Positions 1 to 64,000 of a stretch of DNA of 64,000 nucleotides are shown one piece after another (position 1 is the first letter of the stretch; every line of letters begins with the position of its first letter). The notes beneath the pieces were generated by a model that worked only from the letters and a program-made list of their open reading frames with translations, was not told where the DNA came from and did no database searches. The stretch comes from Acidobacteriota bacterium (GTDB taxonomy: Bacteria; Acidobacteriota; Thermoanaerobaculia; UBA5066; Gp7-AA6). The stretch is from positions 1 to 64,000 of the forward strand of contig DAHUXD010000023.1 of assembly GCA_027307335.1 (NCBI GenBank), read 5' to 3'. The position numbers were made by a program, and so were the translations under genes.

Positions 1-21
1 AGTGAAAATCGTCTTGTCCAT
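1..21 (-). CDS. sufD: 5' end of probable SufD (partial)
   Basis: Only the first seven codons (Met-Asp-Lys-Thr-Ile-Phe-Thr) are inside the window; the gene runs off the left edge on the minus strand. It starts two bases after the sufC stop, and a G-rich stretch in the end of sufC can serve as its ribosome binding site. The identity is inferred only from the usual sufB-sufC-sufD order, because seven residues are not diagnostic. Confidence 0.45.
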
Positions 22-23
22 GG

Positions 24-797
<774 letters not shown>

Positions 798-810
798 TCG
801 TTCCGATCTC

Positions 811-862
811 GTAGGGGCGGGGCTTGACCCCGCCCGCGGGCGGCCGCATGGGCCGCCCCTAC
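811..862. repeat. Palindromic intergenic repeat between sufB and sufC
   Basis: GTAGGGGCGG at 811-820 is the exact inverse of CCGCCCCTAC at 853-862, and GC-rich inner arms also pair. It fills the sufB-sufC gap and would form a strong hairpin in the mRNA. It looks like a REP-type element, not a terminator, since no T-run follows on either strand. Confidence 0.75.
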
Positions 863-871
863 GGTCTCCTC

Positions 872-2332
<1,461 letters not shown>

Positions 2333-2342
2333 CGCGAGGTCA

Positions 2343-2374
2343 GCATATTGAATCTATACGGATATGTCAATATT
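2343..2374 (-). promoter_or_regulatory. suf operon promoter with overlapping palindromic operator
   Basis: On the minus strand TTGACA (2371-2366) and TATGCT (2348-2343) are separated by exactly 17 bases, a near-perfect sigma70-type promoter. A perfect 7-bp inverted repeat, ATATTGA (2346-2352) and TCAATAT (2368-2374), overlaps both hexamers. A repressor bound here would block RNA polymerase. Rrf2-family Fe-S sensors (SufR, IscR) commonly control suf operons, but the regulator gene is not in the window. The expected transcription start is within a few bases of the sufB ATG. Confidence 0.8.
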
Positions 2375-2551
2375 GCGGTAGCACTTAACCCATTGATGGG
2401 AAGTAGCTTATATTCAGATTCGCCGGACCCATTGCCCTTGTTCCTTCTTTTCGGCCTCCTTCCGAGACTTCAGCCGTGCGGCGTCGGGCGGCCGTTTTCC
2501 TCCGGGTTCCCGCCGCGGGCCGGCTCCACACGCGCCGCCGCCTGCGAACCA

Positions 2552-2557
2552 TAGACT
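2552..2557 (+). promoter_or_regulatory. -10-like TAGACT close to start codon
   Basis: TAGACT ends nine bases before the ATG at 2567. A weak GGAG sits between them. It is one of several TANNNT hexamers found 6-10 bases before start codons here; no convincing -35 is visible. Confidence 0.45.
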
Positions 2558-2566
2558 GGAGCGGCG

Positions 2567-4411
2567 ATGGAGGGCCGGCGCGTCTCCCGTCCGCCCGAGC
2601 GGCCGCTCGCGATCTTCGACGGCGACTGCGGCTTCTGCCGCCAGTGGATCGCGCGCTGGAAGGAGGAGACCGGGCCATCCGTCGAGTACGCGCCCTCGCA
2701 GGAGGTCGCGGAACGGTTCCCCGAGATCCCGAAGGAGGCATTCGCCCGGGCCTTCCAGCTCGTGCTGCCGGATGGGCGCGCCGTCGAGGGGGCCGAGGCC
2801 GTCTTCGCGACGCTCGCCCAGGCGCCGGGTCGCGGCCGGCTCGCCGCGGCGTACCGGCGCGTGCCCGGCTTCGCGGGGCTGACCGAGCTCGTGTATCGCG
2901 GGATCGCGCGGCACCGCTCGTTTTCCCTCGCGGTCACGCGCGCCCTCTGGGGCCGCTCCGTCGCCAAGCCGACGTACCACGCCGCGGCGGCGCTGTTTCT
3001 GCGCCTCCTCGGCCTGACCTACGCGGTCGCGTTCCTCTCCCTCTGGGTGCAGGTCGACGGCCTCATCGGCGCGCAGGGGATCCTGCCCGCCGGGCGTTAC
3101 CTCGACTGGGTGCGGGCGCAGGCCGGCGCGGACAGCCATTGGGTCGCGCCGACGCTCTGCTGGATTTCGTCGAGCGACGGGTTTCTCCACTTCCTCTGCG
3201 GCCTCGGTCTCGCCGCCGGGCTCGCGCTGCTCGCGGGCCTCGCGCCGGCCGCGAGCGCGCTCGTCGCGTGGGCGACCTACCTCTCCTTCTCGGTCGTGGG
3301 CGAGGTGTTCCTCCAGTTCCAGTGGGACGCCCTCCTTCTCGAGGCGGGGCTCCTCGCCGTCTTCCTCGTCTCGTTCCGGCGCCTGCGGTTCGGCGCCGGC
3401 GTCGCCGCGTCGCCGCTCGTCCTCTGGCTGCTGCGCTGGCTGCTGTTCCGCCTGATGTTCTCGTCCGGATGGGTCAAGCTGTCGAGCGGCGACGCGAACT
3501 GGCGCGGGCTGTCGGCCCTGCGCTACCACTACGAGACGCAGCCGCTCCCGCCGTGGACCGCCTGGTACATGCACCGACTCCCGTCCGCGTTCCAGACGGC
3601 CTCCGCCCTCTTCCTGTTCTTCGTCGAGCTCGTCGTGCCGCTTCTCTACTTCGCGCCGCGGCGGCTGCGCGTCTTCGCCTTCTGGATGACGGTGGCCCTC
3701 CAGGCGCTGATCGCGGCGACCGGGAACTACGCCTTCTTCAACCTGCTGACCGTGGCGCTCGCCGTCCTCCTCCTCGACGATCAGTCGCTGCCGTTCGGAT
3801 GGGCGCGCGCCGCGGGGTTCGCGGCGCGGCCGGCGCGCCTCTGGCCGAAACGCGTGCTCGTGCTCGTGGCGGCCGTTGCGCTCTTCGGCTCGACCATCGA
3901 GTTCGCGGCGACGCTCGACCGCTCGCTCGAGCTCCCGGAGAGCGTCGTCGCGGTGGCGCGGCGGCTCTACGCGCTGCGGAGCTTCAACGGCTACGGCCTC
4001 TTCATGGTCATGACCACCGAGCGCCCCGAGATCGTCGTGGAGGGAAGCGACGACGGCGCGACGTGGAAGCCGTACGAGTTTCGCTGGAAGCCGGGCGACC
4101 CGCGCCGGCGGCCGCGTTTCGTCGCGCCGCACCAGCCGCGCCTCGACTGGCAGATGTGGTTCGCGGCGCTCGGCGGCTATTCGCAGAACGAGTGGGTCGG
4201 CGCGTTTCTCGCGCGGCTCCTCGAGGGGTCGCGCCCGGTCCTGCGGCTCCTCGCCTCGAACCCGTTTCCGGACCACCCCCCGCGCTACGTGCGCGCGGTC
4301 CTCTACGACTACCGCTTCACCGACGCGGCGGAGAAGCGCGCGACGGGAGCGTGGTGGCGGCGGCGGGAGCTCGGCCCGTTCGCGCCGATCTACGAGCGCT
4401 CCTCGCCCTGA
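2567..4411 (+). CDS. DCC thiol-oxidoreductase / lipase maturation factor fusion
   Basis: A 614-residue membrane protein made of two families. Residues about 13-115 are a DCC/DUF393 domain with the DGDCGFC motif (Cys21 and Cys24). Residues about 140-605 match lipase maturation factor (LMF1/DUF1222): a multi-helix membrane region, the conserved core with YHYETQPLP and ATGNYAFFNLLT, and the C-terminal domain with NGYGLF and NPFPDHPPRYVR. Animal LMF1 helps fold lipases in the ER; the bacterial substrate is unknown. The joined redox domain suggests a role in disulfide chemistry of exported proteins, which is inference. It stands alone, divergent from suf. Confidence 0.85.
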   Translation: MEGRRVSRPPERPLAIFDGDCGFCRQWIARWKEETGPSVEYAPSQEVAERFPEIPKEAFARAFQLVLPDGRAVEGAEAVFATLAQAPGRGRLAAAYRRVPGFAGLTELVYRGIARHRSFSLAVTRALWGRSVAKPTYHAAAALFLRLLGLTYAVAFLSLWVQVDGLIGAQGILPAGRYLDWVRAQAGADSHWVAPTLCWISSSDGFLHFLCGLGLAAGLALLAGLAPAASALVAWATYLSFSVVGEVFLQFQWDALLLEAGLLAVFLVSFRRLRFGAGVAASPLVLWLLRWLLFRLMFSSGWVKLSSGDANWRGLSALRYHYETQPLPPWTAWYMHRLPSAFQTASALFLFFVELVVPLLYFAPRRLRVFAFWMTVALQALIAATGNYAFFNLLTVALAVLLLDDQSLPFGWARAAGFAARPARLWPKRVLVLVAAVALFGSTIEFAATLDRSLELPESVVAVARRLYALRSFNGYGLFMVMTTERPEIVVEGSDDGATWKPYEFRWKPGDPRRRPRFVAPHQPRLDWQMWFAALGGYSQNEWVGAFLARLLEGSRPVLRLLASNPFPDHPPRYVRAVLYDYRFTDAAEKRATGAWWRRRELGPFAPIYERSSP

Positions 4412-4550
4412 ACGGTTCTCATATGATTGGGGGCCGCGCCTCACCGGACATGGGAACGACGGAACGGTTCGATTCAACAGGGCGCCTGAGGCCGGCCACG
4501 CCGCGCTTGCCCCACTGCGGAGCGTCTCCGTCCGGTCGAGAGCGCGTCTC

Positions 4551-7500
4551 ATGACGATCGCGCGGCGCCTCGCGTTCCTCCTCGCGGTCCCGCTCGTCAT
4601 TCTCTTCGTCCTCGGAGTCTTCGCGTGGCTGCAGCTCGAGAGGATCGAGCAGCGCAGCCGGTTCGTGGCGGAGGACCAGATCCAGAGCCTCGCGACGACG
4701 GGCAACATCCTGAGGAGCTTCGCGAAGATGCGCGTCGCGATCCGGGATTACGTCCTGACCGAGGAGCCGGACGTGCGGGGAAGCGCGCATACCGACTTCG
4801 AGTCGGGCCGCGAGGAGCTGGGCTGGTTGCTCCAGAGATATTCGGATTCCCTCGTCTCGGGCGACCGGGAGCGGCGGCTTCTCGACGACTTTCGCGAATC
4901 GAGCCGGCAATGGATCTCGGCCGCCGAGAAGGTCATGGCGGAGGCCGATGCCGGCCGCCGCGATGCCGCCGTCGCGCTGCTTCGAGGCACCCTCGGCGAT
5001 CTCGGCAACGGGGTGGACAAGGCCTCGGGAGAGTGGATCCGATTCAACGAGGAGCTGGCGACGGGGGCCGGCAAGGCCCTCGAGAAGGACGTCGCGCAGA
5101 CGCGCCGCAGCACCGTCGTCGCCGGGCTCGCCGCGCTCCTCTTCTCGGCCGGATTCGGCTACCTCACCTTCCGCCGCATCGTGCGGCCGATCCGCGCCCT
5201 GCGGTCGAGCGTCGAGGCCATCGCCGGAGGTGACTACGAAAAAGAAGTTCCCTTCCGGGAGGCGAAGGACGAGACGGGCGAGCTCGCCCGCTCCGTCCAC
5301 GTGCTCCAGCAGGGCGCGGTGGCGATGGAGCGGCAGCGCTGGGTCAAGGCGCACGCCGCCGAGCTCGCCGGATCGCTTCAGGGAGCGGCGTCCGTCGAGG
5401 AGTTCGGGTCGCGCCTGCTCGCGGGGCTCGTGCCCTTGCTCGGCGGCGGGGTCGCCGCGTTCTACGTGCAGGGCGGCGAAGGGGAGCCGCTCCGCCGCGC
5501 CTCGGGATACGGTCTCGGCGGCGGCGCTCCGGAAGCTCTGCGCCTCGGCGAGGGCCTCGCCGGGCAGTGCGCCGCCGACCGCAAGCCCGTCGCGCTCGCC
5601 GATCTGCCTCCCGGGTACCTTCGGATCGGCTCCGGCGTCGGCGAGGCGCCCCCGGCTCGGGTCGCCGCATGGCCCGTTCTCTCCCGCGACGCCCTGCTCG
5701 GCGTGCTGGAATTCGCGTCCTTCCGGGTTCCGACCGCCAACGAGAGCGCGCTCCTCGACGAGTTCCTGCCGGTGGTCGGAATGAGTCTCGAGATCCTCGA
5801 GCGCAACATCCGGACCGCCGAGCTCCTCTCCCAGACACAGCAGCAGGCCGGTCAGCTGCGCGAGAGCGAGGAGCGGACGCGCCTCATCCTCGACTCGACC
5901 GACGAAGGCATCTTCGGAATGACCCCGGACGGCCGCATCACTTTCGTCAATCCCGCCACCTGCCGGATGCTGGGGTTCGCCGCCGAAGACCTGATCGGGC
6001 GGCAGGCGCATGCCCTGATCCACCATCATCGCGCCGACGGCAGCGCCTTTCCCGCGGAGGAGTGCCCCATGCGCGCCGCCTGCCAGCGGGGCGAAGAGCG
6101 GCGCGTGGACGACGAATTCCTCTGGCGCAAGGACGGGTCCGGCTTCCCGGTCGAGTACGGGACCACGCCGATCGTGAAGGACGGCCAGATCCTCGGCGCG
6201 GTCGTCAGCTTCGTGGACATCACCGAGCGCAAGAGGGCCGAGCAGCGTCTCCAGGATGCGGAGCGCTTCTACCGCAGCGTCCTCGAGCTCGCGCCGGATG
6301 GCCTGATGGTGGCGGACGCCGAGGGCACGATTCTCCTCGCCAACGCGCAGTGCGAGAAGCTGTTCGGCTACTCGCGCGAGGAGCTCGTTGGCCGCAAGGT
6401 GGAGATGCTGGTGCCCGCCGCCGCGCGCGGCCGCCATCCGGCGCTGCGCGGAGAGTTCCATCGCGCTCCCGAGGCCCGCTCGATGGGCATCGGCCGGAAG
6501 CTCAGCGCCGAGCGCAAGGATGGCTCGACGTTCTCGGTGGAGATCGGGCTGAGCCCGCTTCCCGCCCGCGAGGGGCAGGCCGCGCAGGTGGCCGTGTCGG
6601 TTCGCGACATCACCGAGCGGGAGCGCGCCGAGCAGGCGCTCCGACAAGCCAACTTCCTCTCCGACATGGCCCTCGAGTTGACGAAGAGCGGCTACTGGCA
6701 CGTGGATTATTCGGATCCCGACTACTACTACCAGTCCGAGCGCGCCGCGAAGATCGTGGGCGAGGAGATCCGCGCGAACGGCCGCTACCACCTGAAGGAC
6801 GAGTGGTTCTCCCGAGTGGTGGCGGCGGACCCGGAGCTGGCGAAGCAGACTTCGGAGCTCTACCAGGCGGCGATCGACGGCCGGAACCCGGGTTACGACG
6901 CGGTGTACGCCTACGAGCGCCCGTCCGACCGCCGCGTCGTCTGGCTCCATGCCGCGGGATCGGTCGAGCGGGACCCGAACGGCAAGGCGCGGAACATGTA
7001 CGGGGTCTACCAGGACATCACCGAGTTCAAGCGGCTGGAGACCGAGCTCGTCGAGGCGAAGAAGAAGGCGGAGGAAGCGACCGAGCTCAAGTCCATGTTC
7101 CTCGCGAACATGAGCCACGAGATCCGCACGCCGATGAACGCGATCATCGGGCTGTCGCACCTCGCGCTGAAGACGCCGCTGACGCCGAAGCAGCGCGACT
7201 ACATCGGGAAGGTGCACGCCGCGGGAACGTCGCTGCTCGGCGTCATCAACGACATCCTCGACTTCTCGAAAATCGAAGCGGGCAAGCTCGACCTCGAGAG
7301 GACCTCCTTCCAGCTCGACGAGGTGATCTCGACTGTCACGACGGTGACCGGCCAGAAGGCCCACGAGAAGGGGCTCGAGTTCCTCGCCGACGTCCCGTCC
7401 ACGATCCCGCAGTCGCTCGATGGGGATCCGCTCCGGCTGGGGCAGATCCTGACGAACCTCGTCAACAACGCCGTCAAGTTCACCGAGCGCGGCGAGATCC

Positions 7501-9296
7501 GGGTGCGCGCCGAGCTGGTCGAGAGAACCGGCGGCCGCGTGAAACTGCGCTTCTCGGTTCGGGACACCGGCGCCGGCATGACGCCCGAGCAGTCGGCGCG
7601 GCTGTTTCAGCCGTTCACGCAGGCGGACATGTCGACGACGCGCAAGCACGGCGGCACGGGCCTCGGCCTCACGATCTGCAAGCGCCTGGTCGAGCTGATG
7701 GGCGGGCAGATCTGGCTCGAGAGCGAACCGGGAAAGGGCAGCACGTTCTTCTTCACTGTCTGGCTCGGCGTGGGCGCCGGGGCGTCGCGCGGCCGGGTCG
7801 TTCCGGAGCGGCTGGAGCGGCTCGCGACCCTCGTCGTGGACGACAACCCCGCGGCACGGGAGATCCTGGCCGACGCGCTGGAGGACGTGAGCGAGCGCGT
7901 GGATGCCGTCGCCTCCGGCGCCGAGGCGATCGCCGCGATCCGGGAGCGCGATGGCGACCGGCCCTACGACGTGGTCTTCATGGACTGGCGGATGCCGGAG
8001 ATGGACGGACTCGAGGCGACGCGCCGCATCCAGGAGGATTCGGGCATCGCGCATCGCCCCGCCATCGTGATGGTGACCGCCTTCGGCCGCGAGGAGGTCC
8101 GCGAGGAGGCCGAGAGACTCCACGTCGCGGGCTTCCTCCTGAAGCCGGTGACCAAGTCGATGCTCGTCGACACGCTGGTGTCGATCTTCGCGCCGTCGGC
8201 GGAGTCGCGGGAGGCCGTCGCGGAGCCGTCGCGCTCCGACCGGCTCGCCGGCGTCCGAATTCTGCTGACCGAAGACAACGCGATCAACCAGCAGGTCGCC
8301 GTGGAGCTGCTCGAGGGGGTCGGGGCGCGGGTCGAGGTCGCCGACAACGGGGCCGTGTCCGTGCGCAAGCTCCTCGAGGTCCCGTTCCCGCCACCCTACG
8401 ACCTCGTGTTGATGGATCTGCAGATGCCGGAGATGGACGGCTTCCAGGCGACCGCGAAGATCCGCTCCGACCCCCGCTTCGCCCGGCTGCCGATCATCGC
8501 GATGACGGCGCACGCGACGCTCGAGGAGCGCCAGCGCTGCCTCGACGCCGGAATGAACGATCACGTCTCGAAGCCGATCGATCCGGACGCGATGTACGCG
8601 ACCCTCGAGCGATGGGTGAAGCCGGCCGTCCGCGCCGCCGGGCCGATCGCGGCGCCCGCGCCGGCTCCTCCGGCGCCCGCCACCGCGCTCCTCTCGATCG
8701 AGGGCGTCGCCGCCGCGGAGGGCCTCGCGCGGGTCGCGGGGAACGCGCGGCTGTATCGGAGCCTCCTCGAACAGTTCGCCGCGAAGCAGGCCGGAGCCGC
8801 GGAGGAGATCGCCGCGGCGCTGCGCGCCGGCGATCCACGGACCGCCGAGCGCCTCGCGCACACGGTCAAGGGCGTCGCCGGAAACCTCGCGATGCCGCGA
8901 CTCCACGAGGCATCCGCGGCGCTGGAGAAGGTTCTCCGCGACGGCGGCGATCCCGCGACGGCGCTGTCGGAATTCGCCGCGCGGATGGCGGCCCAGGCCG
9001 GAGCGATCCGCGCCGCGTTCGGCGCGTCCCCGGCGCCCCCGACGGCCGGCAACGCTCCCTTCGATCCCGCGGCCGCGCGCGCGTCGATCGCCCGCATGCG
9101 CAAGCTCCTCGCGGGGAGCGACGGGGAGGCGGCGGAGGCGTTCGGCGAGCTCGCCGGAGCGGTATCGGGGGCGGTCGGAAAGGCGCGCCTGGACGCGCTG
9201 AACGACGCGATTCAGGGATTCGACTTCGAGACGGCGCTCTCGAGGCTCGACGCGATCGCCGGAGAATGCGGCGCCGAGAGCGAGGCCGACGCGTGA
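4551..9296 (+). CDS. Hybrid sensor histidine kinase, HAMP-GAF-PAS3-HK-REC2-Hpt
   Basis: Membrane-bound phosphorelay kinase of 1581 residues. Order: TM1 (about 8-30), periplasmic four-helix sensor, TM2 (about 188-208), HAMP (about 209-262), GAF (about 270-425), three PAS domains (about 445-830), HisKA with His856 in SHEIRTP, ATPase with NNAVKF, DTGAGM and GTGLGL, two receivers with phospho-acceptors Asp1145 (FMDWRMPEMDG) and Asp1289 (LMDLQMPEMDG), and a C-terminal Hpt domain with His1437 (AHTVKGVAGN). All phosphotransfer residues are present, so an internal His-Asp-His relay is possible. The stop overlaps the next gene's GTG by four bases, so that phosphatase is the likely output partner. The signal sensed is unknown. 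Confidence 0.93.
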   Translation: MTIARRLAFLLAVPLVILFVLGVFAWLQLERIEQRSRFVAEDQIQSLATTGNILRSFAKMRVAIRDYVLTEEPDVRGSAHTDFESGREELGWLLQRYSDSLVSGDRERRLLDDFRESSRQWISAAEKVMAEADAGRRDAAVALLRGTLGDLGNGVDKASGEWIRFNEELATGAGKALEKDVAQTRRSTVVAGLAALLFSAGFGYLTFRRIVRPIRALRSSVEAIAGGDYEKEVPFREAKDETGELARSVHVLQQGAVAMERQRWVKAHAAELAGSLQGAASVEEFGSRLLAGLVPLLGGGVAAFYVQGGEGEPLRRASGYGLGGGAPEALRLGEGLAGQCAADRKPVALADLPPGYLRIGSGVGEAPPARVAAWPVLSRDALLGVLEFASFRVPTANESALLDEFLPVVGMSLEILERNIRTAELLSQTQQQAGQLRESEERTRLILDSTDEGIFGMTPDGRITFVNPATCRMLGFAAEDLIGRQAHALIHHHRADGSAFPAEECPMRAACQRGEERRVDDEFLWRKDGSGFPVEYGTTPIVKDGQILGAVVSFVDITERKRAEQRLQDAERFYRSVLELAPDGLMVADAEGTILLANAQCEKLFGYSREELVGRKVEMLVPAAARGRHPALRGEFHRAPEARSMGIGRKLSAERKDGSTFSVEIGLSPLPAREGQAAQVAVSVRDITERERAEQALRQANFLSDMALELTKSGYWHVDYSDPDYYYQSERAAKIVGEEIRANGRYHLKDEWFSRVVAADPELAKQTSELYQAAIDGRNPGYDAVYAYERPSDRRVVWLHAAGSVERDPNGKARNMYGVYQDITEFKRLETELVEAKKKAEEATELKSMFLANMSHEIRTPMNAIIGLSHLALKTPLTPKQRDYIGKVHAAGTSLLGVINDILDFSKIEAGKLDLERTSFQLDEVISTVTTVTGQKAHEKGLEFLADVPSTIPQSLDGDPLRLGQILTNLVNNAVKFTERGEIRVRAELVERTGGRVKLRFSVRDTGAGMTPEQSARLFQPFTQADMSTTRKHGGTGLGLTICKRLVELMGGQIWLESEPGKGSTFFFTVWLGVGAGASRGRVVPERLERLATLVVDDNPAAREILADALEDVSERVDAVASGAEAIAAIRERDGDRPYDVVFMDWRMPEMDGLEATRRIQEDSGIAHRPAIVMVTAFGREEVREEAERLHVAGFLLKPVTKSMLVDTLVSIFAPSAESREAVAEPSRSDRLAGVRILLTEDNAINQQVAVELLEGVGARVEVADNGAVSVRKLLEVPFPPPYDLVLMDLQMPEMDGFQATAKIRSDPRFARLPIIAMTAHATLEERQRCLDAGMNDHVSKPIDPDAMYATLERWVKPAVRAAGPIAAPAPAPPAPATALLSIEGVAAAEGLARVAGNARLYRSLLEQFAAKQAGAAEEIAAALRAGDPRTAERLAHTVKGVAGNLAMPRLHEASAALEKVLRDGGDPATALSEFAARMAAQAGAIRAAFGASPAPPTAGNAPFDPAAARASIARMRKLLAGSDGEAAEAFGELAGAVSGAVGKARLDALNDAIQGFDFETALSRLDAIAGECGAESEADA

Positions 9297-10444
9297 GCGA
9301 AGAACCGGAGAAGAACACGCTGCTGCTCGTCGACGACGCGCCGGCCAACATCCAGGTGGCCAACGCGATCCTGAAGGACGACTACCGCGTCCGGATCGCG
9401 ACGAGCGGGGCGAAGGCCCTGGAGCTCGTGAAGGCGAGCCCGGCGCCCGACCTGATCCTGCTCGACGTCGAGATGCCGGAGATGGACGGCTACGAGGTCT
9501 GCCGGCGCCTGAAGGCCGACTCCGAGACGCGCGACATCCCGGTGATCTTCCTGACGGGCAAGACGGAGGCCGAGGACGAGACGAAGGGCTTCGGCGTCGG
9601 AGCGGTCGACTACATCCACAAGCCCTTCTCGCCGTCGGTGGTGAAGGCGCGCGTGCAGACGCACCTCGCGCTGCGGGAGACGCGGGAGCAGCTCGCGCAC
9701 CGGCTCGCGGTCATCGAGAGCGAGCTCGAGATGGCGCGGGCGATCCAGCTCTCGATCCTGCCCCGCGAGATCCCCCGCATTCAGGGTCTCGAGATCGCGG
9801 CGCGCTACCTTCCGATGACGTCGGTCGCGGGCGACTTCTACGACTTCCTCTCGATGGACGATCGTCGGGTGGGCGCCCTGGTCGCCGACGTCTCCGGCCA
9901 TGGCGTGCCGGCCGCGCTCGTCGCGTCGATGCTGAAGATCGCGCTCGCGGCGCAGGCGCCGCACGCTTCGGATCCGGCCAGGGTTCTCGCGGGGCTCAAC
10001 CAGGCGCTGTGCGGCAAGTTCGAGAAGCACTTCGTGACCGCGGCCTACGCGTTCGTCGACACCGAGGCGGGGACCCTCGACTACGCGGGCGCCGGGCATC
10101 CGCCGATCATCCATTTCGACGCCCGGGCGTCCGGCGCGCGCGCGGTGCAGCAGAACGGGCTCTTTCTCGGAATGTTCCCGCACGCAAAGTATGCGTCGAC
10201 GCGCCTCTCGATCGGCGCGGGCGACTGTTGCGCGCTCTACACCGACGGAGTTTCGGAGGCGCGGGACCCCACCCACGAGGAGTTCGGCATCGAACGGTTG
10301 CAGGCTCTTCTCGCCGCGAGCTCCGACCTGACGTGCGACGCCCTGGCGGACGGCGTCCTCGGCGCGGTTCGAACGTGGACCGGCCGCGGCTCGGCGGAGG
10401 GCCAGGACGACGACATCACGGTCGTCATGCTGCGGGCCAGCTAA
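9293..10444 (+). CDS. Response regulator with PP2C (RsbU-type) phosphatase output
   Basis: A 383-residue protein with an N-terminal receiver (phospho-acceptor Asp58 in LILLDVEMPEMDG, conserved Lys in YIHKPF) and a C-terminal SpoIIE/RsbU-type PP2C phosphatase (AGDFYDF, ADVSGHG, YTDGVSEA, GQDDDITVVML). Such proteins dephosphorylate anti-sigma-factor antagonists in partner-switching pathways, or act on other phosphoproteins. The GTG start overlaps the kinase stop (GTGA), so the two are translationally coupled and probably one signalling unit. No anti-sigma factor or antagonist gene is nearby, so the substrate must be encoded elsewhere. Confidence 0.92.
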   Translation: MSEEPEKNTLLLVDDAPANIQVANAILKDDYRVRIATSGAKALELVKASPAPDLILLDVEMPEMDGYEVCRRLKADSETRDIPVIFLTGKTEAEDETKGFGVGAVDYIHKPFSPSVVKARVQTHLALRETREQLAHRLAVIESELEMARAIQLSILPREIPRIQGLEIAARYLPMTSVAGDFYDFLSMDDRRVGALVADVSGHGVPAALVASMLKIALAAQAPHASDPARVLAGLNQALCGKFEKHFVTAAYAFVDTEAGTLDYAGAGHPPIIHFDARASGARAVQQNGLFLGMFPHAKYASTRLSIGAGDCCALYTDGVSEARDPTHEEFGIERLQALLAASSDLTCDALADGVLGAVRTWTGRGSAEGQDDDITVVMLRAS

Positions 10445-10490
10445 CGGTTCGGCGGGAGAGCGCCCTCACAGGGAGGGGCTGAGGAAAGAG

Positions 10491-12527
10491 CTAGACGCCG
10501 AAGCGCTCTGGACTCCAGGTCAGGCCGAGCTCGCCCGGCGGCGCCATGTAGCCGGCGAGCGCCGACGCCGCGACGACCGCGGGGCTCGCGAGGTAGCCTT
10601 CGCCGCCGTAGCCCATCCGGTTCTGCCAGTTCCGGTTGAAGGACGTGATCGCGCGCTGGCCGGCGGAGAGGGCGTCGGGTCCCTGCCCGAAGCAAGGACC
10701 GCACCAGGACTGGCGGATCTGGCCGCCGACCGAGCGGAAGACCTCGGCAATGGACTCGCCGGAGAGGCGCGGGTCCGGCCGCTCGATCTGGCGCGCCACG
10801 CCGCCCGAGCCGGGGAAGATCGTGAACGCGCGCGCGACCTGCCTGAAGCCCTGCTCGCGCGCCGCCTTCAGGACGAGCGCCGCCGAAAGAAGATCGTCGT
10901 ACCCCCCGTTCGTGCAGGAGCCGATCATCGCCCGGTCGAAGGCGAGCCTCTCGCGGGCGACCTCCTCCGCGGGAAACGCGTTCGCGGGCGCGTACGGCTT
11001 GGCGATCATGGGTGCGATCGATGAGAGGTCGAGCGTCTCGTCGATCGCGTAAGCGGCCTCCGTGCCCGGCGCGAGCCGCGGGTAGGGGCGCTCGGCCAGC
11101 CCCTTCGCGCGGTACCAGGCGTCGGTGACGTCGTCCTCGGCGAAGACGCCGTTCAGCGCCTCGGCCTCCGCCATCATGTTCGCGATCGTGTTGCGGAACG
11201 CGATGGGGAGCTGGCGCCGCGCGTCGACGAACTCGACCGACATGCCCTGAGCCTGCGCCGCGCCCCAGCGCCGCAGGAGCTCGAGCACGATGTCCTTGCC
11301 GGAGACCCACGGCTGGAGCCCACCGTCGAAGACGACCCGGCGCTGCTTCGCGAGCGTGAAGTAGATGTACCCCGTCGACCAGCCGAACCCGAGCGTCGTC
11401 GAACCGACGCCGAAGCCGAGCGCGCCGTACGCGCCGTACGCGCGGCTGTGCGAGTCGGCTCCCGGGATGAACATGCCGGGGAGCACGAGCCCCTGCTCCG
11501 GGAAGTAGAAGTGGAAGATGCCGTCGCCGGGGTCCGCGTAGTAAGGCTTCCCGAGGCCGTGCGCCTTCGCGAACTGGCGGCCGATCTCCGTCTGGCGGTC
11601 GTCGTCGGAGCGGCCCGTGAACACGAAGTGGTCGTTCGCGACCGCGGCCTGCCTCGGGAAGATCGACCGGCCGCCGGTGATCTGGTTGAACGTGTGGATC
11701 GCGAAGGGCGCCGTGCCGTCGGACGCCGGCAGCAGGTCGGCGAAGACGCGGAGAGTCGCCCCGGGCCGGACCGCCGCGTCGCGGTCGACGCGGTGCGCCC
11801 ACACGATCTGCTGTGTCGTCGTCATCGTTCGCGCGGCGTCGGCATCCGGCCAGATCACCTCGGGTTTCCGGCGCACCGAATCGCGGAACTCGCGCCGGCC
11901 GACCGCGAAGATGCCGCCGCTCGCGCGGATCTCCTCCTCCTTGGGCGACAGCGGCACCGGTTCGTAGGACTTCCCCTGCGTCTCGTTCGTGAGCCGCCGC
12001 GTCGCAGGGTCGAACGCGAAGGCGTCGCCGTCGCGCGCGTCCGCGACCGCCTCCGGGCACTGAACGACGTGGAGCCCGAGGTTGAACGCATTGCGCCGGA
12101 AGATGTCGCCCATGTTCGCCCCGCAGACGACCACGAGCTCGAGTCCGGCCTCCTCCGCGACGCCCTTCAACCCGGCGGGGCTCATCTCGCGGGAGGAGCC
12201 GATCGCGAAGCGCTCACCGGCGACGAGAAAGGTCTCACCGCGGTGCACCCTCTCCCGGAAGTCCGGCATCAGGTGGCGGAAGGAGCCCGCCTTCCAGCGC
12301 TCGTCGAGCGTCTCGAGGCTCTCCGAGACGCAGTCGGCGGCGGGCGTGATCTGGTCGGTGTCGATCGCGTCGCGCTTCCTTCCGGGCCGGTTCGGGTCCC
12401 AGAAGATGAGCGCCTTGCCGCGGATCGTGCGCGGTGCCCCGCCTCGGGTCTCGTCGGAGGGGAGCGGCCCGGGGAGCGATTCCTGTGTGACGCCCGGCTG
12501 GAGCCTCGCGGGCTCGATCCTGTGCAT
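10491..12527 (-). CDS. Aconitase-family hydratase with swapped domain order
   Basis: A 678-residue hydro-lyase related to aconitase and isopropylmalate isomerase. The swivel (LeuD-like) domain is at the N-terminus (residues about 25-200, with GSSREMSP) and the catalytic (LeuC-like) domain follows, the reverse of AcnA. The three [4Fe-4S] cysteines are visible: Cys538 (GSCTNGG), Cys609 and Cys612 (SWCGPCFGQG). The substrate is not clear; citrate/isocitrate or another hydroxyacid is possible. ATG 12527 is chosen because GAGG lies nine bases upstream; in-frame ATGs at 12536 and 12548 are alternatives. It is convergent with the phosphatase gene, and a dispersed repeat lies upstream. Confidence 0.85.
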   Translation of the reverse strand: MHRIEPARLQPGVTQESLPGPLPSDETRGGAPRTIRGKALIFWDPNRPGRKRDAIDTDQITPAADCVSESLETLDERWKAGSFRHLMPDFRERVHRGETFLVAGERFAIGSSREMSPAGLKGVAEEAGLELVVVCGANMGDIFRRNAFNLGLHVVQCPEAVADARDGDAFAFDPATRRLTNETQGKSYEPVPLSPKEEEIRASGGIFAVGRREFRDSVRRKPEVIWPDADAARTMTTTQQIVWAHRVDRDAAVRPGATLRVFADLLPASDGTAPFAIHTFNQITGGRSIFPRQAAVANDHFVFTGRSDDDRQTEIGRQFAKAHGLGKPYYADPGDGIFHFYFPEQGLVLPGMFIPGADSHSRAYGAYGALGFGVGSTTLGFGWSTGYIYFTLAKQRRVVFDGGLQPWVSGKDIVLELLRRWGAAQAQGMSVEFVDARRQLPIAFRNTIANMMAEAEALNGVFAEDDVTDAWYRAKGLAERPYPRLAPGTEAAYAIDETLDLSSIAPMIAKPYAPANAFPAEEVARERLAFDRAMIGSCTNGGYDDLLSAALVLKAAREQGFRQVARAFTIFPGSGGVARQIERPDPRLSGESIAEVFRSVGGQIRQSWCGPCFGQGPDALSAGQRAITSFNRNWQNRMGYGGEGYLASPAVVAASALAGYMAPPGELGLTWSPERFGV

Positions 12528-12555
12528 GCCCACCATCCTCAATAACATTCGGCAG

Positions 12556-12612
12556 CCGGCCCTCGCTTCCCTCGGCCCGACTGCCGACGCGGCGTTCGCT
12601 CGCCGCGGGTTC
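12556..12612 (+). repeat. Dispersed two-hairpin repeat, copy 1
   Basis: Member of an interspersed family (other copies near 20.7, 27.7, 37.6, 43.4 and 61.0 kb, partial at 26.2 kb). Shared pattern: GGCCCTCGC, a short spacer, CTCGGCCC, then GACGCGGCGTTC and CTCGCCGCG. The last two arms pair as GCGGCG/CGCCGC around a six-base loop. It sits in the gap upstream of the aconitase-family gene. Confidence 0.8.
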
Positions 12613-12679
12613 GCAACGGCCTCCTCGGCCGTTCTCCGGAGCGGCCGGGGCGCCATCCTAACTTGAAGCAGAACTGGAG

Positions 12680-14455
12680 CTACTGCCCGGCCGCGGTCAG
12701 GCTCGTGTCGCGGACGCGCTCCTGCCAGGTCTTTTCGCGCGCCTCGTCGAAGAGCTGCGCGGCGCGGGAGAACGCGAGCTGTGCGGCGTCGTAGTCGCGG
12801 TCCTTCAAGAGGCGCAGGCCCTCCCTCTCTCTCCGCTCGCCCTCCTCGAAGATGTCGGGAGCCTTCTCGCCGGCGTGGAGGCGGTCGGCCTCGACGCGCG
12901 CGATCGCCGCGCGATAGCGCAGGTCTTCCGTCGGCTTCCGGAGCTCCGGCTGGACCCGCCGCACGCGAGCGACGCGGCTCGGAGCGGGCGCCGCCGGCGG
13001 CGCGGGCGCCTCGGCAGATGGCGTCGGCACCGCCTCGGGGGCGGTCGTCGGGAGCGGCGCCGTGGCCCGGTCGGTCGAACGCGTCGAAGCCGACTCTTCG
13101 GGGCGCGGGGCGGAGGGCGCGCGGCCCGCGACGAGAAACACTCCGAAGGCGAGCCCCGCGGCCGCGGCGAGGAGGACCGCGGGGCGCGTCCAGGGAGGCA
13201 GAGGCATCGGGGCCGATCGCGGCGGCGCGGCCGCCTCGGGCTCCGCGGGGAGGGGGTCCGGTTCGGCGGGCGCGGCCTCGGACGACTCCTCGATCAGGCG
13301 GCTTGCCTCCTCGAGGACCTCGACCGGCGCGGGCTCCGCCGCCGGGAAGGGCTCGACCGGAGGGGGCGCGGCGTCCGGCGAAGGCGCCGGGGCCGCGGAC
13401 ATCTCCTCGGCCGGGGCGAGATCGCCGCGGCGCCGCCGGGGCGAGCCCGTCCACGAGCCGGTGGATGCGGCCGCGGCCGTGGCCGTCGACGTAGCGGTCG
13501 TGTCGGCTCGGCGCGTCCTCGTCTCGAGGACGACGGGGCTCGTCGACTCCCAGTCGGACGAGGGTGCGACCGTCTGGCTCTCGGGATTCAGGAGCTTGTA
13601 GAGGAAGAGGGAGAGGTTCGCGGTGAACAGCGAGAACGGGTTTCCGGTCACCATCTGCTGCAGCGCGCGGTGCGCCTCGACGCCGGAGGCGAACCGTTCG
13701 CCCGGCTCGGCGAGGCAGCGGCGCAGGAACTGGCTCAGTTCATCCGAGCGCGGATCGCCGGCGCGCATCTCGGTGGACGGCGTGTCGAGCGAGGGGCGTC
13801 GCCCGGTGACCAGCTCCATGAGGAGCGCGCCGAGCGAGTAGACGTCGGCCGACGTCGACGGCCGGGCCGAGAGGCGCGACTCGGGCGCGAGGTACGGCGC
13901 GAGCTCCGCGGTCAGCCGCGGCGCGGCGACTCCCGGCAGGATCGCCTCCGCGAGGCCGAAGCCGCCGACTCTGACCGCGGCGTCGTGCCCGATCGCGACG
14001 AAGCCGGGCCAGAGCAGGCCGTGGGCGACCGGCCGCCCGTCGACGACGGTCTGGTGCGCGTGCTCGAGCGCGGCGGCGATCCTCTCGACGATGAGCAGGG
14101 CGTACTCGACGGGAATGCGGATGCCGAAGGCGCGCACGCGCGCGAGCATCACGTCGAGCGTCCAGCCGGCGGTTTCGTCCCAGGTCATGAAGGGGACGCC
14201 TTCGACGACGTCGAGCTCGGGGCGCGCGACGATCGCCTCGTGGACGAGCGCGCGGCGCAGCCGGTCCGCCCGCGCCGCCTCGAGGACGGCGGCGGCCGGA
14301 AGGTGCTCCGACTGGAGCACGCGGAGACGGACGAAGCGGCGCTCGTCGGCGGCATAGAGGGCCCGGAAAACGGTCCCGAGCGGATCGTCGGATAGCTGCG
14401 CGACGAGGAGGTAGTCGCCCAGGTGGCGCGACAGAAAGGGCGCAGGGGCGCTCAC
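12680..14455 (-). CDS. Membrane-anchored protein-kinase-like protein (probable pseudokinase)
   Basis: A 591-residue protein with a kinase fold (about 1-280), a Pro/Ala/Glu-rich linker, one transmembrane helix near residue 450 (PAVLLAAAAGLAFGVFLVAG) and a charged C-terminal helical region. Kinase landmarks such as AHGLLWPG (HRDLKP position), APYLAPES (APE) and SADVYSLGALLMELVTGRRP are recognisable, but the HRD aspartate, the DFG aspartate (GGFGLAE) and the VAIK lysine (VRLRVL) are all missing. It probably binds partners and does not phosphorylate. The GTG at 14455 is chosen because GGAGGG lies six bases upstream. Transcribed alone on the minus strand. Confidence 0.75.
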   Translation of the reverse strand: MSAPAPFLSRHLGDYLLVAQLSDDPLGTVFRALYAADERRFVRLRVLQSEHLPAAAVLEAARADRLRRALVHEAIVARPELDVVEGVPFMTWDETAGWTLDVMLARVRAFGIRIPVEYALLIVERIAAALEHAHQTVVDGRPVAHGLLWPGFVAIGHDAAVRVGGFGLAEAILPGVAAPRLTAELAPYLAPESRLSARPSTSADVYSLGALLMELVTGRRPSLDTPSTEMRAGDPRSDELSQFLRRCLAEPGERFASGVEAHRALQQMVTGNPFSLFTANLSLFLYKLLNPESQTVAPSSDWESTSPVVLETRTRRADTTATSTATAAAASTGSWTGSPRRRRGDLAPAEEMSAAPAPSPDAAPPPVEPFPAAEPAPVEVLEEASRLIEESSEAAPAEPDPLPAEPEAAAPPRSAPMPLPPWTRPAVLLAAAAGLAFGVFLVAGRAPSAPRPEESASTRSTDRATAPLPTTAPEAVPTPSAEAPAPPAAPAPSRVARVRRVQPELRKPTEDLRYRAAIARVEADRLHAGEKAPDIFEEGERREREGLRLLKDRDYDAAQLAFSRAAQLFDEAREKTWQERVRDTSLTAAGQ

Positions 14456-14633
14456 GCCGGTCCCTCCGCGGAGGCGAGCTCCGCGGGCCGGCCTCGGGTG
14501 CTCGGCTCGATCGACATCTTCTTTCTTTTGTGGGGATTTTAGCAGGAGGCGTGCCCGCGGACGCCCGCCGCGTAAGTTTCGACAGTCCAAGGACCTCGCT
14601 CGCCGGGCGATTCGTTCGCGCTCGCGCGGTGAC

Positions 14634-14672
14634 AAAAAAAGGCGGGGCCGCGCGGTCGCGGCTCCGCCTTTC
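14634..14672 (-). terminator. Intrinsic terminator of the FKBP gene
   Basis: On the minus strand, AAAGGCGGAGCCGCG pairs with CGCGGCCCCGCCTTT across a short loop and is followed by seven T residues. It lies just after the FKBP stop at 14692. Confidence 0.9.
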
Positions 14673-14691
14673 TGGTCTGAACGAGTTGGAC

Positions 14692-15165
14692 TTACTTGAT
14701 CTCGAGGAGCTCGACTTCGAAGATCAGCGTGGAGTTCGGCGGAATCACCGGAGGACGGCCGCCGGAGCCGTAGGCGAGATCGGGCGGAATGAGGAGGATG
14801 CGCTTGCCGCCGGCCTTCATGGTGCCGACGCCCTCATCCCATCCCTTGATGACCCGGCCGGTCCCGATCGGAAACGTGATGGGCTGTCCGCGATCGACCG
14901 AGCTGTCGAACTTGTCGCCCTTCGCCCCGTTCTTCCACAGCCAGCCGGTGTAGTGCACGACCACGAGCTGGCCCTTTTTCGGCGAGTCGCCGCTGCCGAC
15001 CTTGACGTCCTCGTATTGGAGACCGCTCGGGGTCTTCGTCATCTTCATCTCTCCCTTGTCGGCTCCGGGCGCGGCCGTCGGCTTGGTTTCCTGAGCGACG
15101 CTGGTCGCGGCGAGGAGCACGGCCGTCACGGCCGCCGAGAGGAGCAGCGAGCTCTTTCTCATCAT
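14692..15165 (-). CDS. FKBP-type peptidyl-prolyl isomerase, exported
   Basis: A 157-residue cis-trans prolyl isomerase with a signal peptide (residues 1-23, hydrophobic run then SVAQ) and one FKBP domain. FKBP marks are VVVHYTGWL, KFDSSVDRGQPITF, VIKGWDEGV and the C-terminal IPPNSTLIFEVELLEI. It should act on protein folding outside the cytoplasm. ATG 15165 (Met-Met-Arg-Lys) is preceded by AAAGGA at ten bases. Monocistronic, with its own terminator and a CCCTCTCC repeat upstream. Confidence 0.95.
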   Translation of the reverse strand: MMRKSSLLLSAAVTAVLLAATSVAQETKPTAAPGADKGEMKMTKTPSGLQYEDVKVGSGDSPKKGQLVVVHYTGWLWKNGAKGDKFDSSVDRGQPITFPIGTGRVIKGWDEGVGTMKAGGKRILLIPPDLAYGSGGRPPVIPPNSTLIFEVELLEIK

Positions 15166-15230
15166 CGTGTATGGGTCCTTTCTGGCCCTGGAAGGGCGGC
15201 GGGAGTGTATCGCAGCATACAAAGAACGGT

Positions 15231-15269
15231 TCCCCTCTCCCTCCGGGAGAGGGGCGCAGGGGTGAGGGA
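15231..15269 (+). repeat. CCCTCTCC palindromic repeat, copy 1
   Basis: CCCCTCTCCCTCC followed directly by GGGAGAGGGG, then GCAGGGGTGAGGG. Four more copies lie at 53.0, 54.6, 57.9 and 58.7 kb. Copies 1 to 3 are preceded by a CATACAAA-type sequence, and copy 4 by a related ACAAGAAACAG. Confidence 0.85.
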
Positions 15270-15353
15270 AGCGAGTCAGCCGAGGCGCCTCTCCGGAGGG
15301 AGTGGGGAGTCCTCTCTTGCCTTACCCGCCTGAAGGCCGCGATCATCCCCGGC

Positions 15354-16106
15354 GTGTTGCGAGCCTTTGCCGTACGCTCCGGGTTCGCCGCGCTCGGGGC
15401 CGTCTATGTCGCGCTCGGGATCGTATCCGCGCGCGTCGCGCTGGTGGGCGCGCAGCGCCGCGACCAGGGAATGGCGGTCGCGCTGCGCTTCCTGCTCGAG
15501 CAGCCGCGCGGACCCTGGATCCTCGGCGCCGTCGTCGCGGGACTGGCCGCGATCGCGATCGCGCACGCGGTCGAGGCAGGCGCGGGCCGGGGCGGCGCGC
15601 TCCGCCGGATCGGCCTCGCGATCAACGCCGTCGGCTACGCGGCGCTCGCGTGGACCGCGGCCCGGCTGCTCCTCCACGTGCGCGAGACGGGACCCTCGCT
15701 GCAGCGCGCGGGCGTGTCGTGGCTCCTCGGAGAGCGCTGGGGTCCGGCGGCGCTCGAGGTGGTCGGCGCGGCCGTCGCCGTCGGCGGACTCTGGGAGCTG
15801 TGGCAGGGGCTCCGGGGCCGCCTCACCTTCCGCCGCGATCTCCTGCCGCGGCGCCTCGGGCGGCTGCTCGCGGGCGTCTCGCGGTTCGGCCTCGCGGTGC
15901 GGGGGCTGCTGCTCGTCGGGGTCGGCTATTTCCTCGGGCGCGCCGCCGCGGAGCTCGACCCGACCCGAGTGCGGACGATCAGCGGCGCGCTGCGCGCGCT
16001 GTCGCACGCGGCGGCCGGTCCCATCCTGGCGGGCGTCCTCGCGCTCGGCCTCGCGGCCTACGGCGTCCACCTGTGGACGCTCGCCCTGCTGAAGCGAAGG
16101 GTCTAG
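15354..16106 (+). CDS. DUF1206-type integral membrane protein
   Basis: About 250 residues with six hydrophobic helices arranged as three repeated pairs, each beginning with a pattern like R-G-x-A-L-G-A-V-Y-V-A-L-G; this is the layout of the DUF1206 membrane family, whose function is unknown. The start is uncertain: the reading frame is open back to 15171 but that part is repeat sequence, so the GTG at 15354 just before LRAFAVRSGFAALG is the best choice although no Shine-Dalgarno sequence is seen. It stands alone between the FKBP gene and the convergent hydrolase. Confidence 0.75.
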   Translation: MLRAFAVRSGFAALGAVYVALGIVSARVALVGAQRRDQGMAVALRFLLEQPRGPWILGAVVAGLAAIAIAHAVEAGAGRGGALRRIGLAINAVGYAALAWTAARLLLHVRETGPSLQRAGVSWLLGERWGPAALEVVGAAVAVGGLWELWQGLRGRLTFRRDLLPRRLGRLLAGVSRFGLAVRGLLLVGVGYFLGRAAAELDPTRVRTISGALRALSHAAAGPILAGVLALGLAAYGVHLWTLALLKRRV

Positions 16107-16115
16107 GCGGCCGGC

Positions 16116-17576
16116 CTATCTCAGGCCCATCCAGCCGCGCAGCTTCTTCGCCACGTTCTCGGCCGATGGCGGGTCGAGGTTCGACAGCACGACGATCGTC
16201 GCGCCCGTGTCGAGGTCGCACTCGAGGACCGCGTTGACGCCGGCCGTTCCGCCCGCGAAGCCGAACCCGCCGCCGCGCTGGGGCGCCGGCGCGCCGGGTG
16301 CCGGCGGATGCTCCTTGCCCGAGTAGAACCAGTCCGTCCATTCGGGCGAGAGGAGCCGATTGGCGCGCATCGCCTGGTCGAAGGCGAGGAGGTCGGCCGC
16401 GGTCGAGTACCCGCCGCCGGCCGAGCTCGACACGGCCGGCAGCGCATAGATGTTGACGCGGAGCGGCGCGTCGGGGCGCGAAGGGGCATCGCCCCCGGTC
16501 TCGCGCGTGTATCCCACCGCCCGGTTCGGCACGATCGCGTCCTGCGCGTACGCGTCCGTGTCCTTCATGCCGGCCGGCCGGAACAGGTGCTCGCGGACGT
16601 AGTCGTGGTAGCCCTGGCCGGAGGCCTTCTCGATGATCAGGCCGAGCACGACGTATCCCGCGTTCGAGTAGCGACGGCTCGTGCCGGGCTCGAAGAGGAG
16701 CGGTTCGTCGACGAAGAGCGGCAGAAAGTCGGCCAGCGTGCGCAGCCGGGCCTTCGGCGTCGCGTCGTACTTCTTTCCGAAGATGTCGCCGAGCCCCGAC
16801 GTCATGGTCAGGAGCTGCTGGATCGTGATGCGGTCCGCGGCGGGATTGGGGTAGTCGGGAAGATGCTTGCGGATCGTGTCCGAGAGCGAGAGCTTGCCGG
16901 CGGCGGCGAGCTGCGCGATGGCCGCCTGCGTGAAGATCTTGTTGATCGAGCCGAGGTTGAACTTCGTGTCCTTTCGATTCGGAACGCCGAAGTCGCGATC
17001 GGCGCTGCCGTAGGCCTCGAGGAAGAACGGCGTCCCGTTCCGCGCGAGGAGCACGACCCCGGAGAAGGCGCCCTTCTCCGACAGGGCGCGGAGAGTCTCG
17101 CCCGCCTTCGCCGCGACGGCGGCATCGGAGCCGAGCGGCGTCGCGGCCTCGGCGCCCGGTCCCTCCGAGTTCTCGAAGCGCAGCCCCATGATGCCGAACG
17201 GCGGCGCCGGCTCGAGCCGCATGCCGACCTCGATCCACTCGCCCGACTTCTTCGAGCGGGCGAGAAACGAGACGTCGGGTGCCTCGCCCTTCAGGACGCG
17301 GTCGAACTCGAGCGGGCCGACCTCCTTCGCCATGCCTCCGAGGCGGCCGACCCGCTGCTCGAGCGGGATCTCCTTCTGCGACGACGCCGCGAAGTTCGCC
17401 TGGACGAAGGCGCGGATGGCGTCCGGCGTGCCGGTTTCGAAGGCCGCGAGCAATGCGGACATCCGCTTGCCCTGCGGGGTGTCCGGGGGCGCGGGGGAGG
17501 GGGCGGCCGAGGCGGCGGCGGCCAGCGCCAGGACGCAGAGGGCGGCCGGGAGCGCAGACTTCCAGCGGTGCTTCAT
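16116..17576 (-). CDS. Exported serine hydrolase, class C beta-lactamase family
   Basis: A 486-residue protein with a signal peptide (residues 1-24), an extra N-terminal domain (about 35-160) and a beta-lactamase/D-peptidase domain. Catalytic motifs are SxxK at Ser210 (SINK) and YxN in RRYSNAGYVVLG; a late GG[FV]G-type motif (QRGGGFGFAGGTAG) takes the KTG place. The family includes peptidases, esterases and penicillin-binding proteins, so the substrate cannot be named. The same N-terminal domain plus hydrolase design is frequent in Acidobacteriota. It ends ten bases from the convergent DUF1206 gene. Confidence 0.88.
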   Translation of the reverse strand: MKHRWKSALPAALCVLALAAAASAAPSPAPPDTPQGKRMSALLAAFETGTPDAIRAFVQANFAASSQKEIPLEQRVGRLGGMAKEVGPLEFDRVLKGEAPDVSFLARSKKSGEWIEVGMRLEPAPPFGIMGLRFENSEGPGAEAATPLGSDAAVAAKAGETLRALSEKGAFSGVVLLARNGTPFFLEAYGSADRDFGVPNRKDTKFNLGSINKIFTQAAIAQLAAAGKLSLSDTIRKHLPDYPNPAADRITIQQLLTMTSGLGDIFGKKYDATPKARLRTLADFLPLFVDEPLLFEPGTSRRYSNAGYVVLGLIIEKASGQGYHDYVREHLFRPAGMKDTDAYAQDAIVPNRAVGYTRETGGDAPSRPDAPLRVNIYALPAVSSSAGGGYSTAADLLAFDQAMRANRLLSPEWTDWFYSGKEHPPAPGAPAPQRGGGFGFAGGTAGVNAVLECDLDTGATIVVLSNLDPPSAENVAKKLRGWMGLR

Positions 17577-17628
17577 GCACCCGTCTACGCTCCGGCCGCC
17601 TCGAGGTTTCGCCGGTACCGGGGGCGGA

Positions 17629-18675
17629 TTACGTCGACTTCAGCCGAGCCAGGATGTCCGAGATCCGCTTCTTGTTCGTTTCGTCGGTGACCATCGAGAG
17701 CGCCTTCGAGTAGTTCTCGATCGCGCCCTTCTTGTCGCCCTTCGCCTCGAGCCCTTCGCCGAGGCTGTCATAGCAGTTCCACGAGTTGGGATGGTCCTTG
17801 ACGTTCTTGCGGAACATCGCGATCGCCTCGTCGGTCTTCTTCTGCTGGAGGAGCTGGTAGCCGAGGTTGTTGACGTCCGCCTCGGTGGCGAGACCCAGCG
17901 CCTGCGCGCGCAACTCGTCGGCCTGCTTCGTGTCGCCCTTCTTCTCGAGGATGGCGGCCTTCGTGCGCAGGTTCGGGAACGTCTTCTGCATCGAGATCGA
18001 CTTGTCGGCCCAGGCGAGAGCCTGATCGAGCTGATAGTCGTTGCGGACGCACCACCCCGCGGCGTTGTTCCAGCTCTGCCAGAAGAACTGATTCAGTCCG
18101 TAGAGCTCGTTCTTCAGGCTCGCGAAGGTCACGGCCTTCGTGTCCACCTGGATCGGGAACGGGACCTCGAGCTTCTCCCAGTGGAGGACCGCCGTCGCCG
18201 AATCCTCGCCGAGGTTCTCGAACCGGTACTCGAGGCGCTCCTCGAAGTCGGCCGGCCGCGGGGTCGCCGGGAAGCGCAGGACGTCCTGTTTCTCGTCGTA
18301 GCTGAAGCTGCCCCAGTTGTTGTAGTTCGCGCTCAGGATGATCGTCCAGTCCTTGTCGGTCGGAATCGTGTGGAGTCCGTAGGTGCCGGCCGGGATCTGC
18401 TTGCCGCCGAGGGTGACCGGAGACGAGAAGGTGATCGTCGTGTTCATGTTGGCGCCCGCCCGCCAGACCTGGCCGTAGGGCACGAGCTTGCCCCAGACCT
18501 CGCGCTTGTTGACCGCCGGGCGGTGGTAGGAAATCGTGACGTTGGTGATGCCGATCGTCTGACTGACCGTGGCGGCGGGGCTCGCGTCGGGGACCGTCAG
18601 GGGCGGTGCCTGGGCCAGCACGGACCCCGCCGCGAGGACCAGAGCCGCAAAAGCGAGGACGAAACGCGTCTTCAT
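17629..18675 (-). CDS. Exported DUF2911 protein with TPR repeats
   Basis: A 348-residue protein with a signal peptide (1-22), a DUF2911 domain (about 30-190; SYHRPAVNKREVWGKLVPYG, WRAGANMNTTITFS and IPAGTYGLHTIP are characteristic) and a C-terminal set of TPR helices (about 210-345). Function is unknown. ATG 18675 is chosen over the upstream in-frame ATG at 18723 because it is preceded by GGAGGAAGAGG and starts the signal peptide. Read after the convergent repeat region, alone. Confidence 0.88.
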   Translation of the reverse strand: MKTRFVLAFAALVLAAGSVLAQAPPLTVPDASPAATVSQTIGITNVTISYHRPAVNKREVWGKLVPYGQVWRAGANMNTTITFSSPVTLGGKQIPAGTYGLHTIPTDKDWTIILSANYNNWGSFSYDEKQDVLRFPATPRPADFEERLEYRFENLGEDSATAVLHWEKLEVPFPIQVDTKAVTFASLKNELYGLNQFFWQSWNNAAGWCVRNDYQLDQALAWADKSISMQKTFPNLRTKAAILEKKGDTKQADELRAQALGLATEADVNNLGYQLLQQKKTDEAIAMFRKNVKDHPNSWNCYDSLGEGLEAKGDKKGAIENYSKALSMVTDETNKKRISDILARLKST

Positions 18676-18753
18676 TGCCTCTTCCTCCTTCGTGTCTGCT
18701 GGAGGATCTGTACGCGAAAGCAACGAAGGGGTTTAGGGGAGTCGGTGCTTTCG

Positions 18754-18827
18754 TGGGAGAGGGTCGGATCGAGACTTCCCCTCTCTCTCGGTCGGGTCGC
18801 GCAGCGACCCGCTAGAGGATCCGAGCC
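18754..18827 (+). repeat. GGGAGAGGG/CGAGCC repeat, copy A
   Basis: A 74-base element that begins TGGGAGAGGGT, contains CCCTCTCTCTC then GGTCGGG, and ends TCCGAGCC; it closely matches 39001-39076. It includes a perfect hairpin GGGTCGC-GCA-GCGACCC. Both copies end just before the stop codon of a minus-strand gene. Confidence 0.75.
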
Positions 18828-18834
18828 CCGAGTC

Positions 18835-19518
18835 CTAAGCGGCCGAGACTCCGTGCGTCCCGTGCGGGCCCGTGCTCTGCAGCGCGCGGAAGAGGAGGTC
18901 CGCGCGGCGGCGGACGCCGTGCTTGACGAGGAGGTTCGACACGTGGAACTTGGCCGTTCGCACGGACATCTGGAGGCGGCGCGCGATCTCCTTGTTGGAG
19001 AGATTCTCGAGCACCGCCTCGAGGACCTGGCGCTCGCGGCGCGTGAGCCCCTCGAGTCCCGTGGCGTAGACCTTCAGCGGGACGGTGCACAGCGCCGCGT
19101 CGACGAACCGCGAGAGGAGCGAGCGTCCCACCCAGAGGCCTCCCGTGATCACGGTCTCGACCGCCTGAGGCAGGGCGCGCAGCGCCTCGGAGTAAGTGAG
19201 AAGTCCCTTGACCCCGAGCCGGAGCACGGCGAACGCCATCGGATCGTTGAAGCGCTCCGCGAGGACGATGATGCGGGCGGACGGCTGGCGCGCGTGGATG
19301 CCGGTGACGACGGATTCGGTGGCGGCGAGATGCTGATGCGCTTCGACGATCTGAACCGCCGCCCGGGGAACCGGGAGGTTCTCGAAGTTCGGGATCCGGT
19401 TGGCCTCGAGCCGCCGCGCCAGCAGCCGATACCCGTTATCGGAGATGAGCTGCTCGAACTGCGGGAGGACCAGCGGATGGCACCAGAACAAACCCACTCT
19501 CGACCGTTGGACCGCCAC
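18835..19518 (-). CDS. LuxR/NarL-type regulator with degenerate receiver
   Basis: About 227 residues. The C-terminal 65 residues are a LuxR-type helix-turn-helix (LTRRERQVLEAVLENLSNKE, then IARRLQMSVRTAKFHV). The N-terminal part has the size and secondary structure of a receiver but lacks the acidic pocket and the phospho-acceptor aspartate, so it is probably not phosphorylated. The start is uncertain: GTG 19518 is used; a TTG at 19557 is longer but abuts its only possible Shine-Dalgarno, and a GTG at about 19500 is shorter. It follows ilvE on the same strand 66 bases downstream. Confidence 0.8.
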   Translation of the reverse strand: MAVQRSRVGLFWCHPLVLPQFEQLISDNGYRLLARRLEANRIPNFENLPVPRAAVQIVEAHQHLAATESVVTGIHARQPSARIIVLAERFNDPMAFAVLRLGVKGLLTYSEALRALPQAVETVITGGLWVGRSLLSRFVDAALCTVPLKVYATGLEGLTRRERQVLEAVLENLSNKEIARRLQMSVRTAKFHVSNLLVKHGVRRRADLLFRALQSTGPHGTHGVSAA

Positions 19519-19584
19519 CTTGTTCGGAGGGTACCGGATTCTTCGCGGCCGGGGCAACCCCTAAAAATTTCGGGGTGAATTTTT

Positions 19585-20562
19585 TTACGGTTTAGAAGCG
19601 GCCCGCGCCGCGCGCGCCCTGTCCTCTCGCGGCGTCGCGTTCCCGTAGACCGGGTGACACCAGCGGCGATAGTCCGCGCGCGTGCCTCGGACCACCTCGA
19701 AGAAGAGCGGCCGGAGCGCCGAGACCACCGGTCCCATCCGTCCCGAGCCGATCGGCCGATGATCGACGCGGGTGACCGCGGCGATCTGCACGCCGGTGCC
19801 GCAGAGGAAGACCTCGTCGGCCAGGGTGATCTCGGTCCGGTCGATCGAGCGCTCGAGGACCGGCACCCCGAGCTCCTTCGACAGCAGCTCGATCACACTG
19901 CGCCGCGTGATGCCCTCGAGCACGTTGTCGCTGACGGGCGGAGTGATCGCCATTCCGCGGCGCACGAGGAAGAAGTTGGCGGCGGAGGCCTCCGACACGT
20001 GCCCGTCCTGGTTCAGCACGATGGCCTCGTCGAACCCCGCCCGCTGTGCATCCGTCTTCGCGAACGCCGAGTTGACGTAGGCGCCCGCGATCTTGCCGCG
20101 GGGCGGGATCATGGTGTCGTCGACGCGGCGCCACGACGAGACCGTCGCGTGCAGGCTCTCGTCGTTCTCGATGTAGCGGCCGTAGGGCATCGCGACGATC
20201 GAGACCTCGGGCGTCAGGTTGTGCAGGCGCACGCCGATCGACTCGTCCGCGTAGAACGCGAGCGGGCGGGCGTAGCAGTCCTCGCGGTAGAGCTCCGCGC
20301 GGAGGAGCTCGAGGAGCGCGTCGGTGAGCGTTTCGGGGGTGTGGGGGAGCGTCATGTCGAGGAGCCGCGCCGACTCGAGGAACCGCTCGAAGTGCTCGGC
20401 GGGGCGGAAGACGAAGAGCTCCGACTCCCTCGCGTTCCAGTACGCGCGGATCCCGGCGAAGCAGGCGGTGCCGTAGTTCAGGGCGTGCGTCAGGACCCCG
20501 ACGCGCGCCTCGTCGTACGGAACGACACGACCGCGGAAGAAAGCGTGCGCCGGCATCGTCAT
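19585..20562 (-). CDS. ilvE: Branched-chain amino acid aminotransferase
   Basis: PLP-dependent class IV aminotransferase of 325 residues that interconverts Ile, Leu and Val with their 2-oxo acids, using glutamate. Seen: FFRGRVVPYDEARVGVLTHA, LNYGTACFAGIRAYW, the PLP lysine Lys157 in PPRGKIAGAYVNS, FDEAIVLNQDGHVSEASAAN and the C-terminal GTGVQI phosphate-binding loop. ATG 20562 is preceded by AGGAGG at seven bases. It is divergently transcribed from a MocR-type regulator, and repeated AGTGGACT motifs lie directly upstream, so it is the likely target of that regulator. A longer reading frame upstream of the ATG is not coding. Confidence 0.93.
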   Translation of the reverse strand: MTMPAHAFFRGRVVPYDEARVGVLTHALNYGTACFAGIRAYWNARESELFVFRPAEHFERFLESARLLDMTLPHTPETLTDALLELLRAELYREDCYARPLAFYADESIGVRLHNLTPEVSIVAMPYGRYIENDESLHATVSSWRRVDDTMIPPRGKIAGAYVNSAFAKTDAQRAGFDEAIVLNQDGHVSEASAANFFLVRRGMAITPPVSDNVLEGITRRSVIELLSKELGVPVLERSIDRTEITLADEVFLCGTGVQIAAVTRVDHRPIGSGRMGPVVSALRPLFFEVVRGTRADYRRWCHPVYGNATPREDRARAARAASKP

Positions 20563-20593
20563 GGGAGGCCCTCCTCGTCGGTTCTCGTTGCGC

Positions 20594-20694
20594 CAGTCCA
20601 CTTCATCAGTCCACTTCCGATCTATGCTCCAATTGGCCATTAAGATGGACTTGCCCCCGTCGGGAATCAATAGCCACCTTCGGCCCAAGTGGAC
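20594..20694. promoter_or_regulatory. MocR/PdxR-type operator between ilvE and the MocR gene
   Basis: The 10-mer CAGTCCACTT occurs twice as a direct repeat at 20594-20603 and 20607-20616 (13-base period), and an inverted copy AAGTGGAC lies at 20687-20694. Two direct copies plus an inverted one, with an AAGTGGACT-like core, is the known arrangement for MocR-family (PdxR-type) regulators. The repeats lie 32-54 bases upstream of the ilvE start codon. Confidence 0.7.
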
Positions 20695-20727
20695 CGGGCC
20701 CTCTCGGCGCGAGCTTCTCATTCGGCG

Positions 20728-20781
20728 CCCGGCCCTCGCGTGGCTCGGCCCGGACGCCGACGCGGCGTTCCCTCGCCGCGC
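20728..20781 (+). repeat. Dispersed two-hairpin repeat, copy 2
   Basis: Contains GGCCCTCGCG, CTCGGCCC, GACGCGGCGTTC and CTCGCCGCG in the family order. It ends at the base before the MocR-gene ATG, so the start codon of that gene abuts the repeat. Confidence 0.85.
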
Positions 20782-22248
20782 ATGAAAGCCGCGATGGTCG
20801 CCGGGGTGCTCGGCCCGTGGTCCCAGGGGGAGGGGCCCATCTACCGGAAGCTCGCGCGCGCTCTCGCGGCCGCCATCGACCGCGGCGACCTCGAATCCGG
20901 CAGCCGCCTCCCGGCCGAACGGGTCCTCGCCGACACGCTGGCGGTGTCGCGCACGACGGTCGTCTCGGCCTACGAGGCGCTGCGGGCCGATGACCGCGTC
21001 GTCAGCCGGCGCGGCAGCGGCACGCGCGTGCGCGGCTCGGCGGCTCGCGGTCCCGGGCTGCGGTTGCGCGAGGACCCGAGCGGTTCCTTCCGCCGGCATC
21101 CGGTGTACCGCAGTCTGGTCGAGGGTCCCGGAGGCACGATCGAGTTCCTCGGCGCGCACCTGCCCGCGCCCGAGCTGCTGCCGCGCGAGCTCGCCCGGGT
21201 CGAGGAGAAGCAGATGCGTGCGCTCGCGGAGGGCCCCGGCTACCTCCCGATGGGCCTGCCGGCGCTGCGGCAGGCGATCGCCCGGCATCTGACGGGGTGG
21301 GGCGTGCCCACGACCGAGGAGCAGGTCCTGGTGACGCACGGCGCGCAGCAGGCGATCGGCCTCGCCGGCGCCCTCTTCCTCGAGCGCGGCGACACGGTCG
21401 TCGTCGAGGATCCGACGTACCTCGGCTCGATCGACATCTTCGCGGGTCTCGGCGCGCGTCTCGAGCCGGTGCCGGTCGCCGGCGACGCCGCGTGGGTGTC
21501 GCGCCTGAAGGCGACGCTCGCGCGCACGGCGCCTCGGCTCGTCTACCTCATGCCGACCTTTCACAATCCGACCGGCGCGGTCATGCCGGAGTCCGGCCGT
21601 CGCGCGCTCGCGCGCCTCGCCCGCGAGATGCGCGTCGCGATCGTCGAGGACAACACGCTCGCCGACCTGTCGCTGTCCGGGAAGGCGCCGCCGCCGATTG
21701 CGGCCTACGACGCCGGCGCGCCGATCCTGACGATCGGATCGCTCTCGAAGCTCTTCTGGGGAGGTCTCCGGATCGGCTGGATCCGCGGGCCCGAGGAGAT
21801 CCTCGCGCAGATCACGCGCCTGAAGATCATGGCCGACCTCGGCGGTTCGCTCGTCGGCCAGCTCGGTGCGGTGCGCCTGCTCGCCCGCGCGGACGCCGTG
21901 CGCGAATCCCGGCGCCGGGAGATGCGCGAGCGACTTGACCGCCTGACGCGGCTCCTCGCGGAGCACCTGCCGTCGTGGAAGTGGAAGGAGCCGGCCGGAG
22001 GGCTGTCGCTCTGGGTCGAGCTGCCGCATGGCGACGCGAACGCGTTCGCGCAGGTGGCCCTCCGCCACGGCGTCGCGGTCGTGCCGGGCACGCTCGCGTC
22101 GCCGATGGGCGGCTGCGCGGACCGGTTGAGGCTCCCGTTCGTGCTGGACGCCGGACCGATGCGCGAGGGCGTCGAGCGGCTCGCCCGCGCGTGGGCAGCC
22201 TACGCCGGTCGGGAGGCGCCCGGCCGTCCCGCGAAGGTCCTCGTCTAG
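20782..22248 (+). CDS. MocR-type regulator (GntR helix-turn-helix + aminotransferase fold)
   Basis: A 488-residue protein with a GntR winged helix (about 15-85; SGSRLPAERVLADTLAVSRT) and a fold-type I aminotransferase domain (about 110-470). The PLP-anchoring Lys323 is in IGSLSKLFWGG, and MPTFHNPTG and VEDNTLADL are typical. MocR proteins use PLP or an amino-acid-PLP adduct as effector. It faces ilvE across a region with MocR-type operators, so it probably controls branched-chain amino-acid metabolism or responds to PLP. The ATG directly follows a dispersed repeat and has no clear Shine-Dalgarno; ATG 20794 is an alternative. Confidence 0.9.
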   Translation: MKAAMVAGVLGPWSQGEGPIYRKLARALAAAIDRGDLESGSRLPAERVLADTLAVSRTTVVSAYEALRADDRVVSRRGSGTRVRGSAARGPGLRLREDPSGSFRRHPVYRSLVEGPGGTIEFLGAHLPAPELLPRELARVEEKQMRALAEGPGYLPMGLPALRQAIARHLTGWGVPTTEEQVLVTHGAQQAIGLAGALFLERGDTVVVEDPTYLGSIDIFAGLGARLEPVPVAGDAAWVSRLKATLARTAPRLVYLMPTFHNPTGAVMPESGRRALARLAREMRVAIVEDNTLADLSLSGKAPPPIAAYDAGAPILTIGSLSKLFWGGLRIGWIRGPEEILAQITRLKIMADLGGSLVGQLGAVRLLARADAVRESRRREMRERLDRLTRLLAEHLPSWKWKEPAGGLSLWVELPHGDANAFAQVALRHGVAVVPGTLASPMGGCADRLRLPFVLDAGPMREGVERLARAWAAYAGREAPGRPAKVLV

Positions 22249-22255
22249 GAGAGGC

Positions 22256-22609
22256 TCAGCCCGCCCGGACGCCGTCGGGCATCGGCCGCTCGGGCACCGC
22301 GAGGGCGGGCGCGATGCCGTCGGCGTAGCCGAGGTCGAAGAGCATGCCCTCCGAGGTCTCGCCCATCATCTTGCGCGGCTCCAGATTGACGACGAAGAGG
22401 GCCTGTCGGCCCACGAGCTCCTGCGGATTTGCGCGCTCCTGCTTCATGCCCGAGAGGATCCGGCGCTCGTGGTCGCCGAAGGAAACCGTCAGGCGCAGGA
22501 GCTTGTCGGATTTCGGCACGTCCTCGACCCGGACGATGGTGCCGGCGCGGACGTCGAGCGCCTCGAGCGCGGAGTAGGGGACGGGCGGTTTGACGGGCGC
22601 GGGTGTCAT
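22256..22609 (-). CDS. CsaA-like tRNA-binding domain protein
   Basis: A 117-residue single-domain protein with the EMAP-II/MetRS C-terminal tRNA-binding OB fold: LDVRAGTIVRVEDVPKSDKL, ILSGMKQ, VVNLEPRKMMGETSEGMLF. CsaA in Bacillus is a chaperone-like export factor; free-standing domains of this type bind tRNA. The motif set is complete and length is normal. Stops are eight bases from the convergent MocR gene. ATG 22609 is used; more upstream in-frame sequence overlaps the neighbour's terminator. Confidence 0.88.
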   Translation of the reverse strand: MTPAPVKPPVPYSALEALDVRAGTIVRVEDVPKSDKLLRLTVSFGDHERRILSGMKQERANPQELVGRQALFVVNLEPRKMMGETSEGMLFDLGYADGIAPALAVPERPMPDGVRAG

Positions 22610-22627
22610 GCGCGCGATTCTCTCGCG

Positions 22628-22658
22628 AAAAGAAAAGCCCCGGCACCAGCCGGGGCTT
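22628..22658 (-). terminator. Intrinsic terminator of the EXORDIUM-like gene
   Basis: On the minus strand AAGCCCCGGC-TGGT-GCCGGGGCTT followed by TTCTTTTC. It lies 22 bases after the stop of the gene at 22680-23555 and just before the CsaA-like start. Confidence 0.9.
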
Positions 22659-22679
22659 CGGTTCGCCGGAGACTTCGGG

Positions 22680-23555
22680 CTACTTGGTCTTGACGCAGCC
22701 CCGGTCGGCATTCGACCACTCGTACTGGTAGCCGAAGCCGGAGTCGGTGAACGGCGTGGGCGACCAGGCGCACTTGTCGTCGGCTTCGTTGCCCGACCGG
22801 TCGAACCAGGCGGTGCCATCAGGGTCGGTGGCCGCCTCGCGCGTCTCATGCGTCGAGAAGTGCTCGAAGTTCAGTGAGTCGCTCCAGCCGCTCGTCTGGC
22901 AGCCCGAGCAGGATGGGTACGGCATGGACGAGTACTTGATGTCCGCGCCCTGATAACTGAAGTTGCTGTGGTACGCGCAGAACTGGAGGTGCGGCCCACC
23001 GCACGACGTCGCGCTGCCGATCACCGCGTAGTGGTTGCTGGGGAGGAACACTTCGTAGACGGTGCTGGTGCTCGACGGGCATTGGGCCGTCGCGATGCAC
23101 TTGATGACCTCGTTCTGGATGTCGGTGTCCGACACGCCCGGATTCGCCGGCTCGCTCGTGTCGACCCAATTCTGGTTCGTGAGACCCACCGGGCTGGTCA
23201 CGCCGTACTGATGGATCGTGTTCCATTCGCCGGTCGAGCCGAATCCCGAAAAGAAGGCCATGACGTTGGACTTCACCGTCACGTGGGCCGGATCGGTGGT
23301 CCACTTCGCGCCCCAGAAGATCAGGAACACTTCTGGGTTCTGCATGATCGGTCCACCGTGATTAATCAGGTTCTGTGATCCCCGAGCCTGCGGGGCCGCC
23401 TGATTCGCCGGATGGTCCTTGTGCAGGAACAGCTGGATCACGTGACCGTTCTCGTCGACGATCCTGGGACTTTGACCGTTCGTGTCGGCGACCTCTTGCG
23501 ACCAGAGCGGAACCGACAACAGGAGGAGTACGGAAACGAGCGAGGCCCTTCTCAT
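22680..23555 (-). CDS. Secreted EXORDIUM/PHI-1-like protein
   Basis: A 291-residue protein with a signal peptide (1-20). The order of motifs - GGPIMQNPEVFLIFWG, CAYHSNF, MPYPSCSGC, a HETRE (HExxE) motif in STHETREAATDPDGTAWFD, and a C-terminal EWSNADRGC - resembles bacterial members of the plant EXORDIUM/phosphate-induced-1 family. The HExxE motif and nearby acidic residues suggest metal binding and perhaps a protease-like site, but no activity is established. Eight or more cysteines fit an extracellular disulfide-rich protein. AAAGGAG lies six bases before the ATG. Confidence 0.7.
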   Translation of the reverse strand: MRRASLVSVLLLLSVPLWSQEVADTNGQSPRIVDENGHVIQLFLHKDHPANQAAPQARGSQNLINHGGPIMQNPEVFLIFWGAKWTTDPAHVTVKSNVMAFFSGFGSTGEWNTIHQYGVTSPVGLTNQNWVDTSEPANPGVSDTDIQNEVIKCIATAQCPSSTSTVYEVFLPSNHYAVIGSATSCGGPHLQFCAYHSNFSYQGADIKYSSMPYPSCSGCQTSGWSDSLNFEHFSTHETREAATDPDGTAWFDRSGNEADDKCAWSPTPFTDSGFGYQYEWSNADRGCVKTK

Positions 23556-23629
23556 CGCGCGCTCCTTTCGGAAATGAGTGTGCGGCAATCCTATGGTCGG
23601 AGTGACCGGCGGTCAACCTGTCCGGCAGG

Positions 23630-25051
23630 TCAGCTCAGCGCCGCCGCCTCGGCGCGGATGTCCTCGAGCGCCATGTCGATCCGGTCGCGGTGCGTGCGGA
23701 AAGACAGCACGCAGATGCGGATCGCGAAGCGGCCGCGGAGCATCGTCCCGGTCATGTAGACGCGCTTCCGCCCGTTCACCCGATCGAGCAGCCTTCGATT
23801 GAGGTCATCGAGCCCCGCCGGATGGCACCCGGGCGGGGCGAGGCGGAACGCGACGATCGACAGCTGCGGCGCGGCGAGGATCTCGATGTCGCGAATCCGC
23901 GAGAGGCCGTCGGCCGCGTGGCGCGTCAGCGCGAGCTTCTCCTCGAGGTTCGCCCGAAACGGGCCGATCCCGTGCATCTTCAGCGGAAGCCAGACGCGCA
24001 GGCCGCGGAAGTCCCGGGAGAGCTCGGGGGAGAGCAGGTTGAAGTCGACGAGATCCGGCGCCTCCTGCATCGAGGGCAGGTATTCCGCGGTGAGCGCGTG
24101 CGCGCGCTTGAGCGCCTCGCCGTCGCGCACGAGGAGCGCGCCCGTGCCGTACGGGAGGAAGAGGCCCTTGTGCGGATCGAGGACCACCGAGTCCGACCGC
24201 TCGATGCCGGTCATGCGGCGGCGACCGTCCTCGGTCAGCAGGAAGAATCCGCCGTACGCCCCGTCGACGTGGAACCAGAGCCGCTCGCGCCGGCACAGAT
24301 CGGCGAGCGCGGCGAGGTCGTCCACCGCGCCCGTGTTGGTCGTGCCCGCGTTGCCCACCACGAAGAACGGCGTGCGCCCCGCTTCGCGGTCCTGGGCGAT
24401 CGCGCGCTCGAGCGCATCGAGCCGGATCCGGAACCTCTCGTCCGAGGGGATCCGCCGCACGCGGGCCGGCGGGAAGCCGGCGAGGAGCGCCGCCTTCTCG
24501 ATCGCGTGGTGGCCCTGGTCGGAGGCGTAGAGGACTCCGGAGAGGAAGTCCTCCGGCAGCCGGTCCCGGCGGGCGGCGACGACCGCCGAGAACGTCGCGA
24601 GAGACCCGCCCGTCGTGAGGATGCCGCGTGCGCCCGCGGGATAACCGACGATGTCGGCGAACCAGCGGACGACGTTCGTCTCGATCTGCGCGAGCCCGGG
24701 CGCCGCCGCGAAGACGCCGACGTAGCGATTCGTCGCGTCGGCGATGAAGTCCGCCACCGCCGAGTGCGGCAGGCCGCCGCCCGGGATGTACGCGAGGTAG
24801 CCGGGACCCGCGGTGTTGAAGCTCTTCGGAATGACGCGGTCGAAGAGAAGGTCGAGGAGCTCCTCGGCCGGCCGTCCCCGCTCCGGCATCGGCTCGGCGA
24901 GCGACCGCGCGAGCGCGACGCCGCCCTCCACGTCGGCGGACGGCTGCTCGGGCAGCGAAGCGACATGGGCCACCGCGCGGCGCGCGGCGGCGTCGATCAG
25001 CCGGCGGAAATCCTCCGGCGAGAGCTCGAGGCTGCGGTCTTCGGCGGTCAA
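23630..25051 (-). CDS. PLP-dependent amino-acid decarboxylase (group II, AADC-like)
   Basis: A 473-residue protein of the group II decarboxylase family (aromatic-L-amino-acid, tyrosine or glutamate decarboxylases). Seen: GYLAYIPGGG, LTTGGSLATFSAVVAAR, DQGHHAIEKAA, the aspartate in HVDGAYGGFF and the PLP-binding Lys295 in LDPHKGLFLPYG. The substrate cannot be set from sequence. The start is taken as TTG 25051, which overlaps the stop of the upstream channel gene (TTGA), indicating coupling; the open frame runs much further upstream as a shadow. Its amine product and a K+ channel in one operon could point to pH or stress response, which is speculation. Confidence 0.87.
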   Translation of the reverse strand: MTAEDRSLELSPEDFRRLIDAAARRAVAHVASLPEQPSADVEGGVALARSLAEPMPERGRPAEELLDLLFDRVIPKSFNTAGPGYLAYIPGGGLPHSAVADFIADATNRYVGVFAAAPGLAQIETNVVRWFADIVGYPAGARGILTTGGSLATFSAVVAARRDRLPEDFLSGVLYASDQGHHAIEKAALLAGFPPARVRRIPSDERFRIRLDALERAIAQDREAGRTPFFVVGNAGTTNTGAVDDLAALADLCRRERLWFHVDGAYGGFFLLTEDGRRRMTGIERSDSVVLDPHKGLFLPYGTGALLVRDGEALKRAHALTAEYLPSMQEAPDLVDFNLLSPELSRDFRGLRVWLPLKMHGIGPFRANLEEKLALTRHAADGLSRIRDIEILAAPQLSIVAFRLAPPGCHPAGLDDLNRRLLDRVNGRKRVYMTGTMLRGRFAIRICVLSFRTHRDRIDMALEDIRAEAAALS

Positions 25052-26157
25052 TGCCTCGGCGTCTCCGAAGTCACCAGCCAGTTCTCCCTGGGCGCCGCCG
25101 CCGGCATCCAGGGCGGCAGGTCCATGAGGAGGAGCGTCGAAAGCGACGCGACCATCGGCTCGTACATGGCACGGAGGTCCGCGAGCGCCGCCGCGCTCTC
25201 CGGGTCGGGGCGGAGGGCGATGCGGGCTTCGGCGAGGCGCTCCCGCAGCCGCGTCCGCGCCTCGGACGGCAGCCGGTCCGGCTCCGGCGCCCGCGGCTTC
25301 GTGTCGAAAACCCGGCACATGTCGGCGACCGCATGGCGCGCCATGGCGAAGGTCAGGCGCGCCTGGCGCCGGCAGTCGGTGTCCACCACGGAGAGGACGA
25401 GCGCGCAGGAGTCGAGCATCGCGGTCATGCCCGCGACCCAGGATTGGTTGTCGTGCTGCGACCGATAGAAGGCGAGGACCGGAAACGAAATGTGGCTCTC
25501 GAGGAGTTCCGCCGCCCAGCGCTCCCAGTCCCGCAGCAGGTCGACGAGGGCGTCGCTGCCGCCGTCGCCGAGGTGCCGCCGCAGGAGTTCCGCGGCGGTG
25601 GGCGGAGAGCCGGCGCGGGCGTCGAGCAGCGCGATCTGCGCCTCGCGCCGGGAAAAGGCCTGGGACACGACCGGCAGGTAGCTGATCACGAGCGCGACGA
25701 AGCCGAGACCGATGCCCGACTCGAAGACCGTCAGATACCGGCCCGCCGGAGAGTGCGGCACGACGTCGCCGAGTCCGAGCGTGAACAGCGTCGTGCCGCT
25801 CATGTAGAGGGTGGTGAAGAAGCTGTCGTGTCCGTCCGGCGCGGCCATGCGCGATCCGGTGCCCCAGTGCATCAGCGCAAAGGCGAAGATCATCGAGACC
25901 GCCCAGAGCGCCACGAGGAGCAGAAGCCAGAGCGGTCCATAGATGGTCAGAAAGTTCTCGCGGTGGTTGCCGCGCGCGATGCGTTTCGCGATCGAGCGCC
26001 AGGAGGGCCAGGTGAGTCGGTAGAAGAGGACCGTCAGCCGAAACCCCCGCGACACGCGGCGCGAGAGCACCATCGTCTCGAACGCGTCCCACAGGGTCGC
26101 GAGAAGGAGCAGCGCGCCCGCGGCGATGAAGGCGACCGAGATTTCGGCCCGGAGCAC
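25048..26157 (-). CDS. Two-TM potassium channel protein with helical C-terminus
   Basis: A 369-residue membrane protein. Hydrophobic helices lie at about 7-28, 75-95 and 140-160, with a pore loop carrying the selectivity-filter motif TLGLGD at residues 126-131 (K+ channels use T-x-G-Y/F/L-G-D). The cytoplasmic C-terminal half (about 170-369) is helical and unrelated to a known RCK/TrkA-N domain. The start is GTG 26157. It overlaps the decarboxylase gene by four bases. Confidence 0.82.
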   Translation of the reverse strand: MLRAEISVAFIAAGALLLLATLWDAFETMVLSRRVSRGFRLTVLFYRLTWPSWRSIAKRIARGNHRENFLTIYGPLWLLLLVALWAVSMIFAFALMHWGTGSRMAAPDGHDSFFTTLYMSGTTLFTLGLGDVVPHSPAGRYLTVFESGIGLGFVALVISYLPVVSQAFSRREAQIALLDARAGSPPTAAELLRRHLGDGGSDALVDLLRDWERWAAELLESHISFPVLAFYRSQHDNQSWVAGMTAMLDSCALVLSVVDTDCRRQARLTFAMARHAVADMCRVFDTKPRAPEPDRLPSEARTRLRERLAEARIALRPDPESAAALADLRAMYEPMVASLSTLLLMDLPPWMPAAAPRENWLVTSETPRH

Positions 26158-26182
26158 GGCCGCATTGAATCACTTCCTCCCC

Positions 26183-26207
26183 CGCGGCGAGGAAACGCCG
26201 CGTCGAG
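26183..26207 (-). repeat. Dispersed two-hairpin repeat, partial copy
   Basis: CGCGGCGAGGAAACGCCGCGTCG, the reverse complement of the second hairpin of the dispersed family; the first half is missing. The rest of the 255-base gap 26158-26412 shows only a TAGAAT hexamer at 26388-26393 upstream of the next gene. Confidence 0.65.
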
Positions 26208-26412
26208 GAGATCGCCCGGGAAAGAGGCCGCCGGCATTCCGAGGTGTCCGGCATCACCCGGGTCCCCGGGCGCGAGTGCCGCCGGCGGGAGACGGGCGAA
26301 CGGCTCGAAGGACTCGCCGACCCGCTCCCTCCGCTCGCGGGCCGGTCATCCGCCGCGCTCTTCCGCCTCCGGCCCGCGCCGCTGCGGTAGAATGACGTGA
26401 ACCCGCTGCACG

Positions 26413-26778
26413 ATGAGCGATCCGATCGGCTTCCGCGAGACGACGGCGGAGGCGGCCGCCTCCACGGCCTCTCCGCGCGAGGCCGTCGCGCTGCGCTTCG
26501 ATCCGTCGCGCCGCGTGACGCTCCGCTTCGAGCTCCAGCTCGGAGAGGATCCGCAGGCGCTCGAAGCGCTTCGTTATGCGCGGCGGGCGATGATCCGCGA
26601 GGAGCGGACCCGCGGCCTCGAGTGGGACGAGCCCTCGATCGAGGATCCCTCCCTGTCCCATCGCGAGCTGCGCTGGTTCGCGCTCGCCTCCCAGGCGGCC
26701 TGGTGTCGCGAGAAGGTCGTCGACCTCGTGGCCCGCGCCAACCTCGCCCTCGATGAGCTCCGCTCCGGACCGCGGTAG
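26413..26778 (+). CDS. Unknown 121-residue protein, paralogue 1
   Basis: Small soluble protein with no recognised family. It shares length (121) and the core LEALRYARRAM-x-REE-x-TRG with the next gene at 26925-27290, plus a similar C-terminal helix, so the two are tandem duplicates. No signal peptide or membrane helix. The N-terminus is Ala/Thr-rich and variable, the middle is basic and may be helical. TAGAAT lies 19 bases before the ATG and there is no good Shine-Dalgarno. Confidence 0.7.
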   Translation: MSDPIGFRETTAEAAASTASPREAVALRFDPSRRVTLRFELQLGEDPQALEALRYARRAMIREERTRGLEWDEPSIEDPSLSHRELRWFALASQAAWCREKVVDLVARANLALDELRSGPR

Positions 26779-26924
26779 TCCTTCCGGGGACACCGTTACT
26801 CCCGGTAACAGTTTGGAGTCCGGAGCGATCCGGCGGGTCCGCTCGCCGCGCCGCAAGCCGGCCTTCTCGAAGCACTTGTCCCGCTTCGCCCCGCGCGGCA
26901 CGCGGTTCGCTACTCCTTCGATGC

Positions 26925-27290
26925 ATGTCTCCCGTCGCCATCGCGGAGATCTCCGCGGCCGAGGCGGCGACGCCGTCGCGCGGCTCGGCGGCGCCGGTCC
27001 TCTCCGGCCGCACGGTGACGCTGCGGTTCCGCGTCCTGTCCGCCGGCCATCGGGGGCTCGAGGCGCTGCGCTACGCGCGCCGGGCCATGCTGCGCGAGGA
27101 GTGGACCCGGGGCGTCCTCGAGGGAGAACCGTCGCTCGAGGATGCGGTGTTCACGGCGTCGGACGTGTCGTGGTCGGTGCCGTCCGAGGCCATCGCGGCG
27201 AGCCGGGCGAAGCTCGAGGCGCTGGTCGTCCGCGCGAATCGCGCGCTCGTGGAGATGCCGTCCGCGCCGCGGACCGAACGCCACGCGTGA
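26925..27290 (+). CDS. Unknown 121-residue protein, paralogue 2
   Basis: Second copy of the tandem pair. Conserved with paralogue 1: VTLRF, LEALRYARRAM, REE-x-TRG, a downstream SLED, and an LxxLVxRANxAL C-terminal helix. No known family recognised. The next gene starts ten bases after its stop, with GAGGG that overlaps the end of this gene acting as ribosome binding site, so they are likely one operon. Function unknown. Confidence 0.7.
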   Translation: MSPVAIAEISAAEAATPSRGSAAPVLSGRTVTLRFRVLSAGHRGLEALRYARRAMLREEWTRGVLEGEPSLEDAVFTASDVSWSVPSEAIAASRAKLEALVVRANRALVEMPSAPRTERHA

Positions 27291-27300
27291 GGGCTCTCCG

Positions 27301-27687
27301 GTGAGCGGCCGGCGGTTCCGCCGACTGATTCTCCTCGCGCTCTTGGTCGGAGTCGGCTACTGGATCTACAAGGACCGCCCGACCGTGTCGGGATTCATCG
27401 ACTCGGTGACCAATCCGCTCCTCGGATCGAAGGCCGCGGTCGAGGAGTCGGAGCGCAACCGCGTCGTGAGAGACGCGAGCACGGTGGCGACCGAGCAGAC
27501 CGACGCCGCCGTCGGCACTCTCCGAGAGGGCATGTCCACGTACGAGGTGAAGGACCTCCTCGGCGAGCCGGAAAAAAAGGAGGAGGAGAAGGCGGAGACG
27601 GCTCTCCGCGTGCGCTGGACGTACTCCCGCCTGCACCGCGTGCTCGTCTTTCAGGACGGGCGCGTGATCTCGATCGCGATCAAGTAG
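27301..27687 (+). CDS. BamE/SmpA-like small membrane-anchored protein
   Basis: A 128-residue protein with an N-terminal membrane helix (about 8-22), a charged linker and a C-terminal domain (about 72-128) of the SmpA/OmlA/BamE type: LREGMSTYEVKDLLGEPEK followed by WTYSRLHRVLVFQDGRVISI. BamE folds are used in outer-membrane assembly lipoproteins and in small inhibitors, so the role is uncertain; there is no lipobox, only a helix. GTG 27301 has GAGGG seven bases upstream. Its last eight bases overlap the end of the convergent glucokinase gene. Confidence 0.72.
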   Translation: MSGRRFRRLILLALLVGVGYWIYKDRPTVSGFIDSVTNPLLGSKAAVEESERNRVVRDASTVATEQTDAAVGTLREGMSTYEVKDLLGEPEKKEEEKAETALRVRWTYSRLHRVLVFQDGRVISIAIK

Positions 27688-28732
27688 CGGGTCTTTTCGG
27701 CGCCTGGCCCTCGCTCCGCTCGGCCCGGTCGCCGACGCGGCGTTCTCTCGCCGCGTGCGCGGCCGCGGCCGCGGCGCCGTAGAGGCCCAGCCGGGAATCG
27801 AGCACGACGCGAACCGGAATCCGATCGAGCAGCCTCTCCATCGGAGGCTTCGCGCGGAACGCGCGCCGGAAGGCGGGAGAGCGCAGCGCCGGGAGGATCT
27901 TGGGGGCGATCCCGCCGGCGATGTACACGCCGCCGGTCGCCCGGTACTGGAGCGCGAGGTTGCCGGCCTCGGAGCCGTAGATCTCCACGAAGTGCGCGAG
28001 GGCGGCGCGGCAGAGCGGGTCCCGCCTTGCGAGCGCGAGCGCGCTGATGAAGGCCGCGCGGTCCTCCGCGTGCCGCAGCCGCCGCTCGACGGAGGCGCTC
28101 CGCGGGGCCGCCCCGACGCGTCCGAGGAATTCGTACAGGAGCGCGAGTCCGGGGCCCGAGAGCACCCGCTCCCGCGTCGCGCGCCCGAAGCGGCCGCGCA
28201 GCCAGTGGACGAGTCGATCTTCGAGCGGCGAACGGGCGCCGAGGTCCACGTGGCCGCCCTCCGACGGGACGACGACCGGGTCGGCGGCGCGCCGCCGCAC
28301 CAGGACGGCTTCGCCGAGCCCGGTGCCCGCGCCGAGCAGCGCGACCGGTCCGACGGGGTCGGCGCGGCCGGGCAGGAGCGTCGCCACGGCGCGCGGCCGG
28401 AGGAAGCGCAGGCCGAGCGCGTTCGCGCCGAAATCGTTGACGAGCGCTACGCGCGGGATGCCCGTCGCTCGCGCGAGAGCGCGCTCGTCGAGCTTCCAGC
28501 CGAGGTTGGTGATCCTCGAGCGCCCCGCGCTCACTGGGCCCGCGACGCCGAATCCGGCGGCCGACGGGCGGCGGCGCTCGCCGGCGAGAAAGGCCGCTAC
28601 GATCTCCGCCAGGCCGCGGTGCTCCGCGCTCGCGTAACGCTCGAGTCGGCGCACGCGGCAGCGGTTCCCCGCGAGGTCGACGATGGCGAGCGCCGTCTTG
28701 GTCCCCCCGACGTCGCCGGCCAGGATGCGCAC
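27680..28732 (-). CDS. glk: Glucokinase (ROK/Glk type)
   Basis: ATP-dependent glucokinase of the Glk family, 350 residues. Seen: phosphate-1 motif LAGDVGGTKTALA, GVAGPV, NLGWKLDE, the catalytic aspartate in LVNDFGANALGL, LGAGTGLGEA, and the glucose-binding EGGHVDLG and EIYGSEAGN. It supplies glucose-6-phosphate to glycolysis. GTG 28732 gives the usual Val/Met-Arg-Ile-Leu-Ala-Gly-Asp N-terminus; a GTG at 28741 is possible. The last roughly 20 residues (about AARERRVGDRAERSEG and after) are encoded by a dispersed repeat, an extension not expected in the family. A terminator-like hairpin lies in the leader. Confidence 0.93.
   Translation of the reverse strand: MRILAGDVGGTKTALAIVDLAGNRCRVRRLERYASAEHRGLAEIVAAFLAGERRRPSAAGFGVAGPVSAGRSRITNLGWKLDERALARATGIPRVALVNDFGANALGLRFLRPRAVATLLPGRADPVGPVALLGAGTGLGEAVLVRRRAADPVVVPSEGGHVDLGARSPLEDRLVHWLRGRFGRATRERVLSGPGLALLYEFLGRVGAAPRSASVERRLRHAEDRAAFISALALARRDPLCRAALAHFVEIYGSEAGNLALQYRATGGVYIAGGIAPKILPALRSPAFRRAFRAKPPMERLLDRIPVRVVLDSRLGLYGAAAAAAHAARERRVGDRAERSEGQAPKRPAT
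27703..27755 (+). repeat. Dispersed two-hairpin repeat, copy 3 (inside glk 3' end)
   Basis: TGGCCCTCGC, CTCGGCCC, GACGCGGCGTTC and CTCGCCGCG in order. It lies within the 3' coding end of glk and is translated as the C-terminal tail of glucokinase. Confidence 0.85.
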
Positions 28733-28805
28733 GCGCGGCACGGTACCATCGCGCGCGCCCGGCCGCGGCGAAGCCCGGCGGGGGGTGCGGAGTCCCTTCG
28801 CGGGC

Positions 28806-28872
28806 AAAAAAAAGCCCCGGGACGGGGTGGGGCCGCCCGGGGGGCGAAAGGAGGAGGTTGAGAGGTTCCTTT
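28806..28872 (-). terminator. Terminator-type hairpin in the glk leader (possible attenuator or sRNA end)
   Basis: On the minus strand CCCCGGG (28839-28833 side) pairs with CCCGGGG and is followed by eight T residues (28813-28806), a canonical intrinsic terminator, yet it lies 74 bases upstream of the glk start and after no coding gene on that strand. Just before it, AAAGGA and TCCTTT arms (28867-28872 and 28847-28852) can pair. Either glk transcription is attenuated or a short RNA ends here. Confidence 0.6.
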
Positions 28873-28966
28873 GCTCGCCCGGAGAGATTGCAAGCGCATG
28901 GCCATACCGGACCATTGTGGTAAATACCGACACGTCAAAGAGTTGGAAATCGGCTTCGGCTCTCTC

Positions 28967-30288
28967 ATGACGAGAATTGTCAGTCGCAATGGCTGCCGGG
29001 TTGCGACAAATTGCGGATCCGTGCGTGCCTCGCCGTGGCGCCTGCCGGCGCGTCTCCTGGCGGGCGCCGTCTCGGTCTTCTCGCTCCTCGTCCTCGGCGG
29101 CTGCGCCTTCATCTTCTCGGAGAAGCGGACCGTCTATCAGTTCGATCCGGGCTACGGCGTCGAGAGTCCCGAGTTCGTGCGCTCGCTCGACGGCCTCGGC
29201 ACGGAGATGGTGCCGGGCAACCGCGCGCGGCTGCTCGAGAACGGCGAGGGCATCTTCCCCGCGATGCTCGACGCGATCGCGCGCGCCGAAAAATCCGTGA
29301 ACCTCGAGATCTACATCTTCGATCACGGCACGATCGCGACGCGGTTCGCGGAGGCGCTCGCCGAGAGGGCGCGGGCCGGCGTCGAGGTCCGACTGCTCGT
29401 CGATGGCTGGGGCTCGAACCTCGGGCCTCTCGAGGCGCAGATGACGGCCGCGGGCGCCCGCGTTCGCGTCTACAAGCCGCTCAAGCTCTACTCGATCGAT
29501 CGGGTCGGCAACCGCACCCACCGGCGCATCCTCACGATCGACGGCCGCATCGGGTACTGCGGCGGCGTCGGCATCGACGACCGGTGGAAGGGCAATGCCC
29601 GCGACCCGGACGAATGGCGCGACACGATGGTCGAGATCGAGGGACCCGTGGTGGCGCAGCTCCAGCACGTCTTCGCGCAGGACTGGGTCCACACGACCGG
29701 CGAGGTCCTGAACGGCGATCGGCAGTTCCCGGCGATCGCGGACGCCGGGACGGTGCAGGCCCAGGCGATCGCCGCGGCGCGCGCGGACTCGATCTCGATG
29801 TCGAAGCTCGTGCTGTACATGGCGATCCAGGCGGCGCGGCGGCGCATCTGGATCGAGAACGCATACTTCGTTCCGGACCGTCAGATCCGCGAGGGGCTCG
29901 CCGCGGCGTGGACGTGCGCGTGATCGTTCCGGGCGCGCACACCGATTCGCCCAACGTGCGCTTCGCCTCCCGCTACCACTACGGCGTGCTGCTCGAGGCG
30001 GGCGTGGGAATCTACGAGTACCGGCCGACGATGATGCACAACAAGGTGATGGTCGTGGACGGCATCTGGTCCACGGTCGGCTCGATCAACTTCGTCAACC
30101 GCTCGATGACGAAGAACGCCGAGGTCAACTTCGCGGTCTACGATCGGGCGTTCGCGGCGAAGGTCGAGAAGATGGTCCTCGCCGACCTGGCGCGCTGCGA
30201 CGTGCTCACGGAATCGCAGTGGAAGCAGCGCGGTTTCTTCACGCGCGTGGGCGAGCTGTTCTTCTTCCTGTTTTCGGAGAACTACTAG
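28967..30288 (+). pseudogene. Cardiolipin synthase-like PLD protein, frameshifted
   Basis: A phospholipase-D family protein of the cardiolipin synthase type, with a lipoprotein-like N-terminus (LLVLGGC). The N-terminal half (28967-29923) carries the first HKD-like motif as HRRILTID, with Arg in place of Lys. At about 29900 the frame ends in WTCA-stop, while the continuation (RGVDVRVIVPG, then HNKVMVVDG and SINFVNRS with the intact second HKD) is in the frame one base earlier. A one-base loss near 29890-29907 explains this. It could be a true pseudogene, programmed shift, or assembly error in a GC run. ATG 28967 is the likely start. Confidence 0.8.
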
Positions 30289-30289
30289 C

Positions 30290-30313
30290 GGGGTCAGGCT
30301 TCAGCCTGACCCC
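30290..30313. repeat. GGGGTCAGG-type palindrome
   Basis: GGGGTCAGGCT-TC-AGCCTGACCCC, a perfect 11-bp stem two bases after the PLD stop, followed by GGCGCCCTGG. The same GACCCC plus GGCGCCCTGG arrangement occurs at the other end of the inverted pair near 34.99 kb. It could end transcription weakly but no T-run follows. Confidence 0.8.
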
Positions 30314-30367
30314 GGCGCCCTGGTTCGATCACCACAACGGCCCGGACGTCGTTTGTCCAGGATCGGG

Positions 30368-30373
30368 TAGGAT
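30368..30373 (+). promoter_or_regulatory. -10-like TAGGAT close to start codon
   Basis: TAGGAT ends nine bases before the exonuclease ATG at 30383; the nine bases contain no Shine-Dalgarno sequence, so a leaderless transcript is likely. Confidence 0.5.
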
Positions 30374-30382
30374 CATCCAAAA

Positions 30383-31156
30383 ATGCTCGAGAGTCTGCTG
30401 CCGCTCGACCGGCCGCTCGTCGTCTTCGACACCGAAACGACCGGGACGAACCCGCGCATGGATCGCATCATCGAGATCGCCTGCGTCAAGATCCGGCCCG
30501 ACGGCTCGCGGGAGCAGTTCGTGCAGCGCTTGAACCCCGGCATTCCGATTCCCGCGGCGTCCACGGCGATTCACGGCATCCGCGAGTCGGACGTCGCTTC
30601 TTCACCCCGCTTCCGGGACGTCGCGTCGGCGCTCGCGGCGTTCCTCGAGGGCGCGGACCTCGCCGGGTACAACATCACCGGCTTCGATCTGCCGGTGCTG
30701 CGGGTGGAGTTTCTCCGCGCCGGCGTGCCGTTCGAGATCACCGATCGGCGGATCGTCGACGCGCAGCGGATCTTCTTCGCGCGCGAGCCGAGGCATCTCG
30801 CCGCCGCGGCCCGCTTCTACTGCCAGACGGACCACGCCGGAGCGCACGGGGCGCTCGCCGACGCGGAGATGACCGCGCGCGTGCTCGCGGGTCAGCTCCA
30901 GCGGTACGCCGAGCTGCCCCGGACCGTGGTCGAGCTGCACGAGCAGTTCTGCGCCGGCCTCGATCAGGACGTCGACCCGGAGGGGCGGATCCGTCTCGTC
31001 AACGGAGAGCCGACGATCAACTTCGGCAAGAACCGCGGGCGCCTGCTGCGGGACATCTCCCGCGAGGAGCCGGGCTTCCTGCGCTGGATCATCAAGGGTG
31101 ATTTCTCGGACCCGGTGAAGCAGATCGCGCGGAAGTATCTGCCGGAGGGAGGCTAG
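30383..31156 (+). CDS. DnaQ-family 3'-5' exonuclease with ExoX-like C-terminus
   Basis: A 257-residue DEDDh exonuclease. ExoI motif Asp16 and Glu18 (VVFDTETTG), ExoII aspartate in YNITGFDLPVL, ExoIII His and Asp in HGALADAEMTA. The last about 50 residues (INFGKNRGRLL, then EEPGFLRWIIKGDF) match the short C-terminal domain seen in exonuclease X-like proteins. It may act in DNA repair or proofreading, but it is not fused to a polymerase and no replication gene is adjacent. TAGGAT nine bases before the ATG suggests a leaderless mRNA. Confidence 0.9.
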   Translation: MLESLLPLDRPLVVFDTETTGTNPRMDRIIEIACVKIRPDGSREQFVQRLNPGIPIPAASTAIHGIRESDVASSPRFRDVASALAAFLEGADLAGYNITGFDLPVLRVEFLRAGVPFEITDRRIVDAQRIFFAREPRHLAAAARFYCQTDHAGAHGALADAEMTARVLAGQLQRYAELPRTVVELHEQFCAGLDQDVDPEGRIRLVNGEPTINFGKNRGRLLRDISREEPGFLRWIIKGDFSDPVKQIARKYLPEGG

Positions 31157-31204
31157 CCGTTTCCGCGGTCCTCCCCGCTGCGCTCGGGAGGACCCCGAGA
31201 AGAT

Positions 31205-31762
31205 CTACGGCTTCGCTCCCGCCTTCCGGAACCGCAGCGTCTCTCCGCTGTCGTTGTTGCGGACGCGGATGCCTCCCGGCTCGGTCTCGAGCGTCCACTT
31301 GCCGATCGCCCCGCGCATCGCGAGCGCGCACGTCGTCGTGCCGAGCGTCTCGCCGGTGAAGCCGTCGCCCTTCGGGTTCATGACGAAGCTGCACGCCGAC
31401 GAAAGCTCGCGCTCGGTGAAGCGTCCGGCGTCGGCCGAGAGCGCCGTGACCTGCGGGCTGAAGTGCGGGATGTAGGTGAAGTAGACGTCCCTTCCCTGCG
31501 TCTCGAGCCGGATCACGCCCTGCTGCACGACGTTGTCGTTCTCGAACTGTCCCGTGACCGAAAGGAACAGGTCGTAGGGACGGGCCGGCTCGAGCGTGAC
31601 CGGCGAGAGGTTCAGCGTCAGGTGATTGCCGGGAGTGACGCCTTCGAAGGTGCCGGAAAGCTGCGAGGAGATGACGTAGACGGGGGAGTCGGACCCCTGG
31701 CCCAGCGCGGCCGAGGCGAAGGCCAGACCCGCGAGGGTGGCGATGACGAGCGATCTCTTCAT
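31205..31762 (-). CDS. Exported protein of unknown function (weak CpeT-like pattern)
   Basis: A 185-residue protein with a signal peptide (1-20, ending ALG-Q). The mature part has alternating beta strands and a Cys-x(n)-GFTGETLGTTTCA pattern recalling CpeT/DUF1001 proteins; the match is weak. ATG 31762 overlaps the stop of the upstream lipoprotein gene by four bases (ATGA), so the two are coupled, and both follow the WYL regulator on the minus strand. A three-gene unit of regulator, lipoprotein and exported protein is likely. Confidence 0.7.
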   Translation of the reverse strand: MKRSLVIATLAGLAFASAALGQGSDSPVYVISSQLSGTFEGVTPGNHLTLNLSPVTLEPARPYDLFLSVTGQFENDNVVQQGVIRLETQGRDVYFTYIPHFSPQVTALSADAGRFTERELSSACSFVMNPKGDGFTGETLGTTTCALAMRGAIGKWTLETEPGGIRVRNNDSGETLRFRKAGAKP

Positions 31763-32436
31763 GATTCCCCCCGAGGTTGCGATTTCCGTTCCACACCCGT
31801 GGATGCGCTCGCGAAGCCCGCGGTCCCCTGCAAACCACCGGCCGTCCTCGAGTTCGCGCCCTTCGGGGCGGCGCCGACCGCGATGGCGCGGAAGCCGGGC
31901 GTCCCCTCCGGGAGACGATCGGCCCCGATTGCGGGCAGGGAGCGCAGGCCCTTCGCCGTTCGCTCGAGAGCCTTCTGGTAGGCCTCGCTCAGGGATTCCT
32001 TCTCGTTGTTGGAGTCCCGGTAGTTGGGCCGCGAGAGCTCCTCGTTGGCCTGAAACTCCGTCAGCGTGCTGCCGCCGGAGCTCGTGGCGCGAACCGTCCA
32101 CTCCACGGCGGCTTCCCATGAGTTCGTGCCCTCCCGGTCGTAATCGAGGCGCGACGCGAAGCGGTGCACTTCGATCGAGATCGTGTCCGTGCCGGGGGAA
32201 GGCGCGGACGTCCAGCGGCACCCGGGAAACGACTTCTGGATTCCGTCCCGGATCGCGGCGACCATCTTGTCCGAGCCCTCGTGGTTGACCCGCTGGTCGA
32301 CGATCTCGAGGGCCCAGCCCGTCCGTCCTCCGGGGCAGGAGACCTCCGGGTCCGCGTACGACGCGGGCCTCACCGCGGGCGGCCCGCAGGAGACCGTCAG
32401 CGCGGCGACGGTCCAGAGCGCGAGGCGGCGTTTCAT
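31759..32436 (-). CDS. Probable lipoprotein of unknown function
   Basis: A 225-residue protein with a lipoprotein-type signal (ALWTVAALTVSCG, cysteine near residue 17). It has the form of a cell-envelope lipoprotein of the type that measures conserved beta-sheet pairs, with a low-complexity C-terminus rich in Gly, Ala and Ser. No family is recognised. It starts four bases after the WYL regulator stop and overlaps the next gene by four bases, so it is in the middle of a three-gene operon. Confidence 0.68.
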   Translation of the reverse strand: MKRRLALWTVAALTVSCGPPAVRPASYADPEVSCPGGRTGWALEIVDQRVNHEGSDKMVAAIRDGIQKSFPGCRWTSAPSPGTDTISIEVHRFASRLDYDREGTNSWEAAVEWTVRATSSGGSTLTEFQANEELSRPNYRDSNNEKESLSEAYQKALERTAKGLRSLPAIGADRLPEGTPGFRAIAVGAAPKGANSRTAGGLQGTAGFASASTGVERKSQPRGES

Positions 32437-32440
32437 CGCG

Positions 32441-33505
32441 TCACTCGGAACGGCGGCCGACCGGGCGTTTGTTCCGTCCCGCGGGCGGGCCGGCGGCTTT
32501 TCCTGCGGCCGTCGCGCCCGCATAGAGTTCGGCCATCGCGCCGGTCTCCGCGGCGAGGTCGGCGACGAGCTCCGGGGGCGAGAGCGCGGTGGCGTGCCGC
32601 CCGTAGGCGAGGACGAAGCGCCGGGCTTCCCGCAGCGACTCCCCGGGCAGCTCGAGCACGGCGCCTCCGTCGGGCTGCGCCTCGATCTTCTGGTCCGGGT
32701 GCCACACCATCTCGCGGACCTCGCCGGCGACCTCGGGCGCGAAGCGCACGCGGAATCGGAACGCCCGCCCCTTGCCGACGAAGAGCCCGAACGTGTTGCG
32801 GAAGAACGCATCGGCGTCGAAGGTCTTCGGGATCGCGTAGCGCTCCGCCGTCAGCCGCGGGTTCTCGATGCGCGCGAGGTAGAAGTTCTTCACCTGTCCC
32901 TGAGCGGCGTCCTCGCCGAGGACCATCCAGTCCCGCCCCGCGAGGACGAACGCGTACGGCCGGATCGTGCGCGGATCGCCGGGCTCCTCGCCGGGATGGC
33001 GGTATCGAATCGAGAGGGCGACCCCCTTCTGCAGGGATTCGGCGACCGCCTGCCAGGTCTCCTCGCGCACCGGACGGAACGCCGTGGCGCGCAGCGCGAG
33101 CTTCTCGCGCACGATCTCCGGGCGCAGCCGGACGGTCGGCGGCATCAGCTTCGCGAGCCGCTCGTAGCAGGAGCGGAGCGTCCGGGCGAGCGGCGTGCCT
33201 CCGAAGAGCTGCAGCACCTGGGCGGCGACGCCGATCGAGAAGAGGTCCTGTCCGTCGACCGGCAGGAACGGCAGCACGTAGTCCTCGCGCGAGTACGCGT
33301 AGCCGTTCTCCTCGCGGCGGAATTCGATCGGCGCCTCGAGCTCGTCGCGCAGGTAATCGATGTCGCGCTGGACCGTCTTCGAGGACACGCCGAGCTCCGC
33401 CGCGAGCGAGCTCGTGTTCGGATGGCGGCGTTCCTTGATCTGGTGATGGATGATCTGGAGGCGCCGCCAGAGCGGACGGTCCTTGAAAGCCCCCTCGCGG
33501 CCCAC
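32441..33505 (-). CDS. WYL-domain transcriptional regulator
   Basis: A 354-residue regulator with an N-terminal DeoR/HTH_11 winged helix (LAAELGVSSKTVQRDIDYLR, residues about 33-53), a WYL ligand-binding domain (about 140-230; IRPYAFVLAGRDWMVLGE) and a WCX C-terminal extension. WYL proteins bind nucleotides or single-stranded DNA and often control stress and defence genes; no defence genes are nearby here. GTG 33505 lies six bases after CACTAT with no Shine-Dalgarno, so it is probably leaderless. Two AGTGTC direct repeats overlap this promoter. Confidence 0.9.
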   Translation of the reverse strand: MGREGAFKDRPLWRRLQIIHHQIKERRHPNTSSLAAELGVSSKTVQRDIDYLRDELEAPIEFRREENGYAYSREDYVLPFLPVDGQDLFSIGVAAQVLQLFGGTPLARTLRSCYERLAKLMPPTVRLRPEIVREKLALRATAFRPVREETWQAVAESLQKGVALSIRYRHPGEEPGDPRTIRPYAFVLAGRDWMVLGEDAAQGQVKNFYLARIENPRLTAERYAIPKTFDADAFFRNTFGLFVGKGRAFRFRVRFAPEVAGEVREMVWHPDQKIEAQPDGGAVLELPGESLREARRFVLAYGRHATALSPPELVADLAAETGAMAELYAGATAAGKAAGPPAGRNKRPVGRRSE

Positions 33506-33511
33506 GCGACG

Positions 33512-33529
33512 ATAGTGTCAGAAAGTGTC
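33512..33529 (-). promoter_or_regulatory. WYL gene -10 with overlapping direct repeats
   Basis: On the minus strand the extended -10 TGA-CACTAT (hexamer 33517-33512) ends six bases before the GTG. The AGTGTC repeats (plus strand 33514-33519 and 33524-33529, 10-base period) overlap it, on one helix face, as an autoregulatory operator would. Confidence 0.55.
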
Positions 33530-33666
33530 CGGCTTGTGCTCGCGCGCACCGAGCAGGGTGTCACCGGCGAGTCCGGTCCCGCCGGCAAGCCATTCTGACG
33601 ATGTCACTTAGAAGGGCGTCGGGGCGTGGCGCGGTGCTTGCTCGATCCGAAGACAAAGAGGCAAGC

Positions 33667-33840
33667 ATGCAGATCCCGTACGACCTCGAGTTCGTCGAGA
33701 ACAGGCCACTGGTTCCGGTGCCGGTGCCCGGGAAGCGGGCGCCGATCCGTTCGGAGGCGCTCCCGGAGAGTCACGACGCGATCGATCGCCTGCTGCAGTG
33801 GGCCTTCCGCATCCTGCGGCGCTTCGAGTCGCACAACTGA
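33667..33840 (+). CDS. Small unknown protein, 57 residues
   Basis: Short protein MQIPYDLEFVENRP..., Pro/Arg-rich in the middle and with an amphipathic C-terminal helix (AIDRLLQWAFRILRRFE). ATG 33667 has GAGG five bases upstream and is better than the upstream TTG/ATG at 33601. Divergent from the WYL regulator. No family recognised; a positively charged helix could bind membrane or nucleic acid, which is speculation. Confidence 0.55.
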   Translation: MQIPYDLEFVENRPLVPVPVPGKRAPIRSEALPESHDAIDRLLQWAFRILRRFESHN

Positions 33841-33885
33841 GAATCGGGCGCCCCCCGGAACCCGCAGGCGCCCGACGCCGCGGGT

Positions 33886-34845
33886 CTATTTCAGGAGCGG
33901 CAGGATCTCCTTGACGGTCCCCGCCTCTTTCCCGTTCGGGTCGAGGTCGATGTACTTCTGCAGGTGCTCCTTCGCCGTGGCCTTGTGGTTGAGGTTGAAG
34001 GCGGCCATGCCGAGATAGAACTGCGCGTTGGCGAAGTCCGGCTTCGCCTCCACGGCCTTCGTCAGCATCGCCTCGGCATCCTTCATCTTGCCCTTGTTGT
34101 ACGCGTCGATGCCCTTGTTGTAGAGGATCTCCGGCGAGTCGGGGTTCGCCTCGGCGTACTTGGCCGACCATTCGGCCGCGCCCTTCTTGTCGCCCGTCGC
34201 CTTCGCGGACTCGGCGAGGATGGGATAGAGATCGGTCAGCGTCGGGTCGAGGTCGACGGCTTTCTGGCCGTACTCGAGCGCCTTGGCGTAGTCCTTCTTC
34301 TGGTACGCGAGGGAAGCGAGCGCCTGCCAGCCGGCGGGCAGATCCGGGTTCTTGCCGACGGACTCCTGGAACTTCGTCTCCGCGGTGGCCTTGTCTCCCG
34401 CGTTCATCGCGTCGACGCCGGCGTTGAAGGCGGCGACCGCCTGATCCCCGCTCGACGGGGCGGGGGCGCCGGCGGCGGGCCTTCCGGGCACGCCAGGCGC
34501 GCCCTTCGCCTCCGACGCCTTCGAAAGCTTCATGTCGAGGATGCCCTGGTCGTTGATCGGGATCTTCTTGTCCTCGGACGACGGGGCGAAGCCCTCTTTC
34601 TCGAAGGCGACGTGATACGGCATCGTGCAGTCCTGCAGGACGATGCTGTACTTGCCCTTGGCGTCGGTCTTCTGAGTCATTTTGAGCGTCCGCAGACTCG
34701 GCGTCGTGACGGTGACGGTCGCTCCCTCGATCGGGGCGCCGGACGAGTCGGTGACGGTTCCGAGCAGCCGGCACTGCGCCCCGGCGTGCAGCAACGCGGC
34801 CGATAGAAACGCGCAAAGTCCCGCGGTCCACCGCATGATCTTCAT
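33886..34845 (-). CDS. Exported carboxypeptidase-regulatory-like/TPR protein
   Basis: A 319-residue protein: signal peptide (1-20), a carboxypeptidase-regulatory-like beta domain (about 22-105; LLGTVTDSSGAPIEGATVTV), a Pro/Ala-rich linker, then four or more TPR units (about 125-310). ATG 34845 has GGAGG six bases upstream; an ATG at 34851 directly abuts that same motif. TPR plus beta domain proteins of this type occur widely in Acidobacteriota with an unknown envelope role. Confidence 0.85.
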   Translation of the reverse strand: MKIMRWTAGLCAFLSAALLHAGAQCRLLGTVTDSSGAPIEGATVTVTTPSLRTLKMTQKTDAKGKYSIVLQDCTMPYHVAFEKEGFAPSSEDKKIPINDQGILDMKLSKASEAKGAPGVPGRPAAGAPAPSSGDQAVAAFNAGVDAMNAGDKATAETKFQESVGKNPDLPAGWQALASLAYQKKDYAKALEYGQKAVDLDPTLTDLYPILAESAKATGDKKGAAEWSAKYAEANPDSPEILYNKGIDAYNKGKMKDAEAMLTKAVEAKPDFANAQFYLGMAAFNLNHKATAKEHLQKYIDLDPNGKEAGTVKEILPLLK

Positions 34846-34907
34846 GTTCATCCTCCGGCGGCGCGAATCGGTCACGGTGCGCCGCCCTTCCGTCCGGATT
34901 CTATGAT

Positions 34908-34994
34908 GGGGTCAGGTCTCTGAAAATGTGATCTCCCGGCCCTTATTCCAGCCTCGACGGGGACGTCGGTTCAAGCCTTCAGAGACCGGACCCC
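34908..34994. repeat. GGGGTCAGGTCTCTGAA inverted-repeat element
   Basis: GGGGTCAGGTCTCTGAA (34908-34924) and TTCAGAGACCGGACCCC (34978-34994) are inverted repeats with one mismatch, separated by 53 bases. GGGGTCAGG-type ends are typical of REP-like elements mobilised by REP-associated tyrosine transposases. The right end overlaps the 3' end of the metH-metF gene and encodes its last residues (GVRSLKA). No transposase gene is present. Confidence 0.72.
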
Positions 34995-36848
34995 ATCCGG
35001 CGCCCTGGGGATCGCCTCGAGGACCTCGGCGGCCACCTTGTAGCGCCCCATCGGCATCACGTGGATGCCGCGCGCGATTTTAACGATGCCGGCCGCGAGT
35101 TCCCGCGCGATCGCGATGCCCTCGGCCCGCTCGTGGTCGCCGCCCTTCTCGGCGGCGCGGCGCATGCGCTCCTGGATGAAGCCCGGCACGACGACGCCGG
35201 GAACCTCGTTCGCGAAGAAGAGGGTCTGCTTGAGCGACAGGAGCGGAATGAGCCCGATGAGGAGTGGAATCTGGCGCGCCTCGGGTCTTTGAAGGAAGCG
35301 CTCGAGGGCGTCGAGGTCGTAGATGGGCTGCGTCTGCGCGAAGGTGGCGCCCGCCTCGATCTTCGCGCGCAGCTTCGACACCTCGACCTCCGGGTCCGCG
35401 GCGGCGGGGTTGGCCGCGCAGCCGACCGCGAAGCGGGTCGCCACCCCGATCGCATTTCCGGCGAGGTCGGCGCCGGCATTGAGACCCTTCGCGATGCGCA
35501 GCAGCCCGAGCACGTCGACCTCGGAGACCTGCTTTGCCTGAGGGTAGTCGCCGATCTTGAGCGGATCGCCGCCGAGGCAGAGCAGCGCCTTGACGCCGAG
35601 CCCGGCCGCGCCGAGCAGGTCGGACTGGAGACCGAGGACGTTGCGGTCGCGGGTCGTGATCTGCACGACGGCGTCGAGGCCGGTCTCGCGCTGGATGACC
35701 GCCGCAACCGCGATCGATGACATGCGAAGCCGCGCCATCGGATTGTCGGTCACGTTGACGGCGTCGACGCCCGCCGCCTTCAGCGCCCGAGCGCCCTCGA
35801 CGGCCGCCGAGCAGTCCGCCCCCTTCGGCGGTTCGACCTCCGCCGTGACGACGAGCTCGTCGATCTCCCCGAGCCGCCGCTTCAGGCGCGACGTCTCGAC
35901 CACCGCGACGGCGACGTGCTCGACCTCGGCTTCGAGCGTGACGGACACGGCGCGTCCCGCCCGGGCGCGCCGCGCGCCGTGGACCTCGCGGGCCATCGCG
36001 CGGATGTGCTCGGGCGTCGTGCCGCAGCAGCCGCCCACGATCGCGGCGCCGGCGGCGACGAAGCTCGCCGCGTACTCCCGGAGGTAGTCGGGCGAGGAGA
36101 GGTACACGTTGCGTCCGTGGACGAGGCTCGGGTAGCCCGCGTTCGGCATCACCGAGAGCGGCACGCCGATCGACTCGGGAAGGCGGGCGAAGACGTCGTG
36201 GGTCTCCTGCGGGCCGAGCGTGCAGTTCATGCCGACCGCGTCCGCGCCTGCCATCGCGAGCGTCGCGAGCGCGTGCGGCGCGGCCTCGCCGAAGGCGGTG
36301 CGGCCGTCCGCGAGGAACGTCATCTCGGCCACGATCGGAATCGCCGCGGAGAGGCCGCGCACCGCGCGCACGGCCTCGGCGGCTTCGAGGAGGCTGCCGA
36401 AAGTCTCGAGGATGACGAGGTCGACGCCGCCCTCGAGCAGAACGCGCGCCTGCTCCTCGAAGATCTCCCGGACCTGCGTGAGATGGAGGGAGCCGTAGGG
36501 CTTGACCAGCGCGCCGAGCGGACCGATCGATCCGGCCACGAAGGCGAGCTCGCCCGAGGCGGCTTCCCGCGCGAGGCGAACGCCCTCGCGGTTGATCTTC
36601 TCGAGCGAGTCCGCCCACTCGTGGGTGGTCAGCTTGACGCGGTTCGCGTCCCAGGTGTTCGTCGTGACGATCCGCGCGCCGACCGCGACGTAGTCGTCGT
36701 GCACCTCGCGCACGGCGTCCGGGTCGGAGAGGTTGAGCGGGGAGCGCGCCTGCTCGGGTGACGCGCCGCGCGAGGTCAAGAGCGTCCCGATCGCGCCGTC
36801 AGCGAGCAGGACCTCCTCGGCGAGCGCCTTGCGAAAGTCCCTTTTCAT
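34971..36848 (-). CDS. Homocysteine S-methyltransferase / methylenetetrahydrofolate reductase fusion
   Basis: A 625-residue fusion as in YitJ-type proteins. N-terminal half: homocysteine methyltransferase barrel with DGAIGTLL, TTNTWDANR, and zinc cysteines in GMNCTLG and VGGCCGTTPEH. C-terminal half: MetF-type FAD barrel with AEVEPPKG, NVTDNP, ALLCLGGDP, QTQPIYD and LIGLIPL. It joins two steps of methionine synthesis: 5,10-methylene-THF reduction and methyl transfer to homocysteine. A SAM-I riboswitch precedes it. The last six or seven residues come from an inverted-repeat element. ATG 36848 is used. Confidence 0.93.
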   Translation of the reverse strand: MKRDFRKALAEEVLLADGAIGTLLTSRGASPEQARSPLNLSDPDAVREVHDDYVAVGARIVTTNTWDANRVKLTTHEWADSLEKINREGVRLAREAASGELAFVAGSIGPLGALVKPYGSLHLTQVREIFEEQARVLLEGGVDLVILETFGSLLEAAEAVRAVRGLSAAIPIVAEMTFLADGRTAFGEAAPHALATLAMAGADAVGMNCTLGPQETHDVFARLPESIGVPLSVMPNAGYPSLVHGRNVYLSSPDYLREYAASFVAAGAAIVGGCCGTTPEHIRAMAREVHGARRARAGRAVSVTLEAEVEHVAVAVVETSRLKRRLGEIDELVVTAEVEPPKGADCSAAVEGARALKAAGVDAVNVTDNPMARLRMSSIAVAAVIQRETGLDAVVQITTRDRNVLGLQSDLLGAAGLGVKALLCLGGDPLKIGDYPQAKQVSEVDVLGLLRIAKGLNAGADLAGNAIGVATRFAVGCAANPAAADPEVEVSKLRAKIEAGATFAQTQPIYDLDALERFLQRPEARQIPLLIGLIPLLSLKQTLFFANEVPGVVVPGFIQERMRRAAEKGGDHERAEGIAIARELAAGIVKIARGIHVMPMGRYKVAAEVLEAIPRAPDGVRSLKA

Positions 36849-36860
36849 CGTGTTTCCAAC

Positions 36861-36885
36861 AAAAAAGCCTCTCGTTGCGAGAGGC
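36861..36885 (-). terminator. Expression-platform terminator of the SAM-I riboswitch
   Basis: On the minus strand GCCTCTCG-CAA-CGAGAGGC followed by six T residues, between the SAM-I aptamer and the ATG at 36848. With SAM bound it should form and stop transcription. Confidence 0.9.
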
Positions 36886-36913
36886 GCCGGCCCGAAGGCC
36901 GATTCGCGGCGCC

Positions 36914-37033
36914 CCTCATCTTTTTCTCCTTCGGGAGAAGTCCGGAATTGGCACCGGCCGGTTTCGCGCCGCGATGCGCGCACCCGGTTGCCGTGGGGTC
37001 GTCGGGCCGGTCCCTCGCCCACTCTGGATGTGG
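36914..37033 (-). promoter_or_regulatory. SAM-I (S-box) riboswitch aptamer
   Basis: The minus strand shows the S-box signature in order: P1 5' arm CCACATC, AGAGTGGGCGAGGGAC, CGGCCCGACGA, CGGCAACC, a variable P3 arm, GGTGCCAATTCC, a P4 hairpin TTCTCC-CGAA-GGAGAA, and the P1 3' arm GATGAGG. It senses S-adenosylmethionine. It is followed by a terminator and the methionine-synthesis fusion gene, so high SAM should switch that gene off. Confidence 0.95.
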
Positions 37034-37073
37034 CCGGGCCGTGAGAGGCCCGAGCGATCAAAGAGCCGGACTG

Positions 37074-37102
37074 ACAGTAGACCCGAAGGACACGGGAGTC
37101 AA
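37074..37102 (-). promoter_or_regulatory. Promoter of the SAM-I riboswitch transcript
   Basis: On the minus strand TTGACT (37102-37097) and TACTGT (37079-37074) with a 17-base spacer, ending about 40 bases before the aptamer. This fits a sigma70-type promoter. Confidence 0.8.
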
Positions 37103-37172
37103 ATCCGGCCTACAATGACCCGTCCTCATCGCGCCGTTCAGGCGCTCCGTCGGCTCCGCGAAAGGAGCCGCG

Positions 37173-37583
37173 ATGTTTCCCGCCTTCGCCCTGTTTCTCT
37201 TCGCCCTCGCGTCGCCCGATGCCCCGTCCGAGGAACTCTGGACCGTGGTTCGTCTGACCGTCTTCCGGGACCCCTATATCTCCAGCGAGCAGGTCACGAC
37301 GTGCCGCGTGCGCGCCGACAACTCCGGCGCGCGAAGCTGGTCCGGCCGAGCGCTCGCGTTCGAGGTGTGCGCGACCGGCGACCGGGGCGCCTGCGCCCGC
37401 GGCCGATTCGGATTGACGCTCGAGCCTTACGGACATCTCGAGACCGTCGTCGTCGTTCCGGGGCGGCACGACCGCTTCGAGGTCCGGCCTCTGCGCGCGC
37501 ACGACCGCGAGGAGCGCGATCAGTCGGAGCGCCGCCGCCGCGGGCGGCACCGCAAATCGGCCGCGCCCGGACCCTCACAGTGA
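37173..37583 (+). CDS. Small exported protein of unknown function
   Basis: A 136-residue protein. A hydrophobic N-terminus (MFPAFALFLFALAS) acts as a short signal or anchor, the middle part is a beta-rich domain with RVRADNSGARSWSG and a GLTLEPYGHLETV, and the end is a basic Arg-rich tail. No family recognised. AAAGGAG lies five bases before the ATG, and TACAAT (37111-37116) is a possible -10 for this gene. Confidence 0.65.
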   Translation: MFPAFALFLFALASPDAPSEELWTVVRLTVFRDPYISSEQVTTCRVRADNSGARSWSGRALAFEVCATGDRGACARGRFGLTLEPYGHLETVVVVPGRHDRFEVRPLRAHDREERDQSERRRRGRHRKSAAPGPSQ

Positions 37584-37594
37584 GTCTCTCGTTC

Positions 37595-37650
37595 GGAACC
37601 GGGCGCGGCTTCGCCGCCCCCGATTCCGATGCGGCGTTCCCTCGCCGCAG
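37595..37650 (+). repeat. Dispersed two-hairpin repeat, copy 4
   Basis: Degenerate first half (GGGCGCGGCTTCGCCGCCC), then GATGCGGCGTTC and CTCGCCGCA as in other copies. It ends seven bases before the TACAAT -10 hexamer of purD. Confidence 0.75.
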
Positions 37651-37656
37651 GTTCGC

Positions 37657-37662
37657 TACAAT
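37657..37662 (+). promoter_or_regulatory. -10-like TACAAT close to purD start
   Basis: TACAAT ends eight bases before the purD ATG with no Shine-Dalgarno sequence in between; the transcript would begin at or very near the start codon. Confidence 0.6.
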
Positions 37663-37670
37663 GACCGCCG

Positions 37671-38954
37671 ATGAAAATCCTCGTCGTGGGCGGAGGGGGG
37701 CGTGAACACGCCCTGTGTCTGTCCCTGCACAAGAGCCCCCAGGTCGAGGAGATCCTGTGCGCCCCCGGCAACCCGGGCATTGCCGAAGTGGCCGACTGCC
37801 TGCCGGTCGCCGCCGGAGACATCGTCGAGCTCGCCGACCTCGCGGGGAAGCTCAACGTCGACCTGACGGTCGTGGGACCGGAGCTGCCGCTCTCCCTCGG
37901 CATCGCCGACGAGTTCTCGAAGCGCCAGCTTCCGATCTTCGGCCCGTCGCGTCTGGCCGCGCAGATCGAGACGTCGAAGGTCTTCTCGAAGGAGTTCTTC
38001 CGACGGCACGGGATTCCGACGGCGGACGCCGTGGTCTGCGGGGGCATCGACGAGGCGCGGAAGGCGATCAAGCGTTTCGGGTACCCGGTCGTCCTGAAGG
38101 CCGACGGCCTCGCGGGCGGCAAGGGCGTCCTCATCATCGAATCCGAAGAGGATGCGGAGCGCGCGCTCCGCCTCTTCTTCCAGGAACGCGTTTTCGGCGC
38201 GGCGGGCGACCGCATCGTCGTGGAGGAGTTTCTCCGCGGACAGGAGGCGTCCTTCCTCGTGCTGTTCGACGGGCAGACGGCCGTCCCGCTGCCCACGGCG
38301 CGGGACTACAAGAAGGTGTACGACGGGGACCGGGGACCGAACACCGGCGGCATGGGCGCCCATTCGCCGGCGGGGGTGCTCAACGCGGAGACCGCCTCCC
38401 AGGCGCTCAAGGAGATTCTCTGGCCGACCTTTCGAGGGCTGCAGGCCGAGGGACGCGAGTTCCGGGGCGTGCTCTATGCCGGGCTCATGATCACGGACGG
38501 CGGTCCCCGCGTCCTCGAGTACAACGCCCGCTTCGGCGATCCCGAAACGGAGGTCATCCTGCCGCGCATCACCTCCGACGTGGCGGAGCTGCTCCGTGCC
38601 GCCGCGACCGGGCGGCTCGACAAGTTCGTGCCGCTCGAGGTCAAGAACGAGGCCTGCGTCGGCGTCGTGCTCTGCGCCGAGGGATACCCGGGCAACTACG
38701 AGCATGGGCGGCCGATCCACGGTCTGGCGGAGGCCGCGCGCCTGCCGGGAGTCGAGATCTTCCATGCCGGCACCGCGCGGGACGGCGACCGGCTCGTGAC
38801 GGCGGGAGGACGCGTCCTCGTCGTCACCGCGATGGCGGCGTCGATGACCGAGGCGGCGGTGCGCGCCTACGAGGCCGCCGATCGCATCCACTTCGAGGGC
38901 AAGCAGCTGCGACGAGACATCGCCGCCGGCGGGATCCGACCCTCCCGCATCTAG
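37671..38954 (+). CDS. purD: Phosphoribosylamine-glycine ligase
   Basis: ATP-grasp enzyme of purine synthesis that joins glycine to phosphoribosylamine. 427 residues, normal length. Seen: VVGGGGREHAL, APGNPGI, GPELPLSLGIAD, ATP-grasp signatures LKADGLAGGKGV and EEFLRGQEAS, MGAHSPAG, EYNARFGDPE with the metal ligands, and a C-terminal domain with EGYPGNY. Transcribed alone: no other pur gene is adjacent. The ATG sits nine bases after a TACAAT hexamer, so it is probably leaderless. Confidence 0.97.
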   Translation: MKILVVGGGGREHALCLSLHKSPQVEEILCAPGNPGIAEVADCLPVAAGDIVELADLAGKLNVDLTVVGPELPLSLGIADEFSKRQLPIFGPSRLAAQIETSKVFSKEFFRRHGIPTADAVVCGGIDEARKAIKRFGYPVVLKADGLAGGKGVLIIESEEDAERALRLFFQERVFGAAGDRIVVEEFLRGQEASFLVLFDGQTAVPLPTARDYKKVYDGDRGPNTGGMGAHSPAGVLNAETASQALKEILWPTFRGLQAEGREFRGVLYAGLMITDGGPRVLEYNARFGDPETEVILPRITSDVAELLRAAATGRLDKFVPLEVKNEACVGVVLCAEGYPGNYEHGRPIHGLAEAARLPGVEIFHAGTARDGDRLVTAGGRVLVVTAMAASMTEAAVRAYEAADRIHFEGKQLRRDIAAGGIRPSRI

Positions 38955-39000
38955 ATCAGCGGCGCCGCTCGCCCCGTGTTCGCGGCCGCCGTCGATTCGA

Positions 39001-39076
39001 TGGGAGAGGGTGCCGCGGCGACGTTCCCTCTCTCTCCGGTCGGGGCCGCGGAGCGGCACCGCTCAGAGTCCGAGCC
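39001..39076 (+). repeat. GGGAGAGGG/CGAGCC repeat, copy B
   Basis: TGGGAGAGGGT, then CCCTCTCTCTC and GGTCGGG, ending TCCGAGCC. It matches copy A (18754-18827) along its length, and again stops just before the stop codon of a minus-strand gene. Confidence 0.75.
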
Positions 39077-39077
39077 T

Positions 39078-40430
39078 CTAGAAACACCCCGCCGCGCACT
39101 TCATCTCGTGGTAGCGCGTGTCGAGCGAGTCCGTGTCCTGATCGATGATGAATCCCTCGATGGTCGTGTTGGCCGGATTCTGCACGTCCACGAATACGAT
39201 CGCGGTCGTGAGGTTCGACGCCCCGGCCGCGGCGAAGAGGTCGTCCTGCAGCCGGAGCTCGCCCGGCGCGATGTTCGACAGCGGCACCTGATTGCCGACG
39301 GGGAGGCCCGTCGACGGGTCGTACAGCGTTACGGTCGCGTTGACCGAGGCCCCCGTGCCGTTCGCGTCGGTGTTGTGGACGCCCAGCGTCGAGGCGATCG
39401 AACCGGCCTGCGCGCTCGGCGCCGGAACGGTGTTGCGGGCCGACGCGACGAGCGTCCTCGTCGAGGACTCGAAGAAGTAGGAGATCTGCTCGCCGCAGCC
39501 GACGGTGCCGCGCAGCGGGTCGACCTCCGAGACGCGGTTGTAGACGTTGGCCGCGACCGTTCCCTCCCAGCCCTGCTGGGAAGGCAGGTTCTGGAAGGTG
39601 ACGAGCAGCGTGCCAAAGGAATCGTCGACGGCCGCCGGCGGGAGGTCGCCGAGCCCGCCGAGATAGCCGACGATGTCGTCCTGATGGAAGTTGTTGTACG
39701 CGGGGAGACCGATCGAGCGCGGCTGCGTGCAGCCCTGGAAGCCGCCTCCGGTCGTCGCGTAGCAGTACTGGACGACCGCGTTCGCCGTCGTGCCCGTGTT
39801 GTTGGAGATGTCCACCGAGGTCCGCAGCGACGCATCCGGCGAGATGACCCGGGTCGCGCGAGTCGCCGGCGCCGTCACGGCGCCGACGAACGTGGACGTG
39901 TCGAAGCCGCCGGGCTCGTTGCCGGCGTTCTTGTGGTACGTCTTCGAGAGTCCGGTCGCGACCTCGGTGACCGTCAGGTCGTAGATCAGGTCGGTCAGGT
40001 GGCCGTAGAAGACCCAGTAGCCGCCGGCCGGTGCGGCGAGGATCTTGACGAACACCTCGGGGTTGCTCGGATTGTTGGTGATCGACGGGAGCGAGAAGTA
40101 CCCGAACGTGTCGGTCTGCGGCAGCGCGACGCCGTTGCCCTGGGCGTTGCCGTTGTGCTGGTTGGTGGCGACGAGCGTGACCGTGAAGGGGTGCGTCGCA
40201 TTGAGGTTGAGCGTCCCGCTCTGGCCCCCGTCCGCGGGCGTGTAGCTCTGGACGTACGGCACCTCGACGGAGTACGACGCGGCGGTCGCCTTAGGCGCGG
40301 CGACGACGCGCGGCGCGAGTCGCGCGATCGGCCCGCGGGACGATGCGGGACCATCCAGGGCGGACGCGGCGGCGGCCAGACCGAAGGCGGCAACGGCGGC
40401 GGCAACGATCGGGCACGAGGGCTTCTTCAT
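39078..40430 (-). CDS. Large secreted protein of unknown function
   Basis: A 450-residue protein with a signal peptide (about 1-25). The mature part is rich in Thr, Asn, Ser and Gly and in beta-strand patterns, with repeats such as TLVATNQHN and TVTLYDPSTGLPVGNQ, and two Cys near the C-terminus (MKCAAGCF). It has no catalytic motif I can name. GGAGAAC lies seven bases before ATG 40430. Upstream in-frame sequence (start near 40670) is not likely coding. Confidence 0.8.
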   Translation of the reverse strand: MKKPSCPIVAAAVAAFGLAAAASALDGPASSRGPIARLAPRVVAAPKATAASYSVEVPYVQSYTPADGGQSGTLNLNATHPFTVTLVATNQHNGNAQGNGVALPQTDTFGYFSLPSITNNPSNPEVFVKILAAPAGGYWVFYGHLTDLIYDLTVTEVATGLSKTYHKNAGNEPGGFDTSTFVGAVTAPATRATRVISPDASLRTSVDISNNTGTTANAVVQYCYATTGGGFQGCTQPRSIGLPAYNNFHQDDIVGYLGGLGDLPPAAVDDSFGTLLVTFQNLPSQQGWEGTVAANVYNRVSEVDPLRGTVGCGEQISYFFESSTRTLVASARNTVPAPSAQAGSIASTLGVHNTDANGTGASVNATVTLYDPSTGLPVGNQVPLSNIAPGELRLQDDLFAAAGASNLTTAIVFVDVQNPANTTIEGFIIDQDTDSLDTRYHEMKCAAGCF

Positions 40431-40585
40431 CCCGTTCTCCTCGGGGCGGAAGCCCCGCATGTCGATGGTCGTTGTTCGGCGAAACGCGAACTCTAGCAAA
40501 AAGCGATCCAGTTCGTGAGTTCGGTCGGGTTCGGACGCCCTGCTCGAATTCTTGTCCTGCGGCGAGGACGCTCCGTCCCTCTTGC

Positions 40586-40591
40586 TAGACT
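40586..40591 (+). promoter_or_regulatory. -10-like TAGACT close to start codon
   Basis: TAGACT ends eight bases before ATG 40600; the intervening bases GCGGCGCC hold no Shine-Dalgarno sequence. Confidence 0.5.
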
Positions 40592-40599
40592 GCGGCGCC

Positions 40600-41064
40600 A
40601 TGCGCGGCGCCGCCGTCGTCCGGATCCTGACGGGAGTCCTGTTCGTCGCGGAGGGACTGTCCAAGATCACTGGCGGATTCGTTCGCGGCGAATTCCCGGG
40701 TCACGCCCGCCGGATGGCCGCGGCGACGTTCCCTTTCTGGAAACGGTTCCTCGAAACGGTGGTGCTGCCGCATGCGTCCGTTTTCGCGTGGCTGATCGCG
40801 CTCGGCGAGCTCGCCCTGGGGCTCGCGCTGATCGCCGGATTCCTGACCCGGACGGCGGCCGCGGCCGGGGCGTTCCTGATGCTCGCGATCGTCCTCGGCG
40901 CCGCGCGGCCGGAGGCGGGCGCGGCGTGGGACGACTGGATCACGTCGGGCCTCACGCCGAAGCTCGCGCTGCTTCTCCTGGCGCTCCTCGCGTCCACGAA
41001 CCCGGCGGCCGTGTGGTCGCTCGACGCCCGGAGGCCGCGAAGGGCGAAGGCGGTCCGGGCCTAG
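40600..41064 (+). CDS. DoxX-like membrane protein
   Basis: A 154-residue integral membrane protein with four hydrophobic helices. RILTGVLFVAEGLSKI at the start, the ALGELALGLALIAGFLTR core and the late LTPKLALLLLALL fit the DoxX/SURF4 family. Role unknown; members have been linked to quinone or sulfur redox processes, which cannot be tested here. The ATG is eight bases after TAGACT. It ends near the convergent redoxin pair. Confidence 0.8.
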   Translation: MRGAAVVRILTGVLFVAEGLSKITGGFVRGEFPGHARRMAAATFPFWKRFLETVVLPHASVFAWLIALGELALGLALIAGFLTRTAAAAGAFLMLAIVLGAARPEAGAAWDDWITSGLTPKLALLLLALLASTNPAAVWSLDARRPRRAKAVRA

Positions 41065-41089
41065 GAGCGCGGGCGGCCCACCGCCGCCG

Positions 41090-41608
41090 CTACTTCAGGA
41101 GGGCCGCGACGGCCTTTTCGAACGACGCGTAGGTCTGCTTCCCGGAGAGGACCTGCGCCTTCTTCCCGTCGCGGCCGTAGACGACCGTGAAGGGAAGCTC
41201 GCCGCCCCACTTGGGATCGACGGACTCGATGAAGTCCTGGTCGTCGCCGCCCGCGCGCTTGATGTAGTTCGGAAAATCCGGAGCGCTCGCCGAGAGGAAC
41301 TTCTCGATCCTGGGCATGTCCTTCGGCAGGTCGATCGAGACGCCGAGGACCGAGACGCCGCGCGCGCGATAGGCCTTCTCGAGGCGAACGAGGTCCGGGA
41401 ATTCCTCGCGGCAGGGGACGCACCATGTCGCCCAGAAGTTGAGGACGACGACGTTGCCGTGCTGCGCGGCGACGGCCGCCACGAGCCCCTTCGCGTCGAG
41501 TTCTCCGGCGAGCCGGGGTGCATCCACCGCGGTGGCCGGAGAAAGCGTCGCGAGCCAGACGGCGAGGGCGGCGACCGCTGCCGCGCCCGCGTTCCGGAGC
41601 CGGGTCAC
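41090..41608 (-). CDS. TlpA-like exported thioredoxin-fold protein
   Basis: A 172-residue protein with an N-terminal hydrophobic signal (about 5-22) and a TlpA/ResA thioredoxin fold: FWATWCVPCREEFPDLVRLE holds the CxxC motif, then GVSIDLPKD and LPFTVVYGRDG. It probably reduces disulfides outside the cytoplasm. GTG 41608 overlaps the stop of the upstream redoxin gene (GTGA), so both are made together. Confidence 0.88.
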   Translation of the reverse strand: MTRLRNAGAAAVAALAVWLATLSPATAVDAPRLAGELDAKGLVAAVAAQHGNVVVLNFWATWCVPCREEFPDLVRLEKAYRARGVSVLGVSIDLPKDMPRIEKFLSASAPDFPNYIKRAGGDDQDFIESVDPKWGGELPFTVVYGRDGKKAQVLSGKQTYASFEKAVAALLK

Positions 41609-42189
41609 GCTCTCTTGATGGTGCAGCCGAACGCCTTCGTCTCGGTCTTCGAGACGGTCTGGCCGGCCAGCAGCGCATCGAGCGCGTTCTTCAGGTCGGG
41701 GGAGGTCACCTTCGACGCGTCGTTCGAGTTGTCGTCGATGCGGCCGTGGTACACGAGCTTGCCGTCCTTGCCGATGACGTAGACCTCGGGCGTGCGGCGC
41801 GCGTCGTACAGATCGGCGACCTTGTTGCCCGGATCCTTCAGCACCGGGAAGCCGAAGCCGTGCTGCTTGGCGTGCGCGGCCGTCTCCTCGACGCTCTCGG
41901 TGCTGTTGCTGTTGATCCCGACGAAGAGCACGCCCTTCTTCACGTACGCGGCGGCCATGTCGCGCATGCGGTCGTTGTAGCCGTTCGAGTAGGGGCACTG
42001 CGTGGCGATGAACATGAGGACGACGTAGGCGTTGGACTTCTCCGCGTCCGCGAGAGAGAACGGCTTCCCGTCCACGGACTTCAGCTCGAAGGCCGGAGCG
42101 GCCGAGCCGATCGCCGGGGCGTCGGCGAGGGCGGGGGCCGCCAGGGCGGCGACGGCGAGCAGGGCGACCCAAGAGCGCAGGGTTTTCAT
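41605..42189 (-). CDS. Exported redoxin (AhpC/TSA-type)
   Basis: A 194-residue protein with a signal peptide (1-22, ALAD) and a peroxiredoxin/thioredoxin-like fold. IATQCPYSNGYNDR gives a single cysteine (CPYS) where a CxxC would be, followed by VGINSNSTESVEE and the TPEVYVIGKDG strand, then YHGRIDDN. This cysteine could act as a one-Cys peroxidase or thiol carrier. The downstream TlpA-like protein (CxxC) is a plausible reductant. GGAG lies a few bases upstream of ATG 42189. Confidence 0.85.
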   Translation of the reverse strand: MKTLRSWVALLAVAALAAPALADAPAIGSAAPAFELKSVDGKPFSLADAEKSNAYVVLMFIATQCPYSNGYNDRMRDMAAAYVKKGVLFVGINSNSTESVEETAAHAKQHGFGFPVLKDPGNKVADLYDARRTPEVYVIGKDGKLVYHGRIDDNSNDASKVTSPDLKNALDALLAGQTVSKTETKAFGCTIKRA

Positions 42190-42283
42190 GACACTCCTCT
42201 CCTCGACCGATCCCGAAGTCGCGGCGCGGTCCAAAAATTCCGCCTTCCAGCCCCGGGATGGGGCCCGGGGACCGCCTGCGGCC

Positions 42284-42658
42284 TCAGACCGCGAACAGCG
42301 GCCGCTGCACGACCTGGTCGAATTTCCAGACGTACACGTAGGCGCCGTTGAAGAAGTCGATCGGCACCTCGTAGTGCGCCTCAACCGTGATCGCCTCGCG
42401 CCCGCGCGTGATCTTCAGGTTGTCCTTCTTGACCGGGATGTGGAGCTCCTCCGCCTTCCGGAGGATCTCGAACTCGATGAACTTGAGGTCCTTGATCGAG
42501 CCGAAGGCGGCCTGCTCCTGCATGACGTCGTAGAACTCGGAGGAGGCCACCTTGACGGGGACGATCTTGTACAGGAGGTACCCGACCACCCCGAGAATGA
42601 CGAGCCACACGATGCAGCCGAAATTGGCTCCGCCGCGGATCCGCCGAGAACGCTCCAT
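42284..42658 (-). CDS. Small membrane-anchored protein of unknown function
   Basis: A 124-residue protein with one N-terminal transmembrane helix (about 14-34, FGCIVWLVILGVVGYLLYKI) and a mixed alpha/beta region outside with IEFEILRKAEELHIPVK and ITVEAHYEVPIDF. No family recognised with confidence. ATG 42658 has a GGGAGGAG six bases upstream, and a TAAAAT hexamer (42693-42688 on this strand) suggests its own promoter. It follows lepB on the same strand. Confidence 0.65.
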   Translation of the reverse strand: MERSRRIRGGANFGCIVWLVILGVVGYLLYKIVPVKVASSEFYDVMQEQAAFGSIKDLKFIEFEILRKAEELHIPVKKDNLKITRGREAITVEAHYEVPIDFFNGAYVYVWKFDQVVQRPLFAV

Positions 42659-42711
42659 CAGGTCGCTCCTCCCGAGTCGATGCGTCGATTTTAACCCGGA
42701 ACGGCGCGTCC

Positions 42712-43488
42712 TCAGCGCACCGGCCGGAACAATCGGTCCCACCGCGCGCGCCGCATCACGTCCACGGGAAAGCGGAGCCACGCGGCCGGACCGGAGCCGG
42801 CGTCCTCGCCGCGCGGCCGAATCGACCAGTAGACGAAGACTGGCCGGCCGAGGACGTGGTCCGCCGGCACCGGTCCCCAGTAGCGGCTGTCGCTCGAATC
42901 GTCGCGATTGTCGCCGAGGACGAAGTACGCGCGCGGCGGCACGCGCCGGAGCGGGAGCTGGTCCCGGCGCCGGTGGACCTCGGCGACCGACGGGTCGTCC
43001 GGCCAGATGTGGTCGTCCGAATGGAAGGCATACGGCTCGTCGAGAGGCCGGCCGTCGATCGTCACCTGCTTGTCGCGGATCCCGACGGTCTCTCCGGGGA
43101 GTCCGATGACCCGCTTCAGGAACGCGCGCCGCGGGTCCTCGGGGTAGCGGAAGACGAGGAGGTCGCCGCGCCCGACCGGGCGCTCGGGAAGGAGTGGGGC
43201 GAGGGGTCCGTCCCCGGAGAAGACGAACTTGTTGACGACCAGGCGGTCGCCGGTCAGGACGTTCTTCTCCATCGAGGGGCTCGGCACGACGAACGCCTGG
43301 AACAGAAACGTGCGCGCGTAGAGCGCGAAGACCACCGCCGCGAGGACGGGGCCGGCGAAGCGGCGTGCACCCGGATCGGGAGGGGCCGATCTTTTTCGAA
43401 GCCGGGCCCTCGCGTTGCTCGGCCCCCGCTTCGACGCGGCGTTCTCCCGCCGCGCGGCTACTTCACCACGCGGAACATCCGGTCCCAT
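42712..43488 (-). CDS. lepB: Signal peptidase I, second tandem copy
   Basis: Type I signal peptidase that cuts signal peptides outside the membrane. 258 residues from ATG 43488: transmembrane helix about 46-62, catalytic Ser72 (VPSPSMEKN), catalytic lysine in AFLKRVIGLPGE, and GDNRDDSSDSRYWGPV. The N-terminal 45 residues are unusual because about half of them are encoded by a dispersed repeat. Start is uncertain: ATG 43488 lies inside the previous lepB and gives a 31-base overlap; a GTG at 43335 would begin directly at the membrane helix. Confidence 0.85.
   Translation of the reverse strand: MGPDVPRGEVAARRENAASKRGPSNARARLRKRSAPPDPGARRFAGPVLAAVVFALYARTFLFQAFVVPSPSMEKNVLTGDRLVVNKFVFSGDGPLAPLLPERPVGRGDLLVFRYPEDPRRAFLKRVIGLPGETVGIRDKQVTIDGRPLDEPYAFHSDDHIWPDDPSVAEVHRRRDQLPLRRVPPRAYFVLGDNRDDSSDSRYWGPVPADHVLGRPVFVYWSIRPRGEDAGSGPAAWLRFPVDVMRRARWDRLFRPVR
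43400..43455 (+). repeat. Dispersed two-hairpin repeat, copy 5 (at lepB boundary)
   Basis: GGGCCCTCGCG, CTCGGCCC, GACGCGGCGTTC and CCGCCGCG in order. It lies between the two lepB genes and is translated in the N-terminus of the downstream one if ATG 43488 is the start. Confidence 0.8.
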
Positions 43489-44191
43489 CGCGTGCGCGAG
43501 AAGAAGTGAAGGGCGACTCCTGCGAGCTGGCGGATCTTCGCCACCGGGCCGCGCCAGATGTGCGAGTTCGGCTCGGCCTCGTAGGACCAGTAGAAAATGA
43601 CGGGCCTTCCGAAGATGTTCGCGCGCGGGATCGCTCCCCAGTAGCGGCTGTCGAGCGAGTTGTCGCGGTTGTCGCCCATGCCGAAGAACGAGTTCGCGGG
43701 CACCGTGAACGGTCCGAACTGGTCGCGGCGCCGCGCCATGTCGGGAATCCCGGGATGGTCGGGATAGGTCTCCGGGTCGATGTGCTGGATCGTCGAGCGC
43801 TCCTCGGGCTTGCCGTCGACGAAGAGCTGCTTGTCCCTCACCTGCACGGTATCGCCGCCCTGCGCGACCGCGCGCTTGACGAGCACGTTGCCCGGATTGA
43901 CGTCGTCGCCCGGTTTCTTGAACACGACGATGTCGCCGGGGTGGACGCTGCGGTAGGGAAGAAACTTCGCGAGCGCCGGCAGCCGCGGCGCGAACGCGAA
44001 CTTGTTGACGAGAAGATGATCGCCGACGAGGATCGTGCGCTCCATCGAGCCCGTCGGGACCTGGTATGTCTGGACCACGAACGTGCGCACGAACAGCACG
44101 AAGATCCCCGCGACCAGCAGGGACTCGTACCATTCGCGCGCGGTCGAGTGCGCGGGAGCGGCCTCGGCGTCGGCGGGGTTTGCTTCGTTCT

Positions 44192-44195
<4 letters not shown>
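43458..44195 (-). CDS. lepB: Signal peptidase I, first tandem copy
   Basis: A 245-residue type I signal peptidase. Transmembrane helix about 26-44 ([17 protein letters not shown]), catalytic Ser50 (PTGSMER), catalytic Lys107 ([12 protein letters not shown]), and box [17 protein letters not shown]. The two tandem copies share order and length but differ in the spacer between Ser and Lys boxes. ATG 44195 overlaps the lepA stop by four bases (ATGA), the classic lepA-lepB operon arrangement. Confidence 0.95.
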
Positions 44196-45991
<1,796 letters not shown>

Positions 45992-46037
45992 CGGCGAACG
46001 GGGGATGATACAGCAGCCTCCCCGGGCGTCCCGCGGC

Positions 46038-47084
46038 TCACGTCCCCAGCGGCCAGCGCGAGCGCGCCGCCGCGGCGGCCGGGTCCGTCGGCGCCCCGCG
46101 GCGCGCGGCCAGGAGGCCGGCCCACGCGATCATCGCGGCGTTGTCGGTCGTGAAGGAGCGGTCGGGCAGGAGCACCGCAACGCCGTGCTCGCCCCCCCAG
46201 GCGGAGAGCGTCGCGCGGAGCTCCGTGTTCGCCGCCACGCCTCCGGAGATCGCGAGGGTCTGCATGCCCTCCGCGGCGTGCACGCGCTCCACCCGGTCGA
46301 GGAGCGCGGCGACGATCGCGCGCTGGAACGAGGCGAGCAGGTCGACGAGCTCCGGATCGAGCCTCTCCGGGTCGAGCGGCGAGCCATCGATGCCGCGCCG
46401 CTCGAGCTCGCGAAGCATCGCGGTCTTCAGTCCCGAGAACGAGAAGTCGAGCGAGCCGTCGCCCGACCGGCCGATCGCGAAGGGGAAGCGGTCTCCGCGG
46501 CCGCGCTGCGCGATCCGGTCGACCACCGGGCCGCCGGGATAGCCGAGCCCGGCACGGCGGGCGATCTTGTCGAACGCCTCGCCCGGCGCGTCGTCGCGCG
46601 TGCGGGCGAGCGGCACGATCCGTCCGCCCTCCTCGACCCGCACGAGCTCCGCGTGACCCCCCGAGACCACGAGGCCGTGAAAGGGGAGCGCGAGCGGACG
46701 TGCCGGCTCGCCGCCGGGGCGGAGAAATGCGGAGAAGAGGTGGCCCTCCAGATGATTGACGCCGACGAGCGGCAAGCCTCGCGCGAACGCGAGTCCGCGG
46801 CCGGCCGACAGCCCGACGAGCAGCGCGCCGATGAGGCCGGGTCCCGCGGTCGCGGCGACGAGCTCCGCGTCCTCGAGCCGCTTGCCGGCGCGCTCGAGCG
46901 CCGCGTCGAGGACGGCGGGCAGATTCTCCAGGTGCGCGCGCGCCGCGACCTCCGGCACCACGCCGCCGTACGGCGCGTGCGCCCGCATCTGGGACGAGAC
47001 GACGTTCGAGAGGACGCGCCCCTCGCCGTCGACGACGGCGGCGGAGGTCTCGTCGCAGGACGTCTCGATGCCGAGGACGATCAT
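46038..47084 (-). CDS. tsaD: tRNA N6-adenosine threonylcarbamoyltransferase
   Basis: TsaD, 348 residues, transfers threonylcarbamoyl to A37 of ANN-decoding tRNAs with TsaB and TsaE. Seen: [24 protein letters not shown] metal site, [32 protein letters not shown], and the C-terminal [10 protein letters not shown]. The ATG at 47084 overlaps the VapC-like stop (ATGA), so its translation is coupled to the toxin gene. It is 46 bases upstream of lepA on the same strand. Confidence 0.95.
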
Positions 47085-47500
47085 GGGAGAACGCGGAATC
47101 CCTCCCGCCGCGCCGCGTCGCGAAGCCGGTCATCGAGGCAGACGAAGGGGAGCGCCTCGGGGCGCTCGTCGCAGGCGACGAGCGCGGCGGCGAGTTGCAG
47201 GGCGTCGCCCGCTCGCAGCGGGTGCGTGCGGACGAGACGAATCGCGCGGGCGCGGACCTGCTCGATGGCCTCGATCGTCGCCCACCGGGCCGAGAAGAAG
47301 CCGAGTTTCGACGCGGCGGCCTCCACCTCGTTCTCGTCGAGCGTCTCGCGGCTTCGCCGCGCGAGTGCGGAGGCGACCTCGACTTCGGTCAGGCACCAGA
47401 CCGACTGCTCGCGATCGCTCCCCGCGAGCGCCCGGACTTCGGCGGTCCTCGACTCCTCGACGATGAGAGGCAGCAGAGCGGAAGAGTCCCAGAACCTCAT
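47081..47500 (-). CDS. PIN-domain protein (VapC-like toxin)
   Basis: A 139-residue PIN domain: Asp5 in WDSSALLPL, the acidic residue in LTEVEVASAL, GDALQLAAAL and the late CLDDRLRDAA. These are the four acidic metal-binding positions of VapC endoribonucleases. It overlaps the antitoxin-like gene at its start and tsaD at its stop, each by four bases. Toxin role is inferred from family and context. Confidence 0.88.
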   Translation of the reverse strand: MRFWDSSALLPLIVEESRTAEVRALAGSDREQSVWCLTEVEVASALARRSRETLDENEVEAAASKLGFFSARWATIEAIEQVRARAIRLVRTHPLRAGDALQLAAALVACDERPEALPFVCLDDRLRDAARREGFRVLP

Positions 47501-47793
47501 CGCCCGGTCCTCCGCTCGTCGAGCAGGGCTTCGAGAAGGCGGGCCGGCCGTTTGGTCCTCACCGGCGGAGGCAGACGCGCGCCGTCGACGATCCTCGGCG
47601 GGCTGAGGACTCCGCGCCGGATCGCCTCGCGAACCCAGGCCGGCTCTCCCTCGCCGTCGGGCGCCGCTCCGATCGGTTCGATGCGGGCGATGGGCGTGTC
47701 TCGGTCGTACACGATCACGGTCTCGCCCTTTCGCACGCGGGCCAGGTACTCGGACAAGCCGTCCCGGAGCTCGGATATCTTAGCGTTCTTCAC
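47497..47793 (-). CDS. Phd/YefM-type antitoxin (VapB-like)
   Basis: A 98-residue protein with an N-terminal Phd/YefM DNA-binding fold (AKISELRDGLSEYLARVRKG, then VIVYDRDTPIARI) and a disordered C-terminal tail that would wrap the toxin. The GTG at 47793 lies six bases after a perfect TATAAT, with no Shine-Dalgarno sequence, so the module is probably transcribed as a leaderless mRNA. It overlaps the PIN gene by ATGA. Confidence 0.85.
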   Translation of the reverse strand: MKNAKISELRDGLSEYLARVRKGETVIVYDRDTPIARIEPIGAAPDGEGEPAWVREAIRRGVLSPPRIVDGARLPPPVRTKRPARLLEALLDERRTGR

Positions 47794-47799
47794 AACGCC

Positions 47800-47805
47800 A
47801 TTATA
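47800..47805 (-). promoter_or_regulatory. TATAAT -10 of the vapBC-tsaD unit
   Basis: Perfect consensus TATAAT on the minus strand, ending six bases before the GTG of the antitoxin gene. The transcription start is expected at or within two bases of the start codon. Confidence 0.7.
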
Positions 47806-47812
47806 GCCAGAT

Positions 47813-48856
47813 TCAGGCGGATCCGGCGGCGCGCAGGCTCTCGCCGTACGGCGGGCGGCACAATCCGCGATCCGTCACGATCGCGGTCACGTAGCGCGCC
47901 GGCGTGACGTCGAAGGCGGCGTAGCGCGCGGAGACGCCCGCGGGAGCGATCGCCTGGCCGGCGAAGGTCAGGACCTCGGAACCCGGCCGCTCCTCGATCG
48001 GGATCGCGGCGCCGTCGGGACACGCGAAGTCGACCGTGGTCATCGGCGCCGCGACGTAGAACGGGACTCCGTTCTCCTTCGCGAGCACGGCAAGCCCGTA
48101 CGTGCCGATCTTGTTGGCGACGTCGCCGTTCGCGGCGATGCGGTCCGCCCCGACCACCACCGCCTCGACCGCGCCGCGGGAGAGGAAGTGGCCGGCCATG
48201 CTGTCGGTGATGATCTCGACCGGGATCCCGTCGCGCGAGAGCTCCCACGCGGTCAGACGCGCGCCCTGCAGGAACGGCCGCGTCTCGTCGGCGAGCACGC
48301 GGATCGGCTTGCCGGCCTCGACCGCGCCGCGAATGACGCCCAGCGCGGTGCCGTAGCCCGCGGTGGCGAGCGCGCCGGCGTTGCAGTGGGTCAGCACCGC
48401 TCGCTCGCCGGAGAGGAGTGCCGCGCCGAAGCGCCCGATGCGGCGGCACGACTCGATGTCCTCGGCCGCGATGGCGTCCGCCTCGGCGACGAGCGCCGCC
48501 TCGGCGGCGTCGGGCGCTCGATCCGCGACGGCGAGGAAGCGCCGCTCCATGCGCTCGAGCGCCGCGAACAGGTTCACCGCGGTCGGGCGCGTCGCGGCGA
48601 GGAGCCGCCGCGCCGTCGCGAAGCGCTCCTCGACCGGCGTCGAGCCCCCCGAGCGAAGCGAGAAGGCCGCGCCGTACGCCGCCGCGACGCCGATCGCGGG
48701 AGCGCCGCGCACCGCCATGTCGCGGATCGCGATCGCGATCTCGGGAGCGCGCTCGAGGGAGAGCCACACCTCCTCGGCGGGCAGCCGCCGCTGGTCGAGG
48801 AGGCGCAGGACGCCTCCGTCGCGATAGAGCGGCCGGAACACGTCGGCGCCGCTCAC
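47813..48856 (-). CDS. mtnA: Methylthioribose-1-phosphate isomerase
   Basis: MtnA, 347 residues, converts 5-methylthioribose-1-phosphate to the ribulose form in the methionine salvage pathway. Catalytic Cys158 (THCNAGALAT) and Asp238 (GADRIAANGD), the MAVRGAPAIGVAAAYG motif and NKIGTYGLA are all present. The GTG start overlaps the ggt stop by four bases (GTGA). No mtnB, mtnC or mtnK lies near. The rest of the salvage pathway must be elsewhere. Confidence 0.95.
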   Translation of the reverse strand: MSGADVFRPLYRDGGVLRLLDQRRLPAEEVWLSLERAPEIAIAIRDMAVRGAPAIGVAAAYGAAFSLRSGGSTPVEERFATARRLLAATRPTAVNLFAALERMERRFLAVADRAPDAAEAALVAEADAIAAEDIESCRRIGRFGAALLSGERAVLTHCNAGALATAGYGTALGVIRGAVEAGKPIRVLADETRPFLQGARLTAWELSRDGIPVEIITDSMAGHFLSRGAVEAVVVGADRIAANGDVANKIGTYGLAVLAKENGVPFYVAAPMTTVDFACPDGAAIPIEERPGSEVLTFAGQAIAPAGVSARYAAFDVTPARYVTAIVTDRGLCRPPYGESLRAAGSA

Positions 48857-50559
48857 GGCGCCGTCTGGGGCTGAACGACGAGCCCGGCGCCGTGGCGGCG
48901 GGGATCGGCCGCGGCCTCGGATCGTCCCCCGGGCAGCGCGGCCACGGCGTGCACGCGTCCGATCCGGCCGGACACCGGGTCGCGATCGCTCGGCTTGATC
49001 GCGTGGCCCATCTTCTCGAGCGCCGCGATCCACGCCGGATCGAAGGCGTCCTTCTCGACCTCGAGGGCATCGGGAAAGTCCTGCTGGTGGAAGCGCGGCG
49101 CCGCGAGGGCGGCGACGAGCGGCTGCGAGCGGAGCGTCAGCGCGAGGAGCACCTGGAGATTGGTCGTGATGATCGTCGAGCCGCCCGGCGAGCCCCAGGC
49201 GAAGACGCCCCGGCCGGGGAGCACCGCGATCGTCGGGCACATCGACGAGGTCATGCGCTTGCCCGGTGCGACGGAGTTGACCTCGCCCTGGATCAGCCCG
49301 TACAGGTTCTTCTCGCCCGGCCGCGTCGCGAAGTCGTCCATCTCGTTGTTCATGAGAAAGCCGAGGCCGGGCGCGACGCGCGCGTTGCCGAACGAGTCGT
49401 TGAGCGTGGTCGTGACGGCGACGACCATGCCGTCCCTGTCCACGACCGAGAAGTGCGTCGTCGTGGGTTTCTCGGGGAAGACCTCGGACAGGGCCGCCGT
49501 GCGCGTCGCGTGCGCGGGGTCGACCGACGCGACGAGCCGCGCGATGCGGGCGGGGTCCGTGAACGCGCGCTCGGCGACACCCGGAAACGCGGGATCGCCG
49601 AGGAGCTGGTTGCGGTCCCGGAAGGCGCGCTTCTCGATCTCGGCGAGCCAGTGCATCGACTCGGCGCCCGGGGGCCGCACGTCGTCGGGCACCCGCGCGA
49701 CGGCGAGCGCGATCTCGGCGAGCACGGGACCCGACGAGGGCGCCGGCGTCGTGACGATCTCGGCTCCGAGAAACCGGAAGCGCAGAGGCCGTCGAACCCG
49801 CGCCGTATAGCGTCCGAGGTCGCCGCGCGTGATGAGGCCCCCCTCCTTCTTCTGTCCCTCGGCCAGAGCGCGGGCAATCTCGCCGCGGTAGAAGCCGTCC
49901 GCGCCGCGGTCGCGGATCGCCTCGAGCGTCTTCGCCAGAACCGGCTGGCGGAGGAGGGATCCGGGGGCGGGAGGCTCGCCGCCGGGAAGGAAGATGCGAG
50001 CCGTCCGGGGATCCTTCGCGAGCCGCGCGCGCTCCGAGGCGATCGATTCCGAGACGTTCGCCGAGACGACGAAGCCGTCGCGGGCGAGCGCGATCGCCGG
50101 CTCGACGACCCGCTTCCACGGCAGCCGTCCCGCGCGGCGGTGCGCGAGCGCGAGTCCCGCGACCGACCCGGGAACGCCCGACGCGAGCGGTCCCTCGGTC
50201 GACGACGGCGCGGGCCGGCCCGCTTCGGCGAGGAAGAGCTCCCGGCGCGCGCCGCCGGGAGCGGTCTCGCGGAAGTCGATCGCGAGGACGGAGCCGCCGG
50301 CGTCGCGCGAGATCCAGAAGCCGCCACCGCCGATGTTGCCGGCCTCGGGCCAGGTGACGGCGAGCACGAACGCGACGGCCACCGCCGCATCGGCGGCGTT
50401 GCCGCCCTCGCGGAGAATCCGGATCCCGACCTCCGCCGCCGTGCCTTCCTCGGCGGCGACCCCGCCGCCCGAGCCGAGGGAGGTCTGCGGGAGGTCCGCC
50501 GCCGTCAGTGCCGCGGTTGCGAGCGCGAGCAGGAGGAGGGCGGCCAGGCGCCGTATCAC
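48853..50559 (-). CDS. ggt: Gamma-glutamyltransferase, exported
   Basis: A 568-residue Ntn-hydrolase that cuts gamma-glutamyl bonds of glutathione-like compounds. Signal peptide (1-21), catalytic nucleophile Thr368 (TTTHFSVVD) that appears after self-cleavage, and NNEMDDF and SSMCPT binding motifs. Its family partner is normally glutathione, yet this organism encodes bacillithiol synthesis. GTG 50559 is six bases after TAGAAT (minus strand), so it is probably leaderless. It is coupled to mtnA and divergent from pgk. Confidence 0.93.
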   Translation of the reverse strand: MIRRLAALLLLALATAALTAADLPQTSLGSGGGVAAEEGTAAEVGIRILREGGNAADAAVAVAFVLAVTWPEAGNIGGGGFWISRDAGGSVLAIDFRETAPGGARRELFLAEAGRPAPSSTEGPLASGVPGSVAGLALAHRRAGRLPWKRVVEPAIALARDGFVVSANVSESIASERARLAKDPRTARIFLPGGEPPAPGSLLRQPVLAKTLEAIRDRGADGFYRGEIARALAEGQKKEGGLITRGDLGRYTARVRRPLRFRFLGAEIVTTPAPSSGPVLAEIALAVARVPDDVRPPGAESMHWLAEIEKRAFRDRNQLLGDPAFPGVAERAFTDPARIARLVASVDPAHATRTAALSEVFPEKPTTTHFSVVDRDGMVVAVTTTLNDSFGNARVAPGLGFLMNNEMDDFATRPGEKNLYGLIQGEVNSVAPGKRMTSSMCPTIAVLPGRGVFAWGSPGGSTIITTNLQVLLALTLRSQPLVAALAAPRFHQQDFPDALEVEKDAFDPAWIAALEKMGHAIKPSDRDPVSGRIGRVHAVAALPGGRSEAAADPRRHGAGLVVQPQTAP

Positions 50560-50564
50560 TGCGC

Positions 50565-50571
50565 TATTCTA
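50565..50571. promoter_or_regulatory. Bidirectional -10 element, ggt and pgk
   Basis: The same bases read TATTCT on the plus strand (50565-50570) and TAGAAT on the minus strand (50571-50566). TATTCT ends nine bases before the pgk ATG; TAGAAT ends six bases before the ggt GTG. The two genes' starts are 20 bases apart with no room for two separate leaders. Confidence 0.6.
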
Positions 50572-50579
50572 CCGGCCCG

Positions 50580-51749
50580 ATGAAATCCATCCGCGACCTG
50601 AACCTCTCGGGCCGGCGGGTCTTCTTGCGCGTCGACTTCAACGTGCCGCTCGACGGCGGCCGCGTCTCGGACGATACGCGCATCGCCGAGACGCTCCCGA
50701 CGGTGCGCCTCGCGCTCGAGCGCGGCGCGCGCCTCGTCTGCGCGTCGCACCTCGGAAAGGCGAAAGGCAAGCGCAAGCCGGAGCTGTCGCTCGCGCCCGT
50801 CGCCGTTCGCTTCGCGGAGCTCCTGGGGAAGGCCGTGCGCTTCGTCGACGACTGCGTGGGTCCCGACGCGGCGAAGGCCGTCGAGGCGCTAGAGCCCGGC
50901 GAGGCGCTCCTCCTCGAGAACCTGCGCTTCCATGCGGGGGAGGAGGGCAACGACCCGGACTTCGCGGCCGCGCTCGCGGCGCTCGCCGACGTCTACGTGG
51001 ACGACGCCTTCGGGGCGGCGCACCGGGCGCACGCCTCGATTGTCGGCGTCCCGCGCCGGATGTCGGAGAAGGGCGCCGGCCTCCTGCTCGAGAAGGAGGT
51101 GCGCGAGCTGTCGCGGCTCCTCGAGCCGGCTCGGCCATTCGCGGCGATCCTCGGCGGGGCGAAGATCTCCGGCAAGATCGACACGCTGCGCGTGTTGTCG
51201 CGCCGCGCCGACGTGCTGCTCGTGGGAGGCGGCATGGCGAATCACTTCGTCCGCGCGATCGGCCTCCCGGTCGGGCGTTCGCTCCTCGAGGAAGACAAGG
51301 TGCCGCTCGCGCGCGAGATCCTGGACTACTGCAGGGAGGCAGGGAAGACGATCGCGCTGCCGTCCGATTTCGTCGTCGCGAAGTCGCCGGACGACGGGGC
51401 GGCCGCGAAGACCGTCTCGATTCAGAAGATCCCCGACGACCTCATGGCGCTCGACGTCGGTCCGAAGACCCTCGAGCAGTTCGCGCGCCTGCTCGCTCCG
51501 GCGAAGACGATCTTCTGGAACGGGCCGATGGGCGTCTTCGAGAAGCCCCCCTTCGACGCCGGCACGATGGGCGTCGCGCGGATCGTCGCCGCCGCGAAGG
51601 CCGTGACGGTCGTCGGCGGCGGCGAGAGCGTGCAGGCGGCGCACGAGGCGGGCGTCGCCGAAAAGTTCACGCACGTCTCGACCGGCGGCGGCGCCTCCCT
51701 CGAGTTCCTCGCGGAGGGGAAGCTCCCGGGAATCGAAGCGCTGGAGTGA
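50580..51749 (+). CDS. pgk: Phosphoglycerate kinase
   Basis: Glycolytic enzyme of 389 residues that makes ATP from 1,3-bisphosphoglycerate. Seen: RVDFNVPLDGG, SHLGKAKGKRKPELSL, ENLRFHAGEE, DDAFGAAHRAHASIVG, GGAKISGKIDTL, and the C-terminal FWNGPMGVFE and STGGGASLEFL. Its stop overlaps the tpiA GTG (GTGA). First gene of a pgk-tpiA-secG unit, in an arrangement common in bacteria. Start and promoter are described at 50565. Confidence 0.97.
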   Translation: MKSIRDLNLSGRRVFLRVDFNVPLDGGRVSDDTRIAETLPTVRLALERGARLVCASHLGKAKGKRKPELSLAPVAVRFAELLGKAVRFVDDCVGPDAAKAVEALEPGEALLLENLRFHAGEEGNDPDFAAALAALADVYVDDAFGAAHRAHASIVGVPRRMSEKGAGLLLEKEVRELSRLLEPARPFAAILGGAKISGKIDTLRVLSRRADVLLVGGGMANHFVRAIGLPVGRSLLEEDKVPLAREILDYCREAGKTIALPSDFVVAKSPDDGAAAKTVSIQKIPDDLMALDVGPKTLEQFARLLAPAKTIFWNGPMGVFEKPPFDAGTMGVARIVAAAKAVTVVGGGESVQAAHEAGVAEKFTHVSTGGGASLEFLAEGKLPGIEALE

Positions 51750-52459
51750 GACTCTTCGCCGCCAACTGGAAGATGCACAAGACGCGCGGCGAGGCGCGCG
51801 CCTTCGCCGAGGAGCTCGGCGGCGAGATCGGCGGCGGCATCGGAGGCGCGGAGCTCGTGGTCGCGCCGCCCTTCACCGCGCTCGAGGCCGCCGGCGATCC
51901 CTCCGGGCGCTGGTCGCTCGCGGGACAGAACGTCGCCGCCGAGGCGGGGGGTGCGTTCACCGGCGAGGTCTCGGCGGCGATGCTGGCGGACGCCGGCTGC
52001 CGTTACGCGATCGTCGGCCATTCCGAGCGCCGCCGCCTCTTCGCGGAGGACGGCCCGGTGCTCGCGAAGAAGGTCGCGCGCTGCCGCGAGTCGGGGCTGA
52101 CGCCGATCTACTGCGTCGGCGAGACGACGGAGGAGCGCGACGCGGGCCTGACCGCCGTGACGCTCGTGCGCCAGCTCGACGCGCTGAACGGCGACCCCGC
52201 GTCGCTGCCGCTCGTGGTCGCCTACGAGCCGGTCTGGGCCATCGGCACCGGCCGCTCGGCGACGGCCGAGGACTGCGGCAACGCCTGCGTCCACATCGCG
52301 GAGATCCTCTCAGACCGCCGCGACCTGCGGATCCTCTACGGGGGGTCGGTGACGCCCGGCAACGCCGCGGAGCTCCTCCGCGCGCGGCGCACCGACGGGT
52401 TCCTGATCGGCGGCGCGAGCCTGTCGGCGGCCTCTTTCGCGGCGATCTCCCGCGCTTGA
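51746..52459 (+). CDS. tpiA: Triosephosphate isomerase
   Basis: TIM-barrel isomerase of 237 residues. Lys in AANWKMHK, catalytic His in IVGHSERR, catalytic Glu in AYEPVWAIGTG, and the phosphate loop LYGGSVTPGN and DGFLIGGASL. Slightly short at the C-terminus but complete. The GTG overlaps pgk by four bases. No gapA is adjacent. Confidence 0.97.
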   Translation: MRLFAANWKMHKTRGEARAFAEELGGEIGGGIGGAELVVAPPFTALEAAGDPSGRWSLAGQNVAAEAGGAFTGEVSAAMLADAGCRYAIVGHSERRRLFAEDGPVLAKKVARCRESGLTPIYCVGETTEERDAGLTAVTLVRQLDALNGDPASLPLVVAYEPVWAIGTGRSATAEDCGNACVHIAEILSDRRDLRILYGGSVTPGNAAELLRARRTDGFLIGGASLSAASFAAISRA

Positions 52460-52507
52460 CGGGCCCCTCCGGGGCGCGTAAACTTCCGCCCCTTTTCGGA
52501 GGGCCCC

Positions 52508-52921
52508 GTGTACTTCGTTCTGGTCACGATCTACGTCGTCATCTGCTTCTTCCTGATCCTCGTCGTCCTGCTCCAGCAGGGCAAGGGCGCGGACATCGCG
52601 GGCGCCTTCGGAGGAGGGTCGAGCCAGACGGCGTTCGGCGCGCGGGGCGCGACGACCTTTCTCCACAAGCTGACGACGGGCGCCTTCGTGGGCTTCGTCG
52701 TGATCTCGATGCTCCTGTCGATTCTCGAGGCGAGGCCGAAGTCCTCGGTGATCTCGAAGTCCCTGCCCGCGGCGGCGCCCAAGGCCGCGGCTCCGGCGGC
52801 TCCCGGTCAGGCCGCTCCGGTTGCTCCGGGCCAGGCGGCGCCGCCCTCGAGCCAGCCGGCTCCGGCCGCGCCGGCGACGGGCAACGCGCCGGCCCCCGCG
52901 GGAGCGCCCTCGAAGCCATAA
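52508..52921 (+). CDS. secG: SecG, preprotein translocase subunit
   Basis: Small SecYEG subunit of 137 residues: two transmembrane helices (about 3-22 and 56-76) and the typical loop LLQQGKGADIAGAFGGG and SQTAFG. The C-terminal 55 residues are a Pro/Ala/Gly-rich tail of a kind common in high-GC SecG. GTG 52508 has GGAGGG just upstream, and TAAACT is a possible -10 about 25 bases upstream. It follows tpiA by 48 bases. Confidence 0.95.
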   Translation: MYFVLVTIYVVICFFLILVVLLQQGKGADIAGAFGGGSSQTAFGARGATTFLHKLTTGAFVGFVVISMLLSILEARPKSSVISKSLPAAAPKAAAPAAPGQAAPVAPGQAAPPSSQPAPAAPATGNAPAPAGAPSKP

Positions 52922-52934
52922 GATCGTCCCCCGT

Positions 52935-53019
<85 letters not shown>

Positions 53020-53030
53020 TACAAAGTCAG

Positions 53031-53072
53031 CCCCCCTCTCCCTCCGGGAGAGGGGCGTAGGGGAGAGGGGCG
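53031..53072 (+). repeat. CCCTCTCC palindromic repeat, copy 2
   Basis: CCCCCTCTCCCTCC followed by GGGAGAGGGG and GTAGGGGAGAGGGG. It follows the CCA end of the tRNA, with an ATACAAAG stretch between them as in copy 1. Confidence 0.85.
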
Positions 53073-53095
53073 GTGACTCCGCCCCTCATCGCTTT

Positions 53096-53398
53096 TCAGG
53101 GCACCGGGTCCCGCCCCCCCTTCGCCCACGGGTGACATCGCAGCACCCGCCCCGCCGCCAACCCGAACCCCCGCGGCGACCCGTACCTCGCAATCGCCTC
53201 GCGCCCATACGCCGAGCACGTCGGCTCGAACCGGCACTTCACGACTCCCGTCCGCGCGAGAAACGGCGAAACCGTCGCCCGGTAGGCGTCGATCGCCGCG
53301 AGCGCCAGCCGCGTGCCGTTCTGATCGGGAACCGGGCGGAGCGCGTCGCCGACCGCGAGACCGAGCAGCGCCGCGAGGACCGGCGCGATCCGGCGCAT
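53096..53398 (-). CDS. yidD: YidD, membrane protein insertion efficiency factor
   Basis: A 100-residue protein with an N-terminal hydrophobic helix, then the YidD core: AIDAYRATVSPF, CRFEPTCSAYGREAI, and RCHPWAKGGRDPVP. It aids YidC-mediated insertion. In most bacteria yidD lies next to rnpA and yidC; here it is separated and linked instead to a DUF4870-like gene 16 bases upstream. ATG 53398 is used. Confidence 0.88.
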   Translation of the reverse strand: MRRIAPVLAALLGLAVGDALRPVPDQNGTRLALAAIDAYRATVSPFLARTGVVKCRFEPTCSAYGREAIARYGSPRGFGLAAGRVLRCHPWAKGGRDPVP

Positions 53399-53414
53399 CC
53401 GCGGGCGCGGAACC

Positions 53415-53756
53415 TCAGCGCTCGGCGGCGGAGAGCCGGGTGGCATACGTGGAGATCCCGGGAATCAGCAGCCGCGCTCCCTCGAATGCCTTGACGGCGG
53501 CGAGTACGTCGATGGCGACGAAGAGAACGCCGACGATCACCATGGCGACCGCATAGAGGCAGGACAGCGACGGCACGAGGATGCTCACGAGCGTCGCGAG
53601 CGACCCGACGATCACCATCGCGACGAACAGCGCGAGGCCGTTGCGCGCGTGCCAGCGCGCCTCCCGCGAGCGGGACGCGAGCGCGAGGATGCCGAAGAGG
53701 GGCACGTAGGCGAAGAGCGGGAGCCAGCGGGAGGAGGCCGAGCCGTCGGTGGGCAC
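53415..53756 (-). CDS. DUF4870-like membrane protein
   Basis: A 113-residue integral membrane protein with about three helices: RWLPLFAYVPLFGILALASR, GLALFVAMVIVGSLATLV, LYAVAMVIVGVLFVAID. The RWHARNGLALF motif between the helices matches DUF4870-type proteins, function unknown. GTG 53756 is the only sensible start. It lies between the DUF4097 gene and yidD on the minus strand. Confidence 0.72.
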   Translation of the reverse strand: MPTDGSASSRWLPLFAYVPLFGILALASRSREARWHARNGLALFVAMVIVGSLATLVSILVPSLSCLYAVAMVIVGVLFVAIDVLAAVKAFEGARLLIPGISTYATRLSAAER

Positions 53757-53797
53757 CCCGGGAGGATATCGCTCGAGGGTCGAGCGGCCGGAGGCGG

Positions 53798-54571
53798 CTA
53801 ATTCGTCTTCAGCCGGATCGTGCCGTTGACCGTCTCGCAGTGGAGCGGCTCGGTGCCGCCGTTGTAGCTGCCGCGGGCTTCCTTCGGCCCGAACTTTCCT
53901 TCGACGGGCAGCTCGAAGTTGCCCTCGATGTGGCCGTTGACGGTCTCCAGGTCGTAGCGGACCGAGGAGCTCTTGTCGAAGGCGACGTCGATCGAGCCGT
54001 TCACGGTCTCGATGCGCGTGTTGTGGAGCGGTCCGGCGAAGGCGAGGCGGACGGAGCCGTTGACCGTGTTGGCGTTCGTCGGGCCCGCGATCCCCGCGAG
54101 CTCGATCGAGCCGTTGACGGCGTCTCCCGAGATCTTCCCGGAGAACCCGCTCGCCGCGAGCTTGCCGTTGCACGTCTCGAAGCGCACATCGGTCTTCGCG
54201 GGAATCTGGAGCTCGTAGTCGACGTGCGCGCCGGAGGTGCCGAAGTCGAGGAAGCCGAAGAGGCGGCGGCGCTTGGGATTGACCGTCTCGACGCGGATCT
54301 CGTTGCCGACCTTCTGGACCCGGATCTCGGTCAGGCGGAGCGTCTCGTCCGCGTGGCCGCCCTCGGCGCGCTTGACGGCGCGCACCTTGAAGTAGGGCTT
54401 GTCCCAGGCCGACGCCTCGATGTTGCCGTTGACGTTCTCGACGGAGATCTTCACGACCCCGTCCATCGAGTACGCCTTCTCGAAGACCTCCTGCGTGGAC
54501 TCGGCCCGGGCCGGCGCGGCGAGGGCGAGGAGGAGGGCCAGGGCGAGCGGGGCGCGGCGGAGCTTTCGCAT
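53798..54571 (-). CDS. Exported DUF4097-type beta-solenoid protein
   Basis: A 257-residue protein with a signal peptide (1-23) and a beta-strand repeat in which V-N-G motifs recur (ENVNGNIEASAW, CNGKLAASGF, NTVNGSVRLAF, IETVNGSIDVAF, LETVNGHIEGNF and more), the layout of DUF4097 (adhesin-like) proteins. No enzymatic motif. The gene has GGAAGAAG upstream of ATG 54571. It starts a minus-strand unit with the DUF4870 gene and yidD. Confidence 0.85.
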   Translation of the reverse strand: MRKLRRAPLALALLLALAAPARAESTQEVFEKAYSMDGVVKISVENVNGNIEASAWDKPYFKVRAVKRAEGGHADETLRLTEIRVQKVGNEIRVETVNPKRRRLFGFLDFGTSGAHVDYELQIPAKTDVRFETCNGKLAASGFSGKISGDAVNGSIELAGIAGPTNANTVNGSVRLAFAGPLHNTRIETVNGSIDVAFDKSSSVRYDLETVNGHIEGNFELPVEGKFGPKEARGSYNGGTEPLHCETVNGTIRLKTN

Positions 54572-54636
54572 CGTCTTCTTCCGAATCTTTACAACGGAAA
54601 GTATCGGAAAAGGTTCAGGCGCGTCGGCAGACGCCG

Positions 54637-54675
54637 CCCCCTCACCCCTACCCCCTCTCCCGGAGGGAGAGGGGT
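54637..54675 (-). repeat. CCCTCTCC palindromic repeat, copy 3
   Basis: Reverse-oriented copy of the family: CCCTACCCCCTCTCCC followed by GGAGGGAGAGGGG, then a CACTGTTTTTTGTATG flank that is the complement of the flank of copies 1 and 2. Confidence 0.8.
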
Positions 54676-54699
54676 CACTGTTTTTTGTATGCGGATGTC

Positions 54700-55092
54700 T
54701 CATGTTTCCCGCACGATACGGATTCCCGTGCGCCGGTCCGTCCGCCGCTCGCCCTCGCTCTTCCGGAGCATCGGCCAGGCGTCGTAGAGGTTCCAGATCG
54801 GCACCAGGAGGGGCAGGTTCCGGCGGACGGAGGCGAGCGGACCGGGAGCGCGGCCGTCGGGGCGCCGCGCCTCGAGGTCGAGCCAGCGCCGCGCCCTTCC
54901 CCCCCGCGCGTCCCGGAGCAGGAACGCCGCGGTCGCCGCCCCGCCGGCGAGGACCCAGATCGCGGGAATTCCGCCGCGCAGCGCCGGAAGGAAGCGCCAG
55001 GTGAAGCCCGTGAGAAGAAGGCCGGCGAGGTCCGCGGGGACGGCGCACACGAGGACGTCGAGAAAGAGGGCGAGGAGTCGCGCGCGGCGCAT
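54700..55092 (-). CDS. RDD-family-like membrane protein
   Basis: A 130-residue membrane protein. It starts RRARLLALFLDVLVCAVPADLAG, where the arginine and aspartate in the first helix are characteristic of RDD proteins, followed by a second helix and the RRNLPLLVPIWNLYDAWPML box near the end. RDD proteins are often linked to ion transport; function here is unknown. ATG 55092 is used. It is divergent from the adenosine deaminase homologue. Confidence 0.68.
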   Translation of the reverse strand: MRRARLLALFLDVLVCAVPADLAGLLLTGFTWRFLPALRGGIPAIWVLAGGAATAAFLLRDARGGRARRWLDLEARRPDGRAPGPLASVRRNLPLLVPIWNLYDAWPMLRKSEGERRTDRRTGIRIVRET

Positions 55093-55135
55093 ATAGTGAC
55101 GGGGTCTCGCGATTGTGAACGGCGGGTGCTCGATT

Positions 55136-56143
55136 GTGAAGCCCGAAATCTTCCCGGACGAGAGCGCGGCCGTGCTCGCCGACTGCCACCTGCATTTCGA
55201 GGGCTGCATGCCCGTCTCCGAGGTGGCGCGCCTCGCGGGCCGCGCCGGGCACGCGTTCGCCGACCCCGCCGCGTTCGAACGGGCGCGGGGCGCGGTCAGC
55301 GACTCGGCCGGATTCCTCGCGCTCTACGCGGACGTCTGCCGCCTCTTCCGCGACCCCGAGGACTTCTTCTCCGCCGCGGCCGCGGTCGCCGGCGCTCTCG
55401 CCGACGACCGGCTCACGTACGCGGAGGTCCATTTCTCGCCGGAGATTCCCCCGCGCTTCGGACTCGATGCCGCGGCGTGCCTGGAGGCCGTCGATGCGGG
55501 TTTCCGCGATGCCGCCGCGAGCCGCGGCATCCGATGCCGGATCGTGCTCGGCGCGGTCCGGCAGTGGGGGGCCGGCTCCGCGGATCGCGTCCTCGACCTC
55601 TACGCGCGCCGGCGCCTCCCGACGATCGTGGGTCTTGGCATGGGCGGCGACGAGGCCTCGGTGCCGGCGGCGGCGTTTGCCGGCGTCTACCTCCGGGCGC
55701 GCGCGCTCGGCCTCCGCACGTCCGTGCACGCGGGCGAGTGGGCGGGCGCCGATTCGGTGCGCGACGTTCTCGATGCGCTGCGTCCCGATCGCATCGATCA
55801 CGGCATCGCCGCCGCGGACGATCCGCGACTCCTCGAGCGCCTCGCGGAGGAGGGGACCGTCCTCTGCGTCGCGCCGACGAGCAACCTGCAGACGGGCGCG
55901 GTCGCGCGCGGCGCCGAGCATCCGCTGCGGCGCCTCATCGACGCGGGCGTGCGGGTCGCGCTGTCCGCCGACGACCCGCTGTTCTTCGGCACGACGACTC
56001 GAGGCGAGTATCGCTTCGCGCGCGAGGCTCTCGGCCTCGACGAGGCGCAGCTCCGGACGCTCGCGGCCAACGGCTGGCGCGGCGCCTTCTGCTCGCGCGA
56101 GGAGCGCGAGCTGGGCCTGAAGGCGGTCGGTGGCGAAGACTAG
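55136..56143 (+). CDS. Adenosine deaminase-family hydrolase
   Basis: About 335 residues of the metal-dependent ADA/AMP-deaminase family. Zinc ligands His18 and His20 (DCHLHFEG), later His in VHAGEW and Asp in LSADDPLFFGT, with the DHG motif DRIDHGIA for catalysis. It may be adenosine, adenine or another aminohydrolase. GTG 55136 starts 17 residues before the first zinc motif; GTG 55115 is possible. CGATTGTGAA is repeated 21 bases apart around both starts. Its stop shares CTAG with the convergent yigZ. Confidence 0.88.
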   Translation: MKPEIFPDESAAVLADCHLHFEGCMPVSEVARLAGRAGHAFADPAAFERARGAVSDSAGFLALYADVCRLFRDPEDFFSAAAAVAGALADDRLTYAEVHFSPEIPPRFGLDAAACLEAVDAGFRDAAASRGIRCRIVLGAVRQWGAGSADRVLDLYARRRLPTIVGLGMGGDEASVPAAAFAGVYLRARALGLRTSVHAGEWAGADSVRDVLDALRPDRIDHGIAAADDPRLLERLAEEGTVLCVAPTSNLQTGAVARGAEHPLRRLIDAGVRVALSADDPLFFGTTTRGEYRFAREALGLDEAQLRTLAANGWRGAFCSREERELGLKAVGGED

Positions 56144-56748
56144 ATCCGGCGGAAATCGAGCCGCGCTTCCGTGAGCGCCGCCTCGATCTGCCCGGCGCGC
56201 GACCGGCGGATCTCGAGCACGAGGACCGGGTCCGGCTCGAAGCGCTCGGACGCGAGGCGCACCGCCGGCGGGTCGAGGAGCCGCCGCACCGCGCCGGTCC
56301 GGGCGTGGGGGCAGCGCACCTCGATCGCGACCGTCTCGTAGACGGTCTCGCTGCCGGCCGCCGCGAGCGCGCGTTCCGCGGCCAGCCGGTACGCCCGCGC
56401 GAGGCCGCCCGTGCCGAGCTTCGTGCCGCCGAACCAGCGGACGACCGCGACGGCGGCGTCGGTCATGCCGGCGCTCTCGATCGCGGCGAGGATCGGCCGG
56501 CCCGCGGTGCCCGACGGCTCTCCGGCGTCGGAGGAGCGGACGGTGGCGGCGCCGGGGGCGCCGATCCTGAAGGCGAACGCCACGTGCGTCGCGTCGTGAT
56601 GCTCGCGCCGCAGGCGTTCGACGAACGCGTCGGCCTCCGCCGGCGAGGCGACGCGGCTCGCGAAGCCGAAAAAACGCGACGCCCTCTCGCGCACGTCGCC
56701 GCGGCCCTCGCCCGCGGGCACCCGGCGCGCGTCGCTCGCGTCGCTCAC
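56140..56748 (-). CDS. YigZ/IMPACT-family protein
   Basis: A 202-residue protein of the UPF0029/IMPACT family: ASRFFGFASRVASPAEADAF, HHDATHVAFAFRIG, DAGEPSGTAGRPIL, and VVRWFGGTKLGTGGLARAY. Human IMPACT modulates GCN2, and the role of bacterial YigZ is unknown. GTG 56748 overlaps the bshA stop (GTGA), so it is the last gene of the bacillithiol operon. Its own stop overlaps the convergent ADA stop. Confidence 0.9.
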   Translation of the reverse strand: MSDASDARRVPAGEGRGDVRERASRFFGFASRVASPAEADAFVERLRREHHDATHVAFAFRIGAPGAATVRSSDAGEPSGTAGRPILAAIESAGMTDAAVAVVRWFGGTKLGTGGLARAYRLAAERALAAAGSETVYETVAIEVRCPHARTGAVRRLLDPPAVRLASERFEPDPVLVLEIRRSRAGQIEAALTEARLDFRRI

Positions 56749-57872
56749 CCCGCGAGCGTCTTCTCGTAGAGCGCGCGATAGCGAGCGACGAGCGCGGCCG
56801 TCGGGAACTCCCGGACCGCGCGCTCGCGGCCGGCCGCCGAGAACCGGTCCCAGAGCCCGGGATCCTGGAGGAGCTTCAACGCCGCCGCGGCCATCCCGTC
56901 CACGTCGCCGACGGGACGCAGGAAGCCGTGCCGGCCGTCCTCGACGACCTCCGGAAGGCCGCCCTTCGCGGTGCCGATGACGGGCACGCCGCACGCCATC
57001 GCCTCGAGCGCCGCGAGCCCGAACGACTCGGCGTCCGACGGCAGGAGCAGCAGGCGCGCGGCCGGGAGGATCGACTCGATCGCCGCGACGCTGCCGAGGA
57101 AGATCGTGCGGTCCTCGAATCCGCCCTGGCGGGCGAGACGCTCGGCGAGGGAACGGTCGGGGCCGTCGCCGACGAGCAGCAGCCGCGCCGGCGTCTTCTT
57201 CTGGATGCGCTCGAAGATCGCGAGCACGTCCGCGATGCGCTTGACCGGACGGAAGTTCGAAATGTGGACGATCAGCGGCTCGCCGTCGCGCGAGAGGGCC
57301 TTCGCGAAGGCCGATGCGCCGCCGGGGCGGTACTGCTGCGTGTCGACGAAGTTCGGCAGGACCTCGATCGAACGACGGACGCCGAACTCGCGCACCGTGA
57401 CGTCGCGCAGGTAGTCCGAGACCGCGGTCACCGCGTCGCTCTTCTCGATGCCCCAGCGCGTGATCGGCAGGTAGGAGCGGTCCATGCCGACGATCGTGAT
57501 GTCGGTCCCGTGCAGCGTGGTGACGACCTTCAGCTTCACGCCGCTGCCGTTGCCCATCTCCCGCGCGAGGATCGCCGAGATCGCGTGCGGCAGCGCGTAG
57601 TGGACGTGGAGCAGGTCGAGCTTCGCGTGCGCCGCCACCTCGGCCATCTTCGTGGCGAGCGCGAGCGTGTACGGCGGCGAGACGAAGAGCGGATAGGACG
57701 GCGCCACGACCTCGTGGAAGTGGACGCGCTCGCGCGGCAGCTCCAGGCGCGACGGCATCGCGTACGCGATGAAGTGGACCTCGTCGCCGCCGGCGGCGAG
57801 CGCGACGCCGAGCTCGGTCGCGACGACGCCGCTGCCGCCAAAGGTCGGATAGCAGGTGATTCCAATTTTCAT
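56745..57872 (-). CDS. bshA: BshA, N-acetylglucosaminyl-malate synthase
   Basis: GT4-family glycosyltransferase of 375 residues that joins L-malate and UDP-GlcNAc, the first step of bacillithiol synthesis. Seen: GITCYPTFGGSGVVATELG at the start, LHVHYALPHA, LHGTDITIVGMD, SDYLRDVTVREF, NFRPVKR and the EX7E-type SDAESFGLAALEAMACG. This N-terminus is typical of BshA. Together with bshB and bshC in the same run of genes the assignment is strong. A CCCTCTCC repeat lies in the 100-base gap to bshB. Confidence 0.95.
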   Translation of the reverse strand: MKIGITCYPTFGGSGVVATELGVALAAGGDEVHFIAYAMPSRLELPRERVHFHEVVAPSYPLFVSPPYTLALATKMAEVAAHAKLDLLHVHYALPHAISAILAREMGNGSGVKLKVVTTLHGTDITIVGMDRSYLPITRWGIEKSDAVTAVSDYLRDVTVREFGVRRSIEVLPNFVDTQQYRPGGASAFAKALSRDGEPLIVHISNFRPVKRIADVLAIFERIQKKTPARLLLVGDGPDRSLAERLARQGGFEDRTIFLGSVAAIESILPAARLLLLPSDAESFGLAALEAMACGVPVIGTAKGGLPEVVEDGRHGFLRPVGDVDGMAAAALKLLQDPGLWDRFSAAGRERAVREFPTAALVARYRALYEKTLAG

Positions 57873-57911
57873 CGACGCTCTCCCCTCGAGAGAGAGCCCA
57901 CAAGAAACAGA

Positions 57912-57951
57912 CACCCCTCTCCCTTTGGGAGAGGGGGTAGGGGTGAGGGGG
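57912..57951 (+). repeat. CCCTCTCC palindromic repeat, copy 4
   Basis: CCCCTCTCCCTTT followed by GGGAGAGGGG and TAGGGGTGAGGG; flank ACAAGAAACAGAC before it. It fills the space between bshA and bshB. Confidence 0.85.
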
Positions 57952-57972
57952 GTGAAATCGCCACGGTCCTCA

Positions 57973-58695
57973 TCAGAACCCCGGCTCGAATCCCTCGAAC
58001 GCCTTGATCGGATCGTCGATCCGCGGCGGGCGGATCGAGCGGAATCCCTCGCCGAACGGCACGCCGATGAGCGCGCCGTGCTCGCGCGATCGCGCCTCCA
58101 CCCAGGCGAGGAAGTCCTCCTGCGAGAGGATCGTCTGCGGCTCGACGGAGCCCGGCGTGTGGAACTGGCTCTCGAAGGCGCGCATGGCCGCGCGGCGGAC
58201 CTCGATGTAGGCCGTGACGTCGACGACGAACTGCGGCGGATGGGGGAGAAACGTCGAGAAGTACACCGTCTGCTGCGGCCGGTGGGCCGGGTGGGCGGTC
58301 TCGAGCTTGCGGAGCCCGGCGTAGAAGCACGCGTCGGTGACGACCTGCCCGGCCCGGCGGTGGTCCGGGTGCCGGTCGTCGGGATAGGGCGTGAACACGA
58401 TGCGCGGCTTCTCGCGGCGGATCACGTCGATGACCTTCAGCTCGTCCTCGCGGCCGCGTCGAAGGCCTCCGTCGCCGAGGTCGAGCGTGTGGCGGAAGTC
58501 GGCGCCCAGGATCTCGGCCGCTTTCTGCGCCTCCGCCGCGCGAATCTCCGGCGTGCCGCGCGTGCCGAGCTCCCCCGCGGTCAAGTCGACGATGCCGAAG
58601 CGATGGCCGAGCGCGCGCAGCCGCGCGAGCGTTCCCCCGCAGGTCAGCTCGATGTCGTCCGGGTGGGCGCCGATCGCGAGCACGTCAACCGGCAT
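57973..58695 (-). CDS. bshB1: BshB1-type bacillithiol deacetylase
   Basis: PIG-L-family metal-dependent deacetylase of 240 residues that removes acetyl from GlcNAc-malate. Zinc motif AIGAHPDDIEL (His and Asp), and PDDRHPDHRRAG; these match the BshB1 pattern. It lies between bshC and bshA in the same strand, which supports the second bacillithiol step. The repeat next to its start provides GGGAGAGGG just upstream of ATG 58695, where it could act as ribosome binding site. Confidence 0.93.
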   Translation of the reverse strand: MPVDVLAIGAHPDDIELTCGGTLARLRALGHRFGIVDLTAGELGTRGTPEIRAAEAQKAAEILGADFRHTLDLGDGGLRRGREDELKVIDVIRREKPRIVFTPYPDDRHPDHRRAGQVVTDACFYAGLRKLETAHPAHRPQQTVYFSTFLPHPPQFVVDVTAYIEVRRAAMRAFESQFHTPGSVEPQTILSQEDFLAWVEARSREHGALIGVPFGEGFRSIRPPRIDDPIKAFEGFEPGF

Positions 58696-58700
58696 CTCTG

Positions 58701-58737
58701 CTCCCTCTCCCTCCGGGAGAGGGCCGGGGTGAGGGGC
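58701..58737 (+). repeat. CCCTCTCC palindromic repeat, copy 5
   Basis: CCCTCTCCCTCC followed by GGGAGAGGG and CCGGGGTGAGGGG. It lies between bshC and bshB1; on the coding strand it places GGGAGAGGG in front of the bshB1 ATG. Confidence 0.85.
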
Positions 58738-58749
58738 GTCCGATCGCCA

Positions 58750-60285
58750 CTACTCGCCTCCCTCCTCTCTCCCGAAATCCACGATGGCGACACCTTGTGC
58801 GCACGTCCCCGCGACGCCGCGGAGCCCCTCGACGACCTCGCGGCCCCACCCGAGCATCCATGCGAGCGGCGGGTAGACGCGCTCGGCGGGGATGCCGCCC
58901 GGCGCGAGCGCGATCGCGAGGCGCCGGCGGCGGTTGGCGGCGACGCCCTCCTTGCGCTCGGCGGCCTTGCGCGCCCGCTCGGCGAGCTGCTCGAACTGGT
59001 AGGCGATCTTCTTTCCCGCGTTCTCGAGCGCGCCCTCGAGCGAGGGGTCGAGGCGCGTGAACGAGCCGGAGAGCGTCTTCAGGTTCTGCGCCGTGCTCTG
59101 CGCGAGCGCCTCCGCGGCGTCCGCCTCCGGCACGGGCGCGGACTCCGGATCGCCGGTCGCGGCGAGGAGGTCCTCGTCGGAGACGCCGAGCTGCTCGGCG
59201 AGGCGGCGCTCGGCGGGGCCGCGCAGCACCGCGTGCGTGCGGGGGATCAGGACGGGCGGCGTCACCTCGAACAGGTCGAAGAGGGGAAGGCTCTGCGCGT
59301 GGTAGGCGATCTCCGCCGCTCCCAGCACGCTCGCCGCCATGGGGAAGAGATACGACTTCAGGACCGGCCGGGTTATGACGTCGGCCGACGGCCACGCCTC
59401 GCCCGCCCGGACTCGCTTCACGGCCGCCGCCACGTCGTCGACCCGGCGGCGGCCCTCCGCGTCGATCGTGAAGAAGGAGAAGCCCTCGGGCACCGGCGCC
59501 GGAACCGGGCGGCCCGACGCACGCAGCTTCTCCTCGGTGCCGGCGAGCGTCGCGCGCAGCGCGCCTTCGCGCAGCGCCGCGTCGAGGAAGAGCGCGACCG
59601 TCGGCGCGCGCAGCGCGTCGTGCAGCGGGTCGAGAACGAGGAGGGGATCCGGCGCGACGAGGTCGAGCAGCGTCTCGATGAACGCGTCCGCATAGGAGGT
59701 CCCCGGCGCCGACCTTCCGGCGAACGCGTCGAGGATCGCGCCGGCGTCCTCCGCGCGGGCGTCGCCGCGGAACGCCTCGACGATCCCGCGCACGCCGTCG
59801 GGGATGCGGCGGCGGCCGACGGGCTCGCGATTCTGCCGGTCGGCGCCCTCCAGGACGAGCTCCTGCGCGCCCTCGGGCGTCGGGCGCGCCGTGCGGGCGA
59901 TCTCCTGCAGGTCGTGATCGTCGGTCAGCGCCCAGAACACGGGTACCGCGGGGACGCCGCGCTCGGTCATCGCGCGCGCGAGATGGATCGCGTCGAGGGC
60001 CTTCAGGAGCGTGAAGACCGGGCCGGTGAAGAGGCCGACCTGGTGGCCGGCGGACACGGCGACGGCGCGGCCCTCGGCGAGCTCGTCGGCCATGCGCAGC
60101 GCCCCGTCGCCGCGGCATCGGAACGCGGATGCCGGCACGCGCGGGCGACGGCCCGCGGCGAGGAGCCGCTGCCCGCTCTCGACGCAGGCCTCGAGCGTCG
60201 GCGGATCGGGATAGAGGTCGGGCGCGCCGGCGAGGAACTCCCGGAAGAGCGGCGACAGGCCGGGGTACTTCGAGAACGGAATCAC
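58750..60285 (-). CDS. bshC: BshC, putative cysteine-adding enzyme
   Basis: A 511-residue protein of the BshC family, proposed to add cysteine to GlcN-malate as the last bacillithiol step. Characteristic motifs: VSAGHQVGLFTGPVFTLLKA, FWALTDDHDLQEIA and the later RPVLKSYLFPMAASVLG. GTG 60285 overlaps the stop of the upstream methyltransferase by four bases (GTGA). Full length; no broken motif seen. Confidence 0.93.
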   Translation of the reverse strand: MIPFSKYPGLSPLFREFLAGAPDLYPDPPTLEACVESGQRLLAAGRRPRVPASAFRCRGDGALRMADELAEGRAVAVSAGHQVGLFTGPVFTLLKALDAIHLARAMTERGVPAVPVFWALTDDHDLQEIARTARPTPEGAQELVLEGADRQNREPVGRRRIPDGVRGIVEAFRGDARAEDAGAILDAFAGRSAPGTSYADAFIETLLDLVAPDPLLVLDPLHDALRAPTVALFLDAALREGALRATLAGTEEKLRASGRPVPAPVPEGFSFFTIDAEGRRRVDDVAAAVKRVRAGEAWPSADVITRPVLKSYLFPMAASVLGAAEIAYHAQSLPLFDLFEVTPPVLIPRTHAVLRGPAERRLAEQLGVSDEDLLAATGDPESAPVPEADAAEALAQSTAQNLKTLSGSFTRLDPSLEGALENAGKKIAYQFEQLAERARKAAERKEGVAANRRRRLAIALAPGGIPAERVYPPLAWMLGWGREVVEGLRGVAGTCAQGVAIVDFGREEGGE

Positions 60286-61016
60286 GACGGCTTCTCCGGT
60301 TTGCGCGCGAGGACGATGAGCCTCGGCGAGTCGGGCGAGAGCGGCGACTCGTCGAAGTCGCCCCAGACCGACTGAACACGGAGGCCCGAGCCCTCGAGCA
60401 GCGCGGCGAGCTCGTCGGGCGCGTACGCCCGCACGCTCTCGCGGAACGTCTCGCAGGAGCCGCCGCGCCGCACCTCGATCTCCTTCTCCAGACGCGCGCT
60501 CTTCGCGTCGAACGAGCGCCGGATGCGGTATTCCTTGCCGCCGCAGTCGCGGCGCTCCTCCGCCACGAGTCGCGCGAGCACGTGGGCGCGGCCGAAGGTG
60601 TCGCAGAGAAACGCGCCGCCGGGCCGGAGGACGCGCTCGATCTCGGCGACGACGGCGGTGTTCTCCGCGTCGGCCCGGAAGTAGCCGAAGCTCGTGAAGA
60701 AGTTGACGACGGCGCGGAACGCGGCGTCGCGGAACGGAAGCGAACGCATGTCGCCGCGCACGAGGAGCGTGTGCCGGTCGCGCCGGCGGGCGAGGTCGAG
60801 GAGCGGCGCCGAGTAGTCGAGCCCCACGGGCCGCGCGCCGGCCTCCGAGAACGGGATCCAGTGCCTCCCGGTGCCGCAGCAGAGGTCGAGCAGGGGCGAG
60901 GGCTCGGGGGGCAGGTGCGTCAGGGCGAACGCGGCCTCGCGGCGGGCGGCGGCGAGGTCCCGGTGCGGGTACAGGTCGAGGTACTCCTCGCCGAACCAGG
61001 ACTCCCACCACGTCAT
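60282..61016 (-). CDS. SAM-dependent methyltransferase, candidate N-methyl-bacillithiol synthase
   Basis: A 244-residue class I methyltransferase: LDLCCGTGRHW (motif I), VGLDYSAPLL, GDMRSLPF, FTSFGYF and a C-terminal half with RLIVLARKPEK. It overlaps bshC (GTGA), and in Chlorobium a methyltransferase (NmbA) makes N-methyl-bacillithiol; this gene is a good candidate for the same role, though substrate is inferred from position only. ATG 61016 (MTWWESWFGEEYL) is used; TTAAAT lies ten bases before it and an ATG at 61028 is the alternative. Confidence 0.82.
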   Translation of the reverse strand: MTWWESWFGEEYLDLYPHRDLAAARREAAFALTHLPPEPSPLLDLCCGTGRHWIPFSEAGARPVGLDYSAPLLDLARRRDRHTLLVRGDMRSLPFRDAAFRAVVNFFTSFGYFRADAENTAVVAEIERVLRPGGAFLCDTFGRAHVLARLVAEERRDCGGKEYRIRRSFDAKSARLEKEIEVRRGGSCETFRESVRAYAPDELAALLEGSGLRVQSVWGDFDESPLSPDSPRLIVLARKPEKPS

Positions 61017-61026
61017 AGGGGTGTGC

Positions 61027-61032
61027 ATTTAA
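61027..61032 (-). promoter_or_regulatory. -10-like TTAAAT before the bacillithiol operon
   Basis: TTAAAT on the minus strand ends ten bases before ATG 61016 with no Shine-Dalgarno sequence, and would place the transcript start within a few bases of it. It also overlaps the alternative ATG 61028, which argues for the internal start. Confidence 0.45.
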
Positions 61033-61039
61033 TCAGAGC

Positions 61040-61096
61040 GCGCGGCGAGGGAACGCCGCGTCGAAGCCCGGCCGAGCGAAGCGAGGGTCGGGGTTC
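61040..61096 (-). repeat. Dispersed two-hairpin repeat, copy 6
   Basis: Reverse-oriented copy: CGCGGCGAGGGAACGCCGCGTCG, then GCCGAGCGAAGCGAGGGTC. It lies between the divergent bacillithiol operon and the M24 peptidase gene. Confidence 0.85.
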
Positions 61097-61120
61097 GAAA
61101 GGACGCCGCCGTCCTCCTGT

Positions 61121-61126
61121 TAGAGT
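61121..61126 (+). promoter_or_regulatory. -10-like TAGAGT close to start codon
   Basis: TAGAGT ends ten bases before ATG 61137; the spacer TTCCCGCGCC has no Shine-Dalgarno sequence. Confidence 0.45.
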
Positions 61127-61136
61127 TTCCCGCGCC

Positions 61137-62483
61137 ATGAACGCCGCCGTGATCGCCGTGACGATCCTTCTGACGGCTCAGGTCCGCGAGATTCACCCGC
61201 CCCGGCCCACGATCCCGAAGGGAACGCCGACCCCCGCGCCGCCGCAGGCGCCCCTGAAGATCCGCTCCCGCAAGGAGCGCATGGACCGCTATCTCGTCGC
61301 CTCGCTGCGCCGCTCGAACATCGACGCCTGGGTCGTGGTCACGCGCGAGGCGACGGTCGATTCGGTGGCGTTCGACGTCGCGGCGGACCACGCCGTCGGC
61401 CGCGCGGTGTGCCTCTTCGTCGACAAGGGGGACCGCCTCGAGCGCGTCGCGATCGTCGCGAGCTACGACACCGACGCCTTCGAGAAGTCGGGCCTGTACA
61501 CGAGGGTCGTGCCGTACGGCAAGGAGGGCGCCGGACCCGCGGTGAAGGAGGCGGTCGCTTCGCTCAACCCGAAGGCGATCGCCGTCGACATGTCGCGCGA
61601 CGAACCGCTCGCCGACGGCATCACGGCGGGCAACCTGCAGTGGCTCCGCGACACGCTCGGACCCGACTACGCGAAGCGCCTCGTCTCGGCCGAGGCCTTC
61701 CTGATCTCGTACCGCAGCCGCAAGACGCCGGGCGAGATCGCGAAGCTGCGCGAGGCCGTGAAGAAGAGCGAGCAGATCCTGGCCGAGGCGCTCACGCCCG
61801 CCGTGATCAAGCCGGGCCAGACGACGGAGCAGGACCTCGCCGACTTCATCCGCAAGCGCCGCCGCGAGATGGGCCTCGGTCCATCGTGGGAGGACGACCA
61901 GGATCCGAACGTGACGGCGGGGGTCACTCGGGGCCATTCCGGACCCTCGACCGCGACGATCCTTCCCGGTTCGGTGATCCGCATCGACTTCGGCGTCGAC
62001 GACGAGGGCTACAAGACCGACATCCAGCGCCTCGCGTACGTGCTGCGGCCGGGGGAGACCGAGGCGCCGCCCGAGGTCGCGGCCGCGTTTGCGACCGTGC
62101 GCGCCGCCAACCGAGCGGCGGCGGCCGCGCTGAAGCCCGGAGCGACGGGAACCGCGGTCGACACGGCCGCACGCCGCGTCGTGACGGATGCCGACTACGA
62201 GGAGTATCCGCACGCGACGGGCCACCCGATCGGCTTCTACACGCACGACCTCGGGCCCCTGCTCGCGCCCGCCTGGCCGGACCGCTACGGCAAGCTCGGC
62301 AGCTACGTGATCGAGCGCGACCAGACGTTCGCCATCGAGCCGGCGCTCGAGGTGGAGCTGCCCTGGACGATGGGCGGCAAGGTCGGTTTCGGGCTCGAGG
62401 AGGACTACGTCGTCACCGACAAGGGGAGCGAGCCGCTCGGGACGCCGCAGGAAACGCTGATCCTGATTCCGAGCGGATCGTGA
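61137..62483 (+). CDS. Exported M24-family metallopeptidase (Xaa-Pro peptidase-like)
   Basis: A 448-residue protein with a short hydrophobic N-terminus (1-16), a creatinase-like N-terminal domain (about 45-200) and a pita-bread M24 domain. The five metal ligands are placed as Asp (IRIDFGVDD), Asp (YKTDIQRL), His (ATGHPIGFY), Glu (FAIEPALEV) and Glu (FGLEEDYVVT). This is the Xaa-Pro aminopeptidase layout; substrate uncertain. TAGAGT is ten bases before the ATG. It overlaps the next gene by four bases. Confidence 0.88.
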   Translation: MNAAVIAVTILLTAQVREIHPPRPTIPKGTPTPAPPQAPLKIRSRKERMDRYLVASLRRSNIDAWVVVTREATVDSVAFDVAADHAVGRAVCLFVDKGDRLERVAIVASYDTDAFEKSGLYTRVVPYGKEGAGPAVKEAVASLNPKAIAVDMSRDEPLADGITAGNLQWLRDTLGPDYAKRLVSAEAFLISYRSRKTPGEIAKLREAVKKSEQILAEALTPAVIKPGQTTEQDLADFIRKRRREMGLGPSWEDDQDPNVTAGVTRGHSGPSTATILPGSVIRIDFGVDDEGYKTDIQRLAYVLRPGETEAPPEVAAAFATVRAANRAAAAALKPGATGTAVDTAARRVVTDADYEEYPHATGHPIGFYTHDLGPLLAPAWPDRYGKLGSYVIERDQTFAIEPALEVELPWTMGGKVGFGLEEDYVVTDKGSEPLGTPQETLILIPSGS

Positions 62484-63112
62484 GCCGTCGCGCCGGGCAG
62501 GTTGGGTTCGTGGTGGTCGCCGTCGTTCTCGCCGTCGGCTGCGGGGGCGGGCTGAAGACGGTCGGCAGGGACGGCTACCGCGCGGTTCTGTCGTTTTCGA
62601 AGGACCAGCGCTTCGAAGTCGCCGTGCACGGCGAGTCGAAGCGCGTCGAGGCGCGCATGGACGGCGCGCCGCTCGTCAAGATCATGCGGCCGGATCTGAA
62701 GAAGACCTGGCAGTTCCGCCCGACGACGAAGCGGATCCTCGAGACCGCCTGGCAACCCACCGACGAAATCGTTCCGGGCTATCCGCTCGAGCCGCACTTC
62801 GACCCGCAGGCGTACGCCGACCGGTTCGGCGGCACGATCCGGAAGATCGGCGACGACGCGCACGGCCTGCACCCCTGCGATCGGTGGCGGATGAGCCTTC
62901 CCTCGGGCGACCAGGTGACGATCTGGGCGGCGCGCGATCTCGAGGGCCTCGTCGTCAAGATCGAGCACGCGAAGAAGGATCAGGGCGACGAGTATCAGCC
63001 GTTCACGACGACCGAGCTCCTCGACGTCCGCCCCGGCGCGGACCCCGACCTGTTCGAGAAGCCGAAGGGGTACACTTCCGTCACGACGTATCAGGACCTG
63101 CTCAAGCCCTAA
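62480..63112 (+). CDS. Probable lipoprotein of unknown function
   Basis: A 210-residue protein with a lipoprotein signal (VVVAVVLAVGC, cysteine near residue 19). The mature part is beta-rich, with a FEVAVHGESKRVEARMDG and a WRMSLPSGDQVTIW segment that recall outer-membrane-lipoprotein sorting folds, but no confident family. GTG 62480 overlaps the M24 stop (GTGA), so the two are coupled. Confidence 0.72.
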   Translation: MSRRAGQVGFVVVAVVLAVGCGGGLKTVGRDGYRAVLSFSKDQRFEVAVHGESKRVEARMDGAPLVKIMRPDLKKTWQFRPTTKRILETAWQPTDEIVPGYPLEPHFDPQAYADRFGGTIRKIGDDAHGLHPCDRWRMSLPSGDQVTIWAARDLEGLVVKIEHAKKDQGDEYQPFTTTELLDVRPGADPDLFEKPKGYTSVTTYQDLLKP

Positions 63113-63146
63113 GCAGCCGGCGCGGGAAAGCCGGCGGGAGGCCCCG

Positions 63147-64000
63147 ATGAAGCTCCGAGGGCTCCTCCTCCTGGGAGCGCTCCCGGCGTTCCCCGCTCTC
63201 GCCGCGGAGATCTCCGCCGATCACCTCGTCCCGATCATCGAACGCTACGAGAAGCTGCAGGTCGCCGCCGAATCGTCCCGCGCCTCCGACGTCCGCCTCG
63301 TGTCGGGGCATCTCGCCTGCCTGCTCACCTCCGGGAGCCTCGCGTACGTGAAAGCGGGCGAGGAGGTCGTCGGCGTTTTTTTCCAGGGCAACGGAAGCCT
63401 GGAGTACGTGTCGGAAGACCCGATCGAGTTTCCGGTCGTCTCCTTCGTGGCGCGGAAGAACACGTCTCTGACTCCGGAGAAGACCGACAAGGGGCTGCGG
63501 TTCCGGGATCGCTTCACGACTCTTCTCTGGCTCGTGACCGGCGACGCGGTGCCGAAACTGGAGAATCCGTCGGGCACGAGCCTCGAGGCGGCGTTCCGTT
63601 CGCATCGCGAGAAGACGCAGCATCAGCGCGGCGAGCGCCTCTCCTCGGCCTTCGCGGCGGCGAGGCTCAACGCGCCGACGGCGCCGTTCTATTGGGTCGA
63701 GATGCAGGGAGGCGCGGAGGATCTCCTGTTCCGACGGAGAGGCGAGTTCAATCCGTACGAAGCGCTCGCCTTCATGCACCAGAGCACCTCCGGTGAAGTG
63801 GTCTTCAAGGATGCGACCAGTCCGGTGCCCCTGTCCGTCCAGCCGGTCGGCAGGGATCCCCGCGATCCGCCGGCGGCCCGTTTCGTGCTGACCGACGTGG
63901 ACCTCGAGCTGCACGCCTCGGACGACAAGGACGTGCGCATGGAGGTCGTCGAGACGCTCGTTCCGCAGCGGGAATCCCTGAGGGTCTTCGCCTTCGATCT
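63147..64000 (+). CDS. Large exported protein, partial (possible M1-peptidase-type N-terminus)
   Basis: The frame is open from ATG 63147 to the window edge (284 codons, no stop). It starts with a signal peptide (MKLRGLLLLGALPAFPALA) and has GGGAGG five bases upstream. The region with VVGVFFQGNGSLEYVS and DPIEFPVVSF resembles the N-terminal domain found before M1 aminopeptidases in Acidobacteriota; the catalytic HExxH part would lie outside the window, so this remains a guess. It follows the lipoprotein gene by 34 bases. Confidence 0.75.
   Translation, partial: MKLRGLLLLGALPAFPALAAEISADHLVPIIERYEKLQVAAESSRASDVRLVSGHLACLLTSGSLAYVKAGEEVVGVFFQGNGSLEYVSEDPIEFPVVSFVARKNTSLTPEKTDKGLRFRDRFTTLLWLVTGDAVPKLENPSGTSLEAAFRSHREKTQHQRGERLSSAFAAARLNAPTAPFYWVEMQGGAEDLLFRRRGEFNPYEALAFMHQSTSGEVVFKDATSPVPLSVQPVGRDPRDPPAARFVLTDVDLELHASDDKDVRMEVVETLVPQRESLRVFAFD

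Follow-up and report, generated by a model that had tools for sequence, protein, structure and literature searches.

The RoxS/RsaE and LhrC-type small RNAs (sRNAs) of Firmicutes carry C-rich loops that are aimed at ribosome-binding sites. In Sinorhizobium, the CCUCCUCCC motifs of NfeR1 silence the translation of ntrB (PMC10746234). The window analysed in this study, i.e., the whole stretch of 64,000 nucleotides, contains an element upstream of the glucokinase gene glk which, judged from its sequence and its relatives, is quite probably a free-standing gene for a sigma-54-dependent, trans-acting anti-Shine-Dalgarno sRNA of a new family working like NfeR1. The sRNA gene was placed at 28806..28878 on the minus strand on the basis of its conservation, its single copy in the genome to which the window belongs (4.37 Mb, 65 contigs) and the lack of any matching Rfam family at the gathering score. 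It has its own promoter, its own intrinsic terminator and a conserved seed, which is partly paired in the predicted fold, and it contains no long open reading frame. The Rfam scan at relaxed thresholds returned nothing credible, only weak matches. A SAM riboswitch (RF00162, 62 bits) was found elsewhere in the window, at 36913-37034 on the minus strand.

The initial annotation had described a terminator-like hairpin with eight U residues upstream of glk, and this hairpin was located on the minus strand, with its stem at about 28841-28815, its eight T at 28813-28806 and 73 nt between the U run and the glk start (GTG, 28732). No gene of the same strand precedes it, as had been stated, and upstream of it lies a phospholipase-D-like gene in divergent orientation. 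The hairpin belongs to an intrinsic terminator (28806..28841, minus strand), which was delimited by terminator scan, RNA fold and alignment and carries a C-rich loop (GGCCCCACCCC) before U8. Covariation and conservation were also seen in relatives, the hairpin being kept in three genera, with an invariant loop and one compensated pair (G-C to C-G) among the three sequences. The AAAGGA/TCCTTT hairpin said to precede it was upheld in part: the repeat is present, but its conservation is limited to the 3' half (TCCTTT, part of a longer motif), and in the alignment the two relatives show GATCAAAA or GAAACAAAA in place of AAAGGA. Between 26500 and 31500 the hairpin was the sole terminator-like site, and shuffles of this region averaged 1.9 of them; the folding z-score was -1.8 for 28806-28885, and the whole leader of 225 nt gave -0.1, which was uninformative and set aside. 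Because the shuffles average 1.9 and the z-scores are modest, the hairpin by itself is not statistically remarkable, and the excess over chance lies in the conservation, not in the hairpin alone.

The transcript is predicted to be about 73 nt long, with a start at 28878 +/- 2 that was placed from the -12 element. This predicted start is 12 nt past the GC of the -12 and coincides with the 5' base of the first hairpin, the outermost pairs of which sit just upstream of it. The 5' hairpin (28842..28880, minus strand) is formed in the RNA fold by GGGCGAG (28880-28874) and UUCGCCC (28848-28842), and the three sequences all retain its closing stem, with 95.8% of the alignment cells paired. The 3' side of this hairpin doubles as a putative anti-Shine-Dalgarno-like seed, ACCUCCUCCUUU (28847..28858, minus strand), which is invariant in three genera and resembles the anti-Shine-Dalgarno tail of 16S rRNA. 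The CCUCCUCC motif is partly paired in the predicted fold of the window RNA.

The conservation was measured on three sequences, those of the window genome and of G001 and G002, two relatives of the same family (f1) that belong to other genera. Positions 28806-28880 were invariant at 57 of 75 sites, as compared to 8 of 56 just upstream, and the pairwise identity was 81-85% for the RNA, 30-60% for the stretch from -12 to +1 and about 34% for the DNA upstream. A BLAST search with the intergenic region matched both relatives over exactly the sRNA element, and the unsupervised match to G002 covered 28904-28802 of the window, beginning with the first base of the -24 box and ending just beyond the U run. 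Palindrome, promoter and RNA are spaced identically in the three genomes, and conservation does not extend beyond them. With three sequences, only one compensated base pair was available within f1. Matches to CCTCCTCCNTTCGC across the order outside f1 lacked the sRNA anatomy and were rejected.

The promoter TGGCCATGCGCTTGCA (28889..28904, minus strand), with GG at -24 and GC at -12, is conserved in the three genera and its flanks are not. The block reads TGGCC[AG]-N5-TTGC[AT] in the three genera, a sigma-54 -24/-12 element; it resembles TGGCAC-N5-TTGCA, with GG and GC 10 nt apart and this spacing kept in all three. Two sigma-54-like sites were found in the 64 kb, where about 0.3 were expected; the second is TGGCGCGGTGCTTGCT at 33627-33642 on the plus strand. 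The distance from the -12 element to CCUCC is 31-32 nt in the three genomes. Further upstream lies the palindrome TGACAATTCTCGTCA (28968..28982, minus strand), a putative site for an activator (enhancer-binding protein), which is conserved at a fixed offset to the -24 GG. The form TGACAA-N4-CGTCA has the same offset in the three genomes and occurs once per genome, always at the sRNA locus, and the other matches to a looser palindrome pattern in these genomes are of the TGACGA type. We infer from its sequence and position that the palindrome is probably bound by a sigma-54 activator. The genome encodes rpoN (E 2e-67), which is present in 19/19 genomes of the order, as well as 15 sigma-54-activator-like matches and an Hfq homologue. 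TGGCC-type sigma-54 boxes also occur upstream of a short open frame at L210 1365 and L215 1374 (both minus strand); these short frames read MANVTIKLT and MAKEVRITLT, and in G000 and G002 they have sigma-54 activator genes close by.

Relatives of the RNA were found in the rest of the class. The pattern ACCTCCTCCTT-N15-45-T6, searched without the promoter as a criterion, matched in 29 of 149 class genomes, and the control matched in none. Among these class loci, picked for CCTCCTCCTT or CCUCCUCC plus a T run, a sigma-54 box was present in 23 of the 25 with enough upstream sequence, against a background of 1.9% per 90 nt in the same DNA; three of the 23 are the f1 loci themselves, so the independent count is 20/22. 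Most of these boxes are the textbook TTGGCACG-N4-TTGCT. The class RNAs have a 5' hairpin, leave ACCUCCUCCUUCNUCC unpaired and end in a terminator in which two pairs show compensatory changes, and the CCTCCTCCTT core is fixed in an alignment of 20 class relatives, all of which had been selected for that core. Most loci of families f6 and f11 are flanked by MurB on one side and by a GAFTGA sigma-54 activator gene on the other (Pfam E 1e-58 to 1e-62); the activator gene and the RNA are convergent. Some class loci are located elsewhere. The closest f1 relatives of this f6/f11 activator were checked as well, and none had an sRNA-like promoter next to it. Family f6 has additional terminator RNAs of the CCTCCTCCTT or CCTCCTT type that lack a sigma-54 box (L054, L060, L075 and L078, at about 1501-1570 of the matched strand); they have a common CCGTAnAC-like block upstream and may be paralogues that depend on a different sigma factor. 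A third variant is perhaps represented by the CUCCUUCA-CUCCCUCUCCUC segments that precede terminators in families f7 and f18 (L052, L055, L057).

At the level of the phylum, the sigma-54 plus CCTCCTCC pattern gave many chance matches in 396 genomes, together with clear further groups. Since looser promoter patterns match much coding DNA by chance, only loci with the full anatomy were used; the distant matches of the R1 model, mostly plain terminators or coding DNA, were left out of the counts. In families f41, f67 and f76, nine loci (L160-L168) that were selected only for CCTCCTCC have in common a UGACCUCCUCCUGGUCA hairpin, which is invariant, and a long stem whose CCCCCCC loop does not vary either; compensatory changes occur in 12 of 23 pairs. 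Their anatomy is a sigma-54 box, a UGACC-UCCUCCU-GGUCA hairpin and the C-loop hairpin. They are flanked on one side by the gene of an acyl-CoA dehydrogenase and on the other by that of a protein weakly resembling S24 peptidases, after which comes secA. Several of these loci have no U run, so the element may act there as a leader. Further variants were found in families f82 and f78. Core-pattern matches outside Acidobacteriota (L080-L083) are due to chance because promoter and terminator are absent. The class and phylum groups were found via the motif, which is therefore not independent evidence there; independent support comes from the promoter, from the flanking hairpins and from covariation. 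The f1 RNA is likely homologous to the class- and phylum-wide RNAs, judging from the shared core and anatomy and not from alignable length.

The initial annotation had offered two readings of the hairpin, attenuation of glucokinase and an undescribed small RNA between divergent genes. The latter agrees with a conserved promoter, RNA and terminator, with the lack of an Rfam match and with relatives at unrelated loci. For the former, transcription would start from the sigma-54 promoter at 28878 and mostly terminate, and regulated read-through would express glk (27680..28732, minus strand), the downstream neighbour, which is 58% identical to glk of G001 and G002 (the G002 orthologue matches Pfam Glucokinase at 1.1e-95). 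The gene is indeed the next of annotated size on the strand in 3/3 f1 genomes, at the close distance given above in the window. However, the distance to glk varies from about 70 to 400 nt: in G002 about 390 nt and a small open frame lie between the two, and in G001, where the distance is about 67 nt, a second terminator stands between the sRNA and glk. At the inspected loci of f2, a family of the same order, glk directly follows a coding frame and the element is absent, the RNA relatives elsewhere in the class are not beside glk, and the predicted folds show no competing antiterminator hairpin or alternative pairing. From the G001 and G002 spacing and the absence in f2, the link to glk is therefore local to the f1 family and may be only positional, and we regard a cis-acting attenuator as unlikely. 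The second terminator of G001 (L006, about 1495-1460, minus strand) has the loop GUCCACCUCCC, as if the terminator had been duplicated.

The terminator could otherwise be the 3' end of the phospholipase-D-like gene, or the RNA could be derived from its 3'-UTR, as this gene lies upstream and is co-directional in G001 and G002. In the window the gene is divergent, so the terminator is not its own, yet promoter, spacing and RNA are kept, and each locus has its own sigma-54 box; such an origin is thus very improbable. This gene, of the cardiolipin-synthase type (28871-30288, plus strand), is split over two frames near 29910-29925, which reflects either an assembly frameshift error or a broken gene. 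We give similarly little credence to a protein-binding decoy of the CsrB/RsmY or CrcZ kind that would not act by base-pairing. CrcZ is also sigma-54-dependent, but the repeated GGA in loops that is typical of CsrA decoys is reduced here to a single GGA not conserved as such, and the CA-rich repeats of the CrcZ kind are absent.

For the trans-acting anti-Shine-Dalgarno sRNA, which we prefer, the following mechanism is proposed. Under a stress or nutrient signal, an enhancer-binding protein at TGACAATTCTCGTCA would activate the sigma-54 RNA polymerase at TGGC-N7-TTGC, and transcription from near 28878 to the U8 terminator would yield the RNA of about 73 nt. This RNA would expose two CU-rich segments, ACCUCCUCCUUU and the terminator loop CCCCACCCC, which could base-pair with target mRNAs at their purine-rich ribosome-binding sites to repress translation, perhaps aided by Hfq. 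The sequence, its architecture and conservation, the promoter match and the genes for rpoN and Hfq are observed; transcription, activator binding, target pairing and the targets themselves are inferred. This is the best-supported reading, and the seed is supported by its invariance within each group and by the NfeR1 precedent. The CCUCCUCC motif is compatible with very many ribosome-binding sites, so that it does not by itself explain target specificity. A scan of the window for start regions matching the seed gave one candidate by eye, at 18681 on the minus strand, where AAGGAGGAAG (18681-18690) lies shortly before an ATG (MKTRFV...); it is a candidate target only. Duplex energies against sites in the window were dominated by GC content and were dropped. 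We tentatively suggest, with less than even confidence, that anti-Shine-Dalgarno RNAs under sigma-54 control, including the window RNA, form an as yet undescribed set that extends over the whole phylum Acidobacteriota, by which activators may dampen the translation of groups of strongly initiated mRNAs. If this is true, such RNAs would in effect mimic the ribosome's own anti-Shine-Dalgarno tail.

Acidobacteriota are a dominant soil phylum, and a conserved RNA whose promoter class can be read and whose seed is clear offers a testable sRNA circuit, to which the sister families add an activator gene next door. In a search of open-licence papers, no described sRNA of such a kind was found in Acidobacteriota. 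The Burkholderia anti-hemB (RF02837), CcsR1 (RF02791) and suhB/mmgR (RF00519) families gave weak scores over the CU-rich segment and terminator, and these matches were rejected as chance-level (13-15 bits versus gathering thresholds of 41-65). The window RNA is similar to RoxS/RsaE and LhrC in its C-rich loop, while phylum, promoter and structure differ and no Rfam match was obtained. With Qrr (PMC10162802), CrcZ and GlmY it shares a short RNA, a -24/-12 promoter and an upstream activator site, whereas sequence, structure and mode of action differ, again with no Rfam match to any of them. The similarity to NfeR1/alpha-r14 of rhizobia (PMC10746234) consists of an anti-Shine-Dalgarno motif of the CCUCCUCC type, which is unpaired in NfeR1, of a compact trans-acting RNA of about 100 nt and of a tie to sigma-54 via ntrBC. 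NfeR1 is alphaproteobacterial and has three hairpins, each with CCUCCUCCC, and a sigma-70 promoter; in contrast, the window RNA is acidobacterial, is preceded by a sigma-54 promoter and has two hairpins with a single CCUCCUCC. It thus does not show the three CCUCCUCCC hairpins that define alpha-r14, and neither the alpha-r14 promoter CTTAGAC-N17-CTATAT nor any sigma-70-like site was found in the region. The window RNA also suggests that sRNAs of the anti-Shine-Dalgarno kind originated, or have survived, under the control of sigma-54 outside Proteobacteria; we rate the kind of RNA as known, and the phylum and the sigma factor as new.
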